Assembly: GCF_001306145.1 (NCBI RefSeq)
Contig: NZ_LGKO01000002.1
Coordinates: forward strand, 186,001 to 250,000
Length of the DNA stretch: 64,000 bases
Source of the DNA: Thermanaerothrix daxensis
GTDB taxonomy: Bacteria > Chloroflexota > Anaerolineae > Anaerolineales > Anaerolineaceae
Direction: 5' to 3'
Positions 1-64,000 of this stretch are shown in pieces. Made by a program: the position numbers and the translations under genes. The notes under the pieces are model-generated. The model was not told where the DNA came from, searched no databases, and saw nothing but the letters and a program-made list of their open reading frames with translations. How positions within the stretch are numbered: position 1 is the first letter of the stretch; each line of letters opens with the position of its first letter.

Positions 1-1280
1 ACTTTTGCCGTGGCGGCTTCCCACCGCCGCTGGAGTTCGGGGTCGAGGGGTTGATTACGTGAGCGGGCCAGGAGAATGGCCTGCACATCCTCTTCGCTGA
101 GCAGTCCCGATTCCAGGGCCAGTTCCTCGTAGGTGGGTTCGCGCCCCAGTTGCTGGATCAGCGAGCGCTGAACGCGGAGTAGGCGGGTGATGGCCTCGAA
201 GAGATGCACCGGAATGCGGATGGTGCGCGCTTGCTCAGCAATGTAGCGGCTGATGGATTGGCGAATCCACCAGGTGGCGTAGGTGCTGAACTTGTAACCC
301 CGGGTGGCGTCGAATTTGGCGACGGCGCGCAGCAATCCCAGATTGCCTTCCTGGATCAGGTCGAGGAAGGAAACTCCCCGTCCCAGGTAGCGTTTGGCGA
401 TGCTGACCACCAGGCGCAGGTTGGCGCGGATGAGCACGTTGTTGGCTTCTTCAGCGTTCTGGTGAATCTCCTCGCGCTGTGCGCGCAGGACCTCTTCATC
501 GCTCAAATACGGGAAGAAGAAGGACAAATCGGGCAATTCCTTCTCGCTCTCCATGCGCTGGCTCAGGGCATTGGCTGCCTCTGCGGGGAGGAGGTAGAGA
601 TCCAGGAAGAAGTTGAAGACATTGCGCACCAGCCCGTCCCAGAACGTATCGCGTCCCCAGGGGCCGCTATCCATGTAGGAGCGCACGTAGGAGGGGGATT
701 TGCTCTGCCAGGTTTGGCGCAGCAAGCGTGCCTCGGCCAGCACCAGTTGTGGGTCGGGGGGCAGGGTATTCTCCAGGCGGGCAGCATCTTGCTTGACACG
801 CTCCCACGAGGTGAGCAGATCCTCGCACACAGCCAGGAAGAGGGCTTTGTAGCGCCCGTTTCCATTACCGCGCGCGTCAATGTGCTTTTGCAGTGCATCC
901 AGGCGTCGGTCGGCTTCGATGCAGGTGGCCAGGCGGAACTCGCTATCGGCATCCAGCAGACCAATCTGGCCGATTTCGCGTAGATAGAGCCGCACCGGGT
1001 CTTCTGAGAGTTCGGCGGCCAGCGCGGGATCCTCTAAAATCTCCAGCGGATCTTCCAGAGCCAAGTCCGACCAATCCTCGCTGGAAGGAGCGGCAATTGG
1101 TTCTTCTAACTCGGCGGCAAGCCCTTCTTCCTCGCCTTCACCCAGGACCTCGGGCAGTTCGTTTTCATCGGGGTGAGGGGCTGGCTGAGAGCCGATTGCC
1201 CCCGCCTGAGGCTTACGCGTGTTCTTGCCCTTGGAGGTTTGAGATCGCGTTCCAGAGGTGGTCTTTTTTGCCTGTGACAT
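1..1280 (-). CDS. rpoD: RNA polymerase primary sigma factor (partial, N-terminal 426 residues)
   Basis: Housekeeping sigma factor that directs RNA polymerase to promoters; the C-terminal part (end of region 3 and region 4) lies beyond the window edge. I translated it from ATG at 1280. It starts with a Lys/Thr-rich and then acidic N-terminus, followed by region 1.2 ([17 protein letters not shown]), a non-conserved spacer, and region 2 near residues 270-340 with [27 protein letters not shown] and [14 protein letters not shown], which are the hallmark 2.1-2.4 segments. Region 3 ([11 protein letters not shown]) follows. It lies downstream of dnaA but is separated from it by a terminator, and has its own promoter (1288-1316). 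The -10 box lies 7 nt before the ATG, so the mRNA is probably leaderless. Identity is secure. Confidence 0.96.
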
Positions 1281-1287
1281 GTTTAAA

Positions 1288-1316
1288 ATCATACCATGAG
1301 GCCGAAATTTGGGCAA
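1288..1316 (-). promoter_or_regulatory. rpoD promoter, extended -10, probably leaderless
   Basis: On the minus strand TTGCCC (1311-1316), a 17-nt spacer, and TATGAT (1288-1293) preceded by TGG give a plausible extended -10 promoter. The -10 ends 7 nt before the rpoD ATG, leaving a leader of only about one nucleotide. The -35 overlaps the tail of the dnaA terminator. Confidence 0.6.
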
Positions 1317-1348
1317 AAGAAAACCCGCGCCAATTTTCTGGAGCGGGT
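1311..1348 (-). terminator. Rho-independent terminator after dnaA
   Basis: ACCCGC (1323-1328) pairs with GCGGGT (1343-1348), extended inward by CCA/TGG after one mismatch. On the minus strand the stem is followed by TTTTCTTTT. It lies just downstream of the dnaA stop and before rpoD. Confidence 0.7.
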
Positions 1349-1377
1349 GGCGGGTGTTTCTGAATCCCATCCAGGAC

Positions 1378-2721
1378 TTATCCGGCCATGCTGCGCCCGT
1401 AGAGAGCCTCGCGCACCTGGGAGACCCGGCGGCGCAGGTAATCATCACGCTCGATCATATCGGCGACCTTCTCACAGGCATAGAGCACGGTGGTGTGATC
1501 ACGTCCTCCCAGCACTTCGCCGATCTGGGGGAAAGACACGTTGGCTTCCTCACGCAGCAGGTACATGGCCACCTGGCGTGGAAGCGCCACTTCGCGCGAG
1601 CGCTCGCGGCTGAGCAGACGCTCGCGTGAGATGCCGAAAACCTGTGCTACCGCATTGACCACCTGGCCGGGGTCAATCTGGCTGCGCTGGGGGATGAGAT
1701 CGGCCAGGGCGATTTCAACCAGCGCCGGACTGAGCGGTCGCCCGCTCAGGTCGGCGTATGCCAGCACACGCGTCAATGCCCCTTCCAGTTCGCGGATATT
1801 GGATTGAATCTGACGCGCAATGGTGTACAGGATTTCCACGGGCACTTCTCGCCCGGCGCGCTCGGCCTTGGAGCGCAGGATGGCTACGCGGGTTTCCAAA
1901 TCCGGTGGCTGTATATCTACGGTCAGTCCCCACTCAAAACGGGAGCGCAGACGTTCTTCCAGGGTCATCATGGCCTTTGGAGGCCGATCGGAGGAAATGA
2001 CCAATTGTTTTTCCTGACCGTAGAGCGTATTGAAGGTGTGGAAAAACTCTTCCTGGGTGGATTCCTTGTTGGCAATGAATTGAATGTCGTCAATCAGCAG
2101 TACATCAATGTTGCGGTAGCGCTCTCGGAAGGCGGTTGTGGTGTGCGTGCGGATGGCATTAATCAAATCGTTGGTGAAATCCTCTGCCGATACGTAGAGG
2201 ACGTGCAACCCGCGTTCAAGCGTAGCGTTGCCGATGGCGTGGAGCAGGTGGGTTTTACCCAACCCCACGCCGCCGTAGATGAAGAGCGGATTGTAGGCCC
2301 GGGCGGGATTCTCGGCCACGGCCAGGCAAGCCGCATGAGCCAGGCGGTTGCTGGCCCCGACCACAAAGTTCTCGAAGCGGTAGCGGGGGATGACGGTGCG
2401 GGGCTGAGGAGCATCGTTGCGCCCATTAGCCGGGGCAAATGCCGGGGCATTGGGGGAGGCCTCGAGCGGTGCCTCTTTATGCCAGACAATAAATTCAACC
2501 CGTTGGGGCGATTCCATGAGCCCGCTGAGCAAACGCGTAACGGTGCTGGTTAGGCGGTTTTCTAACCAGTCTCGCGCGTAGGCGTTGCGGACGCCGATGG
2601 TGAAACAATTATCGTTCCATCCCACCAGTTCGGCATTCTTCACCCAGGTGTCGAAAGCGGCTTTGGACATCTCCATTTGCAATTGGCCCAAAACGACTTG
2701 CCAGGCTTGTTCGGCTTCCAT
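1378..2721 (-). CDS. dnaA: Chromosomal replication initiator protein DnaA
   Basis: AAA+ initiator that binds DnaA boxes and opens the origin. The 447-residue product has an N-terminal helicase-interaction domain, a short Pro/Ala-rich linker near residues 85-110, the ATPase domain with Walker [10 protein letters not shown] (about 150-158) and Walker B LLIDDIQF (about 208-215), and the C-terminal DNA-binding signature GGRDHTTV. The start at 2721 was chosen because GGAGGAG lies 6 nt upstream; a longer in-frame ATG at 2742 lacks this spacing. It is not followed by dnaN; the neighbour is rpoD. A good promoter lies at 2887-2915, preceded by two 11-bp repeats. Confidence 0.98.
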
Positions 2722-2886
2722 GGCTTCTCCTCCGCTCAGCATTGAATGTGCGCACCCCAGCGCGGCGCAATAGCCAACAACACCCCCTGCGCCTTTGCAG
2801 AGGGTCCACCCAAAGCAGGTCTCGTTTGGGTTGTTACCAGGAAAAGGGGGGACGTCGGTCCGCCCTAAATAATCGGTGTGTGAGTT

Positions 2887-2915
2887 ATTCTAGCAAATCT
2901 CACCGTGACTCACAA
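2887..2915 (-). promoter_or_regulatory. dnaA promoter
   Basis: On the minus strand TTGTGA (2910-2915), 17-nt spacer, TAGAAT (2887-2892). This gives a leader of about 160 nt before the dnaA ATG. Two 11-bp repeats end 2 nt upstream of the -35. Confidence 0.6.
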
Positions 2916-2917
2916 GT

Positions 2918-2939
2918 CGGAAAACCTACGCTGACCTAA
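2918..2939 (-). promoter_or_regulatory. Two tandem 11-bp repeats upstream of the dnaA -35 box
   Basis: Minus strand units TTAGGTCAGCG (2929-2939) and TAGGTTTTCCG (2918-2928). They match units at 55027-55059 at 9 of 11 and 10 of 11 positions and sit at the same distance from the core promoter. The 11-bp period (one helical turn) is typical of OmpR/PhoB-family response regulator sites; the binder is unknown. Confidence 0.5.
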
Positions 2940-3213
2940 AAAATTGATGATCTTTAAAGTGCCGCAACCTTAAAGAGCGCCAGGCAAAATTCATTCGCTC
3001 TCTGGCTCAGCATGCACATTTGTTCTTGCCATGCTTTCCAAATGTCTTCTCGGATACCCCCACATATGGGGGGTGGTGGTTGGTTTTTCCAATCTCTCCG
3101 CCAAATTCAAAAGATTCTTAGATTCCTTGCCCGGGGATTTGGCACGGCTCAAGACCAAGGCTGTGAATCTGGCTGGCAAAGCCTTTTTTAAGGTTTCAGG
3201 TGGGGGGTAACCC

Positions 3214-3255
3214 TTGACATTCCCCTTCGATTGAGATTATAGTTAGAATATCTAA
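3214..3255 (+). promoter_or_regulatory. marR promoter with overlapping palindromic operator
   Basis: TTGACA (3214-3219), 18-nt spacer, TATAGT (3238-3243). Directly at the -10 lies the perfect inverted repeat TTAGA-ATA-TCTAA (3243-3255). A palindrome in this position before a MarR gene is the usual layout for autorepression; binding of this MarR is inferred. Confidence 0.65.
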
Positions 3256-3273
3256 TCATTAGGAATTCGAACT

Positions 3274-3747
3274 ATGACTGCTGATCTTGAGCACTGTGTG
3301 CAGGAAGTGGTTGACGTGGTGATGGGAGTCAGCCGTGTCATCCGCAGTCAGATGCGCCGTCATCGCGATCCACGCATGAGCGTGCCGCAGTTTCGGGCGT
3401 TGATCTTCATCCGCCGGCAGATGGCCTCAGTTTCAGACCTGGCGGAGCACTTGGGGTTGACCCGACCCACCACCACCGCGTTGGTGGATAAACTTGTCCG
3501 TATGGGCTGGGTGGAGCGGGTGGGCGATGCTCGCGATCGCCGCCGCGTGCGCTTGCGCCTGACCCAGGCCGGGGAAGCCATTCTGGCTGCTGCCCAGGCG
3601 CGGACCCAAACGTACTTCCTCAGTTTACTGGCCGGGTTGTCGCCGAGCGAGCGAGATTGCGTGCTTCAGGCCATGCAGATTCTGCGGCGGTCTGTGCTCA
3701 CCGAGGCGCCCGAAGTTCCCTCAAGAATAGAAGGGGAGGTGGCATGA
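3274..3747 (+). CDS. MarR family transcriptional regulator
   Basis: A 157-residue winged-helix regulator. The HTH (residues about 50-80, ASVSDLAEHLGLTRPTTTAL) is followed by the wing with the typical DARDRRRVRLRLTQAG sequence, and helices that would dimerise. MarR proteins repress adjacent efflux or stress genes and are released by small ligands. Its stop overlaps the ATG of the next gene (ATGA), so it is translationally coupled to the ABC exporter at 3744-5361, which is probably its target. The palindrome at 3243-3255 is the likely operator. The ligand is unknown. Confidence 0.92.
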   Translation: MTADLEHCVQEVVDVVMGVSRVIRSQMRRHRDPRMSVPQFRALIFIRRQMASVSDLAEHLGLTRPTTTALVDKLVRMGWVERVGDARDRRRVRLRLTQAGEAILAAAQARTQTYFLSLLAGLSPSERDCVLQAMQILRRSVLTEAPEVPSRIEGEVA

Positions 3748-4541
3748 TCCTGCGGACCCAAAACCTTACCCGACGCTACGGGACCCTGGTCGCCGTGGAT
3801 CACCTGAATCTGGCCCTTGAAGAGGGTGAGGTGTTCGGGCTTCTGGGGCCCAATGGAGCCGGGAAAAGCACCACCCTAAAGATGCTGACCACTCTGCTCC
3901 CACCGAGCGAAGGAAACGCTTGGGTGGCCGGATTCGACATTCGCCGCCAGGCGGCGCAGGTGCGGCGGATGATCGGCTATGTACCTCAGTTAATCTCCGC
4001 CGATGGGGCTTTGAGCGCATACGAGAATTTACTCATTGCGGCCAAACTCTACGATATTCCTCGGGGCGAACGCGAACGGCGCATTGTTGAGGCGCTGGAA
4101 TTCATGGGGTTGCACGAAGTGGCAGATCGCCTGGTGCGTGAGTTCTCCGGCGGAATGTTCCGCCGCCTGGAAATTGCCCAGGCCATTTTGCATCGTCCGC
4201 GCCTTCTCTTCCTGGATGAGCCAACGGTGGGTCTGGATCCGGTGGCGCGCCATCTGGTGTGGGATTACATCCGTCAGATCCGCCAAAATTTGGGCACCAC
4301 CATTTTGCTGACCACTCACCTGATGGACGAGGCAGATGTTTTGTGTGATCGGGTGGGGATTATGCACCTGGGGCGCTTGGTGGCGTGTGATGCCCCCCAG
4401 GCCTTAAGGGTCGCCATCGGGAAGCCCGAGGCGACTCTGGACGAGGTTTTTATCTACTTCACTGGCAATCAACTACAAAATACCGCAGGAGGTTATCGTG
4501 AAGCCGTCCGAACACGGCGGGTCGCCCGTCGTCTGGGTTGA
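3744..4541 (+). CDS. ABC transporter ATP-binding protein, DrrA-like exporter
   Basis: A 265-residue nucleotide-binding subunit. It shows Walker A GPNGAGKST (about residues 39-47), a signature written EFSGGMFRRLEIA, Walker B LLFLDEPTVGLDP and the switch histidine in LLTTHLMDEAD. The sequence LMDEADVLCDRVGIMHLGRLVA is shared with daunorubicin-type exporters. ATG at 3744 follows GGGGAGG and overlaps the marR stop; longer in-frame starts lie inside marR. Its end overlaps the permease gene by 44 nt. The C-terminus is shorter than in many DrrA proteins. Substrate unknown. Confidence 0.93.
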   Translation: MILRTQNLTRRYGTLVAVDHLNLALEEGEVFGLLGPNGAGKSTTLKMLTTLLPPSEGNAWVAGFDIRRQAAQVRRMIGYVPQLISADGALSAYENLLIAAKLYDIPRGERERRIVEALEFMGLHEVADRLVREFSGGMFRRLEIAQAILHRPRLLFLDEPTVGLDPVARHLVWDYIRQIRQNLGTTILLTTHLMDEADVLCDRVGIMHLGRLVACDAPQALRVAIGKPEATLDEVFIYFTGNQLQNTAGGYREAVRTRRVARRLG

Positions 4542-5361
4542 ATCTGCTTCAACGCCACCGACTGCGCTGGGCTTTCGTCCCTGGGCAGTCCTCTGGGAAT
4601 TTTTGTACAAGACCTGGGTGATTGCGGAACTGGAAGCGCGCAAGTTGCGCCACGATCCCACTGAGCTTTTCACCCGGGCAGTGCAACCGGCACTCTGGTT
4701 GTTAATTTTTGGGCAGGTTTTTGCCCGTGTGCGCGCCATCCCGACGGGAGATCTTTCCTACCTGGATTTCATGGCACCGGGTATTCTGGCGCAGAGCGTT
4801 CTGTTCATTGCCATCTTTTACGGTATTTCGGTCATCTGGGAACGTGATTTGGGAGTCCTGCACAAGATCATGGCCAGCCCGGCCCCGCGGGCGGCTCTGG
4901 TGAGCGGAAAGGCGCTTTCGGCGGGAATTCGCGGGTTGACGCAGGCCGTGATCATCTATGCCTTGGCAGCGATCCTGGGAGTGGGTTTGAACTGGCAGCC
5001 CCGGGCCCTGCTGGGGGTCACGGTGGCCGTGATTCTGGGCGCGGCCAATTTCTCGCTCTTCTCGCTCATCATCGCCTGCCTGGTCAAGACCCGAGAGCGC
5101 TTTATGGGAATTGGGCAGTTGCTCACCATGCCGCTCTTCTTTGCCAGCAATGCCATTTATCCGATTGCCATCATGCCGGACTGGTTGCAAGTGCTGGCGC
5201 GAGTCAATCCACTGACTTATATCGTAGATGCGCTGCGAGCACTGATGCTCTCCAACGGTGCGCCGACCTTTCCGCTGGGGGTGGATTTTGCAGTGATGAG
5301 CGCAACTACCCTGATTCTGGTCATCGTCGCCGCTCGCCTTTACCCCCGTGTCATCGTCTAG
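4498..5361 (+). CDS. ABC-2 type transporter permease, DrrB-like
   Basis: A 287-residue integral membrane protein with about six hydrophobic segments and the ABC-2 signature region near VMPDWLQVLARVNPLTYIVDALR-type sequence at residues 225-250. The N-terminal 30 residues are hydrophilic and cytoplasmic. GTG at 4498 is chosen because GCAGGAGG lies 6 nt upstream. Together with the ATPase at 3744-4541 it forms a two-gene exporter controlled by the MarR regulator. The stop codon shares bases with the convergent feoA stop (5358-5361). Confidence 0.9.
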   Translation: MKPSEHGGSPVVWVESASTPPTALGFRPWAVLWEFLYKTWVIAELEARKLRHDPTELFTRAVQPALWLLIFGQVFARVRAIPTGDLSYLDFMAPGILAQSVLFIAIFYGISVIWERDLGVLHKIMASPAPRAALVSGKALSAGIRGLTQAVIIYALAAILGVGLNWQPRALLGVTVAVILGAANFSLFSLIIACLVKTRERFMGIGQLLTMPLFFASNAIYPIAIMPDWLQVLARVNPLTYIVDALRALMLSNGAPTFPLGVDFAVMSATTLILVIVAARLYPRVIV

Positions 5362-5714
5362 GGAGTTGGCGGATTGGTTTCCTCCGAGGGCGTTTTTTCA
5401 CTGACGGGGCTGACCAGGATACAGCGCGCAATTTGGGGTTCGAACGCCAGTTCGGTGTGCTCCACCTGCACGATGGTCACCGGGCGCTGTGCCAGTACAC
5501 GCACAGTGCGCCCGGGCATCAGGCCATAGGCTTGCAGGTAGTGCTGGAAATCCGGGGGAAGGGCTTCAAACCCGACTATGGTGACCTCCTGACCTGGGGA
5601 AGCGTGCCACAAAGTGGGGCGAGCGGGGTGTCGGCCCTGCCCATGGCGGTGGCGACCACGATGCAGACGAAACCGGGGAATAAGCATTGCGCGAAGCCTC
5701 CATTTCCGTTTCAT
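5358..5714 (-). CDS. feoA: FeoA-like SH3-domain protein
   Basis: A 118-residue protein whose C-terminal 75 residues form a FeoA domain: GQEVTIVGFEALPPDF, then YGLMPGRTVRVLAQRP, then VEHTELAFEPQIARCILV. FeoA is a small cytoplasmic partner of the ferrous iron transporter FeoB. The first 35 residues are Arg/His-rich (RFRLHRGRHRHGQGRH), which is unusual for FeoA. The ATG at 5714 overlaps the stop of the upstream small Cys-rich gene (ATGA). It is the last gene of fur-feoB-small ORF-feoA. Confidence 0.85.
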   Translation of the reverse strand: MKRKWRLRAMLIPRFRLHRGRHRHGQGRHPARPTLWHASPGQEVTIVGFEALPPDFQHYLQAYGLMPGRTVRVLAQRPVTIVQVEHTELAFEPQIARCILVSPVSEKTPSEETNPPTP

Positions 5715-5971
5715 AAGTGTGGGGTACCTTTGGGGGTAGAGGATGAGCGGCGTGGTTTGAGCAGGTGCTCGGCCCAACGTGCCCATCGGGAAGCCCGGGG
5801 ATTGATCACGCTGGCGCCGCAGTTTGGGCAGCAGGCCATTTGACACCCTGCGTGCAGGGGACAGTGGGCGCAGGCCGGGCGCTCACCCGCCTGGAAATGG
5901 GTTCCACAAACCGGGCAGGTCAATTCGGTGAAGTCGTCAGTTAAAGAGGCGCTTAAAAGTGGTTTATCCAT
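5711..5971 (-). CDS. Small eight-cysteine (zinc-ribbon-like) protein in the feo operon
   Basis: An 86-residue soluble protein with eight cysteines in 33 residues: C19-x2-C22, C34-x2-C37, C43, C47, C48 and C51 (CPVCGTHF, CAHCPLHAGC, CCPNCG), followed by a basic tail (KPRR). The paired CxxC motifs suggest zinc or Fe-S binding. It overlaps the feoB stop by 8 nt and the feoA start by 4 nt, so it is tightly coupled to iron transport, perhaps as a FeoC-like accessory or metal sensor. I do not know a named family; function is inferred from context only. Confidence 0.75.
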   Translation of the reverse strand: MDKPLLSASLTDDFTELTCPVCGTHFQAGERPACAHCPLHAGCQMACCPNCGASVINPRASRWARWAEHLLKPRRSSSTPKGTPHL

Positions 5972-7943
5972 GCCAACCTACCAGGCTCAGGAAGCGGTAG
6001 AGCACCCCCCCTACGAACAGGGCAAATGGGAAGATGAACACTAGCATTCCCAGTGCTGTTTTCAGCCCCCGTTCCTTGATGATCATGAACACGCTGGCGA
6101 TGCAGGGCACAAAAAGGGTGATGGTTACCATGGCCACAACTACCTGGATGGGAGATAGCAAGCCCTGGGATTCCATGACAAAGAGGTTGGTGGCGGCGAA
6201 ATCGCGACGGAGGAATCCCAGCAGAAAGGCAGCAGCGGCTTCGGGAGGTAGGCCCAGCCAGTGAGTGACAATGGGTTCGGCGGCGTGAATGAAGCCCGGC
6301 AAAAGGTGAAACCAATCCAGCAAAAAGAGCAAGAAAGTTCCCAGCAGGAAGAGCGGTACTGCTTCCTTGATGTACCATTCCAGCCGTGCCAGGGTCTTGA
6401 TCAGCACATTGGAGAAGAGCGGCCAGCGCAGGGGTGGAAGTTCAACCATAAGGGGGGTGCGCTCGCCGGGTAGAAGGCGAGCCGCCAGCCAGCCAACGGT
6501 CAGCAGAACCAGCACCACCACTCCCGCCCAAATCAGCGTGGCACTAAATGAAATTCCCGCCAGCATCCCCATGACCACGCCTAACTGGGCAGAGCAGGGG
6601 ATGGCCAGCGCCAGCAAAAAGGTCACCAGGATGCGCTCGCGAGGCCGGTTGAGGATGCGCGTGGTCATGGTGGCCATGGTTACGCAACCCAGGCCGAGCA
6701 CCATTGGGAGTACAGCCTGCCCGTTCAAGCCAATGCGACTGAAGAACTGGTTGGTCAATACGGCCAGGCGCGGCAGGTAGCCTGAATCTTCCAGGATGCC
6801 GAACGCAATGAAGAACGTAACCACAATCGGGAGGAGCAGGGCCAGGGCATAGGTGATGCCCATGGTCCACAGGCCGTACTCGCCTACCAGCATCTGGCTC
6901 AGAAACGGCCAGGGGATCCAGCGTTCCAGATGGCTCACCATCCAGGGATTAATGATCTTTCCGAACAGTGTTTCCTCCAGAAAACCGACCAGCGTGCCGG
7001 CGCCGAAGACGCCTACAAACCAGTAGAGCGCGTACAGCACCAGTGCCAGGATGGGAATGCCCCACAGCGGATGCGTGGTCAGATGCCCCAAGCGCACACT
7101 GAAAGGCTCCTCACCTCGTTGCTCCTGCGCAAGAGTGCGGCCGACCAGGTTGCGGATGAAGTGCTCACGCGTGCGTTGGAGTACACTGGTAATGGGTTCG
7201 GGCAGGCGGGCGCGCAAGTCTTGGCGGATCTGCTCCAGGAGCGCGTAGTCGGCGGAAGAGAGGTGATCGCGGAGCCACGTCTCCACACTGGCATCTCCGC
7301 TCAGGAAAAGCAAGGCCAGTCCGCGGCCAGCCACTGGTGCGGGGGGTAAATGGGGGATAAGGGCTTCCAATGCCTCCTCAATGGGCGGTGGGTAGGTGAG
7401 GTGGAGCAGGGTGGGTTGTACCTTTTCTAATGCGCGGAGCAGTTCTTCCACTCCCTGACCCCGAGTTGCCACCGTGGTGATAACCGGAATGCCCAGGGTG
7501 CGGCGCAAGGATTCCAGGTCCAGCTGCATGCCGTAGGCTTGTGCTTCATCGACCATGTTGAGCACCAAAATCAAGGGCAGGCCGAGTTCGGCCAGTTGCA
7601 GGGTGAAGTGCAGGGTGCGCCGTAGATTCTTGGCATCTCCCACCTGAATGACGGCATAATGCTCATCCTCCAGCAAGGCACGCACAGTGACCTGCTCATC
7701 CTCACTGCGGGCAGGAAAAGTGACAATGCCGGGAGTATCCACTACCAACTGATCGGGGCGGGTGCGCAGAGCGCCTTGCGCGACCTCGACCGTTGTACCG
7801 GGATAATTGGAGACAATGACATACTGCCCGGTCAAATGGTGAAAAAGGGCTGACTTTCCAACGTTAGGATGCCCGACCAGTAGAATGCGAGGGTCTTTCA
7901 TGAGGACCGGTGATGGCGTTGGGGTTGAATGACAATGGGCCAT
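5964..7943 (-). CDS. feoB: Ferrous iron transport protein B
   Basis: Inner-membrane ferrous iron transporter with an N-terminal GTPase. The G1 motif GHPNVGKS, G3 DTPG, G4 NMVD and a G5-like region ATRGQG are present in the first 160 residues, followed by a helical regulatory domain and a membrane domain with two Gate regions. At 659 residues it is of ordinary length. ATG at 7943 has AAAGG upstream; an ATG at 7901 (MKDPRILLVGHPNVGKS) begins nearer the G domain as in most FeoB proteins but lacks a ribosome site. The 5' end overlaps fur. Regulation by Fur is likely. Confidence 0.95.
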   Translation of the reverse strand: MAHCHSTPTPSPVLMKDPRILLVGHPNVGKSALFHHLTGQYVIVSNYPGTTVEVAQGALRTRPDQLVVDTPGIVTFPARSEDEQVTVRALLEDEHYAVIQVGDAKNLRRTLHFTLQLAELGLPLILVLNMVDEAQAYGMQLDLESLRRTLGIPVITTVATRGQGVEELLRALEKVQPTLLHLTYPPPIEEALEALIPHLPPAPVAGRGLALLFLSGDASVETWLRDHLSSADYALLEQIRQDLRARLPEPITSVLQRTREHFIRNLVGRTLAQEQRGEEPFSVRLGHLTTHPLWGIPILALVLYALYWFVGVFGAGTLVGFLEETLFGKIINPWMVSHLERWIPWPFLSQMLVGEYGLWTMGITYALALLLPIVVTFFIAFGILEDSGYLPRLAVLTNQFFSRIGLNGQAVLPMVLGLGCVTMATMTTRILNRPRERILVTFLLALAIPCSAQLGVVMGMLAGISFSATLIWAGVVVLVLLTVGWLAARLLPGERTPLMVELPPLRWPLFSNVLIKTLARLEWYIKEAVPLFLLGTFLLFLLDWFHLLPGFIHAAEPIVTHWLGLPPEAAAAFLLGFLRRDFAATNLFVMESQGLLSPIQVVVAMVTITLFVPCIASVFMIIKERGLKTALGMLVFIFPFALFVGGVLYRFLSLVGWHG

Positions 7944-8400
7944 AAGTTTCTACCTTTTGTAAGCAGGATTCACACAACCCGTAAAAGATAAGCGAGGCAC
8001 TTTCAATAGTGCCGCCGTAGTGGGTGATGAAATCTTGTTTGAGCACCTCTAACAGCGGTGCGGGAAACTCAATGATGGTATTGCACAGGCGACAGCGGAA
8101 GTGGTGATGCTCGGGTTGGGCCGAGACGGCGGGATCGAAGCGCTCCTGAGGGCGTTCGCCTTCAAAGCGCTGGGTGCCCACCACGCCCAGGTCTTCCAGC
8201 CAGCGCAGGGTGCGGTACACGGTGGAAAGATTGAGATCGGGGGCGCGTTGGCGGGCTCGTTGGTAGATCTCCTCCGCCGTTGGGTGATCGGTGCACTGGG
8301 CAAGGGTTTCCAGAATTAAACGCCGTTGGGTGGTCATGCGCCCACCGGTAGCGCGCAATCGTTCAGCAACCTGGGTGATCCAATCCATGTTGTAGCCCAT
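7864..8400 (-). CDS. fur: Fur family ferric uptake regulator
   Basis: A 178-residue metal-dependent repressor. The N-terminal winged helix (TTQRRLILETL, STVYRTLRWLEDLGVV) is followed by the dimerisation domain with HHHFRCRLC and a second CxxC in LCESC, giving the structural zinc site. About 30 extra residues follow the last CxxC and overlap feoB coding sequence. It is first in the operon with feoB and feoA, so it probably represses iron uptake; a Zur or PerR role cannot be excluded from sequence alone. A palindrome directly abuts the start codon at 8400. Confidence 0.92.
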   Translation of the reverse strand: MGYNMDWITQVAERLRATGGRMTTQRRLILETLAQCTDHPTAEEIYQRARQRAPDLNLSTVYRTLRWLEDLGVVGTQRFEGERPQERFDPAVSAQPEHHHFRCRLCNTIIEFPAPLLEVLKQDFITHYGGTIESASLIFYGLCESCLQKVETYGPLSFNPNAITGPHERPSHSTGRAS

Positions 8401-8401
8401 T

Positions 8402-8420
8402 ATTGCAAATTATTTGCAAT
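8402..8420. promoter_or_regulatory. Fur-type palindrome abutting the fur start codon
   Basis: Perfect inverted repeat ATTGCAAA-TTA-TTTGCAAT, 19 bp, ending one base before the fur ATG. Position and size fit an autoregulatory operator of a Fur family protein. A -10 candidate TACAAT (minus strand, near 8436-8441) lies upstream, so the operator would sit just downstream of the transcription start. Confidence 0.7.
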
Positions 8421-8515
8421 TAGTGTCGCCCCCTATTGTAGGCGCCTTCTCTTGGGGAATGAAGTGTATTTAATCCCCCTGTGGCGTGCTAAATGTCACT
8501 CGCAATCTCAGGGGA

Positions 8516-8546
8516 AATCCCCAAAGTATCCCGGCTTTCGGGGATT
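8516..8546. terminator. Inverted repeat at the end of the MFS gene, possible terminator
   Basis: AATCCCC+AAAG (8516-8526) pairs with CTTT+GGGGATT (8535-8546) with one bulged base. It overlaps the stop of the minus-strand MFS gene and lies upstream of fur. There is no T-tract, so it may be a processing or pausing structure rather than a classical terminator. Confidence 0.4.
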
Positions 8547-9804
8547 AAGCCTGTTCTTTGAGCAACGTGACTGCGCGGGCCTGCTCCTGCTGAATGCGTT
8601 GAGGGCGCACGGTAAGCCAAATAATGGGCAGGGTTATCAGGAGCATCAACGCGTTGATAACAAAGGGCCATTGGGGGCTCAAAACCTCCCACATCAGTCC
8701 TCCTAGGTAAGGCGCAGGGAGGGAAAAGAGCCCTAACGTGGTGGAAAGCAGTCCAAAGGCCAGTCCTCGCAGGTGACGCGGTGCGACTTTAGAGATGAGC
8801 GCATTGAAGGCTGGGGAGTAAAGAGCCTGTCCTAAGCCGAAAAGCCCCCACACCAGTGCCTGGAGCGGAAAAGCACCACCCCCCAGGAAGAGCAGAGTGG
8901 CCACAGCAAAGATGCCCAGCCCGCCCACCAGCCCCCAGCGCTCACCGTACCGGTCTGACAGCCACCCACCAAGGGTGTTGAAGAGCGCGGCGGTAAGGCC
9001 CATAATGGTGTATAGGGACCCCACGTTGGTGGGGCTGTAACCGTAGAGGTCCTTGAGGTAAATGGGGTAGAACTGGTCGCTGAGGCGGAAACTGAAATCC
9101 TGCAGACCATCAAAGACCAGAATCCAGGTGATCAGGGTGCCAGCCGTCGCTAATCCGATCATCTGAACCAGGTTGGCTTTAAGTTGGCGCAGGTTGAGGT
9201 GCCCTTTGGGTTCCTGGGCAGCCGCGCGGGCAAGCCGGCTCATGCTCACGCGAATGAAGGTTGCGGTAGCATACAGCCCGGCGGCGACAATTAGCATGCC
9301 CCGGAAGCCCAGCCGATCCGCCAGGAAGCCCCCCAGCGAGGGTCCCAAGATGTTAACCACACCAAAAACACTATCGAACATACCATAGACCTTCCCACGG
9401 TTGTCCTCGCTGGTATGTTCGGCAATGAAAGCGCGAAAGGTGGGCGAGATCAGTGCACCGGAGATGGAGGCGGCAATAATGGCGACCAGAGCCCACTCCC
9501 ATGAAGGTACAAAAGGCAGCCACAGAGAGCCAACCAGGCCGATGAGACTACCAATAGCGATGGTGCGCAGGTAGCCTAGGGAATCCGAAATCCATCCCCC
9601 GAATACTTGTAAGAGGAGCGGAGCAAACATGCCGACGGTGAAGAAAAGCCCAACCTGTTCCACGCTGGCGCCCAGATTGCGCAGGTAGAGTGAGAGCATG
9701 GGCGATTCCATGCGCGAGGCAATGTTGGCAAGGATCATGGCAAACATAAATAGCGCGAGGGTGGGGGATAAAGCGCGCAAAGCCGATATATTTAGCCTTT
9801 TCAT
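8545..9804 (-). CDS. Major facilitator superfamily transporter
   Basis: A 419-residue protein with about 12 transmembrane helices. The loop between helices 2 and 3 carries the MFS motif A variant GGWISDSLGYLRT, and the matching loop in the second half is GGWLSDRYGERWG. Overall character is that of drug or metabolite antiporters of the DHA1-like group. ATG at 9804 is preceded by GAAGGGC. It lies upstream of fur in the same direction, separated by 144 nt. The substrate cannot be read from the sequence. Confidence 0.88.
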   Translation of the reverse strand: MKRLNISALRALSPTLALFMFAMILANIASRMESPMLSLYLRNLGASVEQVGLFFTVGMFAPLLLQVFGGWISDSLGYLRTIAIGSLIGLVGSLWLPFVPSWEWALVAIIAASISGALISPTFRAFIAEHTSEDNRGKVYGMFDSVFGVVNILGPSLGGFLADRLGFRGMLIVAAGLYATATFIRVSMSRLARAAAQEPKGHLNLRQLKANLVQMIGLATAGTLITWILVFDGLQDFSFRLSDQFYPIYLKDLYGYSPTNVGSLYTIMGLTAALFNTLGGWLSDRYGERWGLVGGLGIFAVATLLFLGGGAFPLQALVWGLFGLGQALYSPAFNALISKVAPRHLRGLAFGLLSTTLGLFSLPAPYLGGLMWEVLSPQWPFVINALMLLITLPIIWLTVRPQRIQQEQARAVTLLKEQA

Positions 9805-9950
9805 GGATGCCCTTCGACATGGGAGAATGGTATTTCTGAGATAGGGGCAGCAGGGTGGGCGGCGTTGGTATAATTATAGTCACACTTTGAAGATTGTTTT
9901 TTATAAAAAGTTTTCTGTTTGTCTTCTTTGTTCTCCTGTGGAGTGTGTCG

Positions 9951-10367
9951 ATGAATCCGGTTGACCTTCAAGTCGTGGCGCTTCGCCTGCGCCCTGGCCA
10001 GGATCTTAAGCAGAGTCTGGATGCCTGGGCGCGTGTACAACACATCGAAGCCGCCATCGTGCTCACCTGCGTGGGGAGTTTGCGGCAGGCGGTGTTACGT
10101 CTGGCTGATCAATCTGCCCCGACTTCCTACATTGGTAAGTTCGAAATCGTCTCCCTGACCGGCACACTTTCCGTCCATGGGTCGCATTACCACATTGCCA
10201 TTTCAGATTCAACTGGACAGACGCTGGGCGGGCATCTGATGGAAGGCAGTCTGGTGTACACGACAGCGGAAATCGCTCTCGGCATTTTACCGGGAGTGCA
10301 TTTCGAACGGCGCTTCGATTCGGCAAGTGGTTATGAAGAACTCTATGTTGCCTGCGAAGGAAATTGA
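9951..10367 (+). CDS. PPC domain (DUF296) protein
   Basis: A 138-residue protein made of one PPC domain (plants and prokaryotes conserved): VVALRLRPGQDLKQSL, IVLTCVGSLRQAVLRLA, FEIVSLTGTLS, HYHIAISDSTGQTLGGHL and the C-terminal RRFDSASGYEELYV. In plants this domain is found in AT-hook nuclear proteins; the bacterial stand-alone forms are trimeric and of unclear role. The ATG at 9951 follows GGAGTG; an in-frame extension upstream is hydrophobic and probably not translated. The stop is 2 nt before the nucleoside hydrolase start, so it belongs to that operon. Confidence 0.85.
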   Translation: MNPVDLQVVALRLRPGQDLKQSLDAWARVQHIEAAIVLTCVGSLRQAVLRLADQSAPTSYIGKFEIVSLTGTLSVHGSHYHIAISDSTGQTLGGHLMEGSLVYTTAEIALGILPGVHFERRFDSASGYEELYVACEGN

Positions 10368-10369
10368 CC

Positions 10370-11326
10370 ATGTCCATGCCTCAACGCATCCTGATTGACA
10401 CCGATCCAGGCATTGATGACGCTCTGGCGATCCTGCTGGCTCTGGCCTCTCCCGAGGTACGGGTGGAGGGTATCAGTGTGGTCTTTGGTAATTGTGCGGT
10501 GGACCAAGGCTTGCGCAACGCATTGGCCATACTTGATCTGGTCCGTGCGCCTCAAATTCCGGTTGCGCGGGGGATGGATCGTCCGCTGGTACAGCCCCTC
10601 TTGCTGGCACCTGAAACGCACGGTGACACGGGGCTGGGGTATGCCCGCCTGCCAGAACCTACCCGCCAGCCCGATCCGCGTCATGGAGTGGACCTGATCA
10701 TTGAAAAGGCGCGTATGGCGCCGGGTGAACTGACGCTGGTGGCGTTAGGACCGCTGACCAATCTGGCTATGGCGCTCCGCCGCGAACCACGCCTGGTGGA
10801 GTGGCTGCACCGGGTGGTTATCATGGGAGGGGCAATTCGTCATCAGGGGAATACCACACCGCTGGCCGAATTCAACGTGTACTGCGACCCGCATGCGGCA
10901 CACATTGTCTACCACTCTGGGCTTCCCATCACCCTGGTGCCGCTGGATGTGACCTACCAGGTGGTGCTCAGGCCGGAGCACGTTGAGGCTTTGCTGGCGC
11001 TAAATTCCCCTGTGGCGCGGTTTATCGCCGAAGCCACGCGTTTCTACATGGAATTTCACGATGCCTACCAAAACATCGAGGGTTGTGTCATCAATGACCC
11101 GCTGGCGCTGGCGGTGGTTTTTGCCCCTGATTTGGTGGGTGTGGAGAGACACTACGTGGATGTAGATATCAGCGGGGGGGTAAGCCTGGGGAAGACCTTT
11201 GCCGATTTTTATCGGCTGACGGGAAAGCCTGCCAACATGGAGGTGGCGCTTAAGGTCGAGAGCGAACGCTTTTTGAATCTTTTCATGGACCGGATGGCGC
11301 AGTTATGTCGAGCGCTTTCGGAGTAG
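10370..11326 (+). CDS. Inosine-uridine preferring nucleoside hydrolase
   Basis: A 318-residue cytoplasmic hydrolase that cleaves ribonucleosides to base and ribose. The calcium-binding signature DTDPGIDDA is at residues 9-17, and later conserved segments include VALGPLTNLA, IMGGAI, AEFNVYCDPHAA and a second aspartate in INDPLALA. ATG at 10370 has GAAGGA upstream; a TTG just before it and an ATG at 10376 are alternatives. It lies between the PPC gene and an ECF importer, suggesting uptake of nucleosides or bases followed by salvage. Confidence 0.94.
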   Translation: MSMPQRILIDTDPGIDDALAILLALASPEVRVEGISVVFGNCAVDQGLRNALAILDLVRAPQIPVARGMDRPLVQPLLLAPETHGDTGLGYARLPEPTRQPDPRHGVDLIIEKARMAPGELTLVALGPLTNLAMALRREPRLVEWLHRVVIMGGAIRHQGNTTPLAEFNVYCDPHAAHIVYHSGLPITLVPLDVTYQVVLRPEHVEALLALNSPVARFIAEATRFYMEFHDAYQNIEGCVINDPLALAVVFAPDLVGVERHYVDVDISGGVSLGKTFADFYRLTGKPANMEVALKVESERFLNLFMDRMAQLCRALSE

Positions 11327-11357
11327 GAATTCAGATTCAAACCCAGAGGAGGATGCG

Positions 11358-11969
11358 ATGAAACTGATTGACTCCATTAAGAAAGATTTCAACACCATGA
11401 CACTGGTCCTCATCCCGGTGGCCATTGCCATCAATGTGGTGATTGGGCAAATTGTGGTACTGTTACGCCTGCCAGTCTACCTCGATTCCATCGGTACAGT
11501 GCTGGTGGGGGCGATTTGCGGACCCTGGGCAGGGGCGCTGACGGGTACTCTCTCTAACATCATTTGGGGCTTGCTGATTGATCCCAATGCCTTTCCTTGG
11601 TTCCCTGTGGCGCTGTTCATCGGATTTGTCTCGGGCTGGTGTGCCCGCTTTGGACTCTTCCGTACCTGGTGGGGGGTCATCATCACGGGTTTTCTGGTGG
11701 CCATCACTGCTGCTGTGGTGTCCACCCCCATTGCGGTTTACCTCTACGGGGGGATTACCGCCAGTGGTTCTTCCTTTATCACCGCTTTCCTGCTTCAAAC
11801 CGGGCGCGATTTGGTCACTGCCGTTTTGAGCACTAATTTCCTGGTGGAGCCGGTGGATAAGATTGCCACGGCATTGCTGGCTTATGCCATCATTCGCGGC
11901 CTTTCGCGGCGGTATCTGATGCGTTTCCCGCGCGCCGAAAACGTGCTGCCTGCTGAGTCCAAGAAATAA
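11358..11969 (+). CDS. ECF transporter substrate-binding (S) component
   Basis: A 203-residue membrane protein with five to six hydrophobic segments. The segment LDSIGTVLVGAICGPWAGAL followed by TGTLSN is typical of the ECF S-component superfamily. It starts after AGAGGAGG and is followed by EcfT and two EcfA genes, forming a complete energy-coupling-factor importer. Substrate is not evident; the upstream nucleoside hydrolase points to a nucleoside, base or a vitamin precursor. Confident about family, not about substrate. Confidence 0.85.
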   Translation: MKLIDSIKKDFNTMTLVLIPVAIAINVVIGQIVVLLRLPVYLDSIGTVLVGAICGPWAGALTGTLSNIIWGLLIDPNAFPWFPVALFIGFVSGWCARFGLFRTWWGVIITGFLVAITAAVVSTPIAVYLYGGITASGSSFITAFLLQTGRDLVTAVLSTNFLVEPVDKIATALLAYAIIRGLSRRYLMRFPRAENVLPAESKK

Positions 11970-12002
11970 CCCTCTTTTTCGACCCGGCTTACATCCAGGC
12001 AC

Positions 12003-12779
12003 ATGGTGGAGCGTCTTTCTTTTTACCTGGAGCGGAGCAGTCCGCTCCACCGCTTGAATCCCACCACTAAATTGGTGGTGGCTTTCACCCTGATTCTGGT
12101 AGCGTTTCTGGGGCCGGGCTTGCTTCTGCCCAGCCTGATCTTTCTACTGATTTTGACGCCGTTGAGTTTCGTGGGGCAGGTGGGGCGCGAATTTTTGCGC
12201 ACCACCGTGCGCCTGCTTTTGCCTCTGTTCGCGTTTCTCTTTGTCATGCAGAGCCTGTTCTACCCGGGTGGCAAAACCGTGCTCTTTGGGTTTTGGATTT
12301 TCTCGGTCAAATTGGAGGGGGTGCGCTTTGCTTTTTTGACGGCTACGCGGGTGCTGGTCATGGTATCCTCGTTCCTGCTCTTGTTGTTCACCACCCACCC
12401 CGGTGTGTTACTGCTTGACCTGACTCAGCGCGGGCTGCCGGCTTCGGTGGCCTATATCCTGGCCTCCACTCTTCAGATTATTCCGCAGATGCAGGCTAAA
12501 GCCGCCACCATTCTGGACGCACAACGATCGCGCGGGCTGGATACGAGCGGAAGTTTGGGACGGCGCATTCGAGCGCTGTTGCCCCTGGTGGGACCGCTGG
12601 TGTTTGGTTCACTGGTGGATGTGGAAGAGCGTGCCATTGCTATTGAGGCGCGAGGGTTCCGTTCCTCGCGTCCCAAGACCAGCCTGGTTGAGATTGAGGA
12701 TCGCCCGTTGGAGAGAGCCCTGCGCTGGCTTTGCCTGCTAGCGATCATCCTGGCCCTGGGGAGTCGCCTATGGCCGTGA
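12003..12779 (+). CDS. ecfT: ECF transporter transmembrane (T) component
   Basis: A 258-residue membrane protein that couples the S component to the two ATPases. It begins with LNPTTKLVVAFTLIL, typical of EcfT/CbiQ, and carries the two coupling-helix Ala-Arg-Gly type motifs as AQRSRGL (about residues 174-180) and IEARGFRS (about 214-221). It overlaps the following ATPase by 10 nt. The ribosome site at 12003 is weak (CCAGG); a GTG at 12006 is an alternative. Confidence 0.88.
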   Translation: MVERLSFYLERSSPLHRLNPTTKLVVAFTLILVAFLGPGLLLPSLIFLLILTPLSFVGQVGREFLRTTVRLLLPLFAFLFVMQSLFYPGGKTVLFGFWIFSVKLEGVRFAFLTATRVLVMVSSFLLLLFTTHPGVLLLDLTQRGLPASVAYILASTLQIIPQMQAKAATILDAQRSRGLDTSGSLGRRIRALLPLVGPLVFGSLVDVEERAIAIEARGFRSSRPKTSLVEIEDRPLERALRWLCLLAIILALGSRLWP

Positions 12780-13639
12780 TTGAGATCCAAAACCTGACCT
12801 ACACTTACCCGGCCACGAGCCACCCGGCCCTGCGCGAAGTCAGCCTCACCGTTGAAGCGGGAGAGTTTGTGGCCATTATTGGGCCGAATGGTGCGGGAAA
12901 ATCCACGCTTTGCTACACCCTGGCGGGTTTCATCCCGCACTTTTTCAAAGGGGAATTGCAGGGAGAGGTCCGTGTTGCCGGCCAGGACATTCGCCGTGTA
13001 CGGCTGGAAGACTGGGTGCTTAAGGTGGGTCTGGTCTTTCAAAATCCCTTCAACCAGATTTCGGGGGCCAAATTCACCGTATATGAAGAGATTGCGTTCG
13101 GCCTGGAAAACATCGGTGTCCCGCGTGAGGAGATGAAGCGCCGGGTAGAGGAAGTGATGGCGCTGACCGGCATTGAAGACCTGGCTGATCGTTCTCCCTA
13201 TGCGCTTTCAGGAGGGCAGCAGCAACGGGTGGCACTGGCCTCGATTCTGGTGATGCAGCCAGAAGTGCTGGTGCTGGATGAACCCACCTCGCAGCTGGAT
13301 CCGATCGGTACTCGGGAGGTTTTTCAGGTTATTCGACGGCTGGCACATCAGGGAGTGACCATCATCATGGCCGAGCATAAAGTAGAATGGATTGCTGAAT
13401 ACGCTGACCGGGTCATTGCGTTGGCCGAAGGGCGGGTCATCGGTACCGGAACGCCAGCCGACGTTCTAACCGACCCGCGTTTGCCAGACTATGGGATAGG
13501 CATCTCGCGTTATACGGCAGTGGCGCGCCGTGCGGCGGGGGAAGGCCTCTGGCCTGCGGAGCGGCGCCTGCCGGTTACCCTGGATGAGGCTGAAGCCGGT
13601 TTTCGCGCGGTGGAGGAAGCTCATGCGCATCTCCATTGA
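12770..13639 (+). CDS. ecfA1: ECF transporter ATP-binding protein (first A subunit)
   Basis: A 289-residue ATPase with Walker A GPNGAGKST (residues 39-47), Q-loop VGLVFQNPFNQI, an intact signature LSGGQQQRVALAS, Walker B VLVLDEPTSQLDP and H-loop IIMAEHKVEW. ATG at 12770 lies 6 nt after GGGGAG and overlaps ecfT. It also overlaps the second ATPase by 17 nt. It should pair with that subunit in the asymmetric ECF module. Confidence 0.92.
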   Translation: MAVIEIQNLTYTYPATSHPALREVSLTVEAGEFVAIIGPNGAGKSTLCYTLAGFIPHFFKGELQGEVRVAGQDIRRVRLEDWVLKVGLVFQNPFNQISGAKFTVYEEIAFGLENIGVPREEMKRRVEEVMALTGIEDLADRSPYALSGGQQQRVALASILVMQPEVLVLDEPTSQLDPIGTREVFQVIRRLAHQGVTIIMAEHKVEWIAEYADRVIALAEGRVIGTGTPADVLTDPRLPDYGIGISRYTAVARRAAGEGLWPAERRLPVTLDEAEAGFRAVEEAHAHLH

Positions 13640-14459
13640 GGACGTGCACTTTGTTTATCCGGGGGGCGTGGAGGCCCTGCGAGGGGTTTCGCTGAGTATT
13701 GAACCGGGTGAGCGGGTGGCAATCGTTGGGCAAAATGGGGCTGGCAAGACCACCCTGGTCAAGCATCTTAACGGCCTGCTCCGCCCGACCCGAGGGCGGG
13801 TCAGGATTGGGGATTGGGATACCGCGCAGGTGGAGGTGCATCGCCTGGCCCAGCGGGTGGGGTATGTCTTCCAGAACCCGGATGGTCAGCTTTTCTGCCG
13901 CACGGTGGCGGAGGAGGTGGCTTTCGGTCCCCGCAACCTTGGGTATACGCCGGAGGAAATTAGCCAGCGGGTCGCGGAAGCCCTGGCGTTGGCTGAGTTG
14001 GAAGATAAGGCCGAAGCCAATCCGTATGACCTCTCCCCTTCGTGGCGTAAAATGGTGGCGCTGGCGTCGGTCATTGCCATGGATACCCCAATTGTGATTT
14101 TTGACGAACCGACCACCGGTCAGGATGTGCGCACCATTCGGCGCATTGAGCGCATGATTGAGATGCTAAGCCAACGGGGTAAAACCATTCTCACCATTAC
14201 CCATGATATTGACTTTTGCGCGGAAAATTTTGAGCGCGTGGTGGTCATGGGGCAGGGGCGCGTGCTCCTGGATGGCCCCAAAGAAATGGTGCTGGGCATG
14301 GAGGCCATCCTGGCCCAAACCTACGTTGAGCCCCCTCAGTTGACGCGGCTGGGCATGCGTCTGGGGTTTGAGAAGACGGTGTGCACCTCAGAGCAGTTTC
14401 TGGAAACCCTGCGCCGCCGATTGGATCATCCCCAGTCAGATCCACGCGCCGAAGGTTAA
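13623..14459 (+). CDS. ecfA2: ECF transporter ATP-binding protein (second A subunit) with degenerate signature motif
   Basis: A 278-residue ATPase with Walker A GQNGAGKTT, Q-loop VGYVFQNPDGQLF, Walker B IVIFDEPTTGQD and H-loop ILTITHDIDF. The usual LSGGQ signature is replaced by LSPSWRK (NPYDLSPSWRKMVALAS), so one of the two ATP sites of the heterodimer should be altered. ATG at 13623 follows GGAGGAAG. The stop shares TTAA with the convergent HAD gene (14456-14459). Likely partner of the A subunit at 12770-13639. Confidence 0.9.
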   Translation: MRISIEDVHFVYPGGVEALRGVSLSIEPGERVAIVGQNGAGKTTLVKHLNGLLRPTRGRVRIGDWDTAQVEVHRLAQRVGYVFQNPDGQLFCRTVAEEVAFGPRNLGYTPEEISQRVAEALALAELEDKAEANPYDLSPSWRKMVALASVIAMDTPIVIFDEPTTGQDVRTIRRIERMIEMLSQRGKTILTITHDIDFCAENFERVVVMGQGRVLLDGPKEMVLGMEAILAQTYVEPPQLTRLGMRLGFEKTVCTSEQFLETLRRRLDHPQSDPRAEG

Positions 14460-15274
14460 GGGTCTAACCATCCTTCCTGGCGAAGCAGGTCCAGCACTGG
14501 GGTGAGTAGCCCGTGCGGCCGGCGGTCAATCAAACGATGGGCGTGAGAACGCGCCAGCGGTGAGGCGTTAAGTGGGGCAATGGCCAGATCGGCGCAGGAG
14601 AACATGGGTACATCGTTGTCTCCGTCGCCGACGGCAACAAGCCTGGCGTGTGTCAGACCTAAGCGCTGTAAGAGGATGCGGAGCCCGAAGCCCTTATGAA
14701 CTCCCTGGCGAGTGACTTCGTAGATCACATCCAGACTGTAACTGCCCTCTACGGGCAAATGGCGGGTTGCGGCGGCAAAGGCTTTCAGCACTTCCGGCCG
14801 GTCTGAGAGGCACATCAATTTACCGAAGCCTTGCCCGGCCGGGGCCTCGCTCAGGGGGCGGGGGAGGAAGCCAAATCGCCCCGCGGCTTGCAGGCCAAAG
14901 GGTGTGATCTCCTCAAGGTAGGCGCCATCCAGCCCTTGCCAGAGGAGGGCGGCCTCGGAAAACTGGGGGGCCAGGGCGTGTAATTGGGTCTCGGCTTCGG
15001 GAGGAATGGGAAAATAATCTTCGAGCACTTCTTGGGGACGGTAAATGGCGGCTCCGTTTTGCAGGACCAGCGGAAAAGGCAGTGGCTCGTGGCGATAAAG
15101 GCCCGCGCGCTCCAGCACGCGCCGCGCGCTTTCGAGGGATCGGCCGGTAGCCAGAATGAGGGTCACTGGCAGCGGATGATGGAGCAGGTGAACGTCTTCG
15201 GGATGCACTTCTCGCTCTTCGATGAGCAAAGTTCCATCCAGATCTATGCTGAGGACAATGGGGGTGGTTGTCAT
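14456..15274 (-). CDS. HAD superfamily hydrolase, Cof-like
   Basis: A 272-residue phosphatase of the Cof/subfamily IIB type. The nucleophile motif is SIDLDGTLL near residues 9-17, motif II lies in ILATGRSL, and motif III/IV is VAVGDGDNDVPMF. The long cap between residues about 80 and 190 is typical of the family. ATG at 15274 is preceded by GGAAGA; an alternative ATG at 15307 would overlap the upstream gene by 11 nt. Substrate unknown (sugar phosphates are common). It forms a pair with the DUF364-type gene. Confidence 0.88.
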   Translation of the reverse strand: MTTTPIVLSIDLDGTLLIEEREVHPEDVHLLHHPLPVTLILATGRSLESARRVLERAGLYRHEPLPFPLVLQNGAAIYRPQEVLEDYFPIPPEAETQLHALAPQFSEAALLWQGLDGAYLEEITPFGLQAAGRFGFLPRPLSEAPAGQGFGKLMCLSDRPEVLKAFAAATRHLPVEGSYSLDVIYEVTRQGVHKGFGLRILLQRLGLTHARLVAVGDGDNDVPMFSCADLAIAPLNASPLARSHAHRLIDRRPHGLLTPVLDLLRQEGWLDP

Positions 15275-15296
15275 GGAGGTCTTCCAGGCTTCGGAT

Positions 15297-16088
15297 TCAG
15301 GGTGCATTTGTCCCCGATTTTAACCCAGTCTCTGGCTGCTTCGGATGCACGTTTTCGCGTTTCAGGGTTAACAGTTGTACGCCTTGTACCTGCGGGAATA
15401 TTGCACCCTGTTGAATGGTCAGCAGAGCGGCTTTTTCATCTACCACACGTGCTCCTGAAAGCATGGCAAACCCGAAGTCGAAGAGGCGGGGGGTGAGCGG
15501 TGTGCTGGGACCGAGGAGCATCCGCCATGCGTGGGGAGAGCACAGATCCAGCAGATCATCCAGCGTATGGTTGATGAGGGTGGTTGCGGTAATGGCAACC
15601 ACATCTGCCTGAGGCAGGACCTCTGGAGCAGCCGTTGCGGGCAGATCGCCGGGGGCAGGGTGCAGTTCGAGCACCCACAGGTTGCGCGTGAACGGGCGCA
15701 ACTCTTCGATGAAAGGGAAATGCCCGACGATGGCAACGTTTCGGCCAGCTCCCTGTTTTTTAAGCACCTCGACCGCGTTAATCGCCTCAAAGACGAGACC
15801 TTCAATCTCCAGGAGGGAATTATAGGCCGCCATTCCAATGCTGGCTTCGAGGGGGTTCTCAGAAGCCAACCAGGTGGCCAGTTCTTGGGCGCTGTGGGTG
15901 TGCAATCGCCCTACCTCACGCACCCGCTGATGACCATGGGGAACATGGGCATCCGTGAGGGTGGCGGCCAGGCCGCAGTGAAGCGAACATACCATTGTCC
16001 AGTGCACACCCACATAGACCCCGCGCACGGGGATAGGGATTGGGGGCATATCCGCCAGCAGGGCTTCAATGATTTTCGTTGGGCTCAC
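15297..16088 (-). CDS. DUF364/DUF4213 family protein, putative heavy-metal chelation domain
   Basis: A 263-residue soluble protein. The N-terminal part (GVYVGVHWTMVCSLHCGLAATL) resembles DUF4213 and the C-terminal half, with VAIVGHFPFIEEL, LELHPAPGDLP, ADVVAITATTLINHTLDDLL and LLGPSTPLTPRLFDFGFAMLSGARV as separate segments, fits DUF364. Proteins of this group have an enolase-N-like plus Rossmann-like fold and are suspected to bind metals; function is not established. GTG at 16088 is chosen because GGAGAG lies just upstream. It is upstream of the HAD phosphatase in the same direction. Confidence 0.8.
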   Translation of the reverse strand: MSPTKIIEALLADMPPIPIPVRGVYVGVHWTMVCSLHCGLAATLTDAHVPHGHQRVREVGRLHTHSAQELATWLASENPLEASIGMAAYNSLLEIEGLVFEAINAVEVLKKQGAGRNVAIVGHFPFIEELRPFTRNLWVLELHPAPGDLPATAAPEVLPQADVVAITATTLINHTLDDLLDLCSPHAWRMLLGPSTPLTPRLFDFGFAMLSGARVVDEKAALLTIQQGAIFPQVQGVQLLTLKRENVHPKQPETGLKSGTNAP

Positions 16089-16241
16089 GTTCTCTCTCCT
16101 TGCGGGGATCTCGTTATGCCGATTATAGCCGAAGGCTATGCTGGGGATGAAGATCAGAGGAGGGTTCAGGCAGGGCAAACAACCGGGAAAGGGCTGAGGA
16201 TTTTGCACTTCTGGCGCTTTGAGGTACAATTTGGCTCTGTG

Positions 16242-17192
16242 ATGAACCCAACTGAAATTGATCCCGGTTTAACCCAACCCGCGGCCGGACGCGGACCCGA
16301 GGGCGAAAAGACGCGCCCGCGCCTGACCGAACCCATGGCGCGCTTCCAGCCGGTGCCGATTAAGCGGCGCCGCCGTCAACCCGGATTGGGGTGTTTGGGC
16401 CTTCTTCTAATTCCCCTGGTGGCGCTGTTTGCGGCGTATTTTCTGACTCCATTCCAAACGCGCATTTTGCTGATGGGGGTGGATCGTGCTCCTGAGGGCA
16501 GCATGGTGGCCCGCACGGATACGATCATTCTAGTGGGCATTGAGCCGCTCCAGCCCCGCGTGCGCATGCTTTCCATCCCCCGTGATCTGTGGGTAACCAT
16601 TCCCGGCGAGGGCGAGAATCGCATCAATACCGCTCACTTCTTTGCAGAGGCCAAAGTGCCCGGCAGCGGTCCACGTGCCTTACAGGAGACACTGCGTTAC
16701 AATTTCGGCCTGAATGTTCCTTTTTACGCCCGGGTGCGCTTTGAGGGGTTTGTGGCTCTCATTGATGCGATGGGCGGGGTTACCCTGGATTTACCCGAAC
16801 CCATGGCCGGTTATGATGCCGGCCAACATCATCTTGATGGAGCCCAGGCGTTGGCTTTTGTGCGCAACCGCACCGGCAGTGATGATTTCTTCCGCATGGC
16901 GCATGGGCAATTGCTGCTCAAGGCGGCTTTTCGCCAGATGCTCAAACCCGCTTCCTGGCCACGCTTGCCGGCGGTCTTGCTGGCGGCAACTCAGGTGGTA
17001 GATACCAATGTGCCCTCGTGGTTGTGGCCGCGCCTGGGGTTGGCGCTCTTGCGGGCCGGCCCGGATGGAATTGAAACTCATGTCCTGGGGCGCGAGATGG
17101 TTACCCCCTTTACCACCAGTGGAGGTGCGAACGTGCTCCTGCCCAATTGGGATGTCATCCGCCCCATGGTGCAGGAGATGTTCGGTTCCTAG
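16242..17192 (+). CDS. LytR-CpsA-Psr (LCP) family protein
   Basis: A 316-residue membrane-anchored protein. A cytoplasmic basic N-terminus (KRRRRQPG) precedes one transmembrane segment (about residues 47-66), then the LCP domain with LLMGVDRA, TDTIILVGI, RVRMLSIPRDLWV, HFFAEAKVPGSG, DAMGGVTLDLP and AFVRNRTGSDDFFRMAHGQ as separate motifs. LCP enzymes transfer glycopolymers from lipid carriers to cell wall or other acceptors. A TACAAT box (16225-16230) ends 11 nt before the ATG, so the transcript has almost no leader. An open frame extends upstream but lies antisense to the DUF364 gene. Confidence 0.9.
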   Translation: MNPTEIDPGLTQPAAGRGPEGEKTRPRLTEPMARFQPVPIKRRRRQPGLGCLGLLLIPLVALFAAYFLTPFQTRILLMGVDRAPEGSMVARTDTIILVGIEPLQPRVRMLSIPRDLWVTIPGEGENRINTAHFFAEAKVPGSGPRALQETLRYNFGLNVPFYARVRFEGFVALIDAMGGVTLDLPEPMAGYDAGQHHLDGAQALAFVRNRTGSDDFFRMAHGQLLLKAAFRQMLKPASWPRLPAVLLAATQVVDTNVPSWLWPRLGLALLRAGPDGIETHVLGREMVTPFTTSGGANVLLPNWDVIRPMVQEMFGS

Positions 17193-17197
17193 TTGGG

Positions 17198-18868
17198 TTA
17201 ACGTGGGAAGAGCGTCAGCAGTAAAGCGATCAGGGCGCCCAGGCCGGCCAGGGCAGCCACCAGGTAGCGTTCGTTCAAAGCCAATTGGGTGGCGCTGAGG
17301 AGTAAGGCGGTAAACACCAGGGCAGTGCTGATCTGCCGGGCCGAATGTTCCAGGCGCTCAAGCCGGCTGCGCAGAACAGGATCACTGATCTCCAATCGTC
17401 CTTGAGCCAGGCGTGCCAGCACGGCGTCGGCACGCTGGGGCAGAGCAATCAGTGTTCGCAGTAATTGTAGTGAGGTTTTGAGCAGGGGGCGAAACAGGTT
17501 TTCCTGTTCGGCACGCATCAACCGCTCGGCATAAGGGACGACGCTCTCCCATACGTTGAACTGGGGGTCGAGCCCCAGGCAGATCCCGTTGAGAATGGAA
17601 AGGCAGCGCCCCAAGAGAAGCAGATTTTGGGGCAATTGGAAGGGCATCTGATAGAGCAATTGCCGAAACTCCACCAGCAGGTTGAGTATTTCTTCCTGGC
17701 TCATGCTGATTTCCGCCAGGGTCTTGCCCCAAAAGCGGTCGAAGACCTCTTGAGTGGCTTTTTCGATTAACTGCAAATCGGCATTGGGGAGCAAAATGCC
17801 CATGCGCTGGTAGGCCTGCACCAGGCGCGCGGCATCGCGGCTGGCTACCCCAACCAGCACTTCTTGCAAGGCCTCCATTAGATCCGGTGGAACGGTGCCG
17901 GTCATGCCGAAATCCACAAAAACCAGTTGCCACTCGGGGGCGGGTTCAGGTTCTGCTTCCTCTGCACCGGCCAAAGGATGCACAAAGAGGTTGCCGGGAT
18001 GAGGGTCGGCATGGAAGAAGCCATCTTCAAAAATTTGCTTGAGGTAGGTGGCAATCAGGCGCTTGGCGACTTGGGCACGGTCAATTCCCGCTGCCTCGAT
18101 GGCCGGGTAGTCTGTGATTTTGATGTCCCCAACATCCTCAAGGGTAAGAACGCGACGGGTGGTGTACTCCCAATATACTTTGGGAATCCGCACTTCGGTA
18201 TGCCCGGCAAAATTGGCGGCAAAAATTTCAGCGTGGCGGGCTTCACTGAGGTAATCAATCTCTTCGCGCAAAATGCGACTGAATTCATCCACCAGCGCAG
18301 GCACGTCCGCCCGTCGCCGCACCGGGGGAAAGAGGTTGACCCAGCGTGCTACGACGCGCAGGGCTTGTAAATCGGTTTCCACGATCATTGGGATATTGGG
18401 ACGTTGTACTTTGACCACCACTGCCAGGGGCAAGGACTCGACCGCCCCTGCGGGGGGAGCGAGTAGGGCGCGATGCACCTGCCCAATGGAGGCGGCGGCA
18501 AGGGGAGTTTCCTCAAAGGCGAGGAAACGGGTTGCCAGCGGAACACCAAATTCGGCCTCCACTACGGCGCGGACAGCCTCGAACGGTTCAGGGGCAACTT
18601 CGTCTTGTAAACCGCTCAATTCCTCGGTGATCTCCGGGGGCAGGACATCAATGCGGGTTGAGAGGAATTGCCCAACCTTGATCATCACCCCACCCAGTTG
18701 GATGGCTAACCGACGGAAGGAGGCAGCCAGGTGGTGCAGGCGTTGGGGACGGGTTTGGCGGGTCAGACGCCCCAAGCCCAGCCTGGGCAGGAGAATATCC
18801 CAGGCCAGCAGGTGCAGGATGACCCCGGCAAAAAAACGCAAAATGCGGCGGTAGCGCGCACGTAGCAT
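17198..18868 (-). CDS. ABC1/UbiB family atypical kinase
   Basis: A 556-residue protein with the UbiB-type protein-kinase-like fold: the KxGQ motif in GVMIKVGQFLSTR, the A-rich loop AAASIGQVHRA, lysine in VVVKVQRP, the catalytic segment FHADPHPGNLF and the metal-binding VDFGMTG. Two transmembrane helices lie at the extreme C-terminus. Members are linked to isoprenoid quinone or lipid metabolism and act as ATPases; this genome segment also has a MenA-like gene at 43.7 kb. TATAAT preceded by TGC ends 9 nt before the ATG, suggesting a leaderless mRNA. Confidence 0.93.
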   Translation of the reverse strand: MLRARYRRILRFFAGVILHLLAWDILLPRLGLGRLTRQTRPQRLHHLAASFRRLAIQLGGVMIKVGQFLSTRIDVLPPEITEELSGLQDEVAPEPFEAVRAVVEAEFGVPLATRFLAFEETPLAAASIGQVHRALLAPPAGAVESLPLAVVVKVQRPNIPMIVETDLQALRVVARWVNLFPPVRRRADVPALVDEFSRILREEIDYLSEARHAEIFAANFAGHTEVRIPKVYWEYTTRRVLTLEDVGDIKITDYPAIEAAGIDRAQVAKRLIATYLKQIFEDGFFHADPHPGNLFVHPLAGAEEAEPEPAPEWQLVFVDFGMTGTVPPDLMEALQEVLVGVASRDAARLVQAYQRMGILLPNADLQLIEKATQEVFDRFWGKTLAEISMSQEEILNLLVEFRQLLYQMPFQLPQNLLLLGRCLSILNGICLGLDPQFNVWESVVPYAERLMRAEQENLFRPLLKTSLQLLRTLIALPQRADAVLARLAQGRLEISDPVLRSRLERLEHSARQISTALVFTALLLSATQLALNERYLVAALAGLGALIALLLTLFPR

Positions 18869-18877
18869 CTCGTTAGG

Positions 18878-18886
18878 ATTATAGCA
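18878..18886 (-). promoter_or_regulatory. Extended -10 box of ubiB-like gene, near-leaderless
   Basis: Minus strand TGC-TATAAT, 9 nt before the start codon at 18868. No good -35 is visible; the extended TG compensates. Confidence 0.5.
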
Positions 18887-18894
18887 TTCAAACC

Positions 18895-18934
18895 AAACGC
18901 CGCCCCTGAGTCTTTTCTGCCAGGGGCGGCGTTT
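18895..18934 (-). terminator. Terminator after the repeat-tailed membrane protein gene
   Basis: A perfect 14-bp inverted repeat, AAACGCCGCCCCTG (18895-18908) and its complement (18921-18934), with a 12-nt loop. It separates the gene ending at 18952 from the ubiB-like gene and its promoter. The T-tail is short (TTTGGTTT) but the stem is very strong. Confidence 0.75.
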
Positions 18935-18951
18935 CAGGCTTCTAGGAAGCG

Positions 18952-20058
18952 CTAGGGTCGCGCAGGGCTGTTCCCATGGCGTGGAGGCTGAGCGGTAGGC
19001 ATCATGGGCCCACCAGCGGGAGTACAGGTTGCTTCTGGGCCGGGGCCGGGTCCGTAGCCACTGCCGGGGGTGGGGGTGTCCTGGGTCCAGGGGTTACCGC
19101 CCTGCCCGCTTCCATAACCACTGCCGGGGGTGGGGGTGTCCTGGGTCCAGGGGTTACCGCCCTGCCCGCTTCCATAACCACTGCCGGGGGTGGGGGTGTC
19201 CTGGGTCCAGGGGTTACCGCCCTGCCCGCTTCCGTAACCACTGCCGGGAGTAGGGGTGTCCTCAGTCCAGGGGTTACCGCCCGGCTGTCTGCGGGTGGGC
19301 GGCATCTCTTCAGGCATGCCCTGGCGCAGTCGCTGGCGCAGTAACTCGGGGTCTTGCAGACCTTCCTGAACGGCTTGCAGGTGGGTTTGGATCATCGCGC
19401 GGGTGCGCTGGAGTACGGCGCGGGCGGTTGGGTTGGAGATGTTGGCCTGTTGCATGAGGCGCTGATACTGAACCTCCAGGCGTTGGCGGATCCGTTCCAG
19501 CGCCTGAATGGCTTGAGCATCATTCTGAGCCGCGGCTAACTGCAAAGCTGTTTGCAGATGGGTTTGTAAACGCTGGAGGACAGGTTCCGGGGGTACCTCC
19601 TCGCGGTCCAGCATCTGGGAGATCTCAGCCGTGCGCCGTTCAGCCAGTTCAAGGTTAAGGTTAATGCGTGCCTGAGGGGTGCGCGTTAACTCACTCCGCA
19701 GGTCTTCACTCCAGGTCTTAACCGGGTAGAGCCAGTCTTCCGGTAGGCTGGACTGCGCCGCGGCTACGGTGATGCCGCTCCCACCCAGCAGCAGGGAAAC
19801 CACCAGCAAAATTGTCGTCAAGGCACTGAACATTGGTGAAACCTCCTTTCGGGGATGGGTTAAGCCTATCCAAAAGGCTTTCCACTGATTCAGACGCCGT
19901 GGTGAGGATTCAGATACGGCCAGACGACGGGCTTCAGCCAAAAAGGCGGTGCGGGCGCGTGCGGCTGCGGTTGGATCGCGCGGGGGTACCTCGCGTAGGG
20001 CATCCAGATGAGCGCGCACCTCAGGATCGGGTTGGGGGTCGGACCAGGTCTTAGACAT
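18952..20058 (-). CDS. DUF5667-like membrane protein with repeat tail, partner of ECF sigma factor
   Basis: A 368-residue protein. Residues 1-70 are cytoplasmic and polar, one transmembrane helix follows (about 76-98, LTTILLVVSLLLGG), and the external part has a DUF5667-like helical domain (SLPEDWLYPVKTWSEDL and LERIRQRLEVQYQRLMQQA). The tail consists of about four copies of a 20-residue unit, GGNPWTQDTPTPGSGYGSGQ. It overlaps the sigma factor gene by 8 nt, the layout of an anti-sigma factor; however no zinc-binding HxxxCxxC anti-sigma motif is visible. Role as sigma regulator is inferred from context. Confidence 0.8.
   Translation of the reverse strand: MSKTWSDPQPDPEVRAHLDALREVPPRDPTAAARARTAFLAEARRLAVSESSPRRLNQWKAFWIGLTHPRKEVSPMFSALTTILLVVSLLLGGSGITVAAAQSSLPEDWLYPVKTWSEDLRSELTRTPQARINLNLELAERRTAEISQMLDREEVPPEPVLQRLQTHLQTALQLAAAQNDAQAIQALERIRQRLEVQYQRLMQQANISNPTARAVLQRTRAMIQTHLQAVQEGLQDPELLRQRLRQGMPEEMPPTRRQPGGNPWTEDTPTPGSGYGSGQGGNPWTQDTPTPGSGYGSGQGGNPWTQDTPTPGSGYGSGQGGNPWTQDTPTPGSGYGPGPGPEATCTPAGGPMMPTAQPPRHGNSPARP
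19051..19282. repeat. Tandem 60-bp coding repeat, about 3.9 copies
   Basis: Units 19081-19140 and 19141-19200 are identical; 19201-19260 differs at three positions; partial units flank both ends. The repeat lies in frame inside the gene at 18952-20058 and encodes a Gly/Pro/Thr/Gln-rich 20-residue unit. Near-identity suggests recent slippage or recombination. Confidence 0.95.
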
Positions 20059-20602
20059 GCTCTACCTCGGGTTTCAACAGGCGTTTCAGGGCGGCCAGCG
20101 CGCGGTGTTGCAGGGCTTTTACGGCGCCTACCGGTTTTTGCAGGGCGGCGGCCACGGTTTCATTATCCAGGCCCTCCACAAAGCGTAGCAAAATCGCCTG
20201 ACGTTGCTCCGGCGTGAGTTGCCACAGGGCCCAGCGCAGGCGCTGGCGCATCCATTGGGCCTCAGCAGCCTCTTCAAGTGGGGGGGCCGGGTCGCTTAAT
20301 GGGTGGATTTCTATGTTCAGGTTGGGCGGAGGCTCGCGGCGGTAGCGATCCGTGATCCAGTTGTGGGCAATGCGGTAGAGATAGGCCTGAAGATGCTGAC
20401 GCGGCCCGTGCCCGGCATGCAGGGCCTGTAAAAAGCGTGCAAATGTCTCTGCGACGCACTCTTCTGCTTTATCGGCATCTCCCAGTAGGCGCATAGCATA
20501 GGCATAAAGGCGCGGGCTGTATTGATCATAGATAGCCGCCAGCGCCTCCATGTCAAAGCGCTGCGCCGCCTGCAACCACTCTTGCTCCTCAGGTGAGTTC
20601 AT
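20051..20602 (-). CDS. ECF-type RNA polymerase sigma factor
   Basis: A 183-residue alternative sigma factor. Region 2 spans residues about 22-90 (IYDQYSPRLYAYAMRLLGD, YLYRIAHNWITDRYRR) and region 4 residues about 125-180 (LTPEQRQAILLRFVEGLDNETVAAAL ended by KPVGAVKALQHRALAALKR, as separate motifs). No region 3 is present. It overlaps the downstream DUF5667-like membrane protein gene by 8 nt, which may regulate it. Its target promoters cannot be told from this window. Confidence 0.92.
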   Translation of the reverse strand: MNSPEEQEWLQAAQRFDMEALAAIYDQYSPRLYAYAMRLLGDADKAEECVAETFARFLQALHAGHGPRQHLQAYLYRIAHNWITDRYRREPPPNLNIEIHPLSDPAPPLEEAAEAQWMRQRLRWALWQLTPEQRQAILLRFVEGLDNETVAAALQKPVGAVKALQHRALAALKRLLKPEVEHV

Positions 20603-20667
20603 TCTCTGTCAATTCAGACGCCAACGCCGCAAAAAAGATACGCCTTCGGTGGGTGAAATAAAGCGGT

Positions 20668-22125
20668 TTAGGGAGTCTGCCGGGGAAGCGTGAATTGCAG
20701 ACGAGTTCCGTATCCCCGGCCTTGAGCATCGGTGTAGATAGGACTTTCAGCACTTACCTCACCCCCGTGCAAGTGCACCAGTTGCTTCACAATTGCCAGA
20801 CCCAACCCTGAGCCACCGCTGGCGCGGGCGCGCGATTTATCGGCCCGGTAGAAGCGTTCAAATACGTGGGGTAAGTCCTCGCGCGGGATGCCTGGCCCAC
20901 TGTCGGCTATGGAGATGCTCACTGTGCGCTCATCGGCTCCGGGAACGACCTCAATGCGGATACGCCCGCCAGCGGGGGTGTAGCGCAACGCATTATCCAG
21001 CAGGTTGACCAACACCTGTTGAATGCGCTGGGGGTCCAGGAGAAGCGGGGGCAGATTTTCGGGGGCGCTGATCTCGAGGGTTACTCCCTTCTGGGCTGCT
21101 GCGGCTTCAAATTGCCCAATCACTTTTTGGATGAGCGGAATCAACGCAGTGGGTTGCTTTTCCAGGGCTAGGTGTCCGGATTCGGCCAGCGAAAGCAGAC
21201 GTAAATCGGCCACCAGGCGGTTAAGCAATTGCACCTGATCGTAGAGCACCTGGACCTGTTCCAGGTCCATTGGCAGCACTCCATCTTGCATGGCTTCCAG
21301 GTTGGCCTGTAGAACGGCCAGGGGGGTGCGCAGTTCGTGGGCAACATCGGCGACCATCTGACGACGGGCTTTCTCGGCGCGTTCCAGGCTGGCGGCCATC
21401 TCATTAAAGGCCAGCGAGACCTCGCCCAGTTCATCATGGGTGAGGATTGGCACCCGTTGTGAGAGATCCCCTTTGGCGATGGCCTGAGCAGCACGTTGCA
21501 GGCGACGTAAGGGTGAGATTACCCGGTAAACCACCAGCGCCACCAGGAGCAGGGCAGCCGCACTGGCGATCACGACAGCACCGAGAACGGCGCGGTTCAC
21601 AGCACTGAGGAATTGGCTTTCCAATGTGATGACACCTGCCTCTCCCGCCGGCAGGACCAGCAGGGTTCCCACCTGAGCATTTCCAACCCGGATCGGCGCT
21701 CCCACTGCCAGGGCATCGGCGGGTACGGTCTGACCTTCCCAGACCCCTTGGGTGTCCAGGATCACTTGCCCATCGGCATCCACCAGAACCAGCCGCTGAG
21801 CCAGTACGCGGCCCAGGAGGGCACTCTGGAATTGGGTCATGTGGCCGGGGAGGTTATTGCCCATCATTCCCTGACCCATGTGCCCTCGCGGCCACATTTC
21901 CGCCATATGCAGGAATATATCCACCCCCGCCCAGGAGCCAGTGCGTTGGTAATAATCGGCCAGGACGGGGGCCAGACGTTGGGCCCAGGCCTGGGCACTG
22001 CGTTCGGTGTAGGTGCCAAAAGCCAGCCGGGTAGCCCGGCGGGTTAGAACGACGGTGAGCACGGCCACCAGGAGCAGCACCCCCAAAAACGCAGCGACCA
22101 GTTTAAGGTAAAGGCGGCTGGGCAT
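20668..22125 (-). CDS. Sensor histidine kinase
   Basis: A 485-residue membrane kinase. Two transmembrane helices (about 7-29 and 170-195) flank an external domain rich in Met and His (AEMWPRGHMGQGMMGN), then HAMP (ISPLRRLQRAAQAIAKGDLSQRV), the HisKA box VADVAHELRTPLAVL with the phosphorylated His, and a HATPase domain with N-box LLDNALRYTP, G1 DSGPGIP and G2 GGSGLGLAI. The Met/His-rich sensor could detect a metal such as copper or silver, or envelope stress (inference). ATG at 22125 follows GGAGG and overlaps the response regulator by 23 nt. Confidence 0.93.
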   Translation of the reverse strand: MPSRLYLKLVAAFLGVLLLVAVLTVVLTRRATRLAFGTYTERSAQAWAQRLAPVLADYYQRTGSWAGVDIFLHMAEMWPRGHMGQGMMGNNLPGHMTQFQSALLGRVLAQRLVLVDADGQVILDTQGVWEGQTVPADALAVGAPIRVGNAQVGTLLVLPAGEAGVITLESQFLSAVNRAVLGAVVIASAAALLLVALVVYRVISPLRRLQRAAQAIAKGDLSQRVPILTHDELGEVSLAFNEMAASLERAEKARRQMVADVAHELRTPLAVLQANLEAMQDGVLPMDLEQVQVLYDQVQLLNRLVADLRLLSLAESGHLALEKQPTALIPLIQKVIGQFEAAAAQKGVTLEISAPENLPPLLLDPQRIQQVLVNLLDNALRYTPAGGRIRIEVVPGADERTVSISIADSGPGIPREDLPHVFERFYRADKSRARASGGSGLGLAIVKQLVHLHGGEVSAESPIYTDAQGRGYGTRLQFTLPRQTP

Positions 22126-22813
22126 CTTCGACGACCTCCAGTTTGTACCCCACACCGAAAACGGTCTGGATGTAAGTGGGACGGCGGGGGTTTGGTTCGA
22201 TTTTGGCGCGCAGGTTTTTGATGTGGGCGTCAATGGTGCGCTCGTAGCCGGGGTAATCGGTACCCAGCGCCTGTTCCAGCAGTTGCAGGCGGGTAAAGAC
22301 CCGACGCGGGTGACGGGCCATGGTCACCAGTAGCGCAAACTCGGTTGGGGTGAGGTTTACCGGTTTCCCGTCCACGGTGACCGTCCGCTGGGTGAGATTA
22401 ATTGCCAATTTGCCCACGCATAGGAGTTCGTTCTCCTGGGCGGTTTCTGCGGCACGCCGGAAGATGGCACGTACTCGGGCGACAATCTCGCGGGGGCTGA
22501 AGGGCTTGGTAACGTAGTCATCCGCGCCCAATTCCAGCCCGGTGATGCGATCCACTTCTTCTACTCGCGCCGTGAGCATCAGAATGGGCACATTAGATTC
22601 GCGGCGGATGGCGCGAGCCACATCCAGGCCATCCATGCCCGGTAAATTCAGATCGAGGATGACAAAATCAGGATGTTCGCGGTGGAAGAGGCTCAACGCT
22701 TGCTCGCCATCCCCGGCCTGAACCACCTGAAATCCGGCTCGCTCCAGGTAACCTTGCACAACGCGCACAATTTGGGGTTCGTCATCCACCACCAGAATTT
22801 TCTTCATCTCCAT
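22103..22813 (-). CDS. OmpR/PhoB-family response regulator
   Basis: A 236-residue DNA-binding response regulator. The receiver domain has the acidic pair DDE, the phosphorylation Asp in VILDLNLPGMDG, Thr in LMLTAR and Lys in YVTKPFSP; the C-terminal winged helix shows LTPTEFALLVTMARHP, RTIDAHIKNLRAKIEP and TVFGVGYKL. It is co-transcribed with the histidine kinase. Proteins of this class bind tandem direct repeats with an 11-bp period; such repeats occur just upstream of this gene and at two other promoters in the window, making it a candidate regulator of them (inference). Confidence 0.94.
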   Translation of the reverse strand: MEMKKILVVDDEPQIVRVVQGYLERAGFQVVQAGDGEQALSLFHREHPDFVILDLNLPGMDGLDVARAIRRESNVPILMLTARVEEVDRITGLELGADDYVTKPFSPREIVARVRAIFRRAAETAQENELLCVGKLAINLTQRTVTVDGKPVNLTPTEFALLVTMARHPRRVFTRLQLLEQALGTDYPGYERTIDAHIKNLRAKIEPNPRRPTYIQTVFGVGYKLEVVEDAQPPLP

Positions 22814-22838
22814 ACCCTACGATTTTAAGGGGAAGTTG

Positions 22839-22871
22839 TGAAGAAAGCGTGAATTTTGGCAGGCTTTTGCA
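22839..22871 (+). promoter_or_regulatory. Imperfect 11-bp repeat array between the two-component system and the GH2 operon
   Basis: Units TGAAGAAAGCG, TGAATTTTGGC and AGGCTTTTGCA end right at the -35 box of the GH2 promoter. A different register shows GAANNNGTGAA twice (22832-22853). The AAGCGTNNNTTTTG core resembles the arrays at 55027-55059 and 2918-2939. It lies in the divergent region, so it could serve either gene. Confidence 0.35.
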
Positions 22872-22900
22872 TTGTCAGTCGGAATCGGATTGAATATACT
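22872..22900 (+). promoter_or_regulatory. Promoter of the GH2-ChbG-GPH operon
   Basis: TTGTCA (22872-22877), 17-nt spacer, TATACT (22895-22900). Transcription from about 22907 rules out the open-frame ATG at 22872 as the translation start. Confidence 0.7.
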
Positions 22901-22949
22901 AAAATTATCGCATAAACAGGTATTGATGGTCCCCCCGGAGTTGCTCCCC

Positions 22950-25001
22950 ATGGAAGAGGCATATTTCATCTCTCACGAGGCGACCCACCCCCAGGCTTTA
23001 CCGACGGAGGGCTGGCGACAGGTTACCCTGCCGCATCAGTGGACGCTAGAGGGTCTGGAGGCCGAGGTGGGGTGGTACCGGCTGGATGTGCCCCCCGCAG
23101 AGGCGGGTCAACGGCGCTGGGTGCGCTTGTGGGCCGATTATTATGCCGAAGCATGGCTGGAAGCAACGTACCTAGGCCAGCATGAGGGCTACTTTGAACC
23201 CTGGATTCTGGCTTTGCCTTCTACCGGCACAAGGCTATGGGTGCGTGTGGCGGCGCCGCGGGAGCCCTATGGTGAGGTGTGGCCACGTTTCAAGCGCCAG
23301 ATCAAAGGCGTTTTTGGACAACACGATTGTCGGCCCGGCGGGACAGGCCCGCGTGGGCAGGAGCGTGGCACGGGTGGGCTGTGGGGTGGTGCGGAGGTGA
23401 TGCTCAGCGGGGCTGTTGCGCTGCTGGGGCTGCGCGTTTTGCCCCTGCGCATCGCGGGGGGCTGGCGCCTGCAAATTGAAGCCGAGGTAGATAGCCCTCA
23501 TGTTCAGACGGTGCGGGCCTATCTCGAACTGACACCGGAGAACTTCGGGGGAGAAAGTTTGTACAGTGAGCGGGAGTTGACCCTGGCGCCGGGTCGCCAG
23601 CGCTTGCGCCTCTTCTGGCAGGTGCCGGATCTCCCCACCTGGGAGGTGTGGGAGCGCGGCTTTCCGCACCTCTATCGTCTGACCTTGCGGGTGGAGGAGG
23701 CCGAACTCGCGGTCACCACCGGGCTCCGCACGGTGTCGCTTGAGGGGGATTGGGTGTGCCTGAATGGCCGCAACCTTTTCTTGCGCGGGACAAACATCAT
23801 CCCCACCCAGTGGCTGGCCGGTTATACCCCGGCTCAAGCAGAATCCGATGTGCATCTGCTCAAGGAGGCGCATCTCAATGCCGTGCGTGTGCACGCTCAT
23901 GTGACTCACCCCTCCTTTTACGAGGTTTGCGACCGTGAAGGGGTGTTGGTTTGGCAGGATATGCCTCTGCAGTGGGGCTACGCCCTGGATGATGCTTTTA
24001 CCCAGGAGGTGGTACGCCAGGCGGAGGCGCTGACCTGGATTTTGGGCAGTCACCCCTCAATTTTTCTGTGGTGTGCCAGCAACGAACCCACTCACAACCG
24101 TCATACCACGGTTCCAGCCGTGGCAGCAGCGTTGCGTGGGAGTGATCCTACCCGCCTGGTCAAAGAAGCCTCCGACTTTCGTGAGCACACCTACCCGGGC
24201 TGGTACTGGGGGCATTGGCGGGATTTCCTGGCGCTGCCGGCGGCACCTCTGCCCTCCGAGTTTGGCGCTCAGGCACTGCCCCGCGTTGAGACGCTGCAGC
24301 GCACTTTGGCAGAAAACGCCTGGCCGCCGCGCTGGGAGGTGTGGGCTTACCACAATTTCCAGGCTGAGCAGACTTTTCGTGTTGCGGGGGTGGAAATGGG
24401 TCCCAGCCTGGAAACTTTTGTGGCCAATTCCCAAGCCTATCAAGCACGACTGCTGCGTTTTGCCATTGAAACCTACCGCCGGGCCAAAGGGAAGGTAACG
24501 GGTTATTTCCAGTTCATGTTCGTTGAACCCTGGGAGGGGATTACCTGGGCGGTCGTTGAGGTGGATCGCACGCCAAAGGCCGGGTACTACGCCCTCAAAG
24601 AAGCCTCCAGCCCGGTGCTGCTCTCGCTGGTTCCCTACCGTGAGGTGACTGAAATTGGCCAACCGCCAGTAAGCGAGATTTGGCTGATCAGCGATCTAGA
24701 TCGTCCTCTAGATGTGCTGGTGCGGTTACGCCTGGAGGGACCCGTGAGTGGCGATTTGGGAGAACTACCGGCTCAACTGGCTCCGCAGGAAGCACGCTGT
24801 CTGTTCAACCTGATGGAGGGGTATGAAATGCCGCCGGGGGAGGGGGAGTGGATGGAACGCGTTGCTCGGTTTTTACGCAGCCTGGTGCCGGGGGAGTATC
24901 GTCTGATCGGAGAGGTGTGGGAGGGTGAGACCCTGCTTGCCACTTCCACATTACCTGTGACCTATCTTCCTCCAATTGTGCCAACGGGGAGTGCATGGTG
25001 A
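22950..25001 (+). CDS. Glycoside hydrolase family 2 protein (beta-mannosidase/galactosidase type)
   Basis: A 683-residue cytoplasmic glycosidase without signal peptide. The N-terminal part is a sugar-binding beta-sandwich (WRQVTLPHQW, GWYRLDVP), followed by an immunoglobulin-like domain and a TIM barrel. The general acid/base is Glu379 in LWCASNEPTHN and the nucleophile is probably Glu437 in LPSEFGAQALP, as in GH2. ATG at 22950 has GGAG upstream; ATG at 22926 is also downstream of the promoter and possible. It overlaps the deacetylase gene by 7 nt. Exact sugar specificity is unknown; a beta-linked oligosaccharide is likely. Confidence 0.88.
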   Translation: MEEAYFISHEATHPQALPTEGWRQVTLPHQWTLEGLEAEVGWYRLDVPPAEAGQRRWVRLWADYYAEAWLEATYLGQHEGYFEPWILALPSTGTRLWVRVAAPREPYGEVWPRFKRQIKGVFGQHDCRPGGTGPRGQERGTGGLWGGAEVMLSGAVALLGLRVLPLRIAGGWRLQIEAEVDSPHVQTVRAYLELTPENFGGESLYSERELTLAPGRQRLRLFWQVPDLPTWEVWERGFPHLYRLTLRVEEAELAVTTGLRTVSLEGDWVCLNGRNLFLRGTNIIPTQWLAGYTPAQAESDVHLLKEAHLNAVRVHAHVTHPSFYEVCDREGVLVWQDMPLQWGYALDDAFTQEVVRQAEALTWILGSHPSIFLWCASNEPTHNRHTTVPAVAAALRGSDPTRLVKEASDFREHTYPGWYWGHWRDFLALPAAPLPSEFGAQALPRVETLQRTLAENAWPPRWEVWAYHNFQAEQTFRVAGVEMGPSLETFVANSQAYQARLLRFAIETYRRAKGKVTGYFQFMFVEPWEGITWAVVEVDRTPKAGYYALKEASSPVLLSLVPYREVTEIGQPPVSEIWLISDLDRPLDVLVRLRLEGPVSGDLGELPAQLAPQEARCLFNLMEGYEMPPGEGEWMERVARFLRSLVPGEYRLIGEVWEGETLLATSTLPVTYLPPIVPTGSAW

Positions 25002-25819
25002 GCCATCTCTGGGAGTCGCTAGGTCTGCATGGAAAGCGGGTGCTGATTTTGCACCATGATGATTTGGGCTTATTACACGCCCAAAACGCGGCATACGAAG
25101 TACTTGGGTTTCCAACCGGTTCGATCATGGTACCGGCTGGCTGGGGGGCCCAATTGGCGCATCGCCCGCACCTGGACCTAGGTGTGCACCTGACGCTCAC
25201 CAGCGAATGGCGGGCACCGCGCCTGCGACCGTTGACCACCAGTGCCAGTTTGCGGGATTCCAGCGGCCACTTCTGGTCAACTGTCGAGGAGGCCTGGTTA
25301 CACATCCGGACCGAGGAAGCCGAGGCTGAATTGCGAGCGCAGATTCACGCCGCGCTGGCCATGGGCATTGATGTGACCCACGTGGATACTCACATGGGCG
25401 CCGTTCTGCGCCCTGACCTGGCGGAGATTTACTTGAAACTGGCGCTCGAGTTTCGCCTCCCTGCTTTTATTCCCGAATCCCTGGAGGCCATCAACCTGCC
25501 GGCTCCGCTGCGTCTGCCGATTGAGAGCCTGCTGGATCGTGCACCGCTGCCCAAGGTGCGCTGGCTGGATAGTTATCCGGTTCCCCCGGATCAGCGGCGG
25601 GCGTGGTATCTGGATACCCTGAGTCGGGCTGGGCCGGGGGTTTATCATCTGATTCATCACTCAGCCCTCCCCACTCCCGAGGCCCAAAGCCTGCCGGATT
25701 GGGAAAAACGTAAAGCGGATTATGAAGCCCTCCAGGATGCCGAAGTGCGGCGGGTGATTGGGGAATTTACGTTGCTCACCTATCGCCAGGTGCGGGAGGC
25801 GTTGCGCAGGGTTGGATGA
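24995..25819 (+). CDS. ChbG/HpnK (YdjC) family carbohydrate deacetylase-like protein
   Basis: A 274-residue cytoplasmic protein with the YdjC fold. The metal-binding aspartates are in LHHDDLGL near residues 19-26, His residues in DLGVHLTLTSEW and the conserved HVDTHMG near residues 128-134. ChbG removes acetyl groups from N,N'-diacetylchitobiose and related sugars. Here it lies between a GH2 hydrolase and a sugar symporter with overlapping stop and start codons, which fits uptake and breakdown of an acetylated glycoside. Substrate is inferred. Confidence 0.88.
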   Translation: MVSHLWESLGLHGKRVLILHHDDLGLLHAQNAAYEVLGFPTGSIMVPAGWGAQLAHRPHLDLGVHLTLTSEWRAPRLRPLTTSASLRDSSGHFWSTVEEAWLHIRTEEAEAELRAQIHAALAMGIDVTHVDTHMGAVLRPDLAEIYLKLALEFRLPAFIPESLEAINLPAPLRLPIESLLDRAPLPKVRWLDSYPVPPDQRRAWYLDTLSRAGPGVYHLIHHSALPTPEAQSLPDWEKRKADYEALQDAEVRRVIGEFTLLTYRQVREALRRVG

Positions 25820-27135
25820 TCCGCGAGGGGCCGGCTTCGACCTATCGTGCTAATCCCTGGCGTTATGCGCTGGGAGAATTTGGGCTGAGCCTGCCCGGCT
25901 TTGCGATCGGTACCTACCTGGTCTTCTTCTACACCGATGTCCTGGCGCTGCCGGTGACGCTGGTCGCTGTGGCACGGGCCATCAATTCCGTGTGGGATGG
26001 TTTCAATGATCCTATTTTTGCCCACCTCTCCGACCGCACGCGCACTCGCTGGGGGCGCCGCCGCCCGTGGCTGTGGCTGGCCCTGCCGTTAAATCTGATG
26101 GTCTGGATAGCCTTGTGGATGCCGCCGCAACGGGCTGGGATGGATGTTCTATTCATCTGGTTTCTGGTGTTTCTGCTCGCCTCTGAAACGGTTGCAACCC
26201 TCAGTTGGGTGAATTACAATGCGCTCTTTCCGCGCCTTTTCACCTCAGAGGCGCAGCGCGTGCGCGCCAATGCCGTGCGCAAAGCCCTGGGCCAGGTGGC
26301 GCTCATCGGTGGGATTGCTCTTAGTCCTCTGCTTTACAGTCGCTTTGGGTTTGCCAGCATGGGTGCAATTTGGGCTGGTGTAGGGGGGCTGGCGTTTTTG
26401 CTTTTCCTCCTGGATTTTCGCGAGGATGCAGAGGCCTTACCTGAGACGCCGCCGAATTTTCTCCAAAATATTTGGGACTTGCTTAGAAACCCGGCTTACC
26501 GCCTGTATCTGGGCATTTTTATGCTGAGCACACTGGCCAACTCATTACTCATGGCCGGGATGCCATTTTACGCCAAATACGCGCTGGGGCTGGCCGAGGC
26601 CCAGACCTCCTTGCTGTTTGGGGCAGTCTTCGTGACGGCCATCCCGGGTGTGGCGGTCTGGATTTATATCACCCGGCGCTTACGCGCCACCCGGGCCTGG
26701 CAGGCAGCGCTGGGCTGGCTCATGCTGGCTCTCCTGCCCCTCATGCTCATTCGCTCGCTTGGAGGGAGCCTACTCACGGCAGCAGTAATCGGACTGGGAT
26801 TGAGCGGGGGCATGGTCTTGGGCGATGTGGTGTTGGGGCGGATCATTGACGAAGATGCTCGTCGTCACGGGCAACCGCGCGAAGCCATGTTTTATGGTTT
26901 GGCGGCTGTGTTGGCGCGGCTCTCGGGCTTGCTCAACGCACAAAGTTTTGTGCTCCTGACCTGGTTGTTTGGGTATGTGAGCGGGGAACACCCCGGCCCG
27001 AATCCTGACCTAGCGTTTCGGTTCTTCATGGTGGTGATTCCGGGATTGGCATTGCTCCTGGCGGTAGTCCTGGCGGGATGGTTGAGCCGCCGGCTTGACT
27101 CCAGTGGCAAATTGGGGAAAGCCCTCTTGGATTAA
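25816..27135 (+). CDS. GPH-family sugar:cation symporter (MelB-like)
   Basis: A 439-residue membrane protein with about 12 helices. The N-terminal half contains the GPH hallmarks: FFYTDVLALP, ARAINSVWDGFNDPIFAHLSD and TRTRWGRRRPWL as separate motifs, with the two conserved aspartates that bind the coupling cation. GPH carriers import melibiose, xylosides, glucuronides and similar sugars with sodium or protons. It is the third gene of the GH2 operon (ATGA overlap at 25816-25819) and probably brings in the substrate of the two enzymes. Confidence 0.92.
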   Translation: MIREGPASTYRANPWRYALGEFGLSLPGFAIGTYLVFFYTDVLALPVTLVAVARAINSVWDGFNDPIFAHLSDRTRTRWGRRRPWLWLALPLNLMVWIALWMPPQRAGMDVLFIWFLVFLLASETVATLSWVNYNALFPRLFTSEAQRVRANAVRKALGQVALIGGIALSPLLYSRFGFASMGAIWAGVGGLAFLLFLLDFREDAEALPETPPNFLQNIWDLLRNPAYRLYLGIFMLSTLANSLLMAGMPFYAKYALGLAEAQTSLLFGAVFVTAIPGVAVWIYITRRLRATRAWQAALGWLMLALLPLMLIRSLGGSLLTAAVIGLGLSGGMVLGDVVLGRIIDEDARRHGQPREAMFYGLAAVLARLSGLLNAQSFVLLTWLFGYVSGEHPGPNPDLAFRFFMVVIPGLALLLAVVLAGWLSRRLDSSGKLGKALLD

Positions 27136-27144
27136 CGGATGATT

Positions 27145-27858
27145 TCACTGAATAGGTTTTTTGGCGGGCAGGCCAACTCGACGCGGATAGCCGGGTGGGG
27201 TAGCGCTCTGCTTACGGATTACGATCAGGTAGCGCTCCTCGACCACGCCCGGTAGATAAACCGGCAAGATTTGCTGCAACTGCCCCCCAAGAATGTGAAT
27301 AGCCCGCTCTGCCACCTGGGTTTCGGCAGGGCCGCTGGCGCCCTTCTGTGCCAGCGCAGCACCCCCTATGCGCACCAGGGGCAGAAGGTATTCCACCAGG
27401 ACCGGCATGTTGGCTACCGCGCGGGCCACGGCCCAGTCATAGCGTTCGCGGTGTGCTGGGGTTTGTCCCAGTTCTTCAGCGCGCCCCTGGATTAAGGTCA
27501 CTTTTTCCAGTTTTAATACTTCCACCATGTGGCGGCAGAAAGCCAATTTTTTACCCACCGAATCCACCAGCGTCACTTCCAAGTGGGGCAGGAGGATCTT
27601 AAGGGGAAGGCCGGGAAATCCGGCACCGGTGCCAATGTCAATGAGTGTCTGAGGCGGGTTATTGCGCCAGGCCAGGATGCAGGTGAGCGAATCCAGGAAG
27701 TGCTTAGTGCGAATGCTTTCAGGATCTCGAATGGCGGTGAGATTAAAACGTGCGTTCCAGGCCAGTAATTCTTGTTCGTAAGTAGCAAAAGCCGCGATCT
27801 GACGCGGCGTCAGTTTGATCCCTAAAACACTCTGCACATCCTGGGCGAACTTCTCCAT
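27145..27858 (-). CDS. rsmG: 16S rRNA (guanine527-N7)-methyltransferase
   Basis: A 237-residue SAM-dependent methyltransferase that modifies G527 of 16S rRNA. The SAM motif is LIDIGTGAGFPGLPLKI (about 77-93), followed by LVDSVGKKLAFC and the GAEELG-like RAEELG stretch, and WAVARAVANMP. N-terminal ELLAWNARFNLTAIRDPESI is typical of RsmG. The last 15 residues are basic and family-variable. TATAAT (27867-27872) ends 8 nt before the start codon, so the mRNA is probably leaderless. Confidence 0.96.
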   Translation of the reverse strand: MEKFAQDVQSVLGIKLTPRQIAAFATYEQELLAWNARFNLTAIRDPESIRTKHFLDSLTCILAWRNNPPQTLIDIGTGAGFPGLPLKILLPHLEVTLVDSVGKKLAFCRHMVEVLKLEKVTLIQGRAEELGQTPAHRERYDWAVARAVANMPVLVEYLLPLVRIGGAALAQKGASGPAETQVAERAIHILGGQLQQILPVYLPGVVEERYLIVIRKQSATPPGYPRRVGLPAKKPIQ

Positions 27859-27866
27859 GCGCCGCC

Positions 27867-27872
27867 ATTATA
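27867..27872 (-). promoter_or_regulatory. -10 box of rsmG, near-leaderless
   Basis: Minus strand TATAAT with only GGCGGCGC before the ATG at 27858. No clear -35 box. Confidence 0.5.
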
Positions 27873-27926
27873 CCGAAACTTGGGCACTTTGGGGCTTTGA
27901 ACTCACGATTTTATCGCGGGTGTGGT

Positions 27927-28140
27927 TATAATCTGAGCATATTCCTTTGTTGGAGGCCGGCCACGGTGAACGCACCTAAACACTGAATTTCAGATGTGCG
28001 GGTACAGGAGCGTACCCTCAGGGCGGACACGCCTGTGGCGGCCAGAAGGGCCCGGAAGGAGCAGGGAATTGACAGACCTTCTGCCAGATCATGGGCCGAG
28101 ATGGGGCTAGAGGCGGTCTGCTCAAACAAGAATCAACCAT
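27927..28140 (+). ncRNA. Hairpin-rich leader or small RNA of unknown family upstream of the YedF-like gene
   Basis: After a TATAAT at 27927-27932 about 200 nt of non-coding sequence can fold into several local helices: GGTG/CACC (27965-27976), CTGA/TCAG (27983-27993), GGGTAC/GTACCC (28000-28017) and CAGACC...GCC/GGC.GGTCTG (28073-28120). It contains CCCGGAAGGAGCAG, reminiscent of the SRP RNA tetraloop region, but the rest does not fit SRP RNA. No riboswitch class I know matches. It may be a leader of the following gene or a separate RNA; evidence is structural potential only. Confidence 0.4.
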
Positions 28141-28162
28141 TCTCACTGGCAGGAGGTTGGGT

Positions 28163-28507
28163 ATGTCTACATCCGATACGGTGTGGCTTTTCACCCGTTA
28201 TGGTCTGGGTGAGGGGCCAGCAGAATTACAACAGCAACTGGTTGTCAAGTACCTGACGCTGGCACTGGAAGCGGGAGAATTACCGGCTAAAGTGCTCTTT
28301 TACACCCACGGAGTGCGGTTAGCCTGTGCGGGTTCTCCGGTACTGGATCTATTGCGCGAATTTGAGAAACGCGGCGTTGAATTGGTTCTCTGTCACACCT
28401 GTTTGAGTTACTTTGGTTTGCTGGACCAGGTGCAGGTAGGTGTTGTGGGAGGCATGGGAGATATCCTGGAAGCGCTTAATCGTGCTTCCAAGGTGGTTGC
28501 CCTGTAA
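28163..28507 (+). CDS. DsrE-family protein, YedF-like C-terminal domain
   Basis: A 114-residue protein matching the DsrE-like half of YedF, a sulfurtransferase-like protein linked to selenium metabolism. Characteristic segments are VLFYTHGVRLACAGSPVLDLL, LCHTCLSYFGLLDQVQVG and GMGDILEALNRASKVV, each with the family spacing; Cys is present in the LACAGS and LCHTCL positions. The N-terminal TusA/SirA-like domain found in many YedF proteins is absent. AGGAGG lies 7 nt before ATG 28163. It follows the structured region at 27.9-28.1 kb and is convergent with gatB. No selenium genes are nearby, so the role is uncertain. Confidence 0.8.
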   Translation: MSTSDTVWLFTRYGLGEGPAELQQQLVVKYLTLALEAGELPAKVLFYTHGVRLACAGSPVLDLLREFEKRGVELVLCHTCLSYFGLLDQVQVGVVGGMGDILEALNRASKVVAL

Positions 28508-28545
28508 GAAACAAACAGTTGCTTTTCCGTGGCCGGCCAGATCTT

Positions 28546-30018
28546 TCAGGACGTTTGACGCGCTTTTAACTCGGCTAGCTGACGCTCCAGTTCGGCGCGC
28601 AGGACTTGGGGGTTGGCCTTGCCGCCCACTGCGCGCATGACCTGGCCGAAGAACCAGTGGGCCAGGGTTTCTTTGCCCCGCAGGTAGGATTGTACCTCGG
28701 CCGGGTTTTCAGCAAGGACCTGGGCCACCAGAGCACGCAGGGCCTCAGCATCCGAGACCTGGCGCAAGCCGCGCGAATTAATAATGGCTGCGGCGCGTCC
28801 TCCGCTTTGCAACATTTCCAGAAGCACAGCCTTGGCGGTGGTCTGGTTGATCTCGCCACTCTGGAGGTACTCCAGCAATTCGACCAACGCCTCGGGGCCC
28901 GCTTTCAATTGCTCGATACTCTCACCGCTCTCGTTCATCCAGGCGAACAATTCGCCCAGGACCCAGTTGGCAATCATGCGCGGGGGCAGGTGAGGCGCTG
29001 CCTTGACGGCTGTTTCGTAATACTCAGCGACAGCGCGTTCGCCGACCAGGAGTGACGCATCGGTGGGAGAGAGCCCGTAGGTTTGGATGAAGCGTTGACG
29101 CCGTGCATGGGGTAATTCCGGCAGACCGGCGCGTATTTCGTCAATCCAGGCGGTTTCAACCACCAGCGGAGGCAGGTCGGGCTCGGGGAAGTAGCGGTAA
29201 TCATGAGCCTCTTCTTTGCTGCGCTGAGAGTAAGTGCGGGCGTTGGCCTCATCCCAGCCAAGGGTCTCCTGCTCGATAGGCTGACCTTGACTGAGCAACC
29301 GACTTTGTCGCTCAATTTCGTAGGCCACGGCACGTTCCAAGGCACGGAAACTGTTGAGATTTTTGATCTCGACCCGTGTACCTAATTCGGAACTGCCCTT
29401 GGGACGCACGGAGACGTTAGCCTCAAAGCGAATGACCCCTTTTTCCATGTCACCTGAATTGACGCCCAGGTAGCGCAGTAATGTGCGCAAAGCCATGGCA
29501 TAAGCACGCACCTCCTCGACGCTGAACAGGTCCGGCTCCGAGACGATCTCAAGCAGGGGCACGCCTGCGCGATTGAGGTCCACCAGCGAATAGGTTTCAC
29601 CCTCTGGTGTGGTGACGTGGGTGAGTTTGCCGGTATCTTCTTCGAGGTGTACGCGGCGAATGCGTACGGCGCGTTCACCAGCGCTGGTAAAGATGGGCAA
29701 CCGGCCATGCTGGGCCAGGGGGTATTCATACTGGGAGATCTGGTAGCCTTTGGGCAGGTCGGGGTAAAAGTAGTTTTTGCGTGCAAAGAGACTGTGGGTG
29801 GCGATTTCGCATTCCAGCGCCAGCGCCACTCGCAGGGCATACTCCACAGCGCGCTGATTAATGACCGGTAAAACTCCCGGCATGCCGGCACAGACCGGGC
29901 ATACGGCAGTATTTGGCTCGGCTTGAGTGGCATCTACCACCGGGCAGGCACAAAACATTTTAGAGCGGGTTTGGAGTTCGGCGTGGACTTCTAAACCAAT
30001 GACGGGCTCATATTCCAT
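28546..30018 (-). CDS. gatB: Aspartyl/glutamyl-tRNA amidotransferase subunit B
   Basis: A 490-residue subunit of the GatCAB complex, which converts Glu-tRNA(Gln) or Asp-tRNA(Asn) to the amidated forms. Motifs include [79 protein letters not shown] and [12 protein letters not shown]; the C-terminal YqeY-like tail domain is complete. gatA and gatC are not in the window. GTGAGGG precedes the ATG at 30018. Confidence 0.98.
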
Positions 30019-30105
30019 GATTCCCTCACCATGCTAAACTTTACCCCACCTCCCTGCTGGAAGGCTCGCGGGTGATTTTACCACTAAACCCAGCCTTGCC
30101 GCGGC

Positions 30106-31581
30106 TTATTGATAATTCCAGATCAGATAACTGTCGCTGGTGCAAATAGGCTGATCGGAGGGCAGGGAGAGGCAAACCTGGTAGGCAATGACGCTCCCAT
30201 TCGGTTGCTCGGGGATCAGGGGGGCTATACTCAGGTGTGCCCGCCCCTGGGTATCCGTGGGGGGCAGGCGATATTCCAGACGCGTGCCGTCGGCCAGGGT
30301 GAGCCACAGACGCGATTCAATCCCTGCCAGCGGGCGCTGGTCGCGCGCATCCAGGACAATGATCTCAAACGACTGGGGTTGATCGGCCGGCACTCGGCTC
30401 GAGGCAGCCGTGGCAAAGAGGCGAATGGTCTGGGGAGAATAGAGCAGGGGCAACGCACCGCTTTCATGCTGGATGCGGCGCAGGTACTCCAGCCCCAAGG
30501 GGAGCAGGCGCACGCGCAAACTAGGGGCGGCAGTATGGTCGTAGAGCAGGCAGTAATTTTCGAAGCATTGACGGTAGCGCTTCTCACCCACGGCGGCAAT
30601 TTCTTCCAGCGGATTGCCCGAAATCTCTCGCCCGCCGTGCTGAGCGATGAACTCATCGAACACCCGCGGGACGTGGAACCCAAGGTCACCGTGAACGGGA
30701 TAAAAGACCATCCCATCGGCTTCCCCGTAGATTTGGGGCCCGGGTGGATAATCGGGGAAACCCAACATCCGACTGAGTGGGCGCAGGCGCATGGCGTTAG
30801 GATTATCGGCGGGGGCATAGAGCACAACCGTCTCATAAATCTGCTCGGTGGCGCCATCGGGCGCGGTGTAGGGCTCACTCAGCGGACGCCCAAAGGCTGC
30901 CAGTCCTCCCAGACGCGCCAGGCGCGAGAGGAACGGTTGCGCCACCTGGTTGGAAAGCGGGGTTACAATCCCGTTGAGGGGCGCCTGATAGCGGCAGTAA
31001 GCATCACAGGCATACACCCCATAAGCGAGCAAGCGCACATTCCCGGGCGGTTCATCCAGGCTGCGATAAAAGCCCACGTTTTCAAAGTATTGTTCAATTC
31101 GGTTGTGAGTGGCGTTGTAGCGGGGTTGGGTCAAAGGGCGACCGGCATACAGTGAGCCCCCTAAGCGGTCGTAAAGCGGTACAAATTCTTCGTAAATCAG
31201 GTAGCCGTTGACGAGGGGACCTTCACCGGAGACCACGCCCGGATCTTCACGCAGGTTGAGCACCTGTCCAAGAGGAAAAAGGTAAAAGCGCCGGCGCTCT
31301 TCGGCATAGGGATTGAAGCACATCAGCGCGTTTTGGGTGTACTGGCATAAATCGGCCTCGAAGCGGAACGCACGGGTAATGGCAGGACCCAAAATTGTTT
31401 CACCCCCCAGCATGCGGTAGAATTCGCGGAATACCGGGTCAACCTCGAAAATCCCGGGGTGAGAAGTGGTCTGCGATCCGTAAGAAGAGCATCCGCCCAG
31501 GATGAGGATGACAACCAGCACAAGCCATCGGTGCCACGAGCGTATAAGATCAGATGTGGGTTTGCTTTCCCCGCTTCTCAT
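30106..31581 (-). CDS. Lipoprotein with LGFP-like repeats
   Basis: A 491-residue secreted lipoprotein: lipobox LILGGCSS after an N-terminal hydrophobic helix (residues about 18-33). The mature part holds at least four repeats of about 70-90 residues with the pattern F-x-x-x-x-x-x-L-GG-x-x-x-x-G-x-P-L followed by a Gln/Phe/aromatic stretch: FYRMLGGETILGPAI, LYDRLGGSLYAGRPLTQ, LARLGGLAAFGRPLSEP and FIAQHGGREISGNPLEE. This resembles LGFP/cell-surface repeats. The last 90 residues look like an Ig-like domain. ATG at 31581 has GAGGA upstream. It follows the epimerase gene in the same direction; function unknown. Confidence 0.75.
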   Translation of the reverse strand: MRSGESKPTSDLIRSWHRWLVLVVILILGGCSSYGSQTTSHPGIFEVDPVFREFYRMLGGETILGPAITRAFRFEADLCQYTQNALMCFNPYAEERRRFYLFPLGQVLNLREDPGVVSGEGPLVNGYLIYEEFVPLYDRLGGSLYAGRPLTQPRYNATHNRIEQYFENVGFYRSLDEPPGNVRLLAYGVYACDAYCRYQAPLNGIVTPLSNQVAQPFLSRLARLGGLAAFGRPLSEPYTAPDGATEQIYETVVLYAPADNPNAMRLRPLSRMLGFPDYPPGPQIYGEADGMVFYPVHGDLGFHVPRVFDEFIAQHGGREISGNPLEEIAAVGEKRYRQCFENYCLLYDHTAAPSLRVRLLPLGLEYLRRIQHESGALPLLYSPQTIRLFATAASSRVPADQPQSFEIIVLDARDQRPLAGIESRLWLTLADGTRLEYRLPPTDTQGRAHLSIAPLIPEQPNGSVIAYQVCLSLPSDQPICTSDSYLIWNYQ

Positions 31582-31637
31582 TCCCACTCTTCCTCAAACT
31601 TGTACCAAAATAGGGTGGCGCCGCGCCGGAGAATGTT

Positions 31638-32603
31638 TCATGTTGCCCCCTGCTCCCCGTGTTTGGGGGTGCCATTGCGCCGCCTCAGGCGCGGATCGCG
31701 TTCCAAGGTCAGTCGCAACCCCTCTTCCAGACTTATGCGGGGTCGGTAGCCGAGTTTTTCGGCGGCCAGGTGGATATCGGCACACATTCGCGGGGGGCCA
31801 CCATCTGCACGCGGGTTATAGACCACTTCGGGCTGGGTACCGGTTACTTCGAGCACCAGCCGCACCAATTCGCGCACGCTGGTTTCACGCCCGCTTCCTA
31901 CGTTGATGATGGCCTGATTCACCTCCCTGGCTGTTGCCGCCGCGACCATGGCTTCAACCACATCGTCTACGTACACATAATCACGGGTCTGGGAGCCGTC
32001 ACCATGGACGACCAATGTGCCCTCTTGAATTGCCTGGCGCAGAAAGTTGGGGACAACCGGGGCATGGACGGGAGGGAGATGCTGGCCCGGTCCGTAGGCG
32101 TTGAAGACGCGCAAACATATGGTTTCAATGCCCCACAGGGCACCGATGGTGCGCACGTAGTACTCGGCAGCCAATTTAGAGACGGCATAGGGTGAACGCG
32201 GGTTGGGGATGGCATCTTCGCGTACCGGTTGGTGTTCCTGATAGCCGTATACGGCGCCGGAGGAAATAAACACCACCCGGCGCACCCCCACGTCGCGCAT
32301 GGCTTCCATCAAGGTGACGGTACCGCCCACATTGACGAGGTTGTATTCGCGAGGGTAAAGAATCGATTCGGGCACCAGTACGCGTGCGGCCAGGTGATAG
32401 ACGCAATCCACTTCCTGAAGCAGTGTCCAGAGCTTGGGGCGGTCGTTAACATCCCCGCGGGTAAAGTGAACCTCCGGGGAAAGGCTGGCCGGGTCCCCGG
32501 TGGAACAATCATCCAGACCGATGACGGTGTGACCCTCGGCGACCAAACGATTTGAGAGCGCTGATCCCAGGAATCCGGCGGCTCCGGTAACCAGAAAACG
32601 CAT
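31638..32603 (-). CDS. NAD-dependent sugar epimerase/dehydratase, GalE-like
   Basis: A 321-residue extended short-chain dehydrogenase. The NAD-binding GAAGFLGSAL is at residues 7-16, the catalytic triad is in VFISSGAVYG and the YAVSKLAAEYY motif (Tyr-x3-Lys), and the substrate region includes VFNAYGPGQH and a late RISLEEGLRLTL. Such enzymes interconvert nucleotide sugars such as UDP-glucose/galactose or make dTDP-sugars. ATG at 32603 is preceded by GAGG. It is upstream of the LGFP-like lipoprotein in the same direction. Exact substrate is not deducible. Confidence 0.9.
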   Translation of the reverse strand: MRFLVTGAAGFLGSALSNRLVAEGHTVIGLDDCSTGDPASLSPEVHFTRGDVNDRPKLWTLLQEVDCVYHLAARVLVPESILYPREYNLVNVGGTVTLMEAMRDVGVRRVVFISSGAVYGYQEHQPVREDAIPNPRSPYAVSKLAAEYYVRTIGALWGIETICLRVFNAYGPGQHLPPVHAPVVPNFLRQAIQEGTLVVHGDGSQTRDYVYVDDVVEAMVAAATAREVNQAIINVGSGRETSVRELVRLVLEVTGTQPEVVYNPRADGGPPRMCADIHLAAEKLGYRPRISLEEGLRLTLERDPRLRRRNGTPKHGEQGAT

Positions 32604-32650
32604 TGAACCTCGTTGGGTATAGGCTAAAAATTATTATAGCATCGGCTTGG

Positions 32651-33997
32651 TTAGTGTACCACGCCCAGCAGTCCCATGGTCTCAAGCATTTCCTCATTGG
32701 TGGCAAAGCGATATTCCTCCAGGCCGAGTGCCTGGGCACGTTCAGCCTCAGCCTGATACAAGCGTGCCAGATGCTCTTTGGTTACCACGGGGTGGGGTAA
32801 ATCCTGGATGGCCTGTTCAATGGCAGGCAGTAGAGGGGTGGGCAGGGGGGTAAGGTTGCCGAGGTATTGAAGCATGGCCCGTGCGGCATTGACCCCGTCC
32901 CTACGAGCCACTCCCACCAATCCGCTGCTGGCTTTGCGCGACCAGCCGGCTACGAAGACCCCTTCAATGGGCTCGTTGCGCTCACTATCATAGGCTTCGT
33001 AAGATTCGCCCTCGATGGGGAAGCGCGGGTGGGGGTTTTTGTCGAATTCGTAGCGGTGGACGGGCAGACCAATGCTTTCATCTACTCGATCGCCGATGGC
33101 AAAGATGAGGGTATCCACCGGCATCACCCAGGTGTGACCTAGCCCCTTGGCAACAACCTCGCCATTTTGAAGCACCAGGGTGTTATCCTCCAGTTCAACA
33201 CCCCCGACGGCACCTTGTCCGTTATCCAGGATGCGGCGCGGGGAAGCCAGGAAACGGATCCACAGACGGGTGGTGGAGCGGCGAGGACCGGCCTTGGCGA
33301 TGGCTGCACGCACGAATTCGCGTGAGGTTTCGGGGTCCTGCCCAAGCGCGCGCATGATTGGCGCCACGCGTTCAAGTTCAGCCTCAAAGGCCTGCCAGTC
33401 CAGGTTGGCCGCTACGCTCTCCAGTTCACGGCGGTCAAATTTAACCTCTTTGGGGCCGCGGCGCACAATGACCACTACCTCACCCACTTGGCGAACCTCA
33501 ATCAGGTAGCGCGCCACGTCCACCATCACGTTGCCTCCGCCGACAATGGCCACCTTATTCCCGATCCGATACGTGCGCTGGCTATATGGAGGGAGTTTGT
33601 TATAATGGTACACAATATCCTTGGCGTGATAAACGCCTTCCAGGTTTTCGCCAGGGAGACCCAGCCATTTGGTGCCCTGAGCACCGACGGCGACCAGGAT
33701 GGCCTGGAAGCCCAGGCGGCGCAGGTCATCTAGAGTGAAATCACCATCTCGCCCGATGCGGACATAACCATAGTAATGCACTTCGGGCAAAGAGAGGATT
33801 TGTTGGAATTGAGCACGCAGGCCGTTTTTGAGGCGCAGTTTATCGGGATAGATACCGTATTCGGCCAACCCCCCTGGCCGAATGTCGCGGTTGAACAGGA
33901 CAACCTGAATGCCGTGTTCGGCAAGGTGCTGTGCGGCGTAGAGGCCGGCAGGTCCAGCACCGGCGATAGCAACCCAATAACGGTTTTCAAGGTTCAT
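32651..33997 (-). CDS. FAD-dependent ferredoxin-NADP reductase-like oxidoreductase
   Basis: A 448-residue flavoprotein of the adrenodoxin reductase/FprA or glutamate synthase small-chain group. The FAD-binding GAGPAGLYAAQHL is at residues 13-25, RPGGLAEYGIYPDKLR follows, and the NAD(P)-binding site is VAIVGGGNVMVDVARYL. The late segment GVFVAGWSRKASSGLVGVARRDG matches FprA-type reductases and closes the active site. It likely passes electrons between NADPH and a ferredoxin. AGGAG precedes the ATG at 33997. It is divergent from the M16 protease genes. Confidence 0.88.
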   Translation of the reverse strand: MNLENRYWVAIAGAGPAGLYAAQHLAEHGIQVVLFNRDIRPGGLAEYGIYPDKLRLKNGLRAQFQQILSLPEVHYYGYVRIGRDGDFTLDDLRRLGFQAILVAVGAQGTKWLGLPGENLEGVYHAKDIVYHYNKLPPYSQRTYRIGNKVAIVGGGNVMVDVARYLIEVRQVGEVVVIVRRGPKEVKFDRRELESVAANLDWQAFEAELERVAPIMRALGQDPETSREFVRAAIAKAGPRRSTTRLWIRFLASPRRILDNGQGAVGGVELEDNTLVLQNGEVVAKGLGHTWVMPVDTLIFAIGDRVDESIGLPVHRYEFDKNPHPRFPIEGESYEAYDSERNEPIEGVFVAGWSRKASSGLVGVARRDGVNAARAMLQYLGNLTPLPTPLLPAIEQAIQDLPHPVVTKEHLARLYQAEAERAQALGLEEYRFATNEEMLETMGLLGVVH

Positions 33998-34112
33998 CGC
34001 ATGCTCCTGAGCGGCAATTTGGGCATTCCCTCTTTATTATAAATGGTCTTTGAATTGGAGATCACGGGTAACTTGGGTGTGATTCAGATGAAATGAGGAG
34101 GTTTCGATTTTT

Positions 34113-35411
34113 ATGACGAACGAGGCATCGGTCACGCGGGCACAATTATCCAATAGATTGATGGTGTTGCTAAAAGAGGTGCACACCGCGCCGCTGATCA
34201 GTTTCTGGGTCTGGTACCGGGTGGGCTCACGCGATGAATTGCCCGGCAAGACCGGTATTTCGCATTGGGTGGAACACATGCAGTTCAAGGGCACCCCGCG
34301 TTTTCCCTCCGGATTGCTGGATCGGTGGATCTCGCGGGAAGGGGGCATGTGGAACGCCTTTACCTACCTCGATTGGACGACTTACTTTGAAACCTTGCCG
34401 GCGGATAAGATTGACCTGGCCCTGGACCTGGAAGCAGATCGCATGGTCAATAGCCGCTTCGACCCTGAGGAGGTGGAGGCAGAACGTACGGTGATCCTTT
34501 CGGAACGCGAGGGAAGTGAGAACGAACCGCTTTTCTTGTTGGGGGAGGCCGTGCAGATGGCAGCCTTTGACCGGCACCCTTACCGCTACGAAGTGATTGG
34601 CTTGAAGGAGGATCTGCGCCGGCTGACTCGGGATGATCTTTACCAGCATTATCGGCGCTACTACACACCTGCGAACGCACTCATTGCCGTGGCGGGCGAT
34701 TTTGAAACCACCCTCATGCTCGAAAAGATTGAGAAGGCCTTCGGTGGTCTTCCGGCGGGTGAAGCGGTGAAGCGGGAGATCCCCCCTGAGCCGCCTCTTG
34801 AGCAGGAGCGCCGGATCACCGTAAAGGGGCCGGGATCCACGGTCTTCATGCATCTGGCTTATCGTGCGCCTGCTGCCAGCGATCCGGATTTCTTTGCCTT
34901 TACGGTGTTGGATAGCCTGCTTTCAGGACCAAGCAGTTTGAATATGTTCGGCGGGGGTGGTGTTTCGAACAAGACCTCACGTCTTTATCGGGCGCTGGTC
35001 GAACGCGAACTGGCGGTCAGTGTGGGCGGTGGGTTGCATGCCACGATTGATCCATACCTCTACGATTTGGTGATCACCATCCACCCCGAGAGTTCACCCG
35101 AAGCGGTCCTGAAAGCCATTGATGCCGAAATCCAGCGCCTGCAGGAGGAACGTGTGCGGGAAGAAGAGATCCAGCGTGCCCTCAAGCAAGCGCGTGCGCT
35201 CTTTGCCTACGGCAGTGAAAACATCACTAATCAGGGATTCTGGTTGGGGTTCTCGGAGATGTTTGCCACTTACGATTGGTTTGCCCACTATGTGGAGAAT
35301 CTTTCGGCAGTGCAGGCTGAGGACGTACAGCGCATTGCCCAGACCTACCTCCAACCCCAGCGGCGCGTTGTCGGCATTTATCAACCCACCGGAGAGGAGA
35401 CCCCGGCATGA
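34113..35411 (+). CDS. M16 family zinc metallopeptidase, catalytic subunit
   Basis: A 432-residue M16B-type peptidase. The inverted zinc motif HxxEH is present as HWVEH at residues 51-55, and the downstream glutamate is in EAERTVILSERE near residue 130. The protein has the two homologous halves expected for one M16B subunit and no signal peptide. A strong GAGGAGG precedes the start. It overlaps by ATGA with a second M16 gene that lacks the zinc motif, so the two probably form a heterodimer. It cleaves peptides or unfolded proteins; substrate unknown. Confidence 0.93.
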   Translation: MTNEASVTRAQLSNRLMVLLKEVHTAPLISFWVWYRVGSRDELPGKTGISHWVEHMQFKGTPRFPSGLLDRWISREGGMWNAFTYLDWTTYFETLPADKIDLALDLEADRMVNSRFDPEEVEAERTVILSEREGSENEPLFLLGEAVQMAAFDRHPYRYEVIGLKEDLRRLTRDDLYQHYRRYYTPANALIAVAGDFETTLMLEKIEKAFGGLPAGEAVKREIPPEPPLEQERRITVKGPGSTVFMHLAYRAPAASDPDFFAFTVLDSLLSGPSSLNMFGGGGVSNKTSRLYRALVERELAVSVGGGLHATIDPYLYDLVITIHPESSPEAVLKAIDAEIQRLQEERVREEEIQRALKQARALFAYGSENITNQGFWLGFSEMFATYDWFAHYVENLSAVQAEDVQRIAQTYLQPQRRVVGIYQPTGEETPA

Positions 35412-36706
35412 TGGCGACCCTTTCACCTGCAACCTGGCGTTCCCTTCCCGGGCCAGAGGATATTACCCGGGTTGAACTTCCCAATGGCATTGTGGTGCTG
35501 ACGCGCAGTAATTTCAACAGCTCTTCAGTGGTCATTAATGGTTATCTCCCTTGTGGCAGCCTGTACGACCCACCCGATAAACTCGGGCTGGCGGGTTTTA
35601 CAGCGCGGGCGTTGATGCGTGGGACGGCACGCTACGATTTCCAAGCCCTTCATGAGGCCCTCGAGTCTGTGGGGGCCAGCCTGGGGTTCAGCGCCAACGT
35701 GCACACCATTACCTTTGGGGGCAGGGCGCTGGCCGAAGATCTGCCGCTCTTGCTGAACCTGCTTTCCACCTGCGTGCGCGAACCCACTTTTCCCCATGAC
35801 CAGGTGGAGCGTTTGCGTGCTCAGCTTTTGACCAGCTTGGCAATTCGGGCACAGGACCCGGCTGAAATGGCCGAACTCACCTTCGATGCCCTGCTCTTTC
35901 CTGATCATCCCTATGGACGCTCCGAAGATGGTTACCCGGAAACGGTCAAATCAATTCGCCGTGAGGATTTAGAGGCATTTCATCGTGCCTACTTTCGGCC
36001 TCAGGGGATGGTATTGGTTGTGGTGGGGGCAGTTGCGGCTGAGGAGGTCATTGCCCAGGTTAACGCCGTACTGGGGAATTGGCTCGCTACGCCGGCCGAC
36101 GAAAATCGCATTGTGCCTCCGGTGGCACCCCCGCGTCAGACTGTGCGCCAGCACGTTCCCCTGCCTGATAAGGTCCAAACCGAATTGGTGATCGGCACCT
36201 TAGGGCCTAAGCGCAACCACCCCGACTACCTGCCAGCCTCGTTGGGCAACAACATTCTAGGGCAATTCGGCATGATGGGACGCATTGGCGAGGTGGTGCG
36301 CGAGAAGGCGGGGCTGGCCTATTACGCCATGAGCAGTCTGAATGCCTGGATGGTTGCCGGTTCCTGGGAGGTCAACGCTGGGGTGAATCCGGCTAACCTG
36401 GACCGGGCCATTGAACTGATCCGGGAAGAGATCCGACGCTTTGTTAGCGAGCCGGTCACCGAGGAAGAGCTCAGCGACACTCAGGCCCATTTCATCGGGC
36501 GACTTCCGCTTTCGCTGGAATCGAATGCGGGGGTGGCCGGTGCACTGCTAAACATGGAGCGTTTCCAACTGGGGTTAGACTATCTACAACGTTATCCACA
36601 ACAGGTCCTTGCCGTTACGCGGGAGCAAATTCTGGAGGTGGCGCGTCGCTATCTGGATCCGGAGCGCCTGATCATTGTGAGCGCGGGACCGCCGGCCGAG
36701 GGGTGA
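35408..36706 (+). CDS. M16 family peptidase-like protein, non-catalytic partner
   Basis: A 432-residue homologue of the preceding gene. At the position of HxxEH it reads GLAGFTARALMRGT, so the zinc-binding residues are missing. The C-terminal half retains the M16 substrate-binding segment near GRIGEVVREKAGLAYYAMSS with the conserved Arg/Tyr pair expected from the regulatory subunit. The start overlaps the catalytic subunit stop. Together they resemble bacterial heterodimeric M16B proteases. Confidence 0.92.
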   Translation: MMATLSPATWRSLPGPEDITRVELPNGIVVLTRSNFNSSSVVINGYLPCGSLYDPPDKLGLAGFTARALMRGTARYDFQALHEALESVGASLGFSANVHTITFGGRALAEDLPLLLNLLSTCVREPTFPHDQVERLRAQLLTSLAIRAQDPAEMAELTFDALLFPDHPYGRSEDGYPETVKSIRREDLEAFHRAYFRPQGMVLVVVGAVAAEEVIAQVNAVLGNWLATPADENRIVPPVAPPRQTVRQHVPLPDKVQTELVIGTLGPKRNHPDYLPASLGNNILGQFGMMGRIGEVVREKAGLAYYAMSSLNAWMVAGSWEVNAGVNPANLDRAIELIREEIRRFVSEPVTEEELSDTQAHFIGRLPLSLESNAGVAGALLNMERFQLGLDYLQRYPQQVLAVTREQILEVARRYLDPERLIIVSAGPPAEG

Positions 36707-36710
36707 CCCG

Positions 36711-37109
36711 ATGACCTTGCGGTGTGGAATTGACCTGGTTGAAATTCGGCGTCTGGAGCACCTTGATCCTCAAATTCGCCAGCGCTTCCTGCACCGCGTC
36801 TTCACCCCGCAGGAACTCGATGATGCTCAAGAGGATCTGATGGTGTTGGCGGGGCGCTTTGCGGCAAAAGAGGCTGTGGCGAAGGCGCTGGGGTGCGGCA
36901 TCGGCCCAATTTCCTGGCAGGAAATCGAGGTGCAACGTGGGCCGGAGGGTCAGCCCTTGCTTCGTCTGCATGGTCGGGCGGCGGAACGGGCCGCGGCGCT
37001 TAACCTGTGCGAATGGTCCATCAGCATCACGCATACCCGAGATCTGGCAATGGCTATGGCCGTGGCGCTGGGACCATCCGGGTCGCCTTCGGACCTACCA
37101 GGGGCTTGA
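36711..37109 (+). CDS. acpS: Holo-[acyl-carrier-protein] synthase
   Basis: A 132-residue phosphopantetheinyl transferase that loads 4'-phosphopantetheine from CoA onto acyl carrier protein. The magnesium-binding GIDLVEIRRLE (residues 6-16) and RFAAKEAVAKALGCGIGP (about 49-66) are both intact, with the C-terminal SISITHTRDLAMAMAVAL. Length fits the AcpS class. It begins 4 nt after the M16 partner gene, in the same operon. Confidence 0.96.
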   Translation: MTLRCGIDLVEIRRLEHLDPQIRQRFLHRVFTPQELDDAQEDLMVLAGRFAAKEAVAKALGCGIGPISWQEIEVQRGPEGQPLLRLHGRAAERAAALNLCEWSISITHTRDLAMAMAVALGPSGSPSDLPGA

Positions 37110-37152
37110 GCCCCATTGAATGGTGTGCTATGATGAAGGCGCGGATGGCCAT

Positions 37153-37869
37153 ATGAACATCCTGGCGGTCAGTGATGTGGAACTTGGGTTTATCTACGAC
37201 GCGAACATTGTGAACCGTTTTCGCCACATTGATCTGGTGATCAGTTGCGGCGATCTACCCCATTATTATCTCGAATTCATTGTTAGCATGCTGAACCGCC
37301 CGTTGTATTACGTATTGGGCAATCACGTTAGTAAGACTGAGGTGGGGGTAGGAGGTGAACGCCGGGCTCCCTGGGGGGCTATTAATCTGCATCGGCGCGT
37401 GATTCGCACGCCGGAGGGTTTGCTACTGGCCGGTATTGAAGGGTGCTTGCAGTATAATTACGGGCCGCACCAGTACTCTCAGGCCGAGATGTGGGCGCTG
37501 GTGCTGGGGCTGGTGCCGGGCTTGTTAATCAATCGCCTGATTTACGGGCGCTACCTGGATATTTTTGTCACTCACGCGCCACCCTGGAAGATTCACGATT
37601 TGGACGATCGTCCGCATCGTGGCATTAAGGCTTTCCGCTGGCTGATTGAGACCTTTCAGCCGGCATATCATCTGCACGGTCATGTGCATGTTTATCGCAA
37701 TGATATTCCCACGGTCACCCGCGTGGGTAAAACTGTGGTGATCAATGCTTATGGGTATCGAGAGATAACCTATGAAGTGCCGGCTCCACGGCCATGGTTC
37801 TGGCAGCGGCGCGTGGCACAGGAGGCTCTGCATGAGCGAAATACCCCCTCGGGACGAATCACTGATTGA
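37153..37869 (+). CDS. Metallophosphoesterase
   Basis: A 238-residue calcineurin-like phosphoesterase. The metal ligands are in LAVSDVELGFIY (residues 4-15), CGDLPHYY, LGNHV, VTHAPPWK and the double-His LHGHVHVY. The substrate could be a cyclic nucleotide, a phospholipid or a phosphoprotein; sequence does not decide. A start at 37120 is possible but adds a poorly conserved tail. It overlaps the ParB-like gene by 38 nt, indicating co-expression. Confidence 0.88.
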   Translation: MNILAVSDVELGFIYDANIVNRFRHIDLVISCGDLPHYYLEFIVSMLNRPLYYVLGNHVSKTEVGVGGERRAPWGAINLHRRVIRTPEGLLLAGIEGCLQYNYGPHQYSQAEMWALVLGLVPGLLINRLIYGRYLDIFVTHAPPWKIHDLDDRPHRGIKAFRWLIETFQPAYHLHGHVHVYRNDIPTVTRVGKTVVINAYGYREITYEVPAPRPWFWQRRVAQEALHERNTPSGRITD

Positions 37870-38800
37870 GCAAATCGCCAAAGCCGATTTTGAGGCGGCA
37901 TTGCGCAAAGGCTTCTGGCGTTCGGTACTTTCGTGGTTTTCTCAATCCAGCAACCGCCTCTTGCCTTTCGATGAGGTACGGGCCCGCCTTCCAATGCGCG
38001 GCCAGCGTTACATCGGTCTGAGAGAAGTCCCCATTGAAAAGATCATCGGCAGTGTGGGGCGTTATCAGGATTTTGACCGGGCTTTTCTGCCACGTCATTC
38101 TCGCACAGCCTCGCGCTGGATCAGTATTGACGCGGCTCATCTCCAGGAGATTGACCTCCCGCCAGTGGAACTCTATAAAATTGGCGAGGCGTATTTTGTG
38201 AAGGACGGCAATCATCGCGTTTCTGTGGCGCGGGAACGGGGCCAGAAATTCATTGATGCCTACGTCATTGAAATTGACACACCGGTTCCCATTGATGAGC
38301 ATACCGACATTGATGAGTTGATCACCCTGCATGAGAAGGGAGAATTTTATGCGAAAACCCAATTGGATCAACTCCGTCCCGGCGCTAAAATTGATCTGAC
38401 ACTGCCCGGCCAGTATGCCAAATTATTGGAACACATAGATGTACACCGCTACTTTATGGGCTTAGAGCGTGGGCAGGAAGTGCCGTATGAAGAAGCGGTG
38501 ACGTCCTGGTATGATGAAGTTTACCTGCCTCTGGCGCGGGTCATTGAGGAGGCCGATTTGCTGAAAGAATTTCCCGGCCGGACGGTGAGTGACCTGTACT
38601 TATGGATCATCGAACACTTGTGGTATTTGCGGGAGCAATACCGCCGTGAGGTGACTCCTGAAGAGGCGGCCAATCACTTTCGTGAGCAGTTCGGAGGGGC
38701 GAAGTCAGCCACGCCCCTTGGGGTGTTGCGCCGCCTCTTTCAGGGTTTAGCGGTCCATTCGGATCCATCTCCTTCTTCGAAGGGAGATCCAGCGGACTGA
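37832..38800 (+). CDS. ParB/sulfiredoxin-like domain protein (DUF4032-like)
   Basis: A 322-residue soluble protein. Residues about 110-160 carry a ParB-like segment (VELYKIGEAYFVKDGNHRVSVAR) with the Gly-Asn-His-Arg motif found in ParB N-terminal and DUF4032 proteins. The C-terminal half is helical, with VTSWYDEVYLPLARVIEEADL and LWIIEHLWYLREQYRREVT as distinct segments. AGGAGG precedes the ATG at 37832. No HTH or centromere-binding domain is seen, so it is not a chromosome partition ParB. Function unknown; it is coupled to the phosphoesterase. Confidence 0.7.
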   Translation: MSEIPPRDESLIEQIAKADFEAALRKGFWRSVLSWFSQSSNRLLPFDEVRARLPMRGQRYIGLREVPIEKIIGSVGRYQDFDRAFLPRHSRTASRWISIDAAHLQEIDLPPVELYKIGEAYFVKDGNHRVSVARERGQKFIDAYVIEIDTPVPIDEHTDIDELITLHEKGEFYAKTQLDQLRPGAKIDLTLPGQYAKLLEHIDVHRYFMGLERGQEVPYEEAVTSWYDEVYLPLARVIEEADLLKEFPGRTVSDLYLWIIEHLWYLREQYRREVTPEEAANHFREQFGGAKSATPLGVLRRLFQGLAVHSDPSPSSKGDPAD

Positions 38801-38810
38801 CCGAGCGCGG

Positions 38811-39065
38811 CTATCCTTGCATAGATGGAGCAGGGTCACCCAGTTCGAGCAGGCCCAGCCAGAGGTGATTACGGAGCACGCGCCGGTTGGTGCGTACCTC
38901 GATTTCGTTGACTTGCATTCGTTCTTGTCCAAGCATGCTGGGATGAACGTAGCACAGGTTGGGGCGAATGCCGTATTTCTTTTGGTAATAGTCCGCCGCG
39001 CGGTGGACTTTGGTGCGCAAATCGGCTTTGGGATCATCGTCATACCAGAGCATTCCCATTTTCAT
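38811..39065 (-). CDS. Small conserved-looking protein in the LexA-box operon
   Basis: An 84-residue soluble protein: MKMGMLWYDDDPKADLRTKV, then AADYYQKKYGIRPNLCYVHP, then NEIEVRTNRRVLRNHLWLGL. It reads like a compact alpha/beta domain with a strong N-terminal strand and a Cys-Tyr-Val-His-Pro strand. Similar small proteins occur, as far as I recall, in other Chloroflexota, but no function is known to me. GAGGTG precedes the ATG, which begins 4 nt after the stop of the FtsK-like gene, so both are made from the LexA-box promoter at 39.9 kb. Confidence 0.75.
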   Translation of the reverse strand: MKMGMLWYDDDPKADLRTKVHRAADYYQKKYGIRPNLCYVHPSMLGQERMQVNEIEVRTNRRVLRNHLWLGLLELGDPAPSMQG

Positions 39066-39068
39066 GCT

Positions 39069-39869
39069 TCACCTCATTCGTGCAATTTCGGGCAGCCAGA
39101 GATGGATCCATTGGCCCTGGCTGCGTAAACTGAAACAACGTGTTTGGGGTAGAAATTGGCTCAGTGGGTTCTCAGGAACACTAAAATGCTTTTTTTGCGC
39201 GGAGCTCAAATCGGCTCCCCAGATGAGGGTTCGAAAGCGACGCAACCATCGCAACAAGTGAGTCTCCGTTTCGGTCGTTGTTGCCACAATGGGCCAGATT
39301 TTCTGCGCCGGCCCATAATGGAGCAGGTGCTCAAAGGCCCATATGGCTTCGTGATCGATTTGAAGAATCCATTCTAACTTGTCAATCATGAGGACGACTG
39401 AGGGGCCATTCCATCGCCCGTGTTGGCGAGAATCGGAAAGATCGGCGAGTTCGAGTAGCCGGGTTTCTAAATCCCGCTCAAATGGATTTATCACGCGTTC
39501 CAGAGGATGAAGCGAGGGGGTTTTAGTATCAGTTGCCCGGAATATCTGCAATGAAAAGGGAGCATTCGCCACCTGTAAAGATTGGCAGATGACGTCTAGC
39601 ATCTCAGATGAAGTGGAGGTCTGAGCGGCAATGACTAATAATGCCCCCGGTGATGGATTGCGAAGATCAAGCAACAACGGGATACCGTCCTCACATACTC
39701 CCAGGAGAGCCGTTTCGTGACTTATAAAGGGCAACCCGGCAAGCACCTCGTGCAGGTTGGGTAGTTGCGCCTGAATCCGATCGGAGGTGAAGGATTGAGG
39801 GGGAAGTGGAATCTCTCCGGTTGCAACCATGGAAGAGCCAATTTGATATTTCTGGGTCAGGACGGTCAT
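39069..39869 (-). CDS. FtsK/HerA-like protein lacking Walker A lysine, under a LexA-type operator
   Basis: A 266-residue protein resembling the ATPase core of FtsK-like proteins. The region LLLDLRNPSPGALLVIAAQT continuing STSSEML stands where Walker A (GxxGxGKS) is expected, but has no GKS/GKT. The Walker B-like strand VVLMIDKLEWIL, LHYGPAQKIWPIVATTTET and RRFRTLIWG follow in the FtsK order. It is therefore probably a non-hydrolysing relative. ATG at 39869 is preceded by AAAGGAG; a longer frame upstream starts inside the promoter. The promoter contains an SOS-type palindrome, suggesting DNA-damage induction; a SulA-like or checkpoint role is a hypothesis. Confidence 0.7.
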   Translation of the reverse strand: MTVLTQKYQIGSSMVATGEIPLPPQSFTSDRIQAQLPNLHEVLAGLPFISHETALLGVCEDGIPLLLDLRNPSPGALLVIAAQTSTSSEMLDVICQSLQVANAPFSLQIFRATDTKTPSLHPLERVINPFERDLETRLLELADLSDSRQHGRWNGPSVVLMIDKLEWILQIDHEAIWAFEHLLHYGPAQKIWPIVATTTETETHLLRWLRRFRTLIWGADLSSAQKKHFSVPENPLSQFLPQTRCFSLRSQGQWIHLWLPEIARMR

Positions 39870-39920
39870 GGTTTTCTCCTTTTGTCGTATCGAAGCCATT
39901 TCTTTATAAAGGGCTATTTC

Positions 39921-39949
39921 AGTATAACAGAACATTTGTTCTAATACAA
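39921..39949 (-). promoter_or_regulatory. Promoter with LexA-type palindrome in the spacer
   Basis: Minus strand TTGTAT (39944-39949), 17-nt spacer, TATACT (39921-39926). The spacer contains AGAACA-TT-TGTTCT (39929-39942 on the plus strand), a perfect 6-2-6 palindrome that matches the GAAC-N4-GTTC core of Gram-positive LexA/DinR boxes. A repressor bound here would block RNA polymerase directly. Confidence 0.75.
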
Positions 39950-40045
39950 GGGGAAAACTGGGTGATTTCTGAAACAAATTTCAATTCACCACAACGAAAA
40001 GCGGGTATCATAACCGGGTAAAATCAAAGCGGGAGGCATTGCGGC

Positions 40046-40954
40046 ATGAACCTATTACAATCCTTGCTGTACAGCCGTTTGGCCGTTGTGCTTGGGCTGG
40101 GGATCAGCCAGAGCCTGCCCCCGTCGTTGGGATATCGAATTGCCGATTTGGGGGCTGCGTTGGTGGCTGCGCGCTCGCAATCTGCCATTGTGCGGGCGAT
40201 TTACGTTAACCAGTGGGTTGTGCGTGGGGGGAACCTAACGCATTCGGAAATGCGCAAACTGACGCGCAAAATATTGCGCCTCCACGCCCGGAATTTGTAT
40301 ATTTACTTCCATACTCTTAATCGCCCTCAGGAGGTTCTGGAAAGGGTTTCGTTTTCGCCTGAGTTTCAGGTCCTTTTTGATCGTTTATTGCAGGAAGGGG
40401 GACCTGCCCTCATTGTCACTCCCCACCTGAGTAATTTCGATCTGGCAGGACGTGCGTTAGCGTTGCGGGGCTTGCGGTTTCAGGTGCTTTCTTACCCTCA
40501 ACCTCCTGGAGCATACCGCTGGCAGAATCGCTTGCGTCGCGAAAGCGGTATTGAGGTCACCCCCATTTCGATGAGCGCCCTACAACAAGCCCGCGCACGC
40601 TTGCAAAATGGGGGGGTGGTGCTGACGGGGATTGACCGTCCGGTAAGTGAGACGCGCTACTTTCCCCGTTTTTTCGGGCGCCCCGCACCTCTACCGGTTT
40701 TTCACGTGCGCCTGGCTTTGCAACTCAATCTGCCCATTATCCTCGTGGCATGTGTGGGTGTCGGAGATGGACGCTATGCGGTTGTTGCACGGCCCCCGGT
40801 GCCCATGCAACCGGCAGAAACCCTGGAACGTTCCCTGCTCCAAAATGCCGAGGCTGTTTTGCACGAAGCCGAGGTCTTAATCCGTCAGGTGCCCGATCAG
40901 TGGGCCATGTTTTACCCGGTCTGGCCTGAGGTGGCATCCGTGCTACCTTTCTAA
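40046..40954 (+). CDS. Lysophospholipid/lipid A-type acyltransferase (LpxL/HtrB-like)
   Basis: A 302-residue acyltransferase. The catalytic HxxxxD-like motif is VTPHLSNFDLAG (His to Asp, about residues 127-138), followed by the GIDRPVSE segment and FFGRPAPLPVFHVRLALQ, which resemble the LpxL family and mycobacterial PIM acyltransferases. A single N-terminal hydrophobic region could anchor it to the membrane. Chloroflexota generally lack lipid A, so a role in phospho- or glycolipid acylation is more likely than in LPS. The CDP-alcohol phosphatidyltransferase lies downstream in the same direction. Confidence 0.82.
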   Translation: MNLLQSLLYSRLAVVLGLGISQSLPPSLGYRIADLGAALVAARSQSAIVRAIYVNQWVVRGGNLTHSEMRKLTRKILRLHARNLYIYFHTLNRPQEVLERVSFSPEFQVLFDRLLQEGGPALIVTPHLSNFDLAGRALALRGLRFQVLSYPQPPGAYRWQNRLRRESGIEVTPISMSALQQARARLQNGGVVLTGIDRPVSETRYFPRFFGRPAPLPVFHVRLALQLNLPIILVACVGVGDGRYAVVARPPVPMQPAETLERSLLQNAEAVLHEAEVLIRQVPDQWAMFYPVWPEVASVLPF

Positions 40955-41102
40955 TGGAGTGGGGTTATATTTTGTGCCGGTTCTCTCCGCTCCGGTTTCA
41001 AAATGAGAAGAATGGTTTCATCAGATCTTCAAAATTAGGGGCTGGTTTTTGCCTCGCATTCGTTCTATAATGGGGTTAAACCACCTATCCAGGAGTATGC
41101 TT

Positions 41103-41888
41103 ATGGACCAACCCAACTTGAAAGAGCATCAACGTATTAACGATATCCTGCTGGGGCCGCTTGAACGCCCGGCGTTAGCCTGGTTAGCCCGCATCATGCC
41201 CGCCTGGGTCACTCCCGATTTATTAACGGCGATTGGGTTTCTTTCCAGTGTGTTGGTTGCTGTGAGTTACGGATTGACCTCCGTGCATCCGGCGTTTCTA
41301 TGGTTGGCCTCGCTGGGATTTGTTTTGAACTGGTTTGGCGATAGCCTGGATGGAACATTGGCCCGCTACCGCAAGATTGAACGTCCGCATTACGGGTTCT
41401 TTATTGACCATTTGGTGGATACGGCCAGTGTGGTCCTGATCTTTATTGGGCTGGGGCTGTCGCCGTATGTGAATCTCACCGTTGCCCTGCTGGGAGCCAT
41501 CAGTTATCTGCAAACTTCCATTGTCGTGTATCTACTGATGATCACCAAGGGGGTTTTCCGCATCTCGTTCGCTAAAATTGGGCCCACGGAAGTGCGTGCC
41601 ATGGCCATTCTTGCCAATGCCATCATCTTCTTCATCGGTAATCCGACTTTTACCACTTCCCTGGGCGTAGTGGCCCTTTATGACATCATCGTCGTTTTTG
41701 TAGCCACCTTGTTACTGGTGTTCTCGATCATTGTGGCCGTCCAGACAGGCGCCGAACTGGCTCGTCAGGACGATCTGGCGCGCGAGAAGAAGGCCACCGT
41801 GCGTAAGGAGCGCCGCCGGACCAAGGTCAAAACGACACGACGTTCAAGCACGGCGCGAGGGGCCATTCACGGCATGCCGCCTGCCTGA
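41103..41888 (+). CDS. CDP-alcohol phosphatidyltransferase
   Basis: A 261-residue membrane enzyme with about six helices that joins a CDP-activated lipid to an alcohol. The family motif D-x2-D-G-x2-A-R-x8-G-x3-D-x3-D is intact: DSLDGTLARYRKIERPHYGF followed by FIDHLVD (about residues 78-104). The C-terminal 45 residues are strongly basic (KKATVRKERRRTKVKTTRR), an unusual cytoplasmic tail. AGGAG precedes the ATG at 41103. Product could be phosphatidylglycerol phosphate, phosphatidylinositol phosphate or another head group. Its end overlaps the convergent hydrolase gene by 22 nt. Confidence 0.87.
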   Translation: MDQPNLKEHQRINDILLGPLERPALAWLARIMPAWVTPDLLTAIGFLSSVLVAVSYGLTSVHPAFLWLASLGFVLNWFGDSLDGTLARYRKIERPHYGFFIDHLVDTASVVLIFIGLGLSPYVNLTVALLGAISYLQTSIVVYLLMITKGVFRISFAKIGPTEVRAMAILANAIIFFIGNPTFTTSLGVVALYDIIVVFVATLLLVFSIIVAVQTGAELARQDDLAREKKATVRKERRRTKVKTTRRSSTARGAIHGMPPA

Positions 41889-43057
41889 TCGCCTCCAGGT
41901 AATATTTGAGCACCTTTGCGTGGACGTCCGCGCCGTGGTTTTACCGGCGCGGACGTCTCTTTATCTGGGGCTTCCGGGGGGGTAGAGGGCAACACCCCTG
42001 AAGCAGGGGGGGTTTGTGCCGGGTGCGGAGGCTCTACTATAGCCGGGTTGGCGAGAGAGAACGCTATTGACTCCGCATGTCTCTTTTGAGCGGTACGTCG
42101 CCGCCGAGGGGGTGGGGGTGCTTCTCCAACCGGGGCAGGCTCAATGAGATTGAAAGAGCGCAGAAACGTTTCAATCCGTTCGAAGTAGGCGGCCGGATTT
42201 AGCGTGTAGGCCTCTACGTGACCGGCCCCTTCAACAACATGAAGCAGGCATTGTCCTTCAGGGGCAGCATGCCATAATTGCTGAGCGGCTTCCAGCGGAA
42301 TCAGATCATCGGCACTGCCGTGAATGATCAGGACCGGCGCGTGCAATACAGGCATAACTTCTACAGGGGCCACCTGACGCGGGGAAAATCTGCCGAAGAT
42401 CCGACACATAACACTGGTCAGGGGATAAAAGGGGAAAAGGGGGAGATGGTAGTCTTTTTGGAGAACCCGCTGAAAGACTTCTTCCAGGCGGGCGTAGGGA
42501 CTATCGGCAATGACAAAGGACACCCGCGGATCCAGGGCTGCATGCAGCAAACAGGTGGCTGCCCCCAGAGATTCGCCCATCGTCCCGACCTTCCCATTGG
42601 GGCCCAGGCGTTCCAGCGCCCAGGTGGTGAGGGCTTTCAGATCATGACGTTCGAAATAGCCATAGGTGCAGGTTGTACCGCCACTGAGTCCGTGCCCTCG
42701 TTGATCGAACAGCAGGACATTGAAGCCGAGGCGATGAAAGAAGGGCACAAGTCTGATTCCCCCGAAACGACTGTAGCCGTGCCCGTGAGCGTAAATGAGA
42801 GTGTGCCTGGCGTCGGGCTGGGGAAAATAGGTTGCGGCCAGGTAGTAGCCCAGCGGAGAGCGAATTTTAACCTCTTCCTTAGGCCAGGCGCGATACGCCT
42901 TCTCATCGAGCCGACCGTGCTCGACTTCAATCTGGTAGGTCTTGAGTAAAGGAATGACGCGCGGATGCAGCGCGCGCCAGCACAGGTAGGCACTGAAAAG
43001 CACCAGCGCAAGCAGAAGTGCACTCGCAATTGTTGCCACAACCAAAACAATTGTCAA
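41867..43057 (-). CDS. Membrane-anchored alpha/beta hydrolase with AT-hook-like tail
   Basis: A 396-residue protein. One transmembrane helix (residues about 4-27) is followed by an alpha/beta hydrolase domain: YAHGHGYSRFGG oxyanion region, LLFDQRGHGLSGG, the nucleophile in GTMGESLGAAT, the acid in LIIHGSADDLIP and the His in VEGAGHVEAY. The last 90 residues are Pro/Arg-rich and end with KPRRGRPRKGAQ, which contains the AT-hook core GRP flanked by Arg. The tail may be a DNA or polyanion contact, or simply low-complexity. Substrate unknown. Confidence 0.85.
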   Translation of the reverse strand: MTIVLVVATIASALLLALVLFSAYLCWRALHPRVIPLLKTYQIEVEHGRLDEKAYRAWPKEEVKIRSPLGYYLAATYFPQPDARHTLIYAHGHGYSRFGGIRLVPFFHRLGFNVLLFDQRGHGLSGGTTCTYGYFERHDLKALTTWALERLGPNGKVGTMGESLGAATCLLHAALDPRVSFVIADSPYARLEEVFQRVLQKDYHLPLFPFYPLTSVMCRIFGRFSPRQVAPVEVMPVLHAPVLIIHGSADDLIPLEAAQQLWHAAPEGQCLLHVVEGAGHVEAYTLNPAAYFERIETFLRSFNLIEPAPVGEAPPPPRRRRTAQKRHAESIAFSLANPAIVEPPHPAQTPPASGVLPSTPPEAPDKETSAPVKPRRGRPRKGAQILPGGDQAGGMP

Positions 43058-43161
43058 CCCAGCCTCCGTTGGGCGTATCCGAGAAAGGCCGTGCCTCTAT
43101 TGTACTCGATTTGACCCTACTGCGAGATAAAAAATTTGCACCTTCCCGTGTGCGAAGGTTG

Positions 43162-43234
43162 TGGTATAATTTGCCTTCGCCTTGACCAGGGGCAACCGGG
43201 CACCTGGCAGAGCCTGTGAACTGAGGGTGTTGCG
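43162..43234 (+). promoter_or_regulatory. rplS promoter and leader
   Basis: Extended -10 TGG-TATAAT (43162-43170) without a good -35. The leader of about 58 nt has a CCAGG/CCTGG hairpin potential (43186-43207) and GAGGGTG 7 nt before the ATG. Ribosomal L19 leaders are known in other phyla; whether this is one is not decided. Confidence 0.45.
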
Positions 43235-43582
43235 ATGAATGATTTGATTAAAGCCATTGAACCCGCGCCTAATCCCAACATTCCGCCTTTGCGGCCGGGC
43301 GATCAGGTTTCGGTGCACGTGAAAATCGTGGAAGGTGGGCGCGAACGCATCCAGGAATTTAAGGGTACGGTGCTGGCTGTTCACAATAATGGGGCCGGTT
43401 CAACCTTCACCGTGCGCCGTATCGCTAGTAACGGGATTGGGGTAGAGCGCACTTTTCTTTTCACTTCTCCGCGCATTGAAAAGGTGGTTGTGGAGCGCCA
43501 CAGCAAAGTACGACGCGCCCGTTTGTATTACCTGCGCTCGCGCACCGGCAAGAGCGCGCGGCTCAAGCAGAAGTTTGATTGA
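43235..43582 (+). CDS. rplS: 50S ribosomal protein L19
   Basis: A 115-residue ribosomal protein at the 30S-50S interface. Segments [58 protein letters not shown] and [19 protein letters not shown] are all diagnostic of L19. It is monocistronic here, with a promoter at 43162-43170 and a strong terminator at 43612-43647; the usual rpsP-rimM-trmD neighbours are absent. Confidence 0.98.
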
Positions 43583-43611
43583 TACCCAGATAGTGGGTCT
43601 TCTTCTCCCCT

Positions 43612-43647
43612 AAAGGCGCAGATGCGAGGTGGGCTGCGCCTTTTTTT
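43612..43647 (+). terminator. Rho-independent terminator of rplS
   Basis: AAAGGCGCAG (43612-43621) pairs perfectly with CTGCGCCTTT (43634-43643), loop 12 nt, ending in seven T (43641-43647). Confidence 0.93.
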
Positions 43648-43721
43648 CGTTAACCCAGCCGGATGGAGTATAATACGCGTTGCTTTACCCGAACACTCTG
43701 AATTTATGGAGGCGTAGTTCA

Positions 43722-44714
43722 ATGAATGTGCGAATGTGGATACAAGCTTTGCGCGTGATCCCGCGAATCAGCCGTGAAGAATGGCAACGGCTGGATATCA
43801 TTTCGCGCTGGTTGATATCTACCCGGGCGGCGGTATTGATTATGACCTTTACCTCGGCCGGGATTGCCGGTCTTTTGGCCGCCCACGCCGGAAAGTTTGA
43901 TCTCCTGCGCTGGTTCTTGCTCACTATTGGGTTGATCTTTGCCCACGCCACTAACAACCTGCTCAATGATTACACCGATTACGCCCGCGGGGTGGATGCC
44001 AACAACTACTTCCGCACCCAGTACGGCCCGCAGCCCTTGGAGCAAGGGCTGATGACCAAACGTGAGCATCTGACCTACGCAGCCGTGACCGGCCTGATTG
44101 CCCTGGCGGCCGGGGCGTACCTGGTGGCCGTCAACGGCCCGCTGGCGCTGGGGTTGTTGCTGATTGGCGCCTTCTTTGTGCTTTTTTACACCTACCCCCT
44201 GAAATACGTGGGTTTGGGCGAACTGGCGGTTCTGCTGGTTTGGGGACCTCTGATGATCGGGGGGGGTTATTATGTCATTACAGGACAGTGGGATTGGAAT
44301 GTGGCCCTGGCGGGCCTGGTCTATGCCCTGGGACCAACAACCGTGATTTTCGGCAAGCACATTGATAAGCGGGCCGAAGATGCGGCCAAAGGTATCCGCA
44401 CCCTGCCTGTGATCCTGGGTGAAACAGCCTCGCGCTATGTGGTTCTGGCGATGATGGCGCTGGAGTACCTGGGAGTGATCGCCCTGGTGTTGATGGGGTA
44501 TTTCTCGCCGGTGATGCTGGTGGTGCTGGGAGCCCTTTACTGGTTGCGCCCGGCGCTGACGGTGTATCGTCGGCCTCGCCCTAGCGAGCCCCCGCGGGAA
44601 GAACCGGCGCGCAGTGCCTGGCCGCTCTATTTTGTGGCCGCCTCGTTTTACCAGAGCCGGGCTTACGGCCTGTTCTTCATGCTGGGGTTGATTTTGCAAC
44701 TGATTGTGCGATAG
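43722..44714 (+). CDS. menA: UbiA/MenA-family prenyltransferase, 1,4-dihydroxy-2-naphthoate polyprenyltransferase-like
   Basis: A 330-residue membrane prenyltransferase with eight to nine helices. The first Asp-rich motif NNLLNDYTDYARG (N-D-x2-D-x3-G) and the second GKHIDKRAEDAAKGIRTLP are intact and lie in cytoplasmic loops. The pattern resembles MenA, which attaches the isoprenoid side chain to menaquinone precursor; other aromatic acceptors cannot be excluded. ATG at 43722 follows TGGAGG. A TATAAT at 43669-43674 lies after the rplS terminator. Confidence 0.85.
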   Translation: MNVRMWIQALRVIPRISREEWQRLDIISRWLISTRAAVLIMTFTSAGIAGLLAAHAGKFDLLRWFLLTIGLIFAHATNNLLNDYTDYARGVDANNYFRTQYGPQPLEQGLMTKREHLTYAAVTGLIALAAGAYLVAVNGPLALGLLLIGAFFVLFYTYPLKYVGLGELAVLLVWGPLMIGGGYYVITGQWDWNVALAGLVYALGPTTVIFGKHIDKRAEDAAKGIRTLPVILGETASRYVVLAMMALEYLGVIALVLMGYFSPVMLVVLGALYWLRPALTVYRRPRPSEPPREEPARSAWPLYFVAASFYQSRAYGLFFMLGLILQLIVR

Positions 44715-44833
44715 GTCGCTCGCTTGCCTTCTCGACGCCGGGGTTTGCTCTCTGCGGACCCTGGCGTTTCTTTGGCTGCCTGGCAGGCCAGAGAATACGG
44801 ATACCAGGTCAATTTCTGTCGGTTTGCGCTTGT

Positions 44834-45631
44834 TTACATCCTCTCACTCTGCACGCGCACTTCCCGAATCTCCAGCCAGGCCGGTGGGGTGGCTTCTAAC
44901 CCGAAGCGCAACTCGCCCTGGGGAGTGAAGGCTGCATACTGATTGTCAATCCACATCACCAGCCCCAATCGCCCGCGGGGCGTCACGGAGGTTTCACAAA
45001 CCGTTATCCCATCAACACTGAAGCGGCTTCTCTCTGCCTGCCAGTATAGAGTGTAATGGTGCCATTCGGTCACGTCTATCTCAAGATGGAGGGCGTCCTG
45101 GTGAATCCACAAGCGCAGCAGACGGCGCAGGAGGCGCGCGGTTGGCGGCCAGAGCAAAGCTGGCAGGGCAATGAGAGCGGGAGCAAGCCATGCGGCTGAC
45201 CAGGTGGGGGCGGAAAACACAGCGGCCAGGAAGCCGTTGGCCGGTTGATCATCTTGCAGACTGAGAAAGTTCCGGGGAGAGGCGTGAAAAAACCAGAGGG
45301 CCTGCGGCCATGTGGGCAGATGGCGGGCCGTGCCACGCACCCCTAATGGCATGGCAAACGGATCATTCCACAACCCAAAGCCCCAAGTGCCCGGTAGGGT
45401 AGAGGAGGAAACCCGCGCCGCAAGGTCCAGGCGCAGTGGGGGCTGCCAGGGAAAGTAAGAGCGCGGTAAGAGCAGATAGTCATCCAACTGGGCCAGAGCA
45501 TACGTAGTGGGTGAGGTTGCGGGTAGTTGTAGTAACCAGCCCTCAGGCGCCATTGGTAAGACCTGTCCCCCGCCTGTCTGGCGTGCTTCCAGGTGCAGGG
45601 GCCGGGAGCAAGAGAAATGCGGTGTGGACAT
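44834..45631 (-). CDS. Concanavalin A-like lectin/glucanase-fold protein, function unknown
   Basis: A 265-residue protein. The beta-sandwich pattern is suggested by TWGFGLWNDPF, LEIDVTEWHHYTLYWQAERS, VDGITVCETSVTPRGRLGL and a C-terminal WLEIREVRV, similar to family 16 hydrolase-like or LamG folds. The catalytic ExDxxE of GH16 is not seen. A hydrophobic, Pro-containing stretch (about residues 144-163) interrupts the domain. No signal peptide is present. It ends 119 nt from menA (convergent) and starts 10 nt after the HD-GYP stop in the same direction. Fold call is tentative. Confidence 0.55.
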   Translation of the reverse strand: MSTPHFSCSRPLHLEARQTGGGQVLPMAPEGWLLQLPATSPTTYALAQLDDYLLLPRSYFPWQPPLRLDLAARVSSSTLPGTWGFGLWNDPFAMPLGVRGTARHLPTWPQALWFFHASPRNFLSLQDDQPANGFLAAVFSAPTWSAAWLAPALIALPALLWPPTARLLRRLLRLWIHQDALHLEIDVTEWHHYTLYWQAERSRFSVDGITVCETSVTPRGRLGLVMWIDNQYAAFTPQGELRFGLEATPPAWLEIREVRVQSERM

Positions 45632-45640
45632 GCTGGAATC

Positions 45641-47890
45641 TTATTGTACCTGCGAACCGCCGGCCTGCGCGAGAGGCAGTGCTTCGCCTTCTTCATCCAG
45701 TAACTCAAGAAAGGCTTCCACAATCCGGGGGTCGAAGAGAACACCCGCCTGCTCTTGCAGGTAGGCCCGAGCCCGCTCCGGTGACCACGCCGGGCGATAA
45801 GGTCGTTCGCTGGTTAGTGCATCCCAGACATCTACCACCGCGAAGATGCGGGCGCCCAGCGGAATTTCCTCGCCCTTCAATCCACGTGGGTAACCACTGC
45901 CATCCCAGCGCTCGTGGTGGGCGTAGAGAATCTCCACGGCTCGTTTCAAGAAGGGGATATCCTTGAGCAAGTCGTAGGCAGTTTGTGGGTGCTGGCGCAT
46001 GATCTGCCATTCCGCTTCGGTTAGGGGTCCGGGCTTGAGCAGGATGTTATCGGGAATGCCGATCTTGCCGATATCGTGCAGCAAGGCCCCATAGCGCAAA
46101 TCGTCCAAATCCGACCCCTGAATGCCCAGGCGGCGCGCCAGCGCCAGGGTGAGGCGCACCACGCGTTCAGAATGGCCCTGTGTCTCGCGGTCACGCAGTT
46201 CTAGGGCGCGTGACCAACCCGAAAGGGTGGCTTCAATGGCCCCTTTCAATTCGCGGTTTAACTGCTCGGTGGTCAAAAGCAGTTGTGCATTTTCCAGGGC
46301 AATGGCCGTTTGGAGTGCCAAGGCCTCAAAAAAGGCCCTCCACTCCTCATTGGCAAGCGGGGGAGGGGTTTCACGAATAACCAGCACCAGCATCAGGCCG
46401 TAGTCGTGGTCATATGTCCGCAGGGGAGCCAGCCCCACTAGGCGGATGGGCGGAGCGCTTCCATTGCCCAGAAGGGTCGCCAGAACCTCGGGCGAAAACA
46501 CTTTGGCATGCCCGCGCCTCTGAGCAGCCTGGAGCAAGTCGGTCGGTAACTGCCGGAGCAGGGGTAACACCTCATGCGAGAGACCCTCTGAGAGCACCGG
46601 GCCGGGCAATGCCAAGGAGCAGGTCTCCAGAGGAAGCAGAACCACTCCATCCACCGCCAGTGCCTGGCGTATGAGGTTCAAGATGGTGTGCAGTTTGTCC
46701 CTCAGGCGAATATCGCTGGCAATGGTTTGGTCAATCTGGTGCAGTACGCTGAGTCGCTCCAGGCTGGCCTGAGTGATTGCCAGGCTGCGCTGCAGGCTGC
46801 GGTTACTTTCCTGCAGGGAAAAGTGGGATACGGCTAAATCGCGGGTGAGATCATTGATGGTGCTGGCTAGGATGCCAATTTCATCCTGGCCATTAACTTC
46901 CAGCTGCCGGTTGAGGTTCCCCTCGTGCCGAATAGCGGCGACGCCTTCCATTAGTCGCTGTAAGCGTCGGCCGTAGCGCATCTGGAGCAAGGCCAGGATT
47001 GCCCCACCCAGGAGAGCCTCGAAAAGCACCAACAATCCCCCCAGAACACGCAGGCTGGAAACGCCTTGCAGATAAACCTGGCGGGGGTGAATGACTTTGA
47101 GCACCAGGATCGGTTGTTCCCACACATCCTTTAGGATCAAGTAGCCCCACAATTCTGCCGGGGGGTGAAGCAGACCTCTTGAGGGAGCCAGATGAACGTG
47201 GGGTTGGTCGGAAACCTCCGGATCGGTCAGCATGGTGCGCACATCGGCAGGGAGGGGATCGTAGACCGACCAATGGTCAAAATGCTGACCGCTCCATACG
47301 GCGATGCGTTCCCATTCGCGGTCATCCAGCCAGAGCCCGGTAATGTAAGTGCCCGCCACTGGCCCCGTGCGGTCGCTACGTAAAATGTGGCGCGCCGAGA
47401 TGATGAGCGCACCCGCTTCGGTGAGCACAATTCCTTGCACTTCCGAGAGGGGGTCGTGGGGGGAAAGGCGGTAACGCACACTGCCGATGCGTTCCAGGGC
47501 ATTTGCGCTTAATGGGACTTCAGTCCCTGGCTCTAAATCCACTGCGCGTGCCAGAACCAGGCGGTCCTGAGCGTCGTAGAAGAGCATGAGGTTGATCTGA
47601 AGACCTTGGAACGATTCGGGGGCCAGGTTTGCTTCAACGTACTCGGGAAATTCCCCCCGAACAAAGGCATACGTGTCGTTCCAGTAAGCCCAGTCGGCCG
47701 TGGAGGCGTTGAGGCGGTTCTGCTCAGCGGCCAATGCCCCCACCACCCGATCCAGGCGTTGGTGAAGATATTCATGATCGAGCCGGTCAAATTGGGGTAG
47801 AAAAACGGCATAAGAAAGACCGAAAGCCGTGCCTGCGGTGAGAATCAGAACTGCCAGGAGGATGTGGAAAACACGTCGGCTCAGAGTCAC
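45641..47890 (-). CDS. CHASE4-HAMP-GAF-HD-GYP signalling protein
   Basis: A 749-residue membrane receptor. An N-terminal helix (about 7-28), a periplasmic CHASE4-like domain (DWAYWNDTYAFVRG), a second helix (about 280-305), HAMP (GRRLQRLMEGVAAIRHEGNL), a short coiled coil, a GAF-like domain and a C-terminal HD-GYP domain: HSERVVRLTLALARRLG, YGALLHDIGKIGIPDNILLK, HHERWDGSGYPRGLKGEEIP and DVWDALTSERPYR. HD-GYP domains hydrolyse cyclic di-GMP; all metal-binding residues and GYP are present, so it is likely active. The input signal is unknown. Confidence 0.93.
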   Translation of the reverse strand: MTLSRRVFHILLAVLILTAGTAFGLSYAVFLPQFDRLDHEYLHQRLDRVVGALAAEQNRLNASTADWAYWNDTYAFVRGEFPEYVEANLAPESFQGLQINLMLFYDAQDRLVLARAVDLEPGTEVPLSANALERIGSVRYRLSPHDPLSEVQGIVLTEAGALIISARHILRSDRTGPVAGTYITGLWLDDREWERIAVWSGQHFDHWSVYDPLPADVRTMLTDPEVSDQPHVHLAPSRGLLHPPAELWGYLILKDVWEQPILVLKVIHPRQVYLQGVSSLRVLGGLLVLFEALLGGAILALLQMRYGRRLQRLMEGVAAIRHEGNLNRQLEVNGQDEIGILASTINDLTRDLAVSHFSLQESNRSLQRSLAITQASLERLSVLHQIDQTIASDIRLRDKLHTILNLIRQALAVDGVVLLPLETCSLALPGPVLSEGLSHEVLPLLRQLPTDLLQAAQRRGHAKVFSPEVLATLLGNGSAPPIRLVGLAPLRTYDHDYGLMLVLVIRETPPPLANEEWRAFFEALALQTAIALENAQLLLTTEQLNRELKGAIEATLSGWSRALELRDRETQGHSERVVRLTLALARRLGIQGSDLDDLRYGALLHDIGKIGIPDNILLKPGPLTEAEWQIMRQHPQTAYDLLKDIPFLKRAVEILYAHHERWDGSGYPRGLKGEEIPLGARIFAVVDVWDALTSERPYRPAWSPERARAYLQEQAGVLFDPRIVEAFLELLDEEGEALPLAQAGGSQVQ

Positions 47891-48124
47891 AGGGGCTCTT
47901 CCCGGAGAGTCAAAGCCTTTGCATGCACCCGGTTAGTCTACTTGAAAAGTCGGTTTTGCGGGTTTAGAGTTACTTAACAATTTTGTAAGAAAATCGTTAG
48001 AGAAATTGTTGGGGTTGAAGATACCCGGGTTACAAACTCCCATGGGGTTGTTGAGTGGCTACCCAATCCCCCATGAGTTCCGTATAATTGGCTGGCATTG
48101 TCATTTTTTGCAGGAGGTTATGGG

Positions 48125-49051
48125 ATGAATACCCAACGATCACCCTGGTTACCCCTTCCGCCGGGTTGGACGCTGCAGACCTGGGTAAGGGGTCTGGATT
48201 TTTCTTGGAAGACGATTCAGGAACATGCCTTTATCATTCTAGGTGGGCTGGTGCAGGCTTTCGCCATGCGCCTCTTTTTAGTTCCTGCGCAATTGGTTAG
48301 CGGTGGGGTTAGCGGCGCCGCGCAGATCATTAACCACTTCACCCAATGGCCGATTGGCTTGATGGTCTTTATAGGCAATGTTCCTTTGTTCATCCTAGGC
48401 TGGCGCTATCTGGGCGGGATGCGCTTTGCCTGGCGCACGGCGCTGGCCATCGTGTCTTTTTCGTTCTTCACCGATTTTCTGGTCCTTTTCATCCCCCCCG
48501 AAGGCGTCACCCAGGACCTGGTGCTGGATTCCCTGTATGGGGGAATTCTGTTGGGGATCGGTCTGGGCATGGTCTACCGTGGGCAGGGCACCAGTGGGGG
48601 AAGTGACATTCTGGGGCGCATTCTCAACCATCGGTTGGGCATTTCGATTTCCCAGGCTTACTTAATCACCGATACTCTGGTTGTGCTGGGGGGTGGCCTG
48701 GCCTTCAATTGGGAACGGGCTTTATACGGCTTGCTGGTTATCTACGTCAGTGGGCTGGCCGCCGAGGCGGTTTCGGAAGGCTCGGGGGTCTTCCGCATGG
48801 CGCTCATTGTCACCAATCAGCCAGAGGCAATCACGCAGCGCATTATGACCGTCCTGGAGCGTGGGGTGACCATTCTGCCCGGCACGGGTGGGTATACGGG
48901 TGCGCCGCGCCCAGTCCTCTATTGTGTCATCACCCGCTCGGAAGTGAACCAGTTAAAGGAATTGGTGCGGGAGGTAGATCCGCGCGCCTTCATGGTTATT
49001 GGGCAGGCCCATGATGCTCTGGGGGAGGGTTTTCGCCCGTTGGTGCAATGA
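48125..49051 (+). CDS. YitT family membrane protein
   Basis: A 308-residue protein with five to six helices (DUF161) and a cytoplasmic C-terminal DUF2179 domain (IVTNQPEAITQRIMTVLERGVTI, TGAPRPVLYCVITRSEVNQL). The GQGTSGGSDILGRIL segment is typical of the family. YitT proteins are widespread in Firmicutes and related phyla; transport function is suspected but not settled. AGGAGG lies 8 nt before ATG 48125, and a TATAAT is found about 40 nt upstream. Confidence 0.9.
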   Translation: MNTQRSPWLPLPPGWTLQTWVRGLDFSWKTIQEHAFIILGGLVQAFAMRLFLVPAQLVSGGVSGAAQIINHFTQWPIGLMVFIGNVPLFILGWRYLGGMRFAWRTALAIVSFSFFTDFLVLFIPPEGVTQDLVLDSLYGGILLGIGLGMVYRGQGTSGGSDILGRILNHRLGISISQAYLITDTLVVLGGGLAFNWERALYGLLVIYVSGLAAEAVSEGSGVFRMALIVTNQPEAITQRIMTVLERGVTILPGTGGYTGAPRPVLYCVITRSEVNQLKELVREVDPRAFMVIGQAHDALGEGFRPLVQ

Positions 49052-49057
49052 GGGGGT

Positions 49058-49726
49058 TCAGAGCAGGCCGGCCTGGCGAAGCACGCCTGCGATGAACAGC
49101 GCCTGGCCGAGGTGGTAAGTGACGATGACAATGATCCCCCCATGTCTGACCGGGGCGATCAGGCGGTGATTGGCGAGGGTGAAGTCGGAGATGAAAAAGA
49201 GGGTGGCCCCCAGGCCCACCAGCAAGGCGGCCGGGGACGGCCAGTTGGGACGCCAGAGCGTCAGCCACGCGGAGAGGGTCATGATACCGATGGCCAGGGT
49301 GTACACAAGAACCGCCGGCAGTAGTAGGGTGGTTTCGGGACGCTGGCTCAGCCGACGGGAGAGGTGGCGGAAGCCCAGCGCGGTGATGGCGGCCAGGGCG
49401 GCAGTGGTCATCAGCGTTTCGGCCTGCGCCGGGGGTGGGGTGGGGTTGAGTCCGATTATATAGGCAATGTGAGTTAGCAGGAAAGCCAGCAAACCCATCA
49501 GGAAGTAACGGCGCGGTAGAAGCAGCGCAACATCCCCGATCAGTGAGAATAGCAGGCCAATCCCAAACCAGCGGGTGTCGGCCTTCCAACCTCCCAGCGT
49601 GCTGAATGCCAGGATCAGCGCCAGCAGAGCGCCGGGTTTGGCAAAGTAGCGCACCTTCAGACGCTCGTGGCTGACTGCCCACCAATCCATAACGGCCAGT
49701 ACGGCCATCACGCCAAACCAGATCAT
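49058..49726 (-). CDS. YhhN/TMEM86 family membrane protein (lysoplasmalogenase-like)
   Basis: A 222-residue protein with about eight helices. The family signatures include RYFAKPGALLALI, LLFSLIGDVALLL and a late GATLFFISDFTLANHR. Members hydrolyse lysoplasmalogens or are of unknown role. The conserved Asp in GDVALLL and SDFTLA are present, as needed for catalysis in TMEM86B-type enzymes. It is downstream of era in the same direction (19 nt gap). Confidence 0.88.
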   Translation of the reverse strand: MIWFGVMAVLAVMDWWAVSHERLKVRYFAKPGALLALILAFSTLGGWKADTRWFGIGLLFSLIGDVALLLPRRYFLMGLLAFLLTHIAYIIGLNPTPPPAQAETLMTTAALAAITALGFRHLSRRLSQRPETTLLLPAVLVYTLAIGIMTLSAWLTLWRPNWPSPAALLVGLGATLFFISDFTLANHRLIAPVRHGGIIVIVTYHLGQALFIAGVLRQAGLL

Positions 49727-49745
49727 TGCCTACCCTCCTTTCGGC

Positions 49746-50666
49746 TCAGCGTCGCCCCAGGGAATAACCCAGCCAGCGCAGTGCCTCGGGTTGGTTGCGC
49801 CAATTTTTGTTGACTTTGACGTGCAGATCCAGGAAGACCTTGCGCCCGCTCATGGCCTCGATTTCCATGCGCGCGGTTGTGCCGATCTTCTTAAGCATCT
49901 CGCCTCCCTTGCCGATGACGATGGGCTTCTGGCTCTCTTTTTCCACGAACAGGGTGGCGTGAATGTAGGCTGTGTTCTCGTCGCGCTCTTCATACTCATC
50001 AATACGAACTGCAACAGCGTGGGGCACTTCGTCGCGCAAGTGCAGCAGGGCTGCCTCGCGGATCAATTCAGCGGCAATATCGCGCTCGTAATAATCGGTG
50101 ATCTGGTCGGGGTCGTAATAGGGCGGGTGCGCGGGCAGAAAATCCAGAATGGCCTGGAGTAAGTCCTCGCGCCCCTGGCCGGTGGTGGCCGAAAGCAAGA
50201 TCGTCCGCGCCGCCTGCGGCGCCAGTTCGGCGTAGGCGGCTTGCTGACCCGGTAACGCTTTGGCGCTGACCAGGTCAACTTTGTTGAGCGCCAAAATCAG
50301 GGGGGGAGCATTGCGCAATTGCTGCAGGCGCTGGGCGATGAGACGGTCTTCTTCGCCGGGTAGGCGGTGGGCCTCGACCAGCCAGACCAGAACGTCGGCG
50401 TCTTCCAGGGTTTCTTCGGCCACGCGATTCATGTACTCGCCCAGTTTGTGCACCGGGATGTGAAGGCCGGGCGTGTCCATGAAGATGATCTGTGCATTTT
50501 CCAGGGTGAGGATGCCCAATTGCCTTCTGCGGGTGGTCTGGGGTTTGGGCGAGACGGCGGCAATCTTTTGCCCCAGGTAGGCGTTCATTAAGGTAGATTT
50601 ACCCACGTTGGGGCGCCCGATTAAAGCGACGAAACCGGCTTTGTAGGAGGATGGGTCTGGTTTCAT
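49746..50666 (-). CDS. era: GTPase Era
   Basis: A 306-residue GTPase needed for 16S rRNA processing and 30S assembly. G1 GRPNVGKST, G2 PQTTRRRQLG, G3 DTPGLHIP, G4 NKVDLV and a G5-like LLSATTGQG are in order, followed by the KH domain (KPIVIGKGGEMLKKIGTTAR and the end LDLHVKVNKNWR). It lies 2 nt from the DMT transporter gene upstream, in one operon. Confidence 0.97.
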   Translation of the reverse strand: MKPDPSSYKAGFVALIGRPNVGKSTLMNAYLGQKIAAVSPKPQTTRRRQLGILTLENAQIIFMDTPGLHIPVHKLGEYMNRVAEETLEDADVLVWLVEAHRLPGEEDRLIAQRLQQLRNAPPLILALNKVDLVSAKALPGQQAAYAELAPQAARTILLSATTGQGREDLLQAILDFLPAHPPYYDPDQITDYYERDIAAELIREAALLHLRDEVPHAVAVRIDEYEERDENTAYIHATLFVEKESQKPIVIGKGGEMLKKIGTTARMEIEAMSGRKVFLDLHVKVNKNWRNQPEALRWLGYSLGRR

Positions 50667-50668
50667 TT

Positions 50669-51574
50669 TCAGGTCTTCTCTCCGATTTCTGCAAGGTTAC
50701 GCGTGTTGGGGCGCAGCAGGTTGACCACGGCTACACCGCTGATAATCAGTGCTCCTCCAACCAGGAGGTGCCAATCCGGGCGTTCGTGCAAAAAGAGGAC
50801 TCCCAGGATCACCCCAACGAGCGGAAAAATGTAGGTGACCAGGGTGGTGCGGGTGGGGCCGATGGACTGCAACAGAGAATAATAAAGCAGGGTTGCCACG
50901 CAAGAACCCATCAGACCCAACCAGAGGACGGAGACCCATGTGAGGGGATGTTGGGGGAATGTGAAGGGGCTTTCCAGGCCGAACGCCAAAGGGAGCATGA
51001 CCAGGGTTGCCATCAGGGATTGTCCCAACGACTGTACCTCAGGAGTCAGGCCGCGTACCTTGCGGCGAGCGTACACGGCCGCCGCGGCGTACGAGATGGC
51101 AGCCAACAGCATAGTGAATTGCCCAATTTTGAGGCGGGTCAAATCCCCCTGTACCTGGTTTGACATGAGCACCACCACCCCCAGGAAGCCGACTAGCAGT
51201 CCCATTCCCTTGGGCAAGGTCCAGGGGTCATCCGATAAAAAGAGTGGGGCCATTAAGAGGGTAAACAGCGGTACGGTGCTGTTGAGAATGGCGGCCATAC
51301 CGGAGGAGATGTATTGCTCGCTCCAGGAAATAAGGACGAAAGGCAGGGCCATGTTGAGTACTCCCAAGACGATGAAAGCAGGGAGGACCTGCCGCCAGGG
51401 CATGGAGGCCCGGCGCAAGCGTGCAATGAGCCATAAACCCAACGTGGCAAAGAAGACGCGCAGAGTCACCAAGGTGAAGGGACCCAGTTCCTGCACACCA
51501 ATTTTGATCCACAGGAAGGACGAGCCCCAGATCAGCCCGAGCAGAATAAACTTAAGCCACTCTCTGATTGACAA
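50669..51574 (-). CDS. EamA (DMT) family transporter
   Basis: A 301-residue membrane protein with ten predicted helices in two EamA repeats; the first contains GLIWGSSFLWIKIGV and the second starts near LTMLLAAISYAAAAVYARR-type sequence. DMT transporters export amino acids, metabolites or nucleotide sugars. The start at 51574 overlaps the methyltransferase gene by 23 nt. Substrate unknown. Confidence 0.9.
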   Translation of the reverse strand: MSIREWLKFILLGLIWGSSFLWIKIGVQELGPFTLVTLRVFFATLGLWLIARLRRASMPWRQVLPAFIVLGVLNMALPFVLISWSEQYISSGMAAILNSTVPLFTLLMAPLFLSDDPWTLPKGMGLLVGFLGVVVLMSNQVQGDLTRLKIGQFTMLLAAISYAAAAVYARRKVRGLTPEVQSLGQSLMATLVMLPLAFGLESPFTFPQHPLTWVSVLWLGLMGSCVATLLYYSLLQSIGPTRTTLVTYIFPLVGVILGVLFLHERPDWHLLVGGALIISGVAVVNLLRPNTRNLAEIGEKT

Positions 51575-52112
51575 TTTGATGTCCCTCTAATTGTAAGAGC
51601 CAGACTTTGGTGGGAAGTCCCTCGCCCGCACCATAACCGTGCAGTGTGCGGTCACTACCGATCACACGGTGGCAGGGAATAATCAGAGGAATAGGGTTGT
51701 GCGCCATGGCACTGCCGACTGCCCGCGCTGCTTTGGGCCTGCCCAGGTGGGCGGCAATCTCGCCGTAGGTACGTACTTCCCCAAAGGGAATTGTGTAGGT
51801 GTATTCCAAAATGGGGCGCGAGGATGGGGAAACTACCAGCCAGTCCAGAGGCACCCGAAATTGACGCAATTGGCCGGCCAGGTAGGCGGCCACCTCATCC
51901 AGGGCCTGGTGGAGGATGCTGCGAGCTTTTTTGAGGCCAGTGCCCTCAGAAGAGATCTCGATAATTGAACCCCCAATGGTCAGACGGATGACACCATTTG
52001 GGGTCGCCCAGATGCTAATTGGCCCGATGGGAGAGTTTGGGAGATGCCCCACGACCAGGGCCATTTTGGGATCCGCTAGAATGGGCATGGGCTTCCACGA
52101 ATCTTTTGACAT
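51552..52112 (-). CDS. ogt: Methylated-DNA--protein-cysteine methyltransferase
   Basis: A 186-residue DNA repair protein that removes alkyl groups from O6-alkylguanine in a suicide reaction. The active-site IPCHRVIG is intact, preceded by TIPFGEVRTYGEIAAHLG and RAVGSAMAHNPIPLI; the N-terminal RNase H-like domain is present. ATG at 52112 has GAGGAG upstream; the longer frame to 52187 runs into the upstream permease gene. No LexA or Ada box is visible at its start. Confidence 0.94.
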   Translation of the reverse strand: MSKDSWKPMPILADPKMALVVGHLPNSPIGPISIWATPNGVIRLTIGGSIIEISSEGTGLKKARSILHQALDEVAAYLAGQLRQFRVPLDWLVVSPSSRPILEYTYTIPFGEVRTYGEIAAHLGRPKAARAVGSAMAHNPIPLIIPCHRVIGSDRTLHGYGAGEGLPTKVWLLQLEGHQIVNQRVA

Positions 52113-52134
52113 TTTGCGCGCTCCTCTTTTGGAA

Positions 52135-52989
52135 TCAGTAATTTGAGGTGTAGTCAATGAGCCCACGCTCGCGAGCCAGCCGCTCACACCAGCGAAAGAC
52201 GACCAGACTGATGATTCCCAATGCCAGGGTCATCAAGGCCAGCAGTGCCAGCAGTTGCCCGTCGCTCAGGGCACTGAAAGTGGGGAAAGCCTGAGCCACC
52301 CGTCCTACCAGGGCGCGTCGCATCAATTCCAACCAGTAAGTAATGGGCAGGGCATAGCCAATCGGGCGCAGGTAGGCCGGCAGAACCTCTAATGGGAAAA
52401 TGGCGCCGGTAAAGAGGAATAGCGCGCCGGCAACGGCATCTCCAATGTAGTAAGAATGGCGGGCGGTAAGCAGGGTGATCCCCGCCAGGATCAACCCCAC
52501 CAGTCCGAGCATCAAGGTACCCAGGACCAGGCTGACGATCAACAAAGGCCATTGGATGGTGGAGAGGGCCAGGGGCATCTTCAGGAACCCAACCCCGAAG
52601 AGGATAATGATCAGCACGGCAAAGGAAGTGGTGAGGAAGCGTGCTACCCCACGCCCGAAAAGATAGAGGGGAATGTTCAACGGCGCCACGTAGATGTACT
52701 TGAGGGTGCGGTAGTGTTCACGATCATCAATGACCGCCCAGGAGACCCCGGTGGTGACGGCGCTAACATATTGATAAAAGGCATTCCCTAGGTAAAGGTA
52801 GGCAAACATGGGGGTATCAAAGGCTTGCTGGGTGACCACACGGTACATTACGACCAGGATGCCTGCTGCGGCCAGGGGTTTAATGATGGAGTAGATGGCA
52901 AACAGGAACGGGTCCGTCCAGTTGGACTCGATTTGCCAGCCCAACCAGGCAGCCATGCGGAACGAGCGAAATGCGGGAGATCGGAGCAT
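52135..52989 (-). CDS. ABC-2 type transporter permease
   Basis: A 284-residue membrane protein with six helices. The N-terminal amphipathic part (MAAWLGWQIESNW) and the late ABC-2 segment with GAIFPLEVLPAYLRPIGYAL and ITYWLELMRRAL are visible. It is the third gene of an exporter operon with two different permeases and one ATPase (52135-54877), suggesting a heterodimeric membrane domain. Substrate unknown. Confidence 0.88.
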   Translation of the reverse strand: MLRSPAFRSFRMAAWLGWQIESNWTDPFLFAIYSIIKPLAAAGILVVMYRVVTQQAFDTPMFAYLYLGNAFYQYVSAVTTGVSWAVIDDREHYRTLKYIYVAPLNIPLYLFGRGVARFLTTSFAVLIIILFGVGFLKMPLALSTIQWPLLIVSLVLGTLMLGLVGLILAGITLLTARHSYYIGDAVAGALFLFTGAIFPLEVLPAYLRPIGYALPITYWLELMRRALVGRVAQAFPTFSALSDGQLLALLALMTLALGIISLVVFRWCERLARERGLIDYTSNY

Positions 52990-53013
52990 GCGAGGTTTCC
53001 CTAATCAAGGAGG

Positions 53014-53865
53014 TTAGCGTCGGTTTTCGGTCAGGCGGGCTTCTTCGCGCGCCAGACGTTCCAGCGTCTTGAGCAGCCAGCGGGCCGCTACCAAAAAAAC
53101 AACCGAGAGAACGGATAGGATGCCGATTTCGAGCGGGACGCTCAAGAAGCCCAGACTGGGGCCACTGCGAAAAGCCAGCTGGCGCATGGCGTCCAGCCCC
53201 AGGGAGAGGGGGATGATTGAGGCCCCCAGGGCTACCCAGAAGCCCAGATTCTTGAGCGGGAAGTAGAACCCCGAAAGCAGGTAAACCGGTTCCATGGCCA
53301 GGTTGACGTAATGCCATGCTTCTCGGCTAAAGAGCAGAAAGACCGAGGCGGTCATCATTCCCAAACCATAAAGGGCAACCATGGTCAGCACAAAGACAGC
53401 CAGCAATTGCCATGGGTTCATCACAACATACTGGACATTGAAAAGCCATGTGCCCAGGGCGATGATAGCACCGGCACGGAGCAAGGTGGCAATCATGCCG
53501 CCAACGGCCATGCCCAGTAAAATGGCCATGAGGGGTGCTGGAGAGATGATATATAACGCCAGATTGCCCTGCTCCTTCTCCCAGTAGAGCTGGCTGGACA
53601 TGCTCCACAGCACATTCATCCAGAAGGCGATCATAGCGCCGCCAATCACCACAAACCCCACATAGTCTTCCGGCGCGCCAATGGCCCGATAAACGTAAAC
53701 ATAGGCGGCCACGTTGATCAGAGGCAACAGCACCTCGAAAAACATCCATGATTTCTCCCGCTGCTGTCCGATCACGCGCGGATAGGCGCGACCGATGACG
53801 GTTTGCAGGAAGAGGCGCCAGCCGCTATTCTTGCGTATTGGGGTGGTAGCCGTTACCACGCTCAC
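53014..53865 (-). CDS. ABC-2 type transporter permease
   Basis: A 283-residue membrane protein with about six helices. It carries REKSWMFFEVLLPLINVAAY and the SGFYFPLKNLGFWVALGASI stretch typical of ABC-2 permeases. GTG at 53865 is chosen because GGAGG lies 6 nt upstream; it overlaps the ATPase gene by 41 nt. It differs in sequence from the neighbouring permease, so the exporter is likely a heterodimer of the two. Confidence 0.88.
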   Translation of the reverse strand: MSVVTATTPIRKNSGWRLFLQTVIGRAYPRVIGQQREKSWMFFEVLLPLINVAAYVYVYRAIGAPEDYVGFVVIGGAMIAFWMNVLWSMSSQLYWEKEQGNLALYIISPAPLMAILLGMAVGGMIATLLRAGAIIALGTWLFNVQYVVMNPWQLLAVFVLTMVALYGLGMMTASVFLLFSREAWHYVNLAMEPVYLLSGFYFPLKNLGFWVALGASIIPLSLGLDAMRQLAFRSGPSLGFLSVPLEIGILSVLSVVFLVAARWLLKTLERLAREEARLTENRR

Positions 53866-54877
53866 GTTCGACCTCCTCCATGCGCAAGCCCACCAGTTGC
53901 ACAAAGACATCCTCCAACGAGGGCTGGCGTTTTTGCAGGCTGCGCAAGTGCGCCTGCTGGCGTTCCAGTTCCCCGATCACCAGGGGTAGGACCCCCTCTT
54001 CGGCCAGGGAGATTTCGAGTTGCAACCCGCCGTTCATCCATTGGTGATGCAAGCGCAGCACCCCCGGCAGATTTTCAAGCGCAAGTGAGTTGAGAGGTTG
54101 CTCGGTTTCAACCAGGAGCTGGAAAATGGCCTCGTGCTGGACCTCCTGCTTCAGATGGTCGGGGGTGTCGCAGGCCAGGATGCGCCCCTCGTGGATGATG
54201 GCAACACGGTCGCACAGTTCTTCTGCTTCCTGCATGTAATGGGTGGTCAGCAGGATGGTGCGGCTGGGATTCTCGTCCATCCAGCGACGAATGAAAGCGC
54301 GCACCTCACGGGCGGCTTGTACATCCAGCCCCAGGGTGGGTTCATCCAAGAAGAGCACCTCCGGGTCGGTCATAAACCCCCGTACAATGTTCATTTTCTG
54401 GCGCAAGCCAGTGGAAAGATCGGAGGATTTCGTATTGGCACGGTCGGCCAGGCCAATCATTTCCAGGAGTGTTTGAATGCGCTGATGAGCCTGGCGACTG
54501 GGAATGCCGTAGAATTGAGCGAACATCCACAGATTTTCGCGGACAGTCAGCAATCCATAGCCAGAAGTTTCACCGCCTGATACCATGTTGATCCGCGGGC
54601 GCACCTTATCACTTTCGCGCACCACGTCAAAACCGGCCACCCAGGCACGGCCACGGGTGGGGGAGAGCAGGGTGGTCAGAATTTTGATCAGGGTGGTTTT
54701 GCCGGCGCCATTGGGCCCAAGCAAGCCAAACAATTCGCCGCGTGGGATGCTGAGGTTTATGTCTTCCAGGGCCACGCGCTCGCGCATTTCGCCTTTCTTA
54801 GCGCCGCGAATCTTGTAAATGCGACTCAGGGCTTCAGTTTTGATGGCCAGATCATCGAGATGGGTTTCAGTGGTCAC
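53825..54877 (-). CDS. ABC transporter ATP-binding protein
   Basis: A 350-residue ATPase for the two permeases downstream. Walker A GPNGAGKTT, a signature written LSTGLRQKMNIVRG, Walker B VLFLDEPTLGLD and the H-loop ILLTTHYMQEAEELCDRVA are seen. The C-terminal 110 residues form an extra regulatory domain ending in an acidic/His tail. Start is uncertain: GTG at 54877 (GGAGG 11 nt upstream) is preferred over TTG at 54886, which lies too near the ribosome site. Confidence 0.9.
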   Translation of the reverse strand: MTTETHLDDLAIKTEALSRIYKIRGAKKGEMRERVALEDINLSIPRGELFGLLGPNGAGKTTLIKILTTLLSPTRGRAWVAGFDVVRESDKVRPRINMVSGGETSGYGLLTVRENLWMFAQFYGIPSRQAHQRIQTLLEMIGLADRANTKSSDLSTGLRQKMNIVRGFMTDPEVLFLDEPTLGLDVQAAREVRAFIRRWMDENPSRTILLTTHYMQEAEELCDRVAIIHEGRILACDTPDHLKQEVQHEAIFQLLVETEQPLNSLALENLPGVLRLHHQWMNGGLQLEISLAEEGVLPLVIGELERQQAHLRSLQKRQPSLEDVFVQLVGLRMEEVERERGNGYHPNTQE

Positions 54878-55026
54878 AGCAATCAAAGCCTCCGCGGTTG
54901 ATTGTAGAAGGAATGTTCAATATCGTCAATGCCCAATTGAGAACTCCAGGCAACCAGGTTTGTTAGATGATGGGTATAGTAAAGTTGCCTCTTCTGTGCG
55001 AAGATCCGTGCACTGTCAGGCGATTG

Positions 55027-55059
55027 TAAGGTGAGCGTAGGGTAAGCGTAGGTTTTGCG
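55027..55059 (+). promoter_or_regulatory. Three tandem 11-bp repeats
   Basis: TAAGGTGAGCG (55027-55037), TAGGGTAAGCG (55038-55048), TAGGTTTTGCG (55049-55059). The last unit ends 2 nt before the hexamer 55062-55067 that lies 17 nt upstream of TAATAT, the same geometry as at dnaA. The -35 hexamer itself (AAGAAA) is poor, as expected for an activator-dependent promoter. Confidence 0.6.
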
Positions 55060-55084
55060 TCAAGAAAGGCGATCTGATTTGTGC

Positions 55085-55168
55085 TAATATACAGGCAAGG
55101 GCGACTTCTCTTCTTCTCCTCCTTAAATAGCGAGCCGGGGTCGGCGTCTCCGGCTCGCTACGATTTAA
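55085..55168 (+). ncRNA. Candidate small RNA or leader with anti-Shine-Dalgarno tract and hairpin
   Basis: From a TAATAT box, transcription at about 55097 would yield a tract of 20 pyrimidines (55105-55124) containing TTCTCCTCC, complementary to GGAGGAGAA-type ribosome sites, then a hairpin: TAGCGAGCCGG (55128-55138) with its complement (55150-55160), extended by TTAAA/TTTAA across a 3-nt bulge. No U-tail follows, so it could also be the long leader of the gene at 55282. Prediction only. Confidence 0.4.
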
Positions 55169-55281
55169 CTCCCGTTTTCCCCTTCTTCCAAAAGTCCGAA
55201 TCCACGGTCCAATCTCAACCCGGTTTTGGGAAGTATCCCCTATAATTATGGCGTTGCACTGACCCCTTGGGGGAAGGGAGC

Positions 55282-57276
55282 ATGTCCACACGCCAGCGAC
55301 AGATCCTTGGGCTTGTTGTCATTGTAATATGGGTGCTGATGGGGTTGGGGTTATATTACCTGACTCACAAGCCAATCACCCCCCCGATGGCGGCCAGCCT
55401 GCTTCTGGCACTGGGACGGCTGAGCGGCGTAACTCTCTTGGTGGCCTGGCTGGGTGGGCTGGGGCGACGCTTCTTCAACCCGGTTGAAGTCTCACCACTC
55501 GAACGACTTGCCTTACAGGTGGCCGTGGGAGGCGGTGTTCTGGCGCTGGCAACATTGGCAGTAGGGGCAACACTGGGGTTGAAGGGCGGCTTTCTGGTAG
55601 CGGTGGGTCTGGGGCTTGGATTGGTTTTACACCGGGAGATCATCGCTTGGTTACGGGATTGGAAGGCCCTGTATGGGCTTTGGGCGCAGGCCACGCGACC
55701 CGGTCAGGCACTGGCTTTGGCCAGCGCGTTGTTGTTGATTCTGGCGCTGTTCATGGCCCTGGCTCCACCGCTCAAGTGGGATGCGCTGGTTTATCACCTG
55801 CTACTACCTCGGGTGTACCTGGCAGAGGGGCGTATTGGCGATCTGGCCTGGCTGGTGCGCAGTGGTCACCCGCAAAACGGTGAGATGCTTTACATTTGGG
55901 CCATGGCCTGGGGAGGAGCGGAAGCCGCCACAACCCTGGGCTGGGCATTGAGCCTCGTAGCCGTGGTGGGACTGCTCGGCTGGCTGAGTCGCACTTTAGA
56001 TGCTCGTGCGGCCTGGATCGGGGTCAGTGCACTGCTGGTGGGCCAAAGCGTGTGGGAAGCTACAGCCTGGGGATATGTGGATTGGCTAACGCTTTTCTAT
56101 GGGGTGGCTTTCTTGATCGCCCTTTATACCTGGCAGGAAGAAAACGATCCCAAATGGCTCGGGCTGGCAGGGCTCATGGTAGGGCTGGGTTTTGGCGTTA
56201 AGTACACGGCGGGCATTCTGGGAATTAGTGGAGGGGTGCTTATTCTGGTTCATGCGCGCCGCCGTGGAAATTCGCCCTGGCCGGCACTGGGACGCTTTGT
56301 GGGGCCAGCGTTTTTGGCGGGTTTGCCGTGGCTGCTTAAAAACTACCTTCTGGTAGGCAATCCGGTTTATCCATTGCTCTTCCCCTCCGGAGCCATGACA
56401 TCGTTTCGCCTGCGCCTTTTCCAGTATGGTCCCATTTTCGGCCATCCGGTATTAGATACTTTGTTCATGCCGCTCCGGGCAACGTACCTAGGTTTGGAAG
56501 GCGCAGAGGGTTACGGAGCCGATATCGGTCCGCTGTTGCTGCTATTAAGCGGGCTGGCTGGGCTGGCCTGGCGCCGGGGTTCTCCCGCAATCCGAAGGCT
56601 GTTAACAACCCTGGGACTCACGTTTTTGAGTGGCTGGCTGGTTTGGGCTGTGGGTGGGCGTCTCTCGGGCTTGTTACAGCAAACGCGTCTTTATTTCTGC
56701 CTGCTCCCGGCCTGGGCTGGACTGGCGGCTCTGGGGGAGTGGGGTAGTCGTTCGGAGGTGTGGTTGGGGGTGCGTCTGCGCCGCCTTGTGATGGCTGGAT
56801 TGGGCGTGGGCATGGGTCTGGGGCTCTTTCAGGCACTCTCTACGGCTTTGGAGAGCCGGGTGATGGAGGCCCTTTCAGGTCAAATCCCCGAAGCGGCCTA
56901 CCTTGTTCATCATCTGGGGGGCTTTGGGGAAGCCATGCAGGCAGTGTGGGTTTTGCCGGAAGAGAGCCAGGTTTTGATGATTTACGAACCACGTGGCCTC
57001 TATTGCTGGCCACGCTGCCTGCCTGATGAGGCCATTGACCGTTGGCCGGTAGATTGGCAAACCTACGGCAGCCCAGAGGCGGTACTACGCGCCTGGCGCG
57101 CCGCTGGCTTCACGCATGTGCTTGTCAACCAGGACGGCGTTGCCTTCTTGCACCAGGACGGCGTGCGGCCTTATCCGTTAACGGTTTTGGAGGGGTTGGA
57201 GCAGACGCTGGCCGATTTGGTCCTGGTGCAGGATTTTGGCACCCATGCCCTTTACTATTTGCCGGCCCAACCGTAG
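55282..57276 (+). CDS. Polytopic membrane protein, GT-C glycosyltransferase-like
   Basis: A 664-residue protein with about 12-14 helices and a C-terminal soluble part of about 100 residues. The early extracytoplasmic motif PPLKWDALVYHLLLPRVYLAEG contains the Asp of GT-C enzymes (DxxxYH pattern), and the late segment VLMIYEPRGLYCWPRCLPD is in the soluble part. GT-C enzymes use lipid-linked sugars. ATG at 55282 is preceded by AGGGAG. It is convergent with recR. The substrate is unknown and the catalytic assignment is tentative. Confidence 0.7.
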   Translation: MSTRQRQILGLVVIVIWVLMGLGLYYLTHKPITPPMAASLLLALGRLSGVTLLVAWLGGLGRRFFNPVEVSPLERLALQVAVGGGVLALATLAVGATLGLKGGFLVAVGLGLGLVLHREIIAWLRDWKALYGLWAQATRPGQALALASALLLILALFMALAPPLKWDALVYHLLLPRVYLAEGRIGDLAWLVRSGHPQNGEMLYIWAMAWGGAEAATTLGWALSLVAVVGLLGWLSRTLDARAAWIGVSALLVGQSVWEATAWGYVDWLTLFYGVAFLIALYTWQEENDPKWLGLAGLMVGLGFGVKYTAGILGISGGVLILVHARRRGNSPWPALGRFVGPAFLAGLPWLLKNYLLVGNPVYPLLFPSGAMTSFRLRLFQYGPIFGHPVLDTLFMPLRATYLGLEGAEGYGADIGPLLLLLSGLAGLAWRRGSPAIRRLLTTLGLTFLSGWLVWAVGGRLSGLLQQTRLYFCLLPAWAGLAALGEWGSRSEVWLGVRLRRLVMAGLGVGMGLGLFQALSTALESRVMEALSGQIPEAAYLVHHLGGFGEAMQAVWVLPEESQVLMIYEPRGLYCWPRCLPDEAIDRWPVDWQTYGSPEAVLRAWRAAGFTHVLVNQDGVAFLHQDGVRPYPLTVLEGLEQTLADLVLVQDFGTHALYYLPAQP

Positions 57277-57297
57277 GAGTTTTTCAAAGGCTGTCGG

Positions 57298-57906
57298 TCA
57301 GTCCATTTCCTGGCGGCCTGCCAGGGCGCGTAATAAGGTGTTTTGATCGGCGTATTCCAGGTCGCCACCTACCGGCAACCCCCGGGCCAGTCGTGTCACC
57401 CGCACCCCGAGCGGCAAGAGTTGCTGGCGCAAATAAAGGGCAGTGGCGTCCCCTTCCAGACTGGGATTGGTGGCCAGGATGATCTCGCGTACCCCGCCCC
57501 GCCGCACGCGATCCAGGAGCGGCCGAATTTTCAGGTCCTCTGGGCCGATACCTTCGATGGGTGAAAGCACCCCATGCAGCACGTGATACCGCCCCTTGAA
57601 CGCCGCCGTGCGCTCAATAGCCAAAGCATCCAGAGGCTCCTCGACGACGCAGATCAGGCTCTCATCGCGCTCGGGATCGGAGCAGATCTCACAAAGGGAT
57701 TGGCCGGCACGGGTGATGTTGAAACAATTTTCGCACAAGGCCGTTTGGCTCTTAAGGGCCAGTAACGCCTCGGCTAACTGGCGTGAGACCTCTTCGGGTG
57801 CGCGTAGCAGGTAAAAGGTGAGACGCGCGGCTGTTTTAGGGCCAATTCCCGGCAGACGTTCAAATGCTACGGCCAGGTTTTGTACCGGTTCGGGCAGAAC
57901 TGCCAT
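57298..57906 (-). CDS. recR: Recombination protein RecR
   Basis: A 202-residue protein that loads RecA with RecF/RecO. N-terminal HhH region (RLPGIGPKTAARLTFYLL), the Cys4 zinc finger (CENCFNITRAGQSLCEIC) and the Toprim domain (ICVVEEPLDALAIE, LATNPSLEGDATALYL, LARGLPVGGDLEYAD) are all intact. It is the last gene of the dnaX-ybaB-recR cluster. Confidence 0.97.
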   Translation of the reverse strand: MAVLPEPVQNLAVAFERLPGIGPKTAARLTFYLLRAPEEVSRQLAEALLALKSQTALCENCFNITRAGQSLCEICSDPERDESLICVVEEPLDALAIERTAAFKGRYHVLHGVLSPIEGIGPEDLKIRPLLDRVRRGGVREIILATNPSLEGDATALYLRQQLLPLGVRVTRLARGLPVGGDLEYADQNTLLRALAGRQEMD

Positions 57907-57933
57907 GAAAAACCTTCCATTTGCGAGGATTTC

Positions 57934-58284
57934 TTAAAGCCCTAAGTTACCCAGGGCGGCGCTCAAAGGCCCCAGGCGCTCTTCAGCCAGTTTGCGCGAT
58001 TGTTCCAGTGCCAGGTTGATCCCGCTGACCAGCAGGTCTTGTAACATCTCCACATCGGCTTCCTTGAGCAGGTCGGGGTCAATCTCGATTCCCCGGCATA
58101 CCTGGGCGCCCGTCATGGTGACCTTGACCGCGCCCCCACCCACCGAGGCTGTCACCGTCTCTTCGGCCAGTTGGGCCTGAAGGGCTTCCATTTGCTCCTG
58201 TAAACGCTTGATTTGGGCCATCATGCTGCCTCCTTGGGAGGGGAGGCCGCTAATGCCGCGCGGGATGCCTTTACCTTTTGCCAT
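57934..58284 (-). CDS. YbaB/EbfC family nucleoid-associated protein
   Basis: A 116-residue DNA-binding protein. After a Gly-rich leader of about 20 residues, a long coiled-coil helix (IKRLQEQMEALQAQLAEE) precedes the beta-strands VTASVGGGAVKVTMTGAQ and a C-terminal helix. YbaB dimers bind DNA and are almost always encoded between dnaX and recR, as here. Start 58284 has GGAGTG upstream; later Met codons at 21-22 are alternatives. Confidence 0.94.
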   Translation of the reverse strand: MAKGKGIPRGISGLPSQGGSMMAQIKRLQEQMEALQAQLAEETVTASVGGGAVKVTMTGAQVCRGIEIDPDLLKEADVEMLQDLLVSGINLALEQSRKLAEERLGPLSAALGNLGL

Positions 58285-58291
58285 GCTTCAT

Positions 58292-60010
58292 TCACTCCTG
58301 ATCATGAGTGGGGTTTATTTCTTTCTTGACAATTTTTGCCCCCAGGCTGAGGGCTGTGCTGACCATGCCATCGGGTTCGATTCCGAAATCCTCAGGTAAG
58401 GCAGTGGCCTTACTGCCCACCACGGTACATATAACGGGCAAATCGACTCCCAAGACTTGCCGAACGGCGGCACGGGTAAGAGATATGTTTTCCCCGGCTT
58501 CCATTTTGGATTTGAGTAACTCCGTGGCAAATCCCAGTACCAGCATCCCATTGTGCACCTGAACCACCTTGCAGGAATTCAGCAGGGCCTCAGTCTGGGT
58601 GCGACGGCTCTTGACCAGCGCGCGGATCCGCGCCCAATTTTGCAGTACCTTGCGCGTATCCGGCAGGTTCTCTGCCGGGGGGGCCGGGGAGGTCGAGTCT
58701 GAGGGGGGAGCCTCAGAGGAGGCTGCAGTAGGAGCCGGGGCGGGGGTCGCAGGTGCACGGGTTGGTTGGGAGGAGGCGACGCTGGGACCGCCAGGGGGAG
58801 TTGGGGCGGCGGTCATCTGCTCCGCTGCTCGTCTGGGGCTGGGAGCAGGGGATGGGGAGGATGCGGTTGGGGTTGCCCCAAGGGGCGTGGGGCTGACTGA
58901 GCCCGGGAGTGGGGTGGTGGAATGTCCCTGGGGTTCAAACGCCAGGGTTTGAGCCAGAGCCAGTTCCAAAAGCAAGGTCGGGTGCCAGGTCGAGCGCGCC
59001 TCGGTGGCTGCCTGATTGAACCGCTGTATGGCTTCCATCAAGTAGGGTAGCGTGAACCGGCGCGCGTGGTTGGCCATCTGACTGCGTTGCTCTGGGGTGG
59101 CTTCGATCTGGTCGGCACTGCCCATGGCGATCAGCATCAAGTTGCGCAAATAGTCTACAACCTGGCGGGCAAACTGTCGGGCGTCCACGCCGCTCTCCAG
59201 GGCCTGGTGGATGCATTGGAGACCGCGGGCAGATTCGCGCTGTAAAAGGGCTTCGATCAAATCCATGACGCGCTGATCCGTGGCGGTTCCTAGCAGGGCT
59301 TGCGCTGCGGCCAGGGTGAGGGCCTGACCGCTGGCTGCCAGTTGATCAAAAAGCGAAATGGCATCTCGCAAACTGCCGGTTGCCTGGCGGGCGATCAGAG
59401 AGAGAGCTTCGTCTTCGGCCTCAACGCCTTCTTGCTGTGCCAGTGATTTAAGGTGATTCACAATTTGGGGCAGGGGAATACGGCGAAACTCAAAGCGCTG
59501 GCAGCGCGAGAGCACAGTAGGCGGGATCTTGTGGATCTCGGTAGTCGCCAGGATGAAGATGGCATGGGGTGGGGGCTCTTCCAGTGTCTTGAGCAGGGCG
59601 TTGAAGGCAGCGGTTGAAAGCATGTGCACTTCGTCGATGATATAGACCTTATAGCGCCCTTCTCCTGGTGCCAGGTTGATCTTGTCTCGCAGGTCACGCA
59701 CATCATCCACGCTCGTATTGGAGGCCGCGTCTATTTCAATCAGATCTAGAAAGCGCCCTTCATTCACTGCCTGGCACGGGCCACACTGATCGCAGGGACG
59801 TTGAGCCGGATCGGGATGCAGACAGTTGAGGGCTTTGGCCAGCAGTCGCGCGGTAGTGGTTTTGCCGGTGCCGCGTGGACCAGCGAAAAGGTAGGCGTGG
59901 GCGATGCGCTCGCTGCGTACGGCATTGCGCAGGGTTTGCACGACGTGTTCTTGCCCAATCACCTGTTCCCACAGGCGGGGCCGCCATTTACGGTAAAGTG
60001 CTTGGGCCAT
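58292..60010 (-). CDS. dnaX: DNA polymerase III subunit gamma/tau
   Basis: A 572-residue clamp-loader ATPase. The N-terminal RKWRPRLWEQVIGQEHVVQT, Walker A AGPRGTGKTT, the zinc module CDQCGPCQAV (with the Cys earlier), Walker B VYIIDEVHMLS and sensor 1 FILATTEIHKIPPTVLSRCQ are intact, followed by domain III, a long Pro/Ala/Ser/Thr-rich linker (about 365-450) and a tau-type C-terminal domain. I see no A-run frameshift site of the E. coli type. ATG at 60010 follows GATGAGG and overlaps the upstream gene by 23 nt. Confidence 0.96.
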   Translation of the reverse strand: MAQALYRKWRPRLWEQVIGQEHVVQTLRNAVRSERIAHAYLFAGPRGTGKTTTARLLAKALNCLHPDPAQRPCDQCGPCQAVNEGRFLDLIEIDAASNTSVDDVRDLRDKINLAPGEGRYKVYIIDEVHMLSTAAFNALLKTLEEPPPHAIFILATTEIHKIPPTVLSRCQRFEFRRIPLPQIVNHLKSLAQQEGVEAEDEALSLIARQATGSLRDAISLFDQLAASGQALTLAAAQALLGTATDQRVMDLIEALLQRESARGLQCIHQALESGVDARQFARQVVDYLRNLMLIAMGSADQIEATPEQRSQMANHARRFTLPYLMEAIQRFNQAATEARSTWHPTLLLELALAQTLAFEPQGHSTTPLPGSVSPTPLGATPTASSPSPAPSPRRAAEQMTAAPTPPGGPSVASSQPTRAPATPAPAPTAASSEAPPSDSTSPAPPAENLPDTRKVLQNWARIRALVKSRRTQTEALLNSCKVVQVHNGMLVLGFATELLKSKMEAGENISLTRAAVRQVLGVDLPVICTVVGSKATALPEDFGIEPDGMVSTALSLGAKIVKKEINPTHDQE

Positions 60011-60443
60011 GTTTTTCCTCATCCGGCGGGTTCGGAAGATGGGCTAGCCGGCGTATCCGCTCAATTTCCTCGTCAGGGTTCAGGAGCGGACGCTGAAACC
60101 GATCCACCGGGACTTGTAAATTGTAATTGAAAATGCGCTTGTTCAAGGTGGTTAAGCGCGTTGAAAATTTATGTTGTGCTACCTCCCAATGGGGCTGACC
60201 CACAGCCTGTGCCAGTTCTGCCCGGGCCGCATTAAGTTCGGTTTCGATTTCGCGACGGAGTTCAAGCCAGGGCAGGGTCAACCCATTGGAACGCAAGAGG
60301 TGAAACGCCAGGCGCCACTCGTCCGGTTCGTGAGGATTTTCAGGCAGGTGAAGAGGCTGACCGCGTCCGGGCAGGTTATCAAAAGCCCCCGCCTCTATGG
60401 CGGCACGGATCTTCTCTTCGGCCAGGCGTTCCAGGATATCCAT
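59988..60443 (-). CDS. DUF1992 domain protein (DnaJ homologue subfamily C member 28-type)
   Basis: A 151-residue soluble protein. The conserved block is ERLAEEKIRAAIEAGAFDNL continued by PGRGQPL, typical of DUF1992, followed by helices with LNKRIFNYNLQVPVDRFQRP. A J-domain is not present. The role is unknown. It precedes dnaX with a 23-nt overlap in the same direction. Confidence 0.85.
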   Translation of the reverse strand: MDILERLAEEKIRAAIEAGAFDNLPGRGQPLHLPENPHEPDEWRLAFHLLRSNGLTLPWLELRREIETELNAARAELAQAVGQPHWEVAQHKFSTRLTTLNKRIFNYNLQVPVDRFQRPLLNPDEEIERIRRLAHLPNPPDEEKHGPSTLP

Positions 60444-60455
60444 AAGTAACCTCTC

Positions 60456-60983
60456 TCAAGGAATCACATATTCGGCCCGTAAATTGCCCTCGGGGTCTAG
60501 CAAGCGCACCTTATCACCGCGGCGCCATGCCGCTGTTTCCAGACCCCAGTAAAGTTCGATTACCGTGTTGTTGCCGCGCCGGGTGTAGATACGAATGGAG
60601 CCGTTCTTACTCAGGGTTAAGTTGGGAAACTCAAAACTCTGCCCGCGCGGGGTGAGCAGGCGCCAGCCCATTAGCCACAGGTCGCCATCTCCCAGGCGTT
60701 TGAGCAAGATGGCTTCGTGCTCCAGGTCGCCGGGGGCCAGCACCTCGGCAATGGTAATCCAGGCCCGGTCTAGGGATGGGAGCGTCGGCGTAGCAGAAGG
60801 GAGCATAGCCATGGAAGTTTGGAGTTCCAGCACGGCCTCCGGGGTTGCCGAGGCCAAAGAAGCCGGGTTCTGGCCGATGAGAGCCGGGCGTTGGGCCCGA
60901 TCCCACAGGCTGAGCACAATCAGAGTGGTCAGTGCCGAGACCAGAATATTGAGGAGGATGTAGGGTAATAAGCGCTTGAGCAT
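60456..60983 (-). CDS. Membrane-anchored lamin-tail-like domain protein
   Basis: A 175-residue protein with one N-terminal transmembrane helix (about 6-26) and an external Ig-like domain: WITIAEVLAPGDLEHEAILL, LMGWRLLTPRGQSFEFPN, NGSIRIYTRRGNNTVIELYW and RGDKVRLLDPEGNLR. This order fits the bacterial lamin tail domain (LTD), a beta-sandwich whose role in bacteria is mostly unknown, often next to nucleases. The start at 60983 is chosen because it lies right before the helix; its ribosome site is weak. It is upstream of the DUF1992 gene in the same direction. Confidence 0.75.
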   Translation of the reverse strand: MLKRLLPYILLNILVSALTTLIVLSLWDRAQRPALIGQNPASLASATPEAVLELQTSMAMLPSATPTLPSLDRAWITIAEVLAPGDLEHEAILLKRLGDGDLWLMGWRLLTPRGQSFEFPNLTLSKNGSIRIYTRRGNNTVIELYWGLETAAWRRGDKVRLLDPEGNLRAEYVIP

Positions 60984-61042
60984 AGAGTCTTCTGTGCTGA
61001 ATAATAGCATAAATTGGGCTAAAATGCAGAGGGGAGGGTCAT

Positions 61043-61534
61043 ATGGCATATTTAATTGATGGTCACAATTTGATCCCCAAGATCCCCGGCTTGAGCCTCT
61101 CGGCGCCGGACGATGAAGAGCGCTTGATCGAAATGATCCAGCGCTTCTGTCAGCGTCAGCGCAAGAAAGCCGAGGTGTTTTTCGATCAGGCGCCCCCGGG
61201 CTTTGCTGGCGCTCGACATATTGGCCTGGTATTGGTGCATTTTGTCCGTCAGGGGTTGACCGCAGATGAGGCGATTGCGCGTCGGTTGGAGTCTTTGGGA
61301 GGCGAAGCGCGGAATTGGACGGTGGTGACCTCCGATCATCGGGTTCAGCACGAGGCGCGCGTTCGCCGGGCGCGAGTGGTGTCCTCCGAAACATTTGCCC
61401 GGTGGTTGCAGGAGATCAACCAATCGCGTACTTCCGAGCCATCGCCTCGGGAGACTCCCCTTTCCCCCGAAGAGGTGGATTACTGGCTGCAAGTGTTTAA
61501 GAAAGGGAAACGCGACCGGAACTCTCCGAAGTAG
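61043..61534 (+). CDS. NYN domain (PIN-like) RNase, YacP-like
   Basis: A 163-residue protein with the NYN fold: MAYLIDGHNLIPKIPGL (catalytic Asp6 and Asn9), AEVFFDQAPPGF, ADEAIARRLESLG and WTVVTSDHRVQHEARVRRA, where the later Asp residues complete the acidic site. YacP/Rae1-like proteins cleave RNA, some at the ribosome. The C-terminal 40 residues are charged and helical. GGGAGGG lies 4-5 nt before the ATG. Divergent from the LTD protein gene. Confidence 0.88.
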   Translation: MAYLIDGHNLIPKIPGLSLSAPDDEERLIEMIQRFCQRQRKKAEVFFDQAPPGFAGARHIGLVLVHFVRQGLTADEAIARRLESLGGEARNWTVVTSDHRVQHEARVRRARVVSSETFARWLQEINQSRTSEPSPRETPLSPEEVDYWLQVFKKGKRDRNSPK

Positions 61535-61618
61535 GAAAAAGTAGCCCTCCTCGGCGTACGTTATGACAGGGGAGGACTAAGGAGGAGAGAGACATTTATC
61601 AGCAGTGAGGCAGGGGGC

Positions 61619-62011
61619 TCAAGCCCGCTGGCGATGAAGGTGACGTGAAGCCACTCGTATCAGCAACTGAAACATCACGACTGCGGCTGTGATTAGGAGG
61701 ATCCAGACGAGGCTACGTCCCATTTCATCCACCCCTCGGGCTAAGGAGATTCGGCCGCGAAACTCACGTCCTTCAAAAGCCTCTGGATCCCCGAACTCAC
61801 GCGTGAACGGGGCTGTGCTGGTCTCTGAGCCCCGAAAGCGGGACGCATCAAAGCGCCTTTCAAATCCAGATTCACCCTCGCGATTCACTGTAATCACCGA
61901 ACGAAAGGCCAGTGGGGACAACCAGCCTGCGTTCACGGCATGATAGAAGAGTAAGGCGATGCTGGTCGCCGTGGCTAGAATAAGCAGTGTGCGCCAGAGA
62001 ATTTTGACCAT
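61619..62011 (-). CDS. Two-helix membrane protein of unknown function
   Basis: A 130-residue protein with hydrophobic helices at about residues 5-30 and 98-120 and a polar external loop rich in Arg, Glu, Phe and Gly (FERRFDASRFRGSETS, FEGREFRGRIS). I do not recognise a family. GAGG precedes the ATG at 62011. It lies 12 nt downstream of the DUF4405-like gene and probably in its operon with the lipoprotein and the MacB-type permease. Confidence 0.65.
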   Translation of the reverse strand: MVKILWRTLLILATATSIALLFYHAVNAGWLSPLAFRSVITVNREGESGFERRFDASRFRGSETSTAPFTREFGDPEAFEGREFRGRISLARGVDEMGRSLVWILLITAAVVMFQLLIRVASRHLHRQRA

Positions 62012-62023
62012 GGCAGAACCTCT

Positions 62024-62533
62024 TCATTGGGGTGTGGAAGAGCGGGGATTCTCTTTGATTGCGGCGGCTTTGCTTGTCTGAAAGGCCCGTATGATGGGGT
62101 TTAGGGCATACCTTCGGAACATACCAACCACCCATTCCCAGTTGAGGGCAAAATGTAGCCCTACCAGGGACAGGGTCAGGTTGGCTGTGAGGTCATGCAA
62201 ACCTCGCCAGAGTGGACTTCGGGTACTTTGAATCCCCAGGGTTGGAAGAACACTTCGAGAAATCAGCAGACCGCTCGTCATTGTAAGGGTAAAGGCAACG
62301 AACAGCAGCACATCTACAACAAATTTCAGCCGGGAGTGATGGAAAATCTTCCTGAAGAAGGTTGCTCCAATCCGCACGATCCATTCCCAATGGAGGAGGA
62401 GATGGAGGATAATTGCGGCCGTAAGGCCTATGGCCAGCCATTCGTGCCACGGAACACCGGTCAAGGAGGGGGACATAATCATTAGAAAGGTGATCAACAG
62501 CATGAAATCGAGTAGCAAATTTCTTTTATGCAT
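62024..62533 (-). CDS. DUF4405-like (cytochrome b561-type) membrane protein
   Basis: A 169-residue protein with four helices. His residues in the helices (PWHEWLAIGLTAAIILHLLLHW, and RGLHDLTANLTLSLVGLHFALNW in the second half) recur in a pattern that suits heme coordination, as in cytochrome b561/DUF4405 proteins. ATG at 62533 is preceded by GAGAGGA. Role may be electron transfer or redox sensing; no partner is identifiable beyond the neighbouring 130-residue protein. Confidence 0.78.
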   Translation of the reverse strand: MHKRNLLLDFMLLITFLMIMSPSLTGVPWHEWLAIGLTAAIILHLLLHWEWIVRIGATFFRKIFHHSRLKFVVDVLLFVAFTLTMTSGLLISRSVLPTLGIQSTRSPLWRGLHDLTANLTLSLVGLHFALNWEWVVGMFRRYALNPIIRAFQTSKAAAIKENPRSSTPQ

Positions 62534-62684
62534 AGGCGTTTCCTCTCGATTTGTACGTTTCAAGATGAGATATTTTTACAAGACGACCATTAATATTCAA
62601 TTTAGAAGGTGTGAGTTTATTAAGAATTCTGCGGGTTAGAGGTGCTTAAACCAATCCGGAAGGCAAAGATCACTGCCTCCCGGC

Positions 62685-62717
62685 GGAATATATTGGGATC
62701 GGATGGAATTTATTGGG
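62685..62717. repeat. 13-bp direct repeat
   Basis: GGAATATATTGGG (62685-62697) and GGAATTTATTGGG (62705-62717), one mismatch, period 20 bp, overlapping the 3' end of the lipoprotein gene. Meaning unknown; may be chance. Confidence 0.4.
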
Positions 62718-63423
62718 CTGCTTTCTTTTCCAGCATTTGGATCAGAGGATCCAGGAAGAGGCGACTCAACCCCAGGTTACGACGCACAGCCATTTGGGTG
62801 GGATCGGGGGTACGCTGGGTAGTGGTGTCCTCAACCGGAGGTGCAAAACCCGGTTCCCCTCCGGGTCCTCCACCGGGCGCCATTCCTGGTCCACCAGCGG
62901 GCACCCCCTCGGCAGAACGTTGCGCCTGGAATTGAGCGATGCGTGTGGCACGTTCTGATTCGGAGAGATTCTGCCCGCTGCCGTTTCTCTCACCAAAAGA
63001 GTCCTGAATACCCAAAGATTGCATCATATCTTGCAGGTCGGTACCCGTCATTTGCAATTCCTCAATGTACTTGCGCTGGTCGGCAGTAAGTGTCTCTTCG
63101 ATTTGACGGTAAAGGGCACTTAGTTCCTCGGCTGAGGCCGTTGTGCTGGTAGATAGTGTTTTGACAGCTTTCCACAGCGGCAGCAAGGCTTTGGCTTGTT
63201 CCGAAGTGATGGCCAGGGAAGTCTCCTCCATTTTCAAGATTCCGATGGCTAATTTGCTTTCCGGGGACTGGTTGGCAAAGTTGAAAAGTTGGGGCGTGCC
63301 TTGGGATGCGGCGACCCGACCATTGGCTGCATTCGCAGTGGTATTGCCGCCAGTACAAGCACTTAACATCCAGACAGCCATGGTTAGAACCAAGAAAAGC
63401 CAAAAGATGGGCTTTTTCATCAT
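62710..63423 (-). CDS. Lipoprotein with LTxxQ-like helical region
   Basis: A 237-residue lipoprotein: hydrophobic signal (residues 4-20) and lipobox LSACTGG. The mature part is helical; ITSEQAKALLPLWKAVKTL and LTADQRKYIEELQ resemble the LTxxQ repeats of Spy/CpxP-type periplasmic chaperones. A Gly/Pro/Met-rich linker (GGPGMAPGGGPGGEPG) precedes the C-terminal helix. AAGGAG precedes the first ATG. It is downstream of the MacB-type permease by 29 nt, probably one operon of an envelope export or stress system. Confidence 0.78.
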   Translation of the reverse strand: MMKKPIFWLFLVLTMAVWMLSACTGGNTTANAANGRVAASQGTPQLFNFANQSPESKLAIGILKMEETSLAITSEQAKALLPLWKAVKTLSTSTTASAEELSALYRQIEETLTADQRKYIEELQMTGTDLQDMMQSLGIQDSFGERNGSGQNLSESERATRIAQFQAQRSAEGVPAGGPGMAPGGGPGGEPGFAPPVEDTTTQRTPDPTQMAVRRNLGLSRLFLDPLIQMLEKKAAQ

Positions 63424-63452
63424 TGTTCTCCTTCCTGTTCGTTGTGATAAAT

Positions 63453-64000
63453 TTATTCGTAACGCAGAGCCACGATTGGATCCAGACGGGCGGCCCGCCG
63501 CGCAGGTAAATAGCCAAAGAGAATCCCCACCAATGCGGCCGACGTGAAGGAGATTCCGATGGCGGAGGGCACGATGACGGTGCGCATTCCACTAAGGGTG
63601 CCAAAGAGATGGGAGCCCGCAATACCCACGCCAATGCCTATGACACCGCCCAGCAGGCTGAGTACAAGCGCTTCGACCAGAAATTGGATCTGGATATCTT
63701 CGGGGGTGGCGCCGACGGCCTGGCGCAACCCAATTTCTCGTGTGCGCTCGGTAACGCTCACCAGCATGATGTTCATGATCCCGATACCGCCTACCAGTAG
63801 AGAGACACTTGCTACCCAGATGAGCAGGTTGCGAAAAGTGGCTGTGGTGGATTCGCGAGCCTTGATGATATCGGCCTGGGTGCGGATGCTGAAATCCGGA
63901 CTATCCAGACTGACGTTGTGACGATTGGCCAGGAGAAGGGAAATTTGCTCTACCACCGTGTCAATGTTGGCCTTGGGATCAACGGCGACCGTGATTTGAC
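63453..64000 (-). CDS. MacB-type ABC transporter permease (partial, C-terminal part)
   Basis: The last about 182 residues of a FtsX/MacB-family permease; the 5' part lies beyond the window. Seen are the periplasmic end (VAVDPKANIDTVVEQISLLL), a helix LIWVASVSLLVGGIGIMNIM, the cytoplasmic signature VSVTERTREIGLRQAVGATP, then helices 3 and 4 and the terminal FGYLPARRAARLDPIVALRYE-type end. MacB permeases use mechanotransmission to drive export with a periplasmic adaptor; the ATPase and adaptor are expected upstream. Confidence 0.92.
   Translation of the reverse strand, partial: QITVAVDPKANIDTVVEQISLLLANRHNVSLDSPDFSIRTQADIIKARESTTATFRNLLIWVASVSLLVGGIGIMNIMLVSVTERTREIGLRQAVGATPEDIQIQFLVEALVLSLLGGVIGIGVGIAGSHLFGTLSGMRTVIVPSAIGISFTSAALVGILFGYLPARRAARLDPIVALRYE

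Follow-up and report, generated by a model that had tools for sequence, protein, structure and literature searches.

An operon of an FtsK-derived gene and a small conserved gene under predicted LexA control in Thermanaerothrix daxensis and its relatives

The window analysed here, a stretch of 64,000 nucleotides of the Thermanaerothrix daxensis genome (contig NZ_LGKO01000002.1, positions 186,001 to 250,000), contains on its minus strand a two-gene operon in which a promoter is followed by the gene for a 266-aa protein and then by the gene for an 84-aa protein that we refer to as p84 (Table 1). The spacer between the -35 and -10 hexamers is 17 nt long and contains the box AGAACAAATGTTCT, with the core GAAC-N4-GTTC that characterises Gram-positive-type LexA operators. 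The six-base arms match perfectly and the central dinucleotide lacks self-complementarity, which leaves 12 of the 14 box positions symmetric. The promoter, palindrome and two-gene operon described in a first-pass annotation are all confirmed from the sequence, with the correction that the palindrome is perfect in its arms only. The full 14-mer, AGAACATTTGTTCT, is unique in the genome of 3.01 Mb. Comparison with the same-genus genome G113 indicates purifying selection on both genes, with dN/dS values of 0.13 for the 266-aa gene and 0.03 for the 84-aa gene. The convergent neighbour at window positions 37772-38800 has a match to DUF4032 (E 2.6e-7) and belongs to one cluster that is present in 8 of 21 loci.

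Table 1. Coordinates of the operon and its promoter elements, given as positions within the window
Feature	Position	Strand	Basis
-35 hexamer TTGTAT	39944..39949	(-)	sequence, by eye
LexA-type box AGAACAAATGTTCT within promoter spacer	39929..39942	(-)	sequence; kept in 29/29 family operons at <=1 mismatch; lexA same layout
-10 hexamer TATACT	39921..39926	(-)	sequence, by eye
Ribosome site AAGGAG	39876..39881	(-)	sequence 5' of ATG
266-aa protein derived from FtsK/SpoIIIE; AAQTSTSS in place of Walker A	39069..39869	(-)	
84-aa protein p84 (label of this analysis), no known family, model pLDDT 90	38811..39065	(-)	

The lexA and recA genes of the same genome carry corresponding boxes. The lexA promoter reads TTGACA-TA-GAACATACGTTC-CTC-TATAAT, which is the layout of the operon promoter, and at recA the sequence GAACATAAGTGC, with one mismatch, abuts a TATAAT hexamer. 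The first-pass annotation had made its SOS proposal depend on the motif being found at these two genes; it is present at both, and the pattern repeats in relatives. Among the own genome and 30 relatives picked among genomes having the operon, with L136 and L163 left out of both counts for want of upstream sequence, a lexA box with at most one mismatch precedes 29/29 genes with upstream sequence (19 of them perfect), and a recA box of the form GAAC-N4-GT(A/G)C precedes 26 of 29 genes and is absent from the other three. The recA boxes (L056, L138-L166) deviate alike from the core and are perhaps a weaker operator that overlaps or abuts the -10 hexamer.

Conservation of the box before the operon itself was assessed in the 300 bp upstream, using 29 of the 31 loci of the host family (L087, which shares a contig with L058, and L083, which has a short upstream region, were dropped). 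All 29 family operons, including that of the own genome, have the box with at most one mismatch, compared to a best of 17/29 and a mean of 3.6 among 255 alternative palindromic half-sites; when mismatches are disallowed, it is found in 15 of the 29, and the best other half-site in two. At least two boxes at this level of one mismatch are present in 20/29. A similar picture emerges from FtsK plus p84 operons elsewhere in the class (58 of 60 loci, L183 and L200 being too short), where a perfect box precedes 38 operons (best other half-site, 5) and a box with at most one mismatch precedes 46 (best other, 25). Eleven of the remaining 12 lie behind lexA, whose promoter carries a perfect box, and in the twelfth (L197) a perfect box overlaps the start of its match. 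Within the upstream sequence fetched (up to 4 kb), 31 of the 60 class loci have lexA immediately before the unit, next to ftsK or, in the case of L244, next to p84 itself. Of twenty loci from other classes, 14 show a perfect box at a distance of up to 350 bp and six do not, with a best other half-site of 3. In a control stretch 3' of p84 the box appears in 1 of 84.

The box does not stand out by its frequency. The core GAAC-N4-GTTC occurs at 33 places in the genome, as does a reversed control, and when anchored to a promoter it gives 9+7 matches against 13+11 for the control; the longer motif AGAAC-N4-GTTCT, for which a scan had been suggested by the first-pass annotation, occurs at four places against three for its reversed control. 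Of the other 32 core sites, a mechanical test places seven outside long frames. The significance of the box lies in its position and conservation, and not in a genome-wide count. The lack of enrichment speaks for a palindrome that matches by chance, or that serves a different regulator, and for an operon outside the SOS regulon, but the conserved place of the box in all 29 family operons, its presence at lexA and recA, and the linkage to lexA in other families make this highly improbable.

The boxes at lexA and recA and the conservation in relatives support the SOS assignment, and on sequence grounds the operon very probably belongs to the LexA regulon, with LexA/SOS control as the prediction. 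It is like known LexA/SOS regulons in its operator core, in the placement of this core between the -35 and -10 hexamers, and in the occurrence of the same operator at lexA and, with the one mismatch, at recA. It is unlike them in that the targets here include p84 and an FtsK-derived gene, and in that the genome has no match to the Y-family polymerase family PF00817, whereas 11 of the 14 control genomes do have one. We also considered an ImuA/ImuB-type error-prone-polymerase cassette, which is not favoured, given this absence of PF00817 and the lack, by clustering, of a recurrent third operon gene around 21 loci.

The relationship of the 266-aa protein to FtsK becomes apparent through its relatives, which 54 of the 147 host-family genomes encode. 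A profile of 27 of these (27 of the 31 loci, with L068, L074, L079, and L087 left out) matches the FtsK/SpoIIIE chain 4nh0 with an E-value of 5e-11 and EccC5 with 2.5e-9; lower-scoring matches to Rho and magnesium chelatase are expected of P-loop proteins. PF01580 is matched by 13 of the 27 members (E up to 1; best 2e-7), and by its sequence relationships the protein probably descends from an FtsK/SpoIIIE-type motor. The window protein is unlike the FtsK/SpoIIIE motors in being short, in having no membrane domain (by eye), in having no Pfam match of its own, PF01580 included, and in lacking a Walker A motif, and the FtsK-like character claimed for it in the first-pass annotation is borne out via the relatives and not via the window protein alone. 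Of the 27 relatives, 13 retain the Walker A GK and 14 have lost it, and in the window protein, where its absence had been pointed out, the place indeed reads AAQTSTSS. Since the motif is absent, this protein is a derived relative and not a working member of the FtsK/SpoIIIE group. The missing motif, on which emphasis had been put, reflects loss within this family and does not characterise the system overall; loci of other families in the class (L197, L212, L219) encode a longer motor that retains Walker A. In class loci L212, L219, L221, L246, and L256 the motor gene is separated from p84 by the gene for a small conserved protein with likely membrane helices and an RMSxEAMAVVVG-like motif (both by eye).

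Of the 31 family loci, 29 have the p84 gene behind the FtsK-like one, and the other two end at a contig edge. The p84 gene is present in 147 of 396 genomes sampled from the class and in 85 of 400 sampled from the phylum, 56 of the 85 being outside the class. Several chromosomal neighbours recur around the operon in 21 loci, namely an M16-like pair (19), an AcpS-like gene (18), and a metallophosphoesterase gene (17), the first two being named by eye; the possibility that the window copy is a mobile element is not favoured, since such neighbours recur in most of the 21 loci. Judged from these sequences, the operon is old. The 60 class loci were taken down the E-value list of p84 matches, some being skipped by hand, and the class tally covers the 85 of 90 loci with enough upstream sequence. 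Of these 85, 42 have an FtsK-like gene and a perfect box, 20 have an FtsK-like gene without a perfect box nearby, eight lie at mraY/murD and have no box, and 15 are near neither FtsK-like nor mraY/murD genes, seven of them boxed. Among the 20 other-class loci, which were hand-picked from the 56 p84-matching genomes outside the class, no FtsK-like gene was recognised near p84 in 19.

The eight loci at mraY/murD, from families f13 and f56, place a p84 paralogue in the division/cell-wall cluster; both neighbours were recognised in six and murD alone in two. None of the eight copies (0/8) is preceded by a box, and four f13 genomes carry an FtsK-linked p84 besides the mraY/murD copy. An additional 25 contigs of a viral collection encode p84 without an FtsK-like gene upstream, and none of these 25 has a box within 800 bp upstream; some of these genes lie near ParA-, ParB-, or Cas4-like genes, as judged from clusters read by eye. 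The own genome contains a paralogue of the 266-aa protein (L033, C1:606381-607031; 37% identical) in a mobile-element-like region, and the protein next to it resembles, by eye, one adjoining p84 on the viral-collection contigs. Long frames round p84 in distant genomes at first looked like fusions; no recognisable partner was seen in them.

Scans of the two window proteins against Pfam, NCBIfam, and PHROGs gave nothing usable. When folded from its single sequence p84 gave a pLDDT of 44 and this model was discarded, but a model from 24 aligned sequences (omitting L260, which is identical to L259, the over-long L280, and the divergent L282) has a pLDDT of 90 and a pTM of 0.79, with one long helix and five strands. 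A fold search of the PDB with this model gave a best E-value of 0.91, the best structural alignment was to the HK97 capsid (Z 4.7, rmsd 5.1 over 78 residues), and the best match in BFVD was a viral protein without a name (E 0.014); none of these matches is reliable. The protein looks soluble. The first-pass annotation had put its emphasis on the FtsK-like protein, whereas the 84-aa protein is the more conserved component and is probably the core of the system, although the effector need not be the component that is conserved best.

The gene context points to a checkpoint of division or of DNA translocation as a plausible role for the operon, and our best guess, at nearly an even chance, is that p84 and its operon form a damage-induced brake on septation. 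In the undamaged cell, the conserved sites and general knowledge of the SOS response suggest that LexA would sit between the -35 and -10 hexamers and block the polymerase. Upon damage, RecA activated on single-stranded DNA would induce self-cleavage of LexA and both proteins would be made, with the FtsK-derived protein as partner or targeting platform of p84, the presumed effector. The pair would then act at the septum and, until repair is complete, hold back septation, the synthesis of septal wall, or the passage of the chromosome, as SulA, YneA, SosA, and SidA do in other bacteria. Having lost Walker A, the motor of the window's genus could serve at most as a scaffold or a DNA- or septum-binding module; other families of the class would pair p84 with an intact FtsK-type motor, in some accompanied by a small, probably membrane-bound protein, and often adjoining lexA. 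A role at the septum is favoured by the mraY/murD paralogue, the FtsK partner, and the lexA neighbourhood. More broadly, and tentatively, at somewhat below even, we suggest that p84 may be the damage-checkpoint effector of much of the phylum Chloroflexota, as a soluble SOS division inhibitor of a new family that is paired in the Anaerolineae with an FtsK-type motor, which in some lineages has decayed to a Walker-less scaffold, and of which a paralogue has settled in the division/cell-wall cluster.

Several observations weigh against a division brake, since FtsK-type motors serve segregation and transfer too, the mraY/murD copies are boxless, p84 has neither a target signal nor a fold match, and the viral-collection genes have neither an FtsK-like neighbour nor a box. 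The operon could instead encode a damage-induced factor for DNA translocation or for repair and segregation, in which the motor shifts DNA, or clears it, at the septum or at breaks, p84 is its adaptor, and division goes unblocked; in the window lineage the motor would then be a passive DNA-binding one. The intact Walker A motors of other families (L197, L212, L219), the GK retained by 13 of the 27 family members, and the ParA-, ParB-, and Cas4-like genes near some viral-collection copies are consistent with this, but the motor appears dispensable, with p84 lacking an FtsK-like neighbour in 19 of the 20 other-class loci and being retained where Walker A is gone in 14 of 27 family members, and we regard this reading as unlikely though a serious contender.

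Alternatively, p84 could modulate the SOS response itself in the manner of DinI or PsiB, which act on RecA filaments or on LexA cleavage. DinI-type RecA modulators are about 80 aa long, linked to the SOS response, and found on phages too, and p84 is like them in size, in its SOS link, and in its possible occurrence on phages, being a small protein under LexA-type boxes, with lexA neighbouring, and encoded on viral-collection contigs as well. It is unlike them in the Pfam scan, in which the 28 p84 members aligned (of 29 sequences) match five Pfam families and DinI is not among them; this reading also leaves the FtsK partner and the mraY/murD copies unexplained, and we consider it unlikely.

For a brake on septation the closest comparison is with the SOS division inhibitors SulA, YneA, SosA, and SidA, which are small, lineage-specific, and SOS-induced and vary among bacteria, with YneA, SosA, and SidA being membrane proteins, according to two publications (PMC9578287; PMC13396833). 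Because such inhibitors differ between bacteria, a lineage-specific one would be unsurprising here. The likeness of p84 to these four proteins rests on regulation and context, and unlike YneA, SosA, and SidA it looks soluble. The p84 scans gave no family match to any of the four. SulA, with which the first-pass annotation had drawn a parallel, was not among the matches listed for the window proteins or the family members (for the 266-aa family, 25 of 30 families), though distant kinship could escape such scans; the parallel is an analogy only.

In the open-licence literature we found no described Chloroflexota SOS regulon, lexA-ftsK operon, or p84. The finding provides a predicted Chloroflexota SOS operator and a recurrent target gene that has no family name, together with a series of similarly controlled motors, from intact FtsK-type ones to one that lacks Walker A. 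It opens the damage checkpoint of a large and little-studied phylum to direct testing.

Two other sites in the own genome deserve mention. Near C2:594531 (L292) the sequence GAACTAATGTGCTATAAT, a recA-like box abutting a -10 hexamer, precedes a frame that by eye is lytic transglycosylase-like, and this is possibly a second SOS-controlled cell-wall gene. At C3:171467 (L053) the sequence AGAACTTTTGTTCT lies just past a TATAAT hexamer and before a 177-aa frame with a LuxR-type HTH (by eye), which adjoins a thioredoxin-like gene on the opposite strand and is a candidate for another SOS target.
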